From a virus, in the IMG/VR virus record IMGVR_UViG_3300022073_000049, positions 1 to 20,213 of that record: a DNA stretch of 20,213 bases; one strand, 5' to 3'. Below the pieces are notes generated by a model, which had not been told where the DNA came from, did not search any database, and saw nothing but the letters and a program-made list of their open reading frames with translations. The stretch's first letter is position 1. Each line of letters starts with the position of its first letter. A program made the position numbers and the translations under genes. Shown here in pieces: positions 1 through 20,213 of this stretch.

Positions 1-218
1 ATGACCTCTTCGTCCTTCTCCAGCTTGGCCAGCGCCTTCATCTTCGGCTGGTGCTCCATGCAGACCTTGAAGCGCAGGTTGCGCGCGGTCTGGCGGATGG
101 CATCGGCCGTGCCGTGAATGCGCAGGGTCAGCGCCATGATCAGCACCACGTCGACGCTGTTGAACTTCATCGACTGCGTGCGGGTCAGCCACTTCGGCAG
201 GGTGATAAGCGCGGTCAT
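1..218 (-). CDS. Phage hypothetical protein, 3' end outside window
   Basis: I do not recognise this gene. Read leftward it starts at ATG 218-216 and stays open for 72 codons until the window edge, so the C-terminus is missing. The visible protein begins MTALITLPKWLTRTQSMKF and has a hydrophobic stretch around residues 22-32 (VDVVLIMALTL) followed by a basic, helix-prone part (TARNLRFKVCMEHQ). The start overlaps the stop of the upstream gene in an ATGA, indicating translational coupling and membership in the leftward recombination operon. The rightward reading frames over the same bases look like shadows, because they have no ribosome binding site and an arginine-rich composition. Function unknown. 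Confidence 0.6.
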   Translation of the reverse strand, partial: MTALITLPKWLTRTQSMKFNSVDVVLIMALTLRIHGTADAIRQTARNLRFKVCMEHQPKMKALAKLEKDEEV

Positions 219-385
219 TGTGCGTCCTCGCAGATCAGGCGGTAGTTTTCGGCAGGGCCCAGCACCTCGGCATAGACGCCGGACATCGCTTCGCACTGCT
301 TCGGGGTGATGGGTTGACTCAGGGCGTGAACCTCGCAGCTATCGAAGGCCGCGCTGGTGCATAGCCAGATCAGCAGGATCTTCAT
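215..385 (-). CDS. Small secreted or membrane-anchored peptide, 56 aa
   Basis: This short leftward gene begins at ATG 385-383 and ends at TGA 217-215. It overlaps both neighbours by four bases (ATGA at each end), which is the main reason to believe it is real. The peptide starts MKILLIWLCTSAAFDSCEVHA: a lysine, a hydrophobic run and then small residues, as in a short signal peptide. Cysteine 9 could be a lipobox-like Cys, but the context LLIWLC is not a good match to the L-A/S-G/A-C consensus. Three further cysteines follow, at about residues 17, 31 and 52. A small exported protein in the early recombination operon is plausible. No function can be assigned. Confidence 0.6.
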   Translation of the reverse strand: MKILLIWLCTSAAFDSCEVHALSQPITPKQCEAMSGVYAEVLGPAENYRLICEDAQ

Positions 386-816
386 GCGTCACCGCCTTGA
401 GCGACGGCATCCTCGAATTTGATGATCATGAACCGACTGTCATTAGTGCATCCCGTTTCTTTTACCCGGTAACGGGCAACTCCGTACTCGTAGATACCAG
501 CGATGACGCCTTCACGAATGGGAGTGCCGACCGGCAGCGGGGGCTGGATATTGTTAGCCTCGAACCATTCGCGCTCGGCTTTCTTCAGGGCTTCGTCTAC
601 CAGGCCATCCATTTCATCGAGCGCTTCCATGTCTTCTCTGGACGTGTCCCAGCTGCACCACTTCTCCAGCGCCTTGCACAAATCGAAGCCGTCCATGCGG
701 TAGCGGTATTCGGAAGCGATGTCGTCGGCGCAGGTAGTCGGCCATTGTTGCTGCGCGCAGATGGTCTTTGCCGCTTCCAGGATCATTACAGGGGTGACTG
801 TTGGTCTTGTGATCAT
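382..816 (-). CDS. Phage hypothetical protein, 144 aa
   Basis: An unrecognised leftward gene of 144 residues. It starts at ATG 816-814, preceded on its own strand by a strong AAGAGG Shine-Dalgarno sequence and a GC-rich hairpin (see the leader at 817-866). The protein is acidic, with several Trp and Cys residues (ALEKWCSWDTSREDMEALDEMDG near residues 49-71). Its C-terminal half, about residues 95-137, looks like a small beta domain (PVGTPIREGVIAGIYEYGVA, then KFEDAVAQGGDA). No transmembrane segment or known motif was found. The stop overlaps the next gene's start (ATGA). Position and coupling say only that it belongs to the RecT/exonuclease operon. The opposite-strand reading frame at 397-930 is a shadow. 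Confidence 0.7.
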   Translation of the reverse strand: MITRPTVTPVMILEAAKTICAQQQWPTTCADDIASEYRYRMDGFDLCKALEKWCSWDTSREDMEALDEMDGLVDEALKKAEREWFEANNIQPPLPVGTPIREGVIAGIYEYGVARYRVKETGCTNDSRFMIIKFEDAVAQGGDA

Positions 817-866
817 GGGCTGATGCCTCTTGCTTGTTGGGGCGCCGCGTGGCGCCCGGGTTGTGG
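817..866 (-). promoter_or_regulatory. Intergenic hairpin plus Shine-Dalgarno leader
   Basis: The 50-bp gap between two leftward genes contains a 7-bp GC stem (GGGCGCC at 840-846, GGCGCCC at 851-857, tetraloop between). On the mRNA strand this is followed by CAACAAGCAAGAGGCA, which holds the AAGAGG ribosome binding site. There is no T-run after the stem, so it is not an intrinsic terminator. The same arrangement and nearly the same bases recur at 1410-1461 and 17256-17321. Confidence 0.55.
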
Positions 867-1409
867 TCAGTGGAAGTCTACTGCGCCGCCGTCGGCCGCC
901 ATGTCGAAGGCCTGGCGCCAGGTCTGGTAGAGCGGATAGAACCAGTCATTCCTGCTCGCCGCGTGCGCCTTGGCTCGTTCGTCGAACTCGGCGAAGTCCT
1001 TGGCCAGCTTCTCGCTGACGACAGGGCCAATGATGCCCTCGCAGTCGCTGAAGTTGATCAGTTCCCAGAACGGACCAGCCGAAGCGGCCCAGGCTCCGGC
1101 GTCATGCCGCCGCTCGGTGCGGCCGTATATGGTGTAATCGGTCAGCGGGTAGCCGGCGAGCTTTGCCAATTCTTCGCGCCAGGCGTTGTATCCGCCATAG
1201 CTGCCCGCGCGGAAACCCATCGAATCCTCGGCGGAGTAGACGGCTCGATCTTCCAGGCCATCTTCGCGGCCAGGGAAATCAAAGTTCGCGTAGACCTTCA
1301 GATCGTAGTCAAGCGCCTCGCGCGTCTCCGGGTTGATCGGATCGCCGTCGGCGTCAAACACTGCGTCCAGCTTGGTGAGCTTGCGGTATGCGGTAATGTC
1401 GAGCCCCAT
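867..1409 (-). CDS. Phage hypothetical protein (MGLDITAY... type), 180 aa
   Basis: A 180-residue leftward gene starting MGLDITAYRKLTKLDAVFD. Small phage proteins that start MGLDI-x-AY are common in Pseudomonas and enteric phages and are generally left as hypothetical; that resemblance is from memory and assigns no function. The protein is aromatic-rich and hydrophilic, with a Gly-Tyr-Trp patch (FRAGSYGGYNAWREELAKLAG near residues 66-86) and a C-terminal Trp/Phe-rich helix (DWFYPLYQTWRQAFDMAADGG). No signal peptide or membrane segment is seen. The start at 1409 is supported by an AAGAGG sequence about ten bases upstream in the repeated leader. It lies between the coiled-coil gene and the 144-aa gene, separated from each by a hairpin leader. 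Confidence 0.75.
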   Translation of the reverse strand: MGLDITAYRKLTKLDAVFDADGDPINPETREALDYDLKVYANFDFPGREDGLEDRAVYSAEDSMGFRAGSYGGYNAWREELAKLAGYPLTDYTIYGRTERRHDAGAWAASAGPFWELINFSDCEGIIGPVVSEKLAKDFAEFDERAKAHAASRNDWFYPLYQTWRQAFDMAADGGAVDFH

Positions 1410-1461
1410 GGGTGTTTGCCTCTTGGTTATTGGGGCGCCGGAGCGCCCGGGTGTTGTTCGG
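1410..1461 (-). promoter_or_regulatory. Intergenic hairpin plus Shine-Dalgarno leader
   Basis: Second copy of the hairpin leader. A 6-bp stem (GGGCGC at 1433-1438, GCGCCC at 1443-1448, loop CGGA) sits just after the upstream TAA. It is followed on the mRNA strand by CAATAACCAAGAGGCA and then the ATG at 1409. The core ATAACCAAGAGGCA is identical to the bases before rdgC at 6481, although that copy has no hairpin. No T-run follows the stem. Confidence 0.55.
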
Positions 1462-2496
1462 TTAGTACGCGATCGAGATAGCCGGGATCTTGCGCTGCGC
1501 GATCAGGGTGATGACCTTGATAGCGGTTTCCTTGTCGATGCCTTCCGCCATGAAGGCCTCGAGCGCGGCGGTGTTGATCGCCTTGCGGTGCTCGCGGTCT
1601 GCCTCGCGGCGGCGGGCTTCCTCTTCGGCCTGGCGCTTTTCGTCGGCGATGCGCTGGCGCTCCTGCTCGGCGGCACGCTCGGCGCGCTCCTGGGCTTCGC
1701 GCAGCTGGCGCTCGTTCTCCTGCTGCTGGCGCAGGCGCTCCTGTTCTGCGCGCTGCGTGGCTTCCTCGGCTTCCCGGACCTTGCGTGCGGCCTCGTCGCG
1801 TTCGGCCTGCTGGCGGGCCTCCGCTTCGCGCTTGGCCTGCTCGGCAGCTTCGCGGCGAATCTGCTCTTCGCGGTCGCGCTGGGCGCGCTCTTCGGCCTCG
1901 CGGCGCAGCCGGGCGAGCTCTTCCTGCTCGGCTTCATACTGCTGGCGCTTCTGGAAGGCTGCAGCCAGGGTGCGCTCGGCGCCCATCTTGGCCTGCTCGG
2001 CGAAGCTGGCGAACTCCTGCCAGGTTTCGCCCATTTCGGTACTGACGACCTGCTCCATGCGGTCGCGGATCTCGCACGACGGCAGGTCCTCGAGGCCCTG
2101 GCAGATGGCATCGAAGAAGCCCAGGCGCTGCTTCAGGCTATCGACGCGCGCCTTCTCGGCGTTCTCCCAATCGGTCAGCGGCTGGCGAACCTCGTCCTTC
2201 AGCTGATCAAGGAAGTCGCGGGCCTTCTTGCGGGTGGCGTCGATCTTCTTCGGGATCTCCTTGTATTCGTCGACCAGGCGCTTGCCTTCGCCGTCAAGGT
2301 AGGTCTTCGACTTGGCGACCTTGTAGGCCAGGGATGCGATCGCATCGCGCCCCTTCTTGGTGGACAGGTCCGGCACGATGCCGGTGACGGCCGCCTTGAT
2401 CTGCTCCAGGTAGGGCTCGATGCTGCCTTCCTTGGTGAAAACCTCGAGGGCGGTTTCCTTCGGGATGACGATCAGCTCGTTCAGTGGTTCGCTCAT
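1462..2496 (-). CDS. Coiled-coil protein of the RecT/exonuclease cassette, 344 aa
   Basis: The N-terminal ~130 residues form a globular, Lys-rich domain (LSTKKGRDAIASLAYKVAKS near 44-63). This is followed by a long, highly charged Ala/Arg/Glu/Gln stretch, about residues 190-310, with repeated heptad-like units such as REEQIRREAAEQAKREAEAR. This is a classic coiled coil and explains why all six frames are open here. The last 35 residues (KAINTAALEAFMAEGIDKETA...) form a small C-terminal helical motif. The gene lies directly downstream of the annealase cassette, where phages often place nuclease or recombinase partners. The N-terminus loosely recalls DUF1351-type phage proteins, which I cannot confirm. 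It is likely cytoplasmic and oligomeric. Start at ATG 2496 with a CGAGG sequence upstream. Function unknown. Confidence 0.8.
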   Translation of the reverse strand: MSEPLNELIVIPKETALEVFTKEGSIEPYLEQIKAAVTGIVPDLSTKKGRDAIASLAYKVAKSKTYLDGEGKRLVDEYKEIPKKIDATRKKARDFLDQLKDEVRQPLTDWENAEKARVDSLKQRLGFFDAICQGLEDLPSCEIRDRMEQVVSTEMGETWQEFASFAEQAKMGAERTLAAAFQKRQQYEAEQEELARLRREAEERAQRDREEQIRREAAEQAKREAEARQQAERDEAARKVREAEEATQRAEQERLRQQQENERQLREAQERAERAAEQERQRIADEKRQAEEEARRREADREHRKAINTAALEAFMAEGIDKETAIKVITLIAQRKIPAISIAY

Positions 2497-2521
2497 GGTG
2501 ATGCCTCGGTAGTGGGATGGA

Positions 2522-2908
2522 TTACTTGCGGTCGATCGGGTTGTTCAGCTTGCCGCCGGTGCGCGACTGCGCGTCTTCCAGGGCGATGATCTTGTTCAGC
2601 CGGTAGCGGACCTTTCCGCCGATCATCACCTTGCCCGGCAGCTCGCCGTGCTGGTCGCGGTACTCCAGCGCGCGGACGCCAATGCCCCAGCGGTCGGCCA
2701 GCTGCTGCTTGCTGAGCAGGCCGCCATCCTCGAACTTGAGGACTTCGGACAGCTTGTAGCAGGCCTGGTTACGGGTCACGATGAAGGGCGGGCCTTCGCT
2801 GGCTCGCCGCATCTTCTTCATCGACCAGACCGATATTCCCCAGCGCTCGGCCAGTTCCTTCGTGGTCAGGAACCGATCATCGATCGGGCTGATGGTCTGC
2901 TCATTCAT
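2522..2908 (-). CDS. Tandem HTH (excisionase/AlpA-like) DNA-binding protein, 128 aa
   Basis: The protein holds two copies of one ~50-residue winged-HTH unit. Copy 1, about residues 14-63, has LTTKELAERWGISVWSMKKM then FIVTRNQACYKLSEVLKFED. Copy 2, about 65-116, has LLSKQQLADRWGIGVRALEY then VMIGGKVRYRLNKIIALED. The pattern (T/S)-K-x-L-A-x-R-W-G-I, then a basic turn, then (V/A)-x-Y-x-L-x-x-(V/I)-x-x-x-E-D is that of HTH_17/AlpA/Xis-type proteins. I chose the start at ATG 2908, which overlaps the end of the annealase gene by eight bases, with AGGA upstream; an upstream in-frame ATG at 2944 lies inside the annealase gene. It probably binds DNA as a local regulator or architectural factor. The exact role is unknown. 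Confidence 0.75.
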   Translation of the reverse strand: MNEQTISPIDDRFLTTKELAERWGISVWSMKKMRRASEGPPFIVTRNQACYKLSEVLKFEDGGLLSKQQLADRWGIGVRALEYRDQHGELPGKVMIGGKVRYRLNKIIALEDAQSRTGGKLNNPIDRK

Positions 2909-3626
2909 GGTGGTTCTGTTCCTCGTCGGTGGACTCGAACTCAACGTCGATAGGTTCGGGCTCCTGTTCAGGCTGGCGCTGCTGCGTGCCCATGATGCTT
3001 GCCAGGCGGCTTGGCGTTGCCGGGGTGTGCGTTACGCGCTCCGCCGGTTTCTCTTCGGCCTTCGGCGTCACGTCGACCATGCGCTGGGCTTCGTCCTCGT
3101 CGATGATTCCGGAGAAGCTGAAGGCGTAGCGCGCGGCCTGGATGGCGGCCTTATGGCGAAGCATGCGCGCCGGCCACTTCTTCCAGGTATCAGTGCCTCG
3201 CACGCACTCGCTCATGTATTCGGTCACAGCCACCGGGCGGCTGCGATCCTTGCGATACATGCGGCAGGTGACGGCGATCAGTTTGCCGTTCTCGAGCTGG
3301 TCGTCGAACTCCATGCCGTCGAATTGCGGGTGAGAGTTGATCAGGGTCATCCAGCCATCGATGCTGACCACCGGCTGAATGCCGCCACCCTTGGCCGGGA
3401 AGGCATAGATTTGCTTGGTGATGGGGTCCAGGTCGTACTTCTTGGCCACCATCAGGAAGGCCGCGAACTGCTCGCGGGTCACGTCCACATTCGACGGCAT
3501 GACCGTGTTTCGCAGGGTCGCCTCGAAGGCTTGCGGGTTCATCTGATAGCGGTCCGCCATGTCGGCCAGGACGCCGCGGTGCTGGGGAGCGGTCACGTTG
3601 GTGCCTTTCTGATCTTGCTCGCTCAT
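2901..3626 (-). CDS. bet: Phage recombination protein Bet / RecT-family ssDNA annealase
   Basis: A single-strand annealing protein that coats ssDNA and pairs complementary strands in RecA-independent phage recombination. Of 241 residues, the core at about 50-170 carries the Bet-type signature: FLMVAKKYDLDPITKQIYAF, then KGGGIQPVVSIDGWMTLINS, then a Cys/Arg strand (AVTCRMYRKDRSRPVAVTEY) and the helix WPARMLRHKAAIQAARYAFS. The last ~60 residues are Pro/Glu-rich and acidic, like a flexible tail. The gene follows the YqaJ exonuclease and precedes the HTH gene, the usual exonuclease-annealase pairing. The start is ATG 3626 with a CGAGG sequence upstream and a 9-bp hairpin just before that. Family assignment is confident; the symbol is by family analogy. 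Confidence 0.93.
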   Translation of the reverse strand: MSEQDQKGTNVTAPQHRGVLADMADRYQMNPQAFEATLRNTVMPSNVDVTREQFAAFLMVAKKYDLDPITKQIYAFPAKGGGIQPVVSIDGWMTLINSHPQFDGMEFDDQLENGKLIAVTCRMYRKDRSRPVAVTEYMSECVRGTDTWKKWPARMLRHKAAIQAARYAFSFSGIIDEDEAQRMVDVTPKAEEKPAERVTHTPATPSRLASIMGTQQRQPEQEPEPIDVEFESTDEEQNHHE

Positions 3627-3678
3627 TGCGATTACCTCGGGGAAAGGTGCCGCACAGCATGGTGCGGCACAGTGCGAT
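3627..3678 (-). promoter_or_regulatory. Intergenic hairpin leader before the annealase gene
   Basis: Between the exonuclease and annealase genes there is a perfect 9-bp stem (GTGCCGCAC at 3647-3655, GTGCGGCAC at 3662-3670) with a six-base loop. On the mRNA strand it is followed by a short pyrimidine run and then CGAGG before the ATG. There is no U-tract, so it is not a standard terminator. Its place, just upstream of a ribosome binding site, matches the other leaders in this operon although its bases differ. Confidence 0.5.
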
Positions 3679-4662
3679 TTACTTCACGGTCACACGGAAA
3701 CCTCGATAGCCAGACCGGCCGCCGACGTAGGAGCCGACATCCGCCTCGGTGATCAGCTTGCCCTGACTAGGCTTCGTGGTGCTGGCGCTGATCGTGAAGC
3801 CGGAGCCGATTACCTTGGATGCCTCGCCGATCAGCATCAGCGTCTCAGCCTTGGCGGCATCCTTGCGAGCCTTGGCGGCCTTCTCGTCAGCGGACGCGGC
3901 GTTGTATTCGGCGACCAGTTCGGCCAGCCGATTGTTGCCGGTCATGTCCACCGTCTGGCCGTTGTCGTTGGCAAACAGCTTGGCGATGGTGTCACCGTCC
4001 TTGCCATAGTCAGGCTCAGGAGCAATGCCAGCGTCGACAGAGGCCCAGAAGGCGGTGATCCGCTCGACGATCAAAGCACCGTATTCGCGGTTGCGCAGGC
4101 GGTGGAACGGCTGCGGCGTGTTGCCGCCGACCAGCGGAGCGATCATCGTCCACTCGACATCGGCGACTTCCTGCTGGTGCTGGACCTGCAGCTCGATGTG
4201 CGGCGGCGCTTCAAGGTTGTCGCCATCAGCGATCCAGCCACGCTTGAACGCCAGGCCATCGACGTTCTTGATCTCCATGATGCCGACGCCGTGCTGGCGG
4301 AACAGGTCGCGGTAGGTTTCGTCGCCCTTGAAGCCTTCGGCGATGCCGACGATCTTGAAGTCGAAGCTGGAGCCCATGCGCAGCTCAGGAAGGCGCATGT
4401 AAGTCTTGAACGGCTCGATGACCAGGCCGTAGTCCTCGGCGATGCCGTAGGCGATGGCAGCCTCGAGGCGGTTGCCCCAGATCATGCGGCTGTTGGTCTC
4501 GAACTCGACCACCAGATGACCGCGCTTGCGGTGCCACAGGTCGAACTCGGTCATGTAGGGCGAGCAGCCGAACAGGGCGGCGCATTCGGTCGAAGTCAGG
4601 TCTTTCTGGCGGAGCGCAAGCCAGGCTGCCTCATCGGCGCATTCGATGGTTTCGCGGTTCAT
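3679..4662 (-). CDS. YqaJ-type viral recombinase / exonuclease, 327 aa
   Basis: A PD-(D/E)XK exonuclease of the YqaJ (lambda Exo-like) family. It would resect dsDNA ends to give ssDNA for the annealase encoded just downstream. Visible motifs in order: TSTECAALFGCSPYMT (about 23-38), the family's substrate-side N-terminal motif; WGNRLEAAIA with Glu67; MGSSFDFKIVG with Asp101; IMEIKNV giving the E130-x-K132 catalytic pair; and IELQVQHQQ (157-164), the downstream Gln motif. The C-terminal ~120 residues are a variable Ala/Lys-rich helix plus a small basic domain. The start chosen is ATG 4662 with GATGAGGCATCAC immediately upstream. An in-frame ATG at 4710 lacks a good ribosome site and would add 16 unlikely residues. 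Confidence 0.9.
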   Translation of the reverse strand: MNRETIECADEAAWLALRQKDLTSTECAALFGCSPYMTEFDLWHRKRGHLVVEFETNSRMIWGNRLEAAIAYGIAEDYGLVIEPFKTYMRLPELRMGSSFDFKIVGIAEGFKGDETYRDLFRQHGVGIMEIKNVDGLAFKRGWIADGDNLEAPPHIELQVQHQQEVADVEWTMIAPLVGGNTPQPFHRLRNREYGALIVERITAFWASVDAGIAPEPDYGKDGDTIAKLFANDNGQTVDMTGNNRLAELVAEYNAASADEKAAKARKDAAKAETLMLIGEASKVIGSGFTISASTTKPSQGKLITEADVGSYVGGRSGYRGFRVTVK

Positions 4663-4783
4663 GTGATGCCTCATCAGTTGGGCCAGCACCGTGCTGACGG
4701 TGCGAATCATGGCTCAAATGGTGCGACTGCGCAACCACCTTTTTCGCGTTTCATGCAAAACGATTCGTGAATCGGTGCGCTGG
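4663..4783 (-). promoter_or_regulatory. Leader and control region upstream of exonuclease-annealase genes
   Basis: This 121-bp gap contains three signals. A hairpin (GCACCG at 4686-4691, CGGTGC at 4698-4703) lies next to the GAGGCATCAC ribosome site, as in the other leaders. A leftward promoter-like pair, TTGCGC (complement of 4729-4734) and CATGAT (complement of 4706-4711), has 17-bp spacing; it matches consensus only partly. A perfect dyad, CGATTC-GT-GAATCG at 4761-4774, is operator-like. The predicted start point would fall inside the hairpin, so promoter and hairpin may not both be used. Confidence 0.35.
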
Positions 4784-5116
4784 TTACATCCTGCTGATCA
4801 GGATCGGGCTTGCCCACTCCAGGCGCTCGGAGTCCTTGGTGTAGGGTCCGGACAGGTTGAGCGTGCCTTCCCTATAGCCGCGTCGCACGGTGGCCAGCAC
4901 GGCAGGTCCGCCGTCGACCTTCGCCAGGCAGAAGCGCCCGATCGCGTCAGGCTCGACCTCATCCGTCTTTACGCAGAAGAACACCCAGCCGTCAGCCCAC
5001 GACAAGGCAGTGTCGGCGGTGCGCGCCTGGACCGCCACCACATTCTCCGGCAGCGCGACAATCCCGAACGAAATCAATCCTGATGCTTGACTCTGCTGGT
5101 TCTGAAATGTGACCAT
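4784..5116 (-). CDS. Small S24/LexA-like C-terminal domain protein, 110 aa (tentative)
   Basis: The first gene of the leftward operon. The body (SWADGWVFFCVKTDEVEPD, then GRFCLAKVDGGPAVLATVRR, then GTLNLSGPYTKDSERLEW, ending in a short ASPILISRM strand) reads like the beta-barrel half of an S24/LexA-type phage repressor: a strand with G-x-x-V-F-F, P-D-x-x-G-x-x-C-L-A, then V-x-R-G and a final strand. It lacks an N-terminal HTH and I see no clear Ser/Lys catalytic pair, so it cannot be a complete CI-type repressor. It could be an anti-repressor or partner of a DNA-binding protein. The start is ATG 5116 with GAGGG only two bases upstream, a poor spacing. It diverges from the HTH gene at 5150. 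Confidence 0.55.
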   Translation of the reverse strand: MVTFQNQQSQASGLISFGIVALPENVVAVQARTADTALSWADGWVFFCVKTDEVEPDAIGRFCLAKVDGGPAVLATVRRGYREGTLNLSGPYTKDSERLEWASPILISRM

Positions 5117-5149
5117 TGCCCTCAGAAATCAAACCAACGCGGAGGTTCA

Positions 5150-5494
5150 ATGGAAATCACGAAACCCGACCAGCTGACCGGCCAGGTCATCAAGCAGATG
5201 CGGGAGGGGTCCGGAAAAACTCAGACCGAGTTCTGGGGCCCGATCGGCGTCGGCAAGAGCCGTGGCAGTGGCTACGAGCGCGGGACGCACAGCGTCGACG
5301 AGCCGGTTCAGCTGCTGGTCTACTTGGTCCACGTCTGCGGAATCCCGGTCAACCTGTCTCACAGCGCGATGCTCACCATGGGCAACGTCGCCAACGGTAT
5401 CGGCAACGGCATCACTGCAATCGATGAAGCAACGGCTGAGGCACTGGCTGCAATCAACAATCTGAAAAGCGCAAAGGCGCTGCTGGGGGCGTAA
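5150..5494 (+). CDS. HTH (Cro/XRE-like) DNA-binding protein, 114 aa
   Basis: The first gene of the rightward early operon. Residues ~6-63 resemble an XRE-type fold ([20 protein letters not shown], then [20 protein letters not shown]), with the loop and recognition helix altered by a Gly/Ser-rich segment ([13 protein letters not shown]). The C-terminal ~35 residues are an Ala-rich helix ([20 protein letters not shown]). The start ATG 5150 has a textbook GGAGG four bases upstream; a TTG at 5087 that would add 21 residues has no comparable site. Only 33 bp separate it from the divergent leftward gene, so promoter elements must lie inside one or both coding regions. ssb follows after two bases. 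Likely an early regulator; its target is unknown. Confidence 0.75.
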
Positions 5495-5496
5495 CA

Positions 5497-5973
5497 ATGG
5501 CAAGAGGCGTAAACAAGGTCATCCTGATCGGCAATGTCGGAGGCGACCCGGAAACTCGCTACCTGCCCAATGGCAACGCGGTGACCAACATCACGCTTGC
5601 AACCACCGACAGCTGGAAGGACAAGCAGACCGGCCAGCTCCAGGAACGCACCGAATGGCACCGTGTCGTGCTGTTCGGCAAAGTCGCCGAGATCGCCGGC
5701 GAGTACCTGCGCAAGGGTTCGCAGTGCTACATCGAGGGCCGCCTGCAGACCCGTGAATGGGAAAAGGACGGCATCAAGCGCTACACCACAGAGATCGTCG
5801 TCGACATGAACGGCACCATGCAGCTGCTCGGCGGCCGTGGCGGCAGCTCCGATGATGCTCCGCGCCAGCAGCGCCCGCAGCGCGAGCCGCAGCAGGCCCC
5901 GCGTCAGCAGGCCCAGCCGCAGCAGCCCGCGCCGGACTATGACAGTTTCGACGACGATATCCCTTTTAATTAA
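5497..5973 (+). CDS. ssb: Single-stranded DNA-binding protein (SSB)
   Basis: A bacterial-type SSB of 158 residues that protects ssDNA during replication and recombination. The N-terminal OB fold (1-~112) begins [20 protein letters not shown] and includes [31 protein letters not shown] and [15 protein letters not shown], all typical of the E. coli SSB family. A Gln/Pro/Arg-rich linker follows. The acidic tip reads [10 protein letters not shown]. Cellular SSBs normally end exactly in DDDIPF; here there is one extra Asn before TAA (see findings). The gene starts two bases after the HTH gene's stop, within a coupled operon. Identity is very secure. Confidence 0.97.
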
Positions 5974-6040
5974 GTCCCGTTGTAATATCCGCAAGTAATC
6001 TGTCAGAATCTCCGGGACCGAAAACATAGGAGGGTCTGAT

Positions 6041-6463
6041 GTGGATAGTAAAACCTGCTTCAAGTGCAACGAAACCAAGGCTTTGAGCGAGTTCTACAAG
6101 CACAAAGCTATGGCTGATGGGCACCTGAACAAGTGCAAGGCCTGCACGAAAGCTGACTCTGCAAAGCATAGGCTCGAGAACATCGAGGAAATCCGAGCAT
6201 ATGACCGGCGGCGCGGCAATCGCCAAGCCAAGGGATACGTCCAGGAATACCGGGCGCGCTTCCCGAACAAATACCGAGCCCATGTGATGGTGAACAACCA
6301 GATCAGGGCCGGGAACCTAGCGAAGGAGCCGTGCGAGGTTTGCGGCAGCGAGAGGGCGGTGGCGCACCACGACGACTACAGCAAGCCGCTGAATGTTCGC
6401 TGGCTCTGCCAGGCGCATCACAAGCAATGGCACGCCAAGCACGGCGAAGCATTGAATCCATAA
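6041..6463 (+). CDS. HNH endonuclease-like protein with N-terminal zinc ribbon, 140 aa
   Basis: Two zinc-binding parts are visible. At the N-terminus, C6-x2-C9 and C32-x2-C35 flank [19 protein letters not shown], a zinc ribbon common in small phage HNH proteins. At the C-terminus, C98-x2-C101, HH 109-110, N118, and C123-x2-HH 126-127 form a treble-clef beta-beta-alpha-metal HNH fold with the expected catalytic His and Asn. The start is GTG 6041, six bases after an AGGAGGG sequence; an ATG at 6039 is in the wrong frame. A separate leader (5974-6040) with a weak TTGTAA/CAGAAT pair and a GTCCCG/CGGGAC inverted repeat hints at independent expression, as for a mobile or recently gained gene. Substrate unknown. 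Confidence 0.85.
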
Positions 6464-6480
6464 CCAAGAGGCATCACCCA

Positions 6481-7392
6481 ATGAGCGTATTTTTCCGCAA
6501 CATCCTGGCCTACCGACTGACCCAATCCGTCGAGATCACCCACGACGCCCTGGCCGCGAAGTCGCACCGCGAGCCTGGCGCCAATGAGCTGTCGACCTAT
6601 GGCTTCGTGGCGCCATACGGCACCGAGCTGTGCATGACCGTGCCGTGCGGTGCCATCGGTCACGCGACCATCATCGCCACCAAGAAGACCGAGCGCATTC
6701 TGCCAGGCTCCGTGGTGCGCGATGCCCTGAAGAAGAAGGTCGACGAGATCGAGTCCGAGCAGCAGCGCAAGGTCTACAAGAAGGAGCGCGACCAGCTGAA
6801 GGACGAAATCGTGCAGGCGCTGCTCCCGCATGCGTTCTTCCGCCACAAGACCACCTTCGCAGCCATCGTCGGCGACCTGATCCTGGTCGACGCTTCCAGC
6901 GCGAAGGCGGCCGAGGACCTGCTGTCGACCCTGCGCGAAGCGATCGGCTCTCTGCCGTGCCGGCCGGTGACCGTGAAGATCGCGCCGTCGGCGACCATGA
7001 CCGATTGGGTTAAGGCGCAGAAAGCACCGGCTGATCTCTACGTCCTGGACGAATGCGAGCTGCGCGACACCCACGAAGATGGCGGCACCGTCCGCTGCAA
7101 GCGTCAGGATCTGACCGGGGAAGAAACCCAGCAGCACCTGGAGGCCGGCAAGCAGGTCACCAAGCTGTCGATGGCCTGGCAGGACAAGCTGTCCTTCGTG
7201 CTCGATGACAAGCTGACGATCAAGCGCCTGCGCTTCGAGGATCTGCTGCAGGACCAGGCCGAGCAGGACGGCGGCGACGATGCGGCGAGCCAGCTGCAGG
7301 CCTCCTACGCCATCATGTGCGGCACCTTCGGCGAGTTCATCCCGGCGCTGCTCGAAGCGCTGGGCGGTGAAGAAGTGCCGCAGGGGCTTTGA
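6481..7392 (+). CDS. rdgC: Recombination-associated protein RdgC, 303 aa
   Basis: RdgC is a ring-forming dsDNA-binding protein that limits RecA filament formation. The N-terminus, [19 protein letters not shown], and the length of 303 residues match the chromosomal family closely. Other family segments are [89 protein letters not shown] and [20 protein letters not shown]. The start is ATG 6481, with AACCAAGAGGCATCACCCA upstream, nearly identical to the leader box of the leftward operons. In a phage it may modulate host RecA during infection or favour the phage's own RecT-type recombination. Confidence 0.95.
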
Positions 7393-7394
7393 CC

Positions 7395-7496
7395 GTGGAG
7401 TTCGGCGTGGTGATTGCCTTCGTGGCCGGCGCCTGGTTCGGCTGTGCTGCCGGCGTATTGGTCGTGTGCCTGTGCAATGCGGCGGCCGGCGAATGA
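7395..7496 (+). CDS. Predicted small single-pass membrane peptide, 33 aa
   Basis: A very short frame beginning GTG 7395, two bases after the rdgC stop, and ending in a TGA that overlaps the next gene's ATG (ATGA, 7493-7496). The peptide is VEFGVVIAFVAGAWFGCAAGVLVVCLCNAAAGE with Met at position 1. It is one long hydrophobic helix with small-residue packing positions (G12, G16, G20) and three cysteines. The exact gap-filling fit between two well supported genes and the stop-start overlap support it. The upstream ribosome site (AGGGG about nine bases before GTG) is moderate. It may be a small inner-membrane protein; no function is assigned. Equally, it could be only a coupling spacer. Confidence 0.45.
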   Translation: MEFGVVIAFVAGAWFGCAAGVLVVCLCNAAAGE

Positions 7497-7960
7497 AGCT
7501 CTTTTTGCGCAAGCTACCCGGCGGAACACTCGTCCCCGACAACGACGAAACCGCCGAGTGGCTGCAGAAAGTGAAGAACGGCGATGTGCTGGGCGGCGAG
7601 TTCGCCCGGCCTCGCAACTACCGCTTCCTGAAGAAATACATGGCGCTGCTGCGCTTGGCCTATGACGCATGGGAGCCAGCCCTGGCTGAGCACAAGGGGC
7701 ATCCGGTGGTGAAGAACTTCCATCGGTTCCGCAAGGACGTGGCGATTGCCAGCGGGTTCTACGAGCTGACGGTCAACCTGCGCGGCGAGACGCGGGCCGA
7801 GGCCAAGAGCATCAGCTTTGCGCACATGAGCGAGGAAGAGTTCGACCAGCTGTTCCAGAAAACCATCACCCTGTTCCTGACCAAGTACCAGATCCTGGCG
7901 AATTACCGGGACGCGGCCGAGGTCGAGCGGGTGGTCGAGGAAATTCTGAGGTTCGCATGA
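7493..7960 (+). CDS. DUF1367-like phage protein, 155 aa
   Basis: This resembles the DUF1367 family of lambdoid and Pseudomonas phages by its start (MKLFLRKLPGGTLVPDNDET) and the segment PRNYRFLKKYMALLRLAYDAWEP, followed by a conserved H-P-V-V-K-N-F-xx-F-R-K-D-V-A-I-A-S-G-F-Y part near residues 73-93. The C-terminal helix region (FDQLFQKTITLFLTKYQILAN) is also typical. The family occurs in ninB/ninG-like recombination clusters, but its activity is unknown to me. The gene overlaps the membrane peptide at its start and the Ref-like gene at its end (ATGA), so the cluster is translationally coupled. No membrane segments. Confidence 0.85.
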   Translation: MKLFLRKLPGGTLVPDNDETAEWLQKVKNGDVLGGEFARPRNYRFLKKYMALLRLAYDAWEPALAEHKGHPVVKNFHRFRKDVAIASGFYELTVNLRGETRAEAKSISFAHMSEEEFDQLFQKTITLFLTKYQILANYRDAAEVERVVEEILRFA

Positions 7961-8247
7961 CACACGACGAGAAGCGCCACCTATCCAAGGTGGCGGCGCT
8001 GGGCTGTATCGCCTGCATGATCCAGGGCACGCCAGGTACGCCGGCCGAGATCCACCACATTCGCGCCGGCAAGGGGCGCGGCCAGCGGGCCAGCCACTAT
8101 GAGGCTATCCCGCTCTGCCCTGCGCACCATCGCGGTACGGCGCACCCGCAAGTGCCGAGCATTCACCTTGCAAAGCGCGCCTTCGAAGCCGAGTTCGGCA
8201 CCGAGCGCGAGCTGCTGGATCGTGTTCTGCAGGAGGTCTGCGCATGA
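7957..8247 (+). CDS. Ref-like RecA-dependent HNH nuclease, 96 aa
   Basis: A compact zinc-binding HNH-type protein resembling the catalytic part of phage P1 Ref, a nuclease that cuts DNA at sites of RecA filaments. Visible order: HLSKVAALGCIACMIQG with C17 and C20; GTPAEIHHIRAGKGRGQRAS with H33-H34 and the Gly/Arg-rich loop; IPLCPAHHRG with C54 and H57-H58; and SIHLAKRAFEAEFGTERELL. The short N-terminus lacks the long basic extension of P1 Ref. It lies among rdgC, a DUF1367-like gene and a RuvC-like resolvase, consistent with a recombination role. The start and stop both overlap neighbours (ATGA). Family assignment is by motif pattern from memory. Confidence 0.8.
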   Translation: MTHDEKRHLSKVAALGCIACMIQGTPGTPAEIHHIRAGKGRGQRASHYEAIPLCPAHHRGTAHPQVPSIHLAKRAFEAEFGTERELLDRVLQEVCA

Positions 8248-8513
8248 ACCCGCACGCCACCTGGCGCCAGCTCCGGCAGCGCCTGATCGCAGGGCAGGCC
8301 GTCAAGGACTTCGCCTCCTGCTGCACGCTGGTCCGCATCGAGGGCGACAGCTTCCTGTTCGAAACCAACCAGGCCTTCACCAAGGGCCAAGCCAACAAGC
8401 TGGCTCAGGCGATCAACCGCACCATTGGCGTGCCGGTGGCGATCGTCATCCGCCGCCTGCCGACCGGGCTGAGCCAGCGTTTTTACAGCGACAATCAGAG
8501 GAAATCCGCTTGA
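8244..8513 (+). CDS. Phage hypothetical protein, 89 aa
   Basis: Unrecognised. A small basic protein with a pattern of helix, beta strand and helix (RQLRQRLIAGQAVKDFASCC, then TLVRIEGDSFLFETNQAFTK, then KLAQAINRTIGVPVAIVIRR). It has no cysteine clusters or membrane segments. The start overlaps the stop of the Ref-like gene (ATGA) and its own stop overlaps the TTG start of the next gene, so it is firmly part of the recombination cluster. Possibly a small nucleic-acid-binding or accessory protein, but nothing in the sequence proves that. Confidence 0.75.
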   Translation: MNPHATWRQLRQRLIAGQAVKDFASCCTLVRIEGDSFLFETNQAFTKGQANKLAQAINRTIGVPVAIVIRRLPTGLSQRFYSDNQRKSA

Positions 8514-9229
8514 ACACACCAGGATATGAACAACTGGCCGCCGTGCTACAGGCTGCTTTCGACCAGGCTGCCGCCGGCAAGGGCGCCGAGCGCCACGCCA
8601 ACGGCCTACCGTTCCATGAGCAGCGCATGCAGACCATCAGCACGCTGCTGGATTCTGACGCCGGCATGGCCTTCCAGGTCTGCAAGAAGGTGACCGAGGG
8701 CATGCGCCTGCCCCATGAGGCCCGCGAGCGCGAGCTGCTGGGGGCGATCGTTTACATCGCCGGCATGGTGATTTTCCATCGGCAGCGCCAGCCGACTGCC
8801 GAGGCCCCGGCAGAGCTATTGCCCACGGAAGAGCGCGAAGTTCTCAAGAGCCTAGCGACGAAAGGCGAGCGCGAGCCGGTCGGTCCCGATCTCCGCTTCG
8901 ATCAGACCGGCCGACAGGAGGTGGTGGAGCAGAACGGCAATACCGGCGAGCATTACGCCGCCAAGGTGGTCGAGCTGCCGAACACTGACGCCCTTGTCGA
9001 TCCGAGCGGAAAACCGAAGTGGGATGATGCGCCGGTCTGGGCGAACTACCTGACGCAGGATTCCCGCGGCGTCTGGGCCTTCTGGCAGAAGGAGCCGCGG
9101 CGCATCCGTGTGGGCTGGGTGAATGACGGCGGCATGCGTGCCGAGGTCAATTCCGGCAAGGTTGCTGGCGACTGGCGTGAGTCCCTGGAAATGGCGCCCG
9201 GGCTCTACTCGTCGGAGAAGCGCGCATGA
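8510..9229 (+). CDS. Phage hypothetical protein with C-terminal Trp-rich module, 239 aa
   Basis: Start chosen at TTG 8510, which overlaps the previous stop as TTGA and has AGAGG eight to nine bases upstream; the frame is open further 5' but that part is antisense-like shadow of two coupled genes. Residues 1-95 are helical (YEQLAAVLQAAFDQAAAGKG, LLGAIVYIAGMVIFHRQRQP). Residues ~165-235 contain a Trp-rich unit (KWDDAPVWANYLTQDSRGVW, then AFWQKEPRRIRVGWVNDGG). This type of WDDAP-WA-YL-QD-GxW module is common in mosaic phage proteins and usually has no known function. The gene ends with an ATGA overlap into the resolvase gene, in keeping with a coupled cluster. Confidence 0.75.
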   Translation: MNTPGYEQLAAVLQAAFDQAAAGKGAERHANGLPFHEQRMQTISTLLDSDAGMAFQVCKKVTEGMRLPHEARERELLGAIVYIAGMVIFHRQRQPTAEAPAELLPTEEREVLKSLATKGEREPVGPDLRFDQTGRQEVVEQNGNTGEHYAAKVVELPNTDALVDPSGKPKWDDAPVWANYLTQDSRGVWAFWQKEPRRIRVGWVNDGGMRAEVNSGKVAGDWRESLEMAPGLYSSEKRA

Positions 9230-9717
9230 TCATCGCCTGCGATCCAGGATGCTCGGGGGCCATCGTCACCCTCGACGACGACGGGCGGTATGTGTCCCAC
9301 CTGCTGATGCCGACGATCAAAGTCGGAAAGTCAAGCCGGGTGAACGGCGCGGCGGTATCTGCCTACCTGCGCGAGGCGGTGCGCGACAGCTTCAGGCCGG
9401 CGCACTGCTACCTGGAGTCGGTTCACAGCATGCCGAAACAGGGGGTTTCGAGCGTGTTCACCTTCGGCCATGCCGCCGGCCTGGTGGAGGGCGTCATCAC
9501 CGGCATGGGCATCCCGCTGACCCTGGTAACGCCGCAGGCCTGGAAAAAGCACGCCGGGCTGATCGGTTCGGACAAGGACGCTGCTCGATCGCGTGCCGTC
9601 CAGCTCTTCCCCGAGCTGCGTGTTCTCGACCAGAAGGCCAAGGGCCAGGCCGTGGCCGATGCTCTGCTGATCGCTCGATACGGGCTTTCGCGCGCGCCGA
9701 GTGGTTCGGTTTCATAA
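9226..9717 (+). CDS. RuvC-like Holliday junction resolvase, 163 aa
   Basis: An RNase H-fold nuclease expected to cut four-way junctions left by recombination or replication before packaging. Catalytic acidic positions can be followed: Asp6 in IIACDPGCSGAIV, Glu64 in CYLESVHSM, and Asp145 in GQAVADALLIARYG. Between them lie SVFTFGHAAGLVEGVITGMG and TLVTPQAWKKHAGLIGSDKD, typical of phage RuvC-like proteins. The length is close to that of bacterial RuvC (~170). The last gene before a new promoter; the start overlaps the upstream gene by ATGA. Specific family (bacterial RuvC versus phage RuvC-like) is not resolved. Confidence 0.9.
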   Translation: MIIACDPGCSGAIVTLDDDGRYVSHLLMPTIKVGKSSRVNGAAVSAYLREAVRDSFRPAHCYLESVHSMPKQGVSSVFTFGHAAGLVEGVITGMGIPLTLVTPQAWKKHAGLIGSDKDAARSRAVQLFPELRVLDQKAKGQAVADALLIARYGLSRAPSGSVS

Positions 9718-9725
9718 CCAGTCGG

Positions 9726-9734
9726 TGCTAGAAT
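9726..9734 (+). promoter_or_regulatory. Extended -10 promoter for the methyltransferase/replication operon
   Basis: The string TGCTAGAAT matches the extended -10 form TGnTATAAT with one mismatch and lies nine bases after the resolvase stop. No convincing -35 is seen, as is normal for extended -10 promoters. The predicted start is near 9741, giving a ~90-nt leader that begins with the hairpin at 9744-9759. Confidence 0.45.
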
Positions 9735-9743
9735 CAGTCCGCT

Positions 9744-9759
9744 GCCTGATTCGTCAGGC
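9744..9759 (+). other. 5' leader stem-loop with TTCG loop
   Basis: GCCTGA and TCAGGC form a perfect 6-bp stem around a TTCG tetraloop, placed at or next to the predicted 5' end of the transcript. The closing pair is A-T, so it is not the extra-stable C(UUCG)G type. It is followed by an A-rich run, not a T-run, so it does not terminate rightward transcription. A 5' stabilising hairpin is an inference. Confidence 0.4.
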
Positions 9760-9760
9760 C

Positions 9761-9799
9761 AAAAAGAAAACCCCGGCGCGATGTGGAGTCACGCCGGGG
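9761..9799 (-). terminator. Intrinsic terminator facing leftward
   Basis: An 8-bp GC stem (CCCCGGCG at 9771-9778, CGCCGGGG at 9792-9799, 13-base loop) is followed on the leftward strand by TTTTCTTTTT (complement of 9761-9770). This is a good intrinsic terminator for leftward transcription, although no leftward gene lies nearby; the closest is at 14216. In the rightward RNA the same stem lies in the leader of the HTH gene at 9833. Confidence 0.65.
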
Positions 9800-9832
9800 C
9801 CAAATGCCAACTTGCCGTAAGGAGCGAGGCCT

Positions 9833-10108
9833 ATGATAGCCGAAGCTGCTGTATTGCGAAACCACACCACTGCATCGCAGTGCGCCAAGATCCTCGCCCG
9901 CCTTCAGGCTGGGAAAACCATCACGCCGCTGGAAGCGCTCGATGAATACGGCGTCGGGCGCCTGGCCGCCCGCGTGGCTGACCTGCGCAATGAAGGCCAT
10001 GTCATCAACTCCAGGCTGATCACCGTCTTCAACCGCGACGGCGCTAAGTGCCGCGTGGCTGAGTATTCCATGACGCAAGGCGATGCCTCGCTGGAAGGTG
10101 CCATGTGA
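9833..10108 (+). CDS. Small HTH protein (HTH_39-like), 91 aa
   Basis: A short DNA-binding protein with one helix-turn-helix (residues ~18-62): CAKILARLQAGKTITPLEALDEYGVGRLAARVADLRNEGHVINSR. The pattern I-L-x-x-L-x-x-G-x-x-I-T-x-x-x-A-x-x-x-x-G-x-x-x-L-x-x-R-I/V-x-D-L-R-x-x-G-x-x-I matches the helix-turn-helix family often found upstream of phage methyltransferases and replication genes. AAGGAG lies nine bases before ATG 9833. Its stop overlaps the GTG start of the methyltransferase gene. It could regulate this operon, with the structured leader just upstream; that is inference. The reverse-strand frame here is a shadow. Confidence 0.8.
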   Translation: MIAEAAVLRNHTTASQCAKILARLQAGKTITPLEALDEYGVGRLAARVADLRNEGHVINSRLITVFNRDGAKCRVAEYSMTQGDASLEGAM

Positions 10109-12309
10109 AGTTCGGCAGCGTATGCAGCGGCATCGAAGCTGCTTCGGTTGCATGGGAACCTATCGGCTGGAAGGCCGCATGGTTCGCCGAGATCGAGCCA
10201 TTCCCCAGCGCCGTACTGGCGCACCGTTTCCCTGAAGTGGAGAACCTTGGCGACATGACCGCTATTGCTAAGCGTGTCCTGACTGGTTCGATTGCAGCAC
10301 CAGATGTTTTGACTGGCGGAACACCCTGCCAAGCCTTTTCCGTCGCCGGCATGCGTGAAGGCCTGAACGACCCGCGCGGCGCCCTCACCATCAAATTCGT
10401 GGAACTAGCCGATGCAATTGACCATGTTCGCGCCCAGCGAGGCGAAGCCGCTTCCATCGTTATCTGGGAAAACGTCCCCGGCGTCCTCTCCGACAAAGGC
10501 AACGCCTTCGGATGCTTTCTTGGCGCGCTGGCTGGGGAGGACTGCGAACTGCAGCCTTCAGGGAAGCGGTGGACGGACGCTGGTTGTGTGTATGGACCCA
10601 AAAGAGCAATCGCGTGGAGGGTTCTTGACGCCCAATATTTCGGCCTGGCCCAACGCCGCCGCCGTGTGTTCGTTGTGGCAAGTGCTCGAGAAGGGTTCGA
10701 TCCCGCATCGGTACTTTTTGAGCGCGAAGGCGTGCGCCGGGATACTCCGCCGCGCCGAGGCGAGGGGCAAGACGCTGCCGCCGGCACTCTCCGAAGCACT
10801 CAAGGCGGCAGTGATGTCGACCACGCCCGGGCAGGACACCTGATCGCTTTCGGCGGGAACAATCAGGCCGGCCCAATCGACGTTGCCACCGCCTGCCGAG
10901 CAAAGGGCGGAACAGGTCACGGCGACTTCGAGAGCGAGACTTTTGTGGTGGCCGGCACGCTCCAGGCCAACGGCAAAGCAGCCGGAAGCGCCACACAGCA
11001 GGATGCGGAAAGCGGCCTGCTGGTGGTGCACGGCACGCAAGACCCAGATGTGCGCCTAGATCAAGCGCACACCCTGGGCCGCAATAACGGCATGGAAAAT
11101 GCGCTGCTCGCCTTCAGCTGCAAGGATCACGGCGAAGATGCAGGACAGATCAGCCCGACGCTACGCGCCATTGGGCATGGAGGCAGCCACGCCAATGCAG
11201 GTGGGCAGGTTGCCGTCTGCGTAACTGGCGACATCGCTCACACGCTGAAGGCTGAAGGCTTCGACGCAAGCGAGGACGGCACAGGGCGCGGACAGCCGAT
11301 TGTTCCGGTCGCCTTCACGCAGAACAGCCGCAGCGAGGTTCGCCAGATCAATGGCGACGGGCAGATCGTTGGAGCGCTTGCCGCAGAGGCAGGAGCTCAG
11401 CAGCAGAACTACCTATCGGTCGGCTCTGCGGTACGCCGCCTGACCCCTACCGAATGCGAGCGACTGCAGGGTTTCCCTGAGATTAGGAAAACATTCACAA
11501 TGTCGGTGTCATTCGATGGAGGCGCCGATGAATGTTCAGGCCATCAAAAGAGCTCTGCGCGTGCGGAAGCAAAAAGTCTCAGGTCGCAAAGCAATGCCTT
11601 GCATGCCGAAGAAAGCGAGTTTCTGTCCTGTGCGAGCACTGCAGAAAGGAGTTTAAGTGCAGACCTGGAAAGCTCAAGCGAACATGTTCTCGTGAGTGTG
11701 CTGATCGACTCAGAGCGGCAGCATCTTCAGATACGCAGTGCAGGAAAGTTGCTCTTGTCTGTGAGCACTGCGGAGCAGAGCGAATGGTGTCACATTCCTA
11801 TCAGTCGCGCAGATTTTGCTCAGTTGATTGCAAGGATGCACATGTTCGAGGAGATCGCCACCCACGCTGGAGGGGAGGCCGAACAGCAGAGCACGATCTG
11901 TTCTACTCATCGGCAGAGTGGAAACGTGCGTGCGCAATTGTCTGGGCGCGAGATAGGCGAACTTGTCAACGATGCGGAGAGGTTCACAAGCGACCTGCGC
12001 GATTGTTTGAAGTTCACCACATCGGCAGTCGAGCAAAGTTCCCAGAGCTACGACTTGAGCCGGAAAACCTTGTTCTCCTGTGTCGCGGCTGTCATCTGTT
12101 CGTGCATTCCAGGGCAAATACAGAGCGGCAGTTCATTCGAAATAAGCATTGAAACGGTCGCCGGGTGGACCCTGATTCCATGGCGCGGAAAGCCAGCTGA
12201 GGAATGCCCTGACGGCCCGCGTTACAAAGCAATCGGCAACAGCTGGGCGGTCCCTGTCGCTCGCTGGGTGGGGGAGCGCGTTCAGCGCGCCGTGGAGGTG
12301 CTGCAATGA
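10105..12309 (+). CDS. C5 cytosine DNA methyltransferase with in-frame 227-codon insert
   Basis: It transfers a methyl group from AdoMet to C5 of cytosine. Motifs in order: I, FGSVCSGIEAASVAW (3-17); IV, GGTPCQAFSVAG with catalytic Cys75; VI, WENVPGV (E122); VIII, AQRRRRVFVVA (182-192); a long target-recognition region (~195-445) made of degenerate repeats; and IX, RRLTPTECERLQGFP ending at residue 458. Motif X (GPRYKAIGNSWAVPVARWVG) comes only after residue 687, because ~227 codons are inserted right after QGFP; the exon-like continuation GWTLIPWRGKPAEECPDG resumes in the same frame. The insert holds an HNH gene in another frame. The start is GTG 10105 (GTGA overlap). Phages use such enzymes for restriction evasion. 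Whether this enzyme is active is uncertain. Confidence 0.85.
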   Translation: MKFGSVCSGIEAASVAWEPIGWKAAWFAEIEPFPSAVLAHRFPEVENLGDMTAIAKRVLTGSIAAPDVLTGGTPCQAFSVAGMREGLNDPRGALTIKFVELADAIDHVRAQRGEAASIVIWENVPGVLSDKGNAFGCFLGALAGEDCELQPSGKRWTDAGCVYGPKRAIAWRVLDAQYFGLAQRRRRVFVVASAREGFDPASVLFEREGVRRDTPPRRGEGQDAAAGTLRSTQGGSDVDHARAGHLIAFGGNNQAGPIDVATACRAKGGTGHGDFESETFVVAGTLQANGKAAGSATQQDAESGLLVVHGTQDPDVRLDQAHTLGRNNGMENALLAFSCKDHGEDAGQISPTLRAIGHGGSHANAGGQVAVCVTGDIAHTLKAEGFDASEDGTGRGQPIVPVAFTQNSRSEVRQINGDGQIVGALAAEAGAQQQNYLSVGSAVRRLTPTECERLQGFPEIRKTFTMSVSFDGGADECSGHQKSSARAEAKSLRSQSNALHAEESEFLSCASTAERSLSADLESSSEHVLVSVLIDSERQHLQIRSAGKLLLSVSTAEQSEWCHIPISRADFAQLIARMHMFEEIATHAGGEAEQQSTICSTHRQSGNVRAQLSGREIGELVNDAERFTSDLRDCLKFTTSAVEQSSQSYDLSRKTLFSCVAAVICSCIPGQIQSGSSFEISIETVAGWTLIPWRGKPAEECPDGPRYKAIGNSWAVPVARWVGERVQRAVEVLQ
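11481..12161 (+). mobile_element. HNH homing-endonuclease insertion inside the methyltransferase gene
   Basis: A segment of 681 nt (boundaries uncertain by a base or two) interrupts the methyltransferase exactly between motif IX (ERLQGFP) and the conserved GWTLIPWRG that normally follows directly. It contains one complete HNH gene with its own GGAGG site, only ~51 nt before it and ~9 nt after it. That leaves too little room for a standard group I intron core outside the gene. The methyltransferase frame runs through all 227 codons with no stop. The segment is AT-richer and uses different codons from its surroundings. I saw no inverted ends. Confidence 0.7.
11532..12152 (+). CDS. HNH homing endonuclease with zinc-finger array, 206 aa
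   Basis: The protein has three Cys-pair zinc modules (C9/C11 with C22/C25; C34/C37 with C52/C56; C77/C80 with C96/C100), like the DNA-binding fingers of phage homing enzymes. A C-terminal HNH nuclease follows: C145-x2-C148, HH 162-163 in LFEVHHIGSRAKFPELRLEP, Asn179, C184-x2-C187-H188 and H192. Such enzymes nick or cut an intron-less or insert-less allele and spread by repair. The start at ATG 11532 has GGAGG nine bases upstream and an in-frame TGA immediately before it. It lies in a different frame from the methyltransferase that encloses it. The CATTC/GAATG pair around the ribosome site and start codon could form a weak hairpin limiting its expression. Confidence 0.85.
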   Translation: MFRPSKELCACGSKKSQVAKQCLACRRKRVSVLCEHCRKEFKCRPGKLKRTCSRECADRLRAAASSDTQCRKVALVCEHCGAERMVSHSYQSRRFCSVDCKDAHVRGDRHPRWRGGRTAEHDLFYSSAEWKRACAIVWARDRRTCQRCGEVHKRPARLFEVHHIGSRAKFPELRLEPENLVLLCRGCHLFVHSRANTERQFIRNKH

Positions 12310-13070
12310 GCACCACTCCACGCAAGTTTCAAGGCGTCTGGATTCCAGCAGAGCTCTGGCTGGATCGCAACCTATCCATCACCGAGAAGGTCATGCTGGT
12401 TGAAATTGGCAGCCTGCAGGACGACGAGCGCGGCTGCTACGCCAGCAACGCGCACTTCGCCGAGTTCTTCGGCCTGTCCATCTCAAGGGTTTCGGAGATC
12501 ATCAGCGCACTGGCCGCAAAGGGCCTGGTCGAGATCGAGCAGATCCGTGAAGGAAAGCGGATTGTCGAGCGGCGCATCCGCCTGAAAGACCCCTTCGGAA
12601 AACCGAATACCCCTTCGGAAAATGCTGTGAACCCCTTCGGAAAAGGCGATGAACCCCCTTCGGAAAAGGCGAAGGGGAGTAATACACAAGAGAATAATAC
12701 AGGGAGTAATACATCATCGGAGGTCGATGACGGTTTCGATGCGGCCTGGAAGGCCTACCCGAAGCGCGAGGGGGCTAATCCCAAGAACAAGGCGCACTCG
12801 GCCTGGAAGGCTCGCCTGAGGGAAGGGGTTAAGCCGGAGGAAATGCTGGCAGGCGTGGCGCGCTATGCCGCGTTCTGCAAGGTGACCGAGAAAACCGGGA
12901 CCAGCTATGTGATGCAAGCCGTCCGATTCTTCGGAACTGAGCGCGCCTTCGAGAACGATTGGACCGCAGCGTCTGTCAAAAGCGGCAAGCCGCAAAGCCG
13001 CCACCATGGACTGGACGACCTGGACTACGGAAGCGGCGCCAAGGAAACCGTTATCGTCGGGGGGTTCTGA
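12306..13070 (+). CDS. Replication initiator, lambda O-like, 254 aa
   Basis: An origin-binding initiator of the winged-helix type. Residues ~1-95 form the HTH domain (VWIPAELWLDRNLSITEKVM, then GCYASNAHFAEFFGLSISRV, then EIISALAAKGLVEIEQI). A Pro/Ser/Asn-rich linker (~95-140) is encoded by the DNA repeats described at 12590-12713. The C-terminal ~110 residues (FDAAWKAYPKREGANPKNKA through YVMQAVRFFGTERAFENDW) match the domain often paired with DnaC-like loaders in phages. The start ATG 12306 overlaps the methyltransferase stop (ATGA) and the stop overlaps the loader gene (TGATG). As in lambda, the initiator gene appears to contain its own origin. Function by analogy; confident on class. Confidence 0.85.
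   Translation: MSTTPRKFQGVWIPAELWLDRNLSITEKVMLVEIGSLQDDERGCYASNAHFAEFFGLSISRVSEIISALAAKGLVEIEQIREGKRIVERRIRLKDPFGKPNTPSENAVNPFGKGDEPPSEKAKGSNTQENNTGSNTSSEVDDGFDAAWKAYPKREGANPKNKAHSAWKARLREGVKPEEMLAGVARYAAFCKVTEKTGTSYVMQAVRFFGTERAFENDWTAASVKSGKPQSRHHGLDDLDYGSGAKETVIVGGF
12590..12667 (+). repeat. Four iterons, CCCCTTCGGAAAA
   Basis: Four exact 13-bp direct repeats lie at 12590-12602, 12610-12622, 12632-12644 and 12655-12667, spaced 20, 22 and 23 bp start to start (about two helical turns). Because the spacings are not multiples of three, the repeats are translated alternately as PFGK and PSEN/PSEK. The conservation is thus of DNA, not of peptide. These are the probable binding sites of the initiator that contains them. 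Confidence 0.85.
12590..12713. other. Probable phage origin of replication
   Basis: Four iterons are followed at once by an AT-rich stretch with three 10-bp repeats of GARTAATACA (12677-12686, 12692-12701, 12704-12713), a candidate unwinding element. The iterons-then-AT-rich order, inside the initiator gene and next to a helicase loader gene, is the lambda ori design. Function is inferred from layout. Confidence 0.75.
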
Positions 13071-13858
13071 TGCAAGCCATGGACATCACTGAAATCGAAA
13101 AGCGCTTCGGCATCACGCAGAAACGCCCGGGCAAGTGCGAACACCACGGCGATTACGTCAGCGCTCTGGTGGAGCGCACCGGCAACTGGACGCGGTGCCC
13201 TGAATGTTCGCGTGAAGAGCAGAGCCGAGCCGAGCAGGATGAACTGCGCCGGGAGCGTGAGCGCAGGGTGGCGCAGCGCATCGAGGCCCTGATGGGGCGC
13301 GCAGCTATCCCGCCGCGCTTCGCCGACAAGACGTTCGACCACTACGAGGCGAAGAGTGCAGGCCAGGCCCATGCCCTGGCAGCCTGCCGCGAGTATGCCG
13401 AGACGTTCCCTGACCGCCTCGAAGATGGCCGCTGCCTGCTGCTGCTGGGAAAGCCCGGCACCGGAAAGACGCACCTGTCGGCGGCGATCGCCGGCGAGGT
13501 CATCCGCAGGCACGGCATGGCCGCGGTCTACTCGACCATCACGGACGCGATTCGCCGGATCAAAGACAACTGGACGACGCGCGAGCGGACGGAAAGCGAG
13601 ATCATCGGCCTGTTCGCCTCGCCGGCCCTGCTGGTGCTGGACGAGATCGGCCATGGCTGGGGAAGCGATACCGAGCTGCTTTACCTCTTCGAGATCGTCA
13701 ACGCGCGCTACCAGGCCAAGAAGCCGACCGTCTTCGCCGGCAACATCGAGAAGGCCGACGTGCGCAAGTGCCTGGGTGATCGCGTGGCTGATCGCCTCAA
13801 CGAAGGCGGAGGTCGCGCGGTGATCTTCGATTGGGCTTCTGCCAGGCCGGGCCTCTGA
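13070..13858 (+). CDS. DnaC-like helicase loader, AAA+ ATPase, 262 aa
   Basis: An AAA+ protein that loads the host replicative helicase at the origin. An N-terminal zinc motif (C23, H25/H26, C43, C46 in CEHHGDYVSALVERTGNW and TRCPEC) precedes a charged helix (~47-75). Walker A is GKPGTGKTH (127-135), Walker B is LLVLDEIG (187-194), and sensor/Arg-finger parts follow (VFAGNIEKADVRKCLGDRVA, DRLNEGGGRAVIF), all typical of DnaC/IstB-like loaders. The start is ATG 13070, overlapping the initiator's stop as TGATG, with a G-run just upstream. Together with the initiator it forms an O/P-type replication pair. Longer upstream reading in this frame is shadow of the initiator gene. Confidence 0.93.
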   Translation: MQAMDITEIEKRFGITQKRPGKCEHHGDYVSALVERTGNWTRCPECSREEQSRAEQDELRRERERRVAQRIEALMGRAAIPPRFADKTFDHYEAKSAGQAHALAACREYAETFPDRLEDGRCLLLLGKPGTGKTHLSAAIAGEVIRRHGMAAVYSTITDAIRRIKDNWTTRERTESEIIGLFASPALLVLDEIGHGWGSDTELLYLFEIVNARYQAKKPTVFAGNIEKADVRKCLGDRVADRLNEGGGRAVIFDWASARPGL

Positions 13859-13944
13859 TGGTATCCTGCGGCGCATAGGGATTTGCGCCCGCCGGACAAC
13901 CAACACGCCATGGCGTCTATTTTGCGCCAGGAAGCGAGAAAACC
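13859..13944 (+). promoter_or_regulatory. Palindrome-rich leader with weak extended -10
   Basis: The gap after the loader gene has TGGTATCCT (13859-13867), which fits an extended -10 weakly; a GGCGCA/TGCGCC stem (13870-13875, 13884-13889); and a perfect 12-bp palindrome, ACGCCATGGCGT (13905-13916). Operator or RNA-structure roles are possible but untested. No T-run makes a clear terminator. Confidence 0.3.
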
Positions 13945-14256
13945 ATGAGGCTATACCACGCATCGTCTTTTCTGAGATCGTTCATCAGGCGCGAAGATAG
14001 GCGCCAGCGATCACGGGACTCAGCGGTAGGGACAGGGTTCGACCAGCTGAGAATGATCGAGGACGTGAGAATGAGCTTGAAGGAACACGCGGCGGGGTAC
14101 TCCGCCTTGGCGGGGTATACGGGACTGACGCAGTTCTGCGGGGTGAACTTCTTCCAGCTGGCGCCAGACTACCGCGCCTGGTGGTTGGTCGGCGCGGTGT
14201 GTGTGCTGGGGATCATCACGAACCGGGGGCGGCACTCACCGCAAGGGTCTCGGTGA
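13945..14256 (+). CDS. Small membrane protein with basic N-terminus, 103 aa
   Basis: One hydrophobic helix lies near the C-terminus (WWLVGAVCVLGIIT, residues ~79-92), preceded by a strongly basic N-terminus (FIRREDRRQRSRD) and an amphipathic middle (FDQLRMIEDVRMSLKEHAAG). The start is uncertain. ATG 13945 gives the full 103 residues but its best AGGA site is 13 bases away. ATG 14071 (61 residues) has GAGGA at good spacing, and codons upstream of it are unlike those of neighbours. The last 41 bases overlap the convergent gene at 14216. It could be a host-membrane protein of the early region; it is not recognisable as a holin (only one helix). Confidence 0.5.
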   Translation: MRLYHASSFLRSFIRREDRRQRSRDSAVGTGFDQLRMIEDVRMSLKEHAAGYSALAGYTGLTQFCGVNFFQLAPDYRAWWLVGAVCVLGIITNRGRHSPQGSR

Positions 14257-14842
14257 CCGTGGAACAGGGCTGAGCGTTCTTTCCTCGGCTGTTCGCCCGC
14301 TTGCCTCGGCCCTTCAGGTCGGGGCGCCTGTTGCGGATCGCCTCTTGAATGCCCTGGACCGAGTAGCCGAGCCGTTCGGCGGCTACGTCAGTCGGGGTTC
14401 CGCTGTCGCGCATCTGGGCGAAGCGCTCCATGTCGCGGTTGGTGATCTTCCGCTCGAACAGGTGGGTATGCTTGTCACTTTGCGGCCATGGGCATTCCAG
14501 GCCGCGCCTGGTGAAATACTTGCGCATGTCGGTCGAGCAGCCGAATCCGATCTCGCGCGCCGCCGCCTCGATGCCAATACCCTCGGCGTGCATCCTCCGG
14601 CACGCGGCAAGGACTGTCTCGCCGGTGCTGGCGGTGTAGGCCGCCGCCTTTGTGGTCACCTTGATGAGAGGCGCGCCCTTCTCCAGGGCGGACACGCGAT
14701 CCCTCAATGACTGGCACTCCGCCTGCAGCGATTCCACCTCTCGCTTCGCACGCAAGGCAATGCGCTGGTAGCTCTTGGCCTGCTCGAGCGCCACCTGCAG
14801 GCTGTGCTCGAGCTCGGCCATGCGTTGTGCCTGGGCGTTCAT
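14216..14842 (-). CDS. Coiled coil plus HTH protein, 208 aa
   Basis: Last gene of the leftward accessory operon. Residues ~5-55 are a coiled coil (MAELEHSLQVALEQAKSYQR, then AKREVESLQAECQSLRDRVS). Two HTH-like parts follow: TVLAACRRMHAEGIGIEAAAREIGF (~77-101) with a basic extension, and FAQMRDSGTPTDVAAERLGYSV (~145-166), which looks like an HTH followed by IQEAIRNRRPDLKGRGKRAN. The protein is basic overall, so nucleic-acid binding is likely. The start ATG 14842 overlaps the upstream stop (ATGA); the 44 codons upstream in frame are shadow. No family recognised. Confidence 0.75.
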   Translation of the reverse strand: MNAQAQRMAELEHSLQVALEQAKSYQRIALRAKREVESLQAECQSLRDRVSALEKGAPLIKVTTKAAAYTASTGETVLAACRRMHAEGIGIEAAAREIGFGCSTDMRKYFTRRGLECPWPQSDKHTHLFERKITNRDMERFAQMRDSGTPTDVAAERLGYSVQGIQEAIRNRRPDLKGRGKRANSRGKNAQPCSTVTETLAVSAAPGS

Positions 14843-15810
14843 TGCTCGACGGCTCCTTGGGTGGGCAGGGAGGTCTGCGCGATGGGGGCGGCGTTCACCA
14901 GCTCGAATTCGTAGATGTATTCGTCGCAATTGCAGTCCACGACGTTCGTTTCGCCGACCGGTTCGCAGTGGCATATCAAGTCGCCGAGCTTTTCGTACAG
15001 CGTATCTTCCATGCCGTCCGCTACTTCCTGGCGAGTTAGCGCGACGGCGTGAGCATCGCCAGTGTCCGGGTGCTTGAGCTGGAAGCGCATCACCTCGACA
15101 GGCTGCGGGGCGGTCTGCTCTACTCGCGCGACTAGCTTCTCGATCACCTCTCGCGCGAGGCCGCCAATGCCGTGCGGAGCGAGCGACCCGCGTTCATCTA
15201 GCGCGAGCAGGGCTTTTGCGTTTGCGATCAATGAGTCGTCGGATTGCTGCGGGGCGGTCTGCGCGATGGGGGCGGCGTAGAGTGGTCTATGAGGCCACCA
15301 ATCAAGACCTTTACCGTTTGTCCAGGTCGAATAGCCGACAATTTCACCGGAATCATTGACGGTAGGCTTTTTGTGTTGCCATGCCACCGGCTGCTGCTCG
15401 GTCTGCGCGGGGCGTGTGCGCAACGCTTCTTGGATCATGCGCAGATGCTCGTCGCTGGGCTCGTGACGAAGGTACAAAACAACAGCGCGAGGGTGCCCAC
15501 TATCCCGGCCTATGCCCGCCAAAGCAGGCCACGCCTTCGCCTCCCGCTCATCCTGCGCCGCAGCTTGCTCTACTGCCGCCTGCCCATCCCTGAACCCCTG
15601 CGCTGCGGCTGTGGCCATGTCGACGGCGGTGAAGGTGTCTGTGTGCTCGGCCTTCTGGGATAGGGCGCGGTAGATGCGGGAAGCAAATTCCTCTTCCCAG
15701 TAAAGCGGCTGCTCGTCTGACGTGCGCAGGCAGTGCGCCACCTCGGACAGCAGCCCGCGCAGCTTCTCGTTCTCGGCCTGCAGCAGGGCAGGATGGTTGA
15801 TCTTCGTCAT
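14839..15810 (-). CDS. Mosaic phage protein with repeated linker modules, 323 aa
   Basis: The N-terminus has a coiled coil (LLQAENEKLRGLLSEVAHCL) and an Ala/Gln-rich stretch. The rest is built of short modules joined by near-identical linkers (PLYAAPIAQTAPQQ, VEQTAPQPVEV, VNAAPIAQTSLPTQ), one module being QPVAWQHKKPTVNDSGEIVG...WPHRPLYAA. This WPHRPLYAAP-type layout is typical of recombination-prone early phage proteins (Ea22-like group), whose function is generally unknown. The start chosen is ATG 15810. ATG 15840 would overlap the upstream gene's end and is a fair alternative. The stop overlaps the next gene (ATGA). Confidence 0.75.
   Translation of the reverse strand: MTKINHPALLQAENEKLRGLLSEVAHCLRTSDEQPLYWEEEFASRIYRALSQKAEHTDTFTAVDMATAAAQGFRDGQAAVEQAAAQDEREAKAWPALAGIGRDSGHPRAVVLYLRHEPSDEHLRMIQEALRTRPAQTEQQPVAWQHKKPTVNDSGEIVGYSTWTNGKGLDWWPHRPLYAAPIAQTAPQQSDDSLIANAKALLALDERGSLAPHGIGGLAREVIEKLVARVEQTAPQPVEVMRFQLKHPDTGDAHAVALTRQEVADGMEDTLYEKLGDLICHCEPVGETNVVDCNCDEYIYEFELVNAAPIAQTSLPTQGAVEQ
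14872..15277. repeat. 22-bp direct repeat pair inside the mosaic gene
   Basis: Identical 22-bp copies lie at 14872-14893 and 15256-15277, both beginning GGTCTGCGCGATGGGG on the + strand. They encode the AAPIAQT linker of the mosaic protein. Such repeats can allow module loss or exchange by recombination. Confidence 0.8.
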
Positions 15811-15820
15811 GGTCAGTTTC

Positions 15821-16282
15821 TCACTCGTCTTCGGGTTCATTGGCTTCGTCGCGCAGCTCCTGCAGGCGGAGCTCGGCGAAGGGGCGCACCAGGTCTTCGG
15901 CGAGCTCGTGCGCGATGGTGTATTCGCTCCAGCTGTGCCGGGTCGGCTTGCCCATGAGCGCCACGGCATTGGCGCGGGCCATGCTCACGTCGCCGGAGAT
16001 CACGGCCAGCACCAGTTGCGCCAGGCGCTTGTCGTCGTCCTGCTCCAGCCGCTCGAGCAGGTGCGCCTGCAGAGCGTCGTCCAGCTTGTCGGTGCCGAGC
16101 ACGGTGCGGCCGGCAATCTTCAGGTCGTCGCCCTTCACCAGGTTCTCGGTCGCGTCATAGAGCCAGTTGGCGCCGTCGACGGTTTCGAGGAAGGCCGGCG
16201 CATCGTCCGGCAGCTGGTGGTCATGGGCAGCCTGGGCGAGCTTCATCGTGTCGATGCCGCGGCAGTAGTTGGTGATGGTCAT
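15821..16282 (-). CDS. Phage hypothetical protein, 153 aa
   Basis: An acidic, helical protein (MTITNYCRGIDTMKLAQAAH at the start; DALQAHLLERLEQDDDKRLA near 80-100; SEYTIAHELAEDLVRPFAEL near 124-143) ending in EANEPEDE. No motifs, cysteine clusters or membrane segments were recognised. ATG 16282 overlaps the stop of the upstream membrane peptide (ATGA), which fixes the start; a long in-frame extension beyond it is arginine- and proline-rich shadow. Member of the leftward accessory operon; function unknown. Confidence 0.7.
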   Translation of the reverse strand: MTITNYCRGIDTMKLAQAAHDHQLPDDAPAFLETVDGANWLYDATENLVKGDDLKIAGRTVLGTDKLDDALQAHLLERLEQDDDKRLAQLVLAVISGDVSMARANAVALMGKPTRHSWSEYTIAHELAEDLVRPFAELRLQELRDEANEPEDE

Positions 16283-16464
16283 GCTCCGGCTCCCTTGGCG
16301 ATCCAGTAGGCGATCATGCCGCCGAAGCCTACCAGCAGCACCAGGCTTCCGATCACGGCGTCGACGATCGGGTGCCGGTGCGCGAACTGGCAGGGCAGGC
16401 CTTCGCGCTGGCGGGCGATCTCCTGCTCGAGCTGGGCACGGTTCAGGCGGGTGGCTTGGGTCAT
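16279..16464 (-). CDS. Small single-pass membrane protein, 61 aa
   Basis: A basic and glutamine-rich N-terminus (MTQATRLNRAQLEQEIARQR) is followed by one clear transmembrane helix (VIGSLVLLVGFGGMIAYWIA, ~37-56) and a short KGAGA tail. The start ATG 16464 overlaps the upstream stop (ATGA) and has AGGAT upstream; the stop overlaps the next gene. An N-in or N-out orientation cannot be settled. The one-helix form does not identify it as a holin or spanin. Confidence 0.7.
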   Translation of the reverse strand: MTQATRLNRAQLEQEIARQREGLPCQFAHRHPIVDAVIGSLVLLVGFGGMIAYWIAKGAGA

Positions 16465-16679
16465 GCTGTAATCCTCGTGATGGTGTTGCGGTGCTCGGCG
16501 GCATTCTCGACCAGCGCCGTGATCAGGTCGTAGCGCTCCGGGGTGATCATGCCGCTGTAGTAGAAGGCGCACTGCAGGAAGCCCAGCAGGTAGACATGGG
16601 CATTCTGCGATTGCCGGTCACCGCCGAAGCGAATGGTCATCAGCTCGCGGCGGATCAGCTCGATCATGTGCTTGTCCAT
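16461..16679 (-). CDS. Phage hypothetical protein, 72 aa
   Basis: An unrecognised small protein: MDKHMIELIRRELMTIRFGG, then SQNAHVYLLGFLQCAFYYSG, then ITPERYDLITALVENAAEHR. The pattern looks like three short helices. Its aromatic middle part (YLLGFLQCAFYYSGMI) is moderately hydrophobic but too short to call as membrane with confidence. Tightly linked to the genes on either side (three bases upstream, ATGA overlap downstream). Confidence 0.65.
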   Translation of the reverse strand: MDKHMIELIRRELMTIRFGGDRQSQNAHVYLLGFLQCAFYYSGMITPERYDLITALVENAAEHRNTITRITA

Positions 16680-16682
16680 GGC

Positions 16683-16859
16683 TCACCCCAGCAGGTAGAC
16701 GGCGCGCGGCGAAGGATTGCGCGCAGCATGGGCGGCAGCTTTGGCGCGGATCTGCTCGATGCGATGGGGCTGGATCATGTCGGCGCAGTGCAGGGTGATG
16801 CGCGGGGCGCGGTTGAGCGCATGGCTCAGGCGCTGGCGATAGGTCGGGATGCGTTTCAT
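16683..16859 (-). CDS. Small basic protein, 58 aa
   Basis: A short leftward gene with start ATG 16859 and TGA at 16685-16683. It encodes MKRIPTYRQRLSHALNRAPR through PSPRAVYLLG, with many Arg/His residues. It has TGAGGCC seven bases before ATG and lies in the otherwise empty gap between two well supported genes, preceded by the hairpin leader at 16860-16919. Possibly nucleic-acid binding from its charge alone. Function unknown. Confidence 0.6.
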   Translation of the reverse strand: MKRIPTYRQRLSHALNRAPRITLHCADMIQPHRIEQIRAKAAAHAARNPSPRAVYLLG

Positions 16860-16919
16860 GGCGATGGCCTCAGTGGTTGGTTGATCTCGACAGCGCCCTC
16901 GGCGAAGGCGCTGGCGGCA
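16860..16919 (-). promoter_or_regulatory. Intergenic hairpin plus Shine-Dalgarno leader
   Basis: A 7-bp stem (CAGCGCC at 16891-16897, GGCGCTG at 16907-16913, nine-base loop) is followed on the mRNA strand by ATCAACCAACCACTGAGGCC and the ATG at 16859. The design matches the leaders at 817, 1410 and 17256: stop codon, hairpin, CAACCA-type spacer, GAGGC ribosome site. Confidence 0.5.
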
Positions 16920-17255
16920 TCAGAACCAGACGCGGCGCGACATCAGGATCGCCGTGCCGGCGATATGCGGCAGGCTCTCCGGGTCGGTGCCTGGCTCATG
17001 CGTCAGCACGTTGTTTCGGTAGATGGCCGTGGCCTTCTCGTTGCGCGGCAGCCCGTCCAGAAGGCCGCTGTCATCGACGAACATATCGGTGCGCTGCCCT
17101 TCGTGGAGCACGGCGACATGCTCAAGGAAGCGGCCGGCGCCAAGGACTGGCTCAACCAGGTCGCGGATTGCGTAGTAGCCAGGCTCTTGCGGCCAGTCGA
17201 GCTCGCGCTGCTCTTCGGTGTCGTCGACGTGGATGATGGTGGCGGTGGTTTTCAT
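16920..17255 (-). CDS. Phage hypothetical protein, 111 aa
   Basis: A mixed alpha/beta, acidic protein that starts MKTTATIIHVDDTEEQRELD and includes PGYYAIRDLVEPVLGAGRFL, VLHEGQRTDMFVDDSGLLDG, LPRNEKATAIYRNNVLTHEP and a final strand GTAILMSRRVWF. Small proteins with the NEKAT-x-IYR...N segment are common in Pseudomonas phages as hypothetical proteins; I recall the pattern but no function. The start is supported by AACCAAGAGGCAAAAGCCC just before ATG 17255. Confidence 0.75.
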   Translation of the reverse strand: MKTTATIIHVDDTEEQRELDWPQEPGYYAIRDLVEPVLGAGRFLEHVAVLHEGQRTDMFVDDSGLLDGLPRNEKATAIYRNNVLTHEPGTDPESLPHIAGTAILMSRRVWF

Positions 17256-17321
17256 GGGCTTTTGCCTCTTGGTTGTTGGGCGCTATGCGCCGGTTGATGC
17301 TCGGCGAACCGGGCGGGTGGG
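17256..17321 (-). promoter_or_regulatory. Intergenic hairpin plus Shine-Dalgarno leader
   Basis: A GGCGC/GCGCC stem (17279-17283, 17287-17291, three-base loop) followed on the mRNA strand by CAACAACCAAGAGGCA before the ATG at 17255. The CAAYAACCAAGAGGCA box is shared with the leader at 1410-1461, more than 15 kb away, and in part with the one at 817-866. There is no terminator U-run. Confidence 0.55.
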
Positions 17322-17522
17322 TTAAGCAGATGCGAGCAGCTTCGGGACTTCGCGCATGGCGACATCGAGCAAGCCCTTGAAGTAGCGGGCGGTGTTGCCT
17401 TCCTGATCGGCAACGATGGTGTCCATGATCACCTTCGGCTCAACGCCAGCCTTCTTCGACATGAGGTCAAGCGCTTCCATGGTGGCGAGCGCGGCAATCT
17501 TGGCGGTCAGTTCAAGGTTCAT
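17322..17522 (-). CDS. Phage hypothetical protein, 66 aa
   Basis: First gene of the leftward accessory operon. A small helical protein: MNLELTAKIAALATMEALDL, then MSKKAGVEPKVIMDTIVADQ, then NTARYFKGLLDVAMREVPKL. No signature recognised. The start at ATG 17522 has CGAGAGGCC upstream. It lies ~45 bases downstream of a likely leftward promoter (see 17551-17664). As the first product it could be a regulator, but nothing proves this. Confidence 0.7.
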   Translation of the reverse strand: MNLELTAKIAALATMEALDLMSKKAGVEPKVIMDTIVADQEGNTARYFKGLLDVAMREVPKLLASA

Positions 17523-17550
17523 TGCTATGGCCTCTCGGTCGGTTTATGTC

Positions 17551-17664
17551 CGGTATTCGCTACCGTGTTGGTGAAGATTATGGACTAACCGGAAGAAGAA
17601 GCGCAACACATAGAAGTGTAAAGATCGCGCAATAGCTGTCGGTGTCTCGCGCAATACTTGCGAG
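17551..17664 (-). promoter_or_regulatory. Leftward promoter and operator-like repeats of the accessory operon
   Basis: TTGCGC (complement of 17601-17606) and CATAAT (complement of 17577-17582), 18 bp apart, make a fair sigma70-type promoter. A dyad CGGTA-TTCGC-TACCG (17551-17565) lies just downstream of the predicted start point. Upstream, the 10-mer TCGCGCAATA occurs twice, at 17625-17634 and 17647-17656, 22 bp apart, the second inside a CTCGC...GCGAG dyad (17646-17664). Repeats on the same helical face suggest a bound regulator. Confidence 0.45.
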
Positions 17665-17782
17665 CAGACACGAAAGGCGGATATACTTCGCTGGCAGCCT
17701 GATCAGTTGTTCGATCAATAGCAAGGTCCGAGCTGAAAGTGCTGATCAGCCTGCTCTCATTCACACAACCGAGGCATCAGGT

Positions 17783-17872
17783 ATGGAAGACCGCGAACTG
17801 TTGGAGCTGGCGACGGTCTGTTTCTCTGCTACAATGGCGATGTCGCTGACCCCGACATGCAACACCGCATAA
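17783..17872 (+). pseudogene. Remnant of a small phage gene (MEDRELLELA...)
   Basis: ATG 17783 follows CAACCGAGGCATCAGGT, the same ribosome-site cassette used by real genes here, and begins MEDRELLELA, which recalls small phage proteins of the MxDRELLELAAKAAG type. After ten residues the frame becomes unconvincing and stops at 17872. In the +2 frame the DNA reads GDGLFLCYNGDVADPDMQHR before a stop at 17883, which could be the shifted continuation. A decayed gene is the simplest reading; a 29-residue peptide is the alternative. Confidence 0.35.
17827..17835 (+). promoter_or_regulatory. Extended -10 promoter for the candidate structured RNA
   Basis: TGCTACAAT matches TGnTATAAT with a single mismatch. 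No clear -35. The predicted start is near 17842, about 150 nt before the U-run at 17988-17992. Confidence 0.35.
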
Positions 17873-17997
17873 ATCACCAATAGCAGGCAAGAACCGTCTT
17901 TCGGACTGGTCTGGGCCGGCAGGTATTGGGTTATTGGTGCCCATTGCGTGCCTGTCCGGGGGTCAACCAGATCAGTCCAAAGGACGGTTTTTCATTT
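17842..17997 (+). ncRNA. Candidate structured small RNA ending in a long hairpin and U-run
   Basis: Bases 17892-17914 pair with 17967-17989 over 23 positions with one mismatch (17902/17979) and two G-T wobbles. An inner stem (17916-17925 with 17949-17959, one bulge) and a tip (17927-17930 with 17940-17943) extend the structure to ~98 nt. The 3' arm runs into TTTTT at 17988-17992, as in an intrinsic terminator, but the stem is much longer than usual. An extended -10 lies at the right distance upstream. It overlaps the gene remnant at its 5' end. It is either an independent small RNA or an oversized terminator of the remnant gene. Confidence 0.45.
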
Positions 17998-18261
17998 CTG
18001 GGCGAGGCGTTTGTAGCGCTTCCCTCGGCGACACAAGCAAAAGCGAACATCGCCAAGAAGTGAATTCGTCATCCCGACCTTGGACCAGGGACAAACAGCG
18101 TCAGAGGGCACGAGCTGCATGCGGGTTGCAGCCGAGGGGCGTGTGGAACCGAGCGCGGTACATCGGTTGGCTGATATGGGTGATGACGAGCCGATAGGTA
18201 AAGCTGATGCTTGCGGGTTTCCATAGGTGCCCACAAGCGGTCATAAGACGAGATCAACCTG
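17998..18261. other. Stretch with no supported gene
   Basis: About 260 bp in which I can support no gene. Open frames on both strands have no ribosome site, odd composition and no recognisable domain. One leftward frame ends with FCLCRRGKRYKRLAQK, faintly like a broken SEC-C zinc motif, but the rest does not support that. Possibly decayed DNA between modules. Confidence 0.5.
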
Positions 18262-18477
18262 ATGAAATGGGCAAAGGCCAAAGACAAGGACGGCAATGTC
18301 CTCGATCGCGTGGCTATCAGTGACGCCGGTTACAAGGTTGCGCGCTTCACCATCGCCGGCCAGGATCAGTACCGCGCCAGCCTATCGGGCGAGTTCCTGC
18401 ACTTCCCCGTTACTGACCCCAAGGAAGCGCAGGCTGTGTGCGAACGTCATTACATGATCACGGGCGCCAGGCTGTAA
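18262..18477 (+). CDS. Phage hypothetical protein, 71 aa
   Basis: A compact, probably beta-rich protein: MKWAKAKDKDGNVLDRVAIS, then AGYKVARFTIAGQDQYRASL, then GEFLHFPVTDPKEAQAVCER ending in HYMITGARL. The layout of short strands with a closing helix resembles many small phage proteins in which a residue pattern Y-K-V-A-R-x-x-x-x-G-x-x-x-Y-x-A describes how input is shaped, but I cannot name a family. Its ribosome site (GAG, eleven bases upstream) is weak. Codon use is ordinary for the phage. Single gene with its own upstream region. Confidence 0.7.
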   Translation: MKWAKAKDKDGNVLDRVAISDAGYKVARFTIAGQDQYRASLSGEFLHFPVTDPKEAQAVCERHYMITGARL

Positions 18478-18505
18478 AGACGGTGGTGTTCCCATCGTCA
18501 CCGGT

Positions 18506-18540
18506 CTGGTCGCCGAAAGCAGCCCACCAGCGGCGGCCAG
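18506..18540 (+). other. 10-bp stem-loop downstream of the 71-aa gene
   Basis: CTGGTCGCCG (18506-18515) pairs with CGGCGGCCAG (18531-18540) with one G-T wobble and a 15-base loop. Only a short mixed pyrimidine run follows, so it is a poor intrinsic terminator. It may still protect or end the short transcript of the gene at 18262. Confidence 0.35.
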
Positions 18541-18569
18541 TTCGGAATTCCCACTCTCTTCTCCTGCGG

Positions 18570-18598
18570 TTGCCTTCATACCTATTCGGTTCGATAAT
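18570..18598 (+). promoter_or_regulatory. Sigma70-type promoter for the packaging genes
   Basis: TTGCCT (18570-18575), 17-bp spacer, GATAAT (18593-18598): four and five matches to the consensus hexamers at ideal spacing. The predicted start near 18605 leaves a ~95-nt leader before the HNH gene at 18699. The best promoter match in the window. Confidence 0.55.
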
Positions 18599-18698
18599 CA
18601 GACCGACATAACACATGGGGCACAGGGCGTCAGTATGTCAACGTGGCTATTGGCCTACGCCCGGTAACGCCAACGACAATTGAATTTGAGGCAGATCA

Positions 18699-19337
18699 AT
18701 GAAGAAGGGAGACGAATCGGCAGCACCCAGGAAGTCAGCGAATAGGGCCCAGGTAGCAAAGCCCGCGAAGAAGATGGGTCGACCGACTGACTATTCTCCA
18801 GAATACGCTGAGCAGGCGAAGAAACTGGCAGTGATGGGGTTTGACGATGAGGATGTTGCGTTCTTCTTCGGTGTAAACCTGCTAGACCTTGCCTTGTGGG
18901 CTGTTAGGCATCCCGACTTCCTCGCGGCAATGTCCCCTGCCGATGAGGAAATTGAAGCCTATCGGTCGAAGCGGCGCGAAAGGGCTGAAAAGAGAAACGC
19001 ATGGAAGCGCAAGGCGATAGCTAGCAGCCCTTCCAAGCGCGTTGAAAACAGTACGAGGGCTAGGATTTACGCGGCGCTGAAGGGTAGAGGCGATGGTGCC
19101 CTCTTCGGCCGGCTCGGTTATAGCGCCGACGCACTTGTCGCTCATATCGAGGCTCAGTTTGCGCCAGGTATGAGCTGGCAGAATTACGGGAAGTGGCATA
19201 TCGACCACAAGAAGCCTGTGGCCCTGTTCGATCAGACCGAAGAAGCGCAATTTCTAGAATGCTGGGCGCTCGATAACCTTCAGCCGCTATGGGCTCTGGA
19301 TAACGCCAAAAAGGGGGCAAGATATGTCGGCTCCTAA
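18699..19337 (+). CDS. HNH endonuclease with terminase-small-like N-terminus, 212 aa
   Basis: Residues ~26-78 (KMGRPTDYSPEYAEQAKKLA, VMGFDDEDVAFFFGVNLLDL) form an HTH like that of the terminase small subunit encoded next door; the YxxxYAxQAKK start of the helix is shared. A charged linker (~83-118) leads to the nuclease part: ARIYAALKGRGDGALFGRLG, then WQNYGKWHIDHKKPVALFDQ with IDH 168-170, then CWALDNLQPLWALDNAKKGA with N193 and N202. This WHIDHxxP...NLQPLWxxDN pattern marks phage HNH proteins near cos or terminase genes, some of which take part in packaging (HK97 gp74 is one known example). GAGG lies eight bases before ATG 18699. Overlaps the terminase gene by 14 bases. Confidence 0.85.
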   Translation: MKKGDESAAPRKSANRAQVAKPAKKMGRPTDYSPEYAEQAKKLAVMGFDDEDVAFFFGVNLLDLALWAVRHPDFLAAMSPADEEIEAYRSKRRERAEKRNAWKRKAIASSPSKRVENSTRARIYAALKGRGDGALFGRLGYSADALVAHIEAQFAPGMSWQNYGKWHIDHKKPVALFDQTEEAQFLECWALDNLQPLWALDNAKKGARYVGS

Positions 19338-19824
19338 AGGGAATCAGTATGCGAAAGGCAACAAGGGCGGTGGACGCCTGAGCACCTACCAAGCAAAGTA
19401 TGCGCAGCAGGCTAAGAAGGCGTGCGAGGCCGGCTTTACCGACAAGGAAATTGCGGAGCTTCTTGGTTGCAATCAGAGCACGCTGTATCGGTGGAAGGCT
19501 GAGCATGAAGAGTTTGCGCAAGCCCTAAAGGTCGGAAAGTGCAAAGCAGACGATCGAGTTGAGCTTTCCCTCTACCATCGCGCGCTCGGCTACAGCCATC
19601 CAGAGGTTGATATCAGGGTGGTCGAAGGTCAGATCGTCCAGACCCCATTGATCAAGCACTACCCGCCGGACACGACTGCCGCGATCTTCTGGCTGAAGAA
19701 CCGCCGCAAGGAAGAGTGGCGCGACAAGGTGGACGTTGACCACGGCATTCAAGAGGACAGCCCGCTCGCGTCGTTGTTCGCCCAGCTGGCCGGCAAGACC
19801 CTGAAGCCAGGGGGTTCTGAATGA
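19324..19824 (+). CDS. terS: Terminase small subunit, 166 aa
   Basis: The DNA-recognition subunit of the packaging motor. The start MSAPKGNQYAKGNKGGGRLS, the HTH YAQQAKKACEAGFTDKEIAELLGCNQSTLYRWKAEHEEF (~25-63), the segment VELSLYHRALGYSHPEVDIR and the C-terminal PPDTTAAIFWLKNRRKEEWRDK are all typical of the small terminase of cos- or pac-type siphoviruses. AAGGGGG lies just upstream of ATG 19324. The stop overlaps the next gene (ATGA), and the terminase large subunit starts 265 bases further on. Confident. Confidence 0.9.
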   Translation: MSAPKGNQYAKGNKGGGRLSTYQAKYAQQAKKACEAGFTDKEIAELLGCNQSTLYRWKAEHEEFAQALKVGKCKADDRVELSLYHRALGYSHPEVDIRVVEGQIVQTPLIKHYPPDTTAAIFWLKNRRKEEWRDKVDVDHGIQEDSPLASLFAQLAGKTLKPGGSE

Positions 19825-20096
19825 CCGACAGCAAGAAGCCGGCCCTTGCGCCTGTCGTCACGATCCACCCACATACGCTACGCGACGTGCCGGCTGTGCT
19901 GCGCTCGATAGCTGATCGCATTGAAGGAGGCGAGTTCGGCGATGCGACGCAATGCGCGGTGGTGCTGAACGGCGATATGCTGGAGATATTCGCCATCGGA
20001 GACTGCGACCCGACCGACGCCCATTACCTGCTCTGCTGCGGCGCCGCCCGCATGCAGGAGCCGCTGCTTCGCAAGGGCCTGGGCGCTGATGGCTGA
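19821..20096 (+). CDS. Phage hypothetical protein, 91 aa
   Basis: A small protein between the two terminase genes. The segment DVPAVLRSIADRIEGGEFGD, then ATQCAVVLNGDMLEIFAIGD, then DAHYLLCCGAARMQEPLLRK suggests a small alpha/beta domain; this L-R-x-I-A-D-x-I-E-x-G-x-x-G pattern occurs in other phage hypothetical proteins that I recall, without known function. ATGA overlap with terminase small upstream, and its stop overlaps the start of terminase large. Likely cytoplasmic. Confidence 0.75.
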   Translation: MTDSKKPALAPVVTIHPHTLRDVPAVLRSIADRIEGGEFGDATQCAVVLNGDMLEIFAIGDCDPTDAHYLLCCGAARMQEPLLRKGLGADG

Positions 20097-20213
20097 GCGC
20101 GTCGAGTTTCCGCCCATCGAGGAGCTGGACCCGGCCCTGCTCGAGCAGGCGCTGGCCGATCCTCTTTGGCGGCTGGACAACCTCTACATGGTGAAGACCA
20201 AAGAGGACGAGGA
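20089..20213 (+). CDS. terL: Terminase large subunit, N-terminal fragment
   Basis: Starts at ATG 20089, overlapping the previous gene by eight bases, and runs off the window. The 41 visible residues include MAERVEFPPIEELDPALLEQ and ADPLWRLDNLYMVKTKED. The unit DPLWRLxNLYxxxxKxx is the usual opening of phage large terminases, where the ATPase domain follows. Its place directly after terminase small supports the call. No ATPase motifs are visible yet because they lie downstream of the cut. Confidence 0.8.
   Translation, partial: MAERVEFPPIEELDPALLEQALADPLWRLDNLYMVKTKEDE

Follow-up and report, generated by a model that had tools for sequence, protein, structure and literature searches.

A homing endonuclease gene is expected to spare its host gene only by residing in an intron, an intein or an intergenic site, and an HNH gene of the homing type inserted at a conserved motif is typical of phage group I introns. 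The locus described here resembles such arrangements only in part. Like the intron-encoded and free-standing HNH proteins of phages (I-HmuI, GVE2 HNH), it carries a homing-type HNH enzyme, but no ribozyme accompanies the gene, which sits inside a coding frame that stays open. Like the inteins found in DNA methyltransferases, the insertion is in phase at a conserved motif and is apparently read by ribosomes; unlike them, it has no splicing domain, and its endonuclease, encoded in a different frame, has to be produced on its own.

The closest described system is the ShiLan domain (Arsenault, Gosselin and Gogarten, 2025), an out-of-frame HNH in mycobacteriophage methylases (PMC11855218, PMC9957025), which was reported from mycobacteriophages only and for which real translation of the insert was left open (PMC11855218). 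The sequence of phage ShiLan, when checked, places the HNH at +2 within a PF01555 enzyme (gp65). The present locus and the ShiLan domain have in common an HNH placed out of frame, at +2, within the still-open frame of a phage DNA methyltransferase, a compact layout with the HNH start near the 5' end and its stop near the 3' end, a patchy distribution, and the lack of an intron or intein signature. Both HNH proteins have a zinc finger and a GxxNPxWRGG linker; hhalign matches them over these parts only (50 columns), and they are not homologous over their full length. The differences are as clear: the host here is a C5 enzyme (PF00145) interrupted at motif IX, whereas the ShiLan host is an N6/N4 enzyme (PF01555) interrupted at a different site, and the two HNH cores belong to different types. 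The C5 family is also wider, covering GC contents of 36-68% and about 30 diverged lineages, and it offers a cross-lineage test of stop avoidance, copies with a broken HNH and a -10 box, none of which features in the ShiLan paper (PMC11855218). The hidden insertion in Pacc40 gp60 (PMC11855218) is likewise an out-of-frame HNH-like ORF in a phage methylase; compared by description, it involves another methylase family and an uncertain HNH. Judged against the openly licensed PubMed Central literature searched, the C5 family is separate from and broader than the ShiLan domain, with stronger evidence of selection. The novelty that an earlier sequence-only reading of this DNA had implied is nevertheless reduced by the 2025 paper (PMC11855218): the kind was already known, and that precedent tempers surprise.

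Layout of the interrupted methyltransferase gene

The window, meaning the whole stretch of viral DNA that was analysed (20,213 nucleotides), is a phage replication and recombination region, with genes for SSB, RdgC-like and NinB-like proteins and a Holliday junction resolvase. The features of the locus are as follows.

10105..12309, + strand: C5 cytosine DNA methyltransferase ORF, 734 aa, open across the insert (PF00145, E 2.5e-33)
10105..11478, + strand: methyltransferase 5' part, to motif IX (...ERLQGFP), from alignment with uninterrupted relatives
11479..12162, + strand: inserted element, 228 methyltransferase-frame codons in place of one codon, net 681 nt, from alignment with relatives
11482..11517, + strand: methyltransferase-frame stretch around KTFTMSVSF (aa 460-471), where the first of the insert's two end strands is predicted (AlphaFold2, low confidence, and alternating hydrophobics in relatives)
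11496..11501, + strand: CACAAT, matching the position of the relatives' TANNNT -10-like box; weak here
11518..11522, + strand: GGAGG ribosome-binding site, 9 nt 5' of the HNH ATG (sequence)
11532..12152, + strand: HNH endonuclease gene, 206 aa, ATG start, +2 frame, with a zinc-finger N-terminal part and an HNH core
12133..12162, + strand: methyltransferase-frame SFEISIETVA (aa 677-686), where the insert's last strand is predicted (relatives' alignment and AlphaFold2)
12163..12309, + strand: methyltransferase 3' part, GWTLIPWRG through motif X to the stop, from alignment with uninterrupted relatives

The ORF begins with GTG (10105) and carries all the C5 motifs in the order I, IV (PCQ), VI (ENV), VIII, IX, X. 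At the site, uninterrupted relatives have QGFP-D-[DN]-[YH]-T; in the window, 228 residues separate QGFP from GWT, which makes the gene longer by a net 227 codons. The sequence-only reading had put a 681-nt element between QGFP and GWTLIPWRG, and the alignment with uninterrupted relatives returns that length at that place; the complete HNH gene that it saw in another frame, with a GGAGG and a start of its own, holds up as well (11532-12152, offset +2, GGAGG at 11518-11522), as does a methyltransferase frame that runs through the insert without a stop and comes out in phase (10105-12309, 734 aa). It was right that little sequence lies outside the HNH gene, although its figures of about 51 and 9 nt become 53 and 10 nt with the boundaries used here. 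On the matter of a frameshift or stop in independent sequence, which it had raised, the independent assemblies L015 and L016 and the bacterial genome of Massilia sp. TS11 (L106) agree with the window, and a sequencing artefact is thereby ruled out.

Elsewhere in the window, a terminase small subunit-like N-terminal part is fused to an endonuclease VII-like domain (18699-19337), and after it comes another, more complete ORF for a terminase small subunit (19324-19824); this arrangement (18699-19824) is possibly another homing-type insertion in the same phage.

Could the insert be removed before it burdens the enzyme? The sequence-only reading listed an unusual mini-intron among its options. Spelled out, an unrecognised self-splicing unit comparable to group I introns would take the insert out of the RNA and the HNH would be a passenger. 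The sharp ends of the insert and the placing of an HNH gene at a conserved motif do recall phage group I introns. However, searches with Rfam introns (group I and II ribozyme cores) gave no match in the window region or in 13 homologous loci, just 53 + 10 nt lie outside the HNH gene in the window and 29 nt precede it in most copies, and a spliced element needs neither phase nor a stop-free frame, in about 30 lineages or after the HNH has broken. With no Rfam intron in the 14 loci, and no need for an excised element to avoid stops, such an intron is disfavoured and looks very improbable. Removal at the protein level, by a non-canonical intein, or skipping of the insert by translational bypassing is hardly credible either. 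An open host frame is indeed what inteins have, but the insert gives no Pfam match to Hint or any other splicing domain, and there is no conserved Cys/Ser start or His-Asn end; bypassing would make the open frame unnecessary.

Relatives at motif IX and the open frame

Scans of viral and genome collections recovered about 30 diverged copies at the same methyltransferase site and in the same relative HNH frame, with GC from 36 to 68%. The site reads QGFP, QGYP, QTVP, QNFP, HGFP or QGFT, and the hosts include the bacterial genome of Massilia sp. TS11 (L106), AT-rich phages (GC 0.36-0.45) and distant C5 enzymes. The known copy was the sole clear member among 399 genomes of the Massilia order, so the element is rare in bacterial chromosomes; the site is empty in most of the methyltransferase relatives listed.

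Several of these loci are unusual in their own right. L121 (788-3649) and L264 (3-2300) each combine, in one methyltransferase gene, the hidden-HNH element at motif IX with an intein elsewhere. L266 (1200-3761) has permuted methyltransferase motifs, the IX-X region standing ahead of motif I, and an internal stop in its HNH frame. At L135 (2803-3729), the QGFP site of a C5 methyltransferase holds an insertion of a different type, HNH_3 plus helix-turn-helix, in the host's own frame and without any splicing domain. Finally, L272 (1956-3977) is a relative of the same HNH family lying out of frame within an N6/N4 methyltransferase (PF01555), directly after the catalytic TSPPYFGLRSY motif and with the host frame open across it, apparently a second host type for the out-of-frame HNH strategy. 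Because the ShiLan host enzyme and site differ, because the ShiLan HNH shares only the zinc finger and linker, and because L272 sits in an N6/N4 enzyme, the strategy has, on these comparisons, arisen or spread more than once.

How surprising is the open methyltransferase frame? The proposal that the window alone proves selection was rejected (P about 0.1-0.25), as 10% of synonymous recodings of its HNH gene with locus codon usage, and 25% of those with its own codons, keep the methyltransferase frame free of stops. The same recoding gives chances of 0.1-0.4 for single copies, and of 0.0004-0.0075 for the AT-rich copy L117. Across 15 diverged lineages, which share ancestry and are thus not fully independent, no methyltransferase-frame stop was observed against 19.0 +/- 3.4 expected, the minimum of 3000 permutations being 8. 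The same is true of at least 14 copies recovered afterwards. The third frame of the inserts holds 2-30 stops per copy. Among relatives not embedded in C5 methyltransferases, 25 of 27 have 1-7 stops in the corresponding frame, counted mostly over only about 95 codons, or about half the length; L272 is one of the two stop-free exceptions. In L264 and L266, the HNH frame itself has stops, and the methyltransferase frame is still open.

These numbers bear on the suggestion that the open frame is a by-product of HNH gene composition, in a methyltransferase that is truncated or dead. The single-copy chances speak for it, and exons that do not overlap another gene also have fewer +1 stops than their permutations, a milder deficit (45 vs 65) that was taken as the baseline. 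Yet composition would have to account for 0 stops against 19 in 15 lineages, for the AT-rich L117 and for a frame that is open where the HNH is broken, and motif X still follows the insert in phase; a by-product of this kind is improbable. Together, the comparisons indicate that selection holds the methyltransferase frame open across lineages, and since the embedded copies have no stops, even where the HNH is broken, ribosomes presumably pass through the insert.

Stop-free, in-phase passage is what persists: the amino-acid sequence of the insert in the methyltransferase frame has no detectable conservation above the matched control, nor clearly more than is seen at synonymous sites of ordinary exons. 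Its column hydropathy departs strongly from the recoding null (z 13.7), and a pairwise test reaches z up to 10, but a non-overlapping control exon of the methyltransferase has a similar column hydropathy signal (z 10.5). With identity-matched pairs, the excess is not significant in either of the two insert bins that hold the most pairs; one bin above them has an uncorrected p = 0.04. The idea that the methyltransferase-frame peptide is conserved as protein was dropped on account of the control exon and the identity-matched pairs. In the AlphaFold2 model, at a pLDDT of about 30-65, the insert has an end strand on either side (residues 460-471 and 677-686), and these enclose three more strands and several helices; most copies have an alternating hydrophobic pattern in the end strands. 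The insert may plausibly form a loop that a small hairpin closes off. As the peptide is unconserved above control and the model of low confidence, it is only assumed that the enzyme tolerates the insert.

Might the peptide have gone further and become a functional domain of the methyltransferase, more than a tolerated loop? The predicted end strands with their beta/alpha core, the departure of hydropathy from the recoding null and the retention of the insert in copies with a broken HNH all lean that way, but the control exon behaves similarly and pairwise conservation does not exceed that of matched controls, which leaves a functional domain unlikely, if compatible with the explanation preferred below. 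The sequence-only reading had offered a 734-aa enzyme with a large overprinted insert and the joint selection of two overlapping proteins as separate options; the two are jointly supported, short of any conservation of the insert peptide beyond the matched control.

The hidden HNH gene: selection, mobility and expression

The HNH protein is modelled by AlphaFold2 with a pLDDT of 86, and the nearest solved structure is the phage GVE2 HNH (5h0m). Its catalytic His and Asn and the zinc ligands (Cys) are invariant. Between the L009 and L105 inserts, differences fall at 26% of HNH third positions and 8-11% of first and second positions; between L124 and L125 the figures are 34% and 17-18%. Since substitutions in the insert cluster at HNH third positions, the HNH is, by this pattern, a protein under coding selection.

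The insert also appears to move relative to its surroundings. The L116 and L119 inserts are about 97% identical in DNA, in methyltransferases with only 73% residue identity in their upstream flanks, where 37-50% of third positions differ. The inserts of the window and L007 have 10 differences in about 700 bases (about 1.4%), and the roughly 50 adjoining bases on each side differ by 16-20%. HNH identity nevertheless correlates with exon identity (rho 0.57), which argues for a mixture of descent and transfer in place of pure homing. Insert mobility and empty sites fit homing into the conserved motif IX sequence.

How is a gene buried in another frame expressed? Almost every copy has exactly 29 nt between QGFP and the HNH start. 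TANNNT stands at -12 to -7 of this start in 10 of the first 17 copies and in 10 of the 14 found after the hypothesis had been formed, and at all other offsets from -40 to -6 in 0-2 copies. The T at -12 is silent for the host, being the third base of its codon, and is present in 11/17 copies against a background of 16% (P about 8e-6, uncorrected for how the position was chosen), several copies have an extended TGn, and the box partly overlaps codons of the alternating hydrophobic residues. TANNNT at -12 is a signal of leaderless genes in bacteria (PMC3160421), and the authors of the ShiLan paper speculated on leaderless initiation (PMC11855218). In most relatives, the HNH is thus probably expressed as a leaderless message from a -10 promoter inside the methyltransferase gene. 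The window copy has a leader 24 nt longer, a weak box (CACAAT) and GGAGG 9 nt before the ATG, and a scan of its insert for consensus promoters and terminators found none; to judge from its sequence, it may be a leadered variant, served by the longer leader with GGAGG.

A probable homing element without splicing

At the level of sequence, the family displays nested frames, a single site used in about 30 lineages, avoidance of stops, coding constraint on the HNH and mobility relative to the flanks. The explanation that we consider probable, with good confidence, is a splicing-free homing element that is translated through as part of its host gene; cleavage and homing, read-through translation, methyltransferase activity and the promoter are its inferred parts. 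The zinc-finger HNH probably recognises the highly conserved DNA that codes for motif IX (QGFP) of C5 methyltransferases. It would cut copies free of the element, and repair would then copy the element in. The host gene would survive because the element's length is a multiple of three and it has no stop in the host frame, for which reason ribosomes would read through, and the resulting methyltransferase would be longer by about 190-230 residues, a bulge between motifs IX and X. Synthesis of the HNH protein would be a separate event that begins at an internal +2-frame start.

A more far-reaching possibility, put forward tentatively, is a widespread class of homing elements without RNA or protein splicing, in which one stretch of DNA may serve as endonuclease gene, as stop-free and perhaps folding insertion of the host protein and, at its 5' end, where it overlaps host codons, as -10 promoter of a leaderless message. 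The insertion would outlive a dead endonuclease, as in L264 and L266, and lead to a new protein domain. If true, the out-of-frame sequence of a parasite has a path to becoming a new protein domain.

The roughly 30 copies, including the AT-rich and the two broken-endonuclease ones, make read-through directly testable, and the TANNNT data give a concrete promoter hypothesis for the expression of the hidden gene. The family suggests another strategy for homing genes, host-frame readability, and with it a source of overprinted protein segments.
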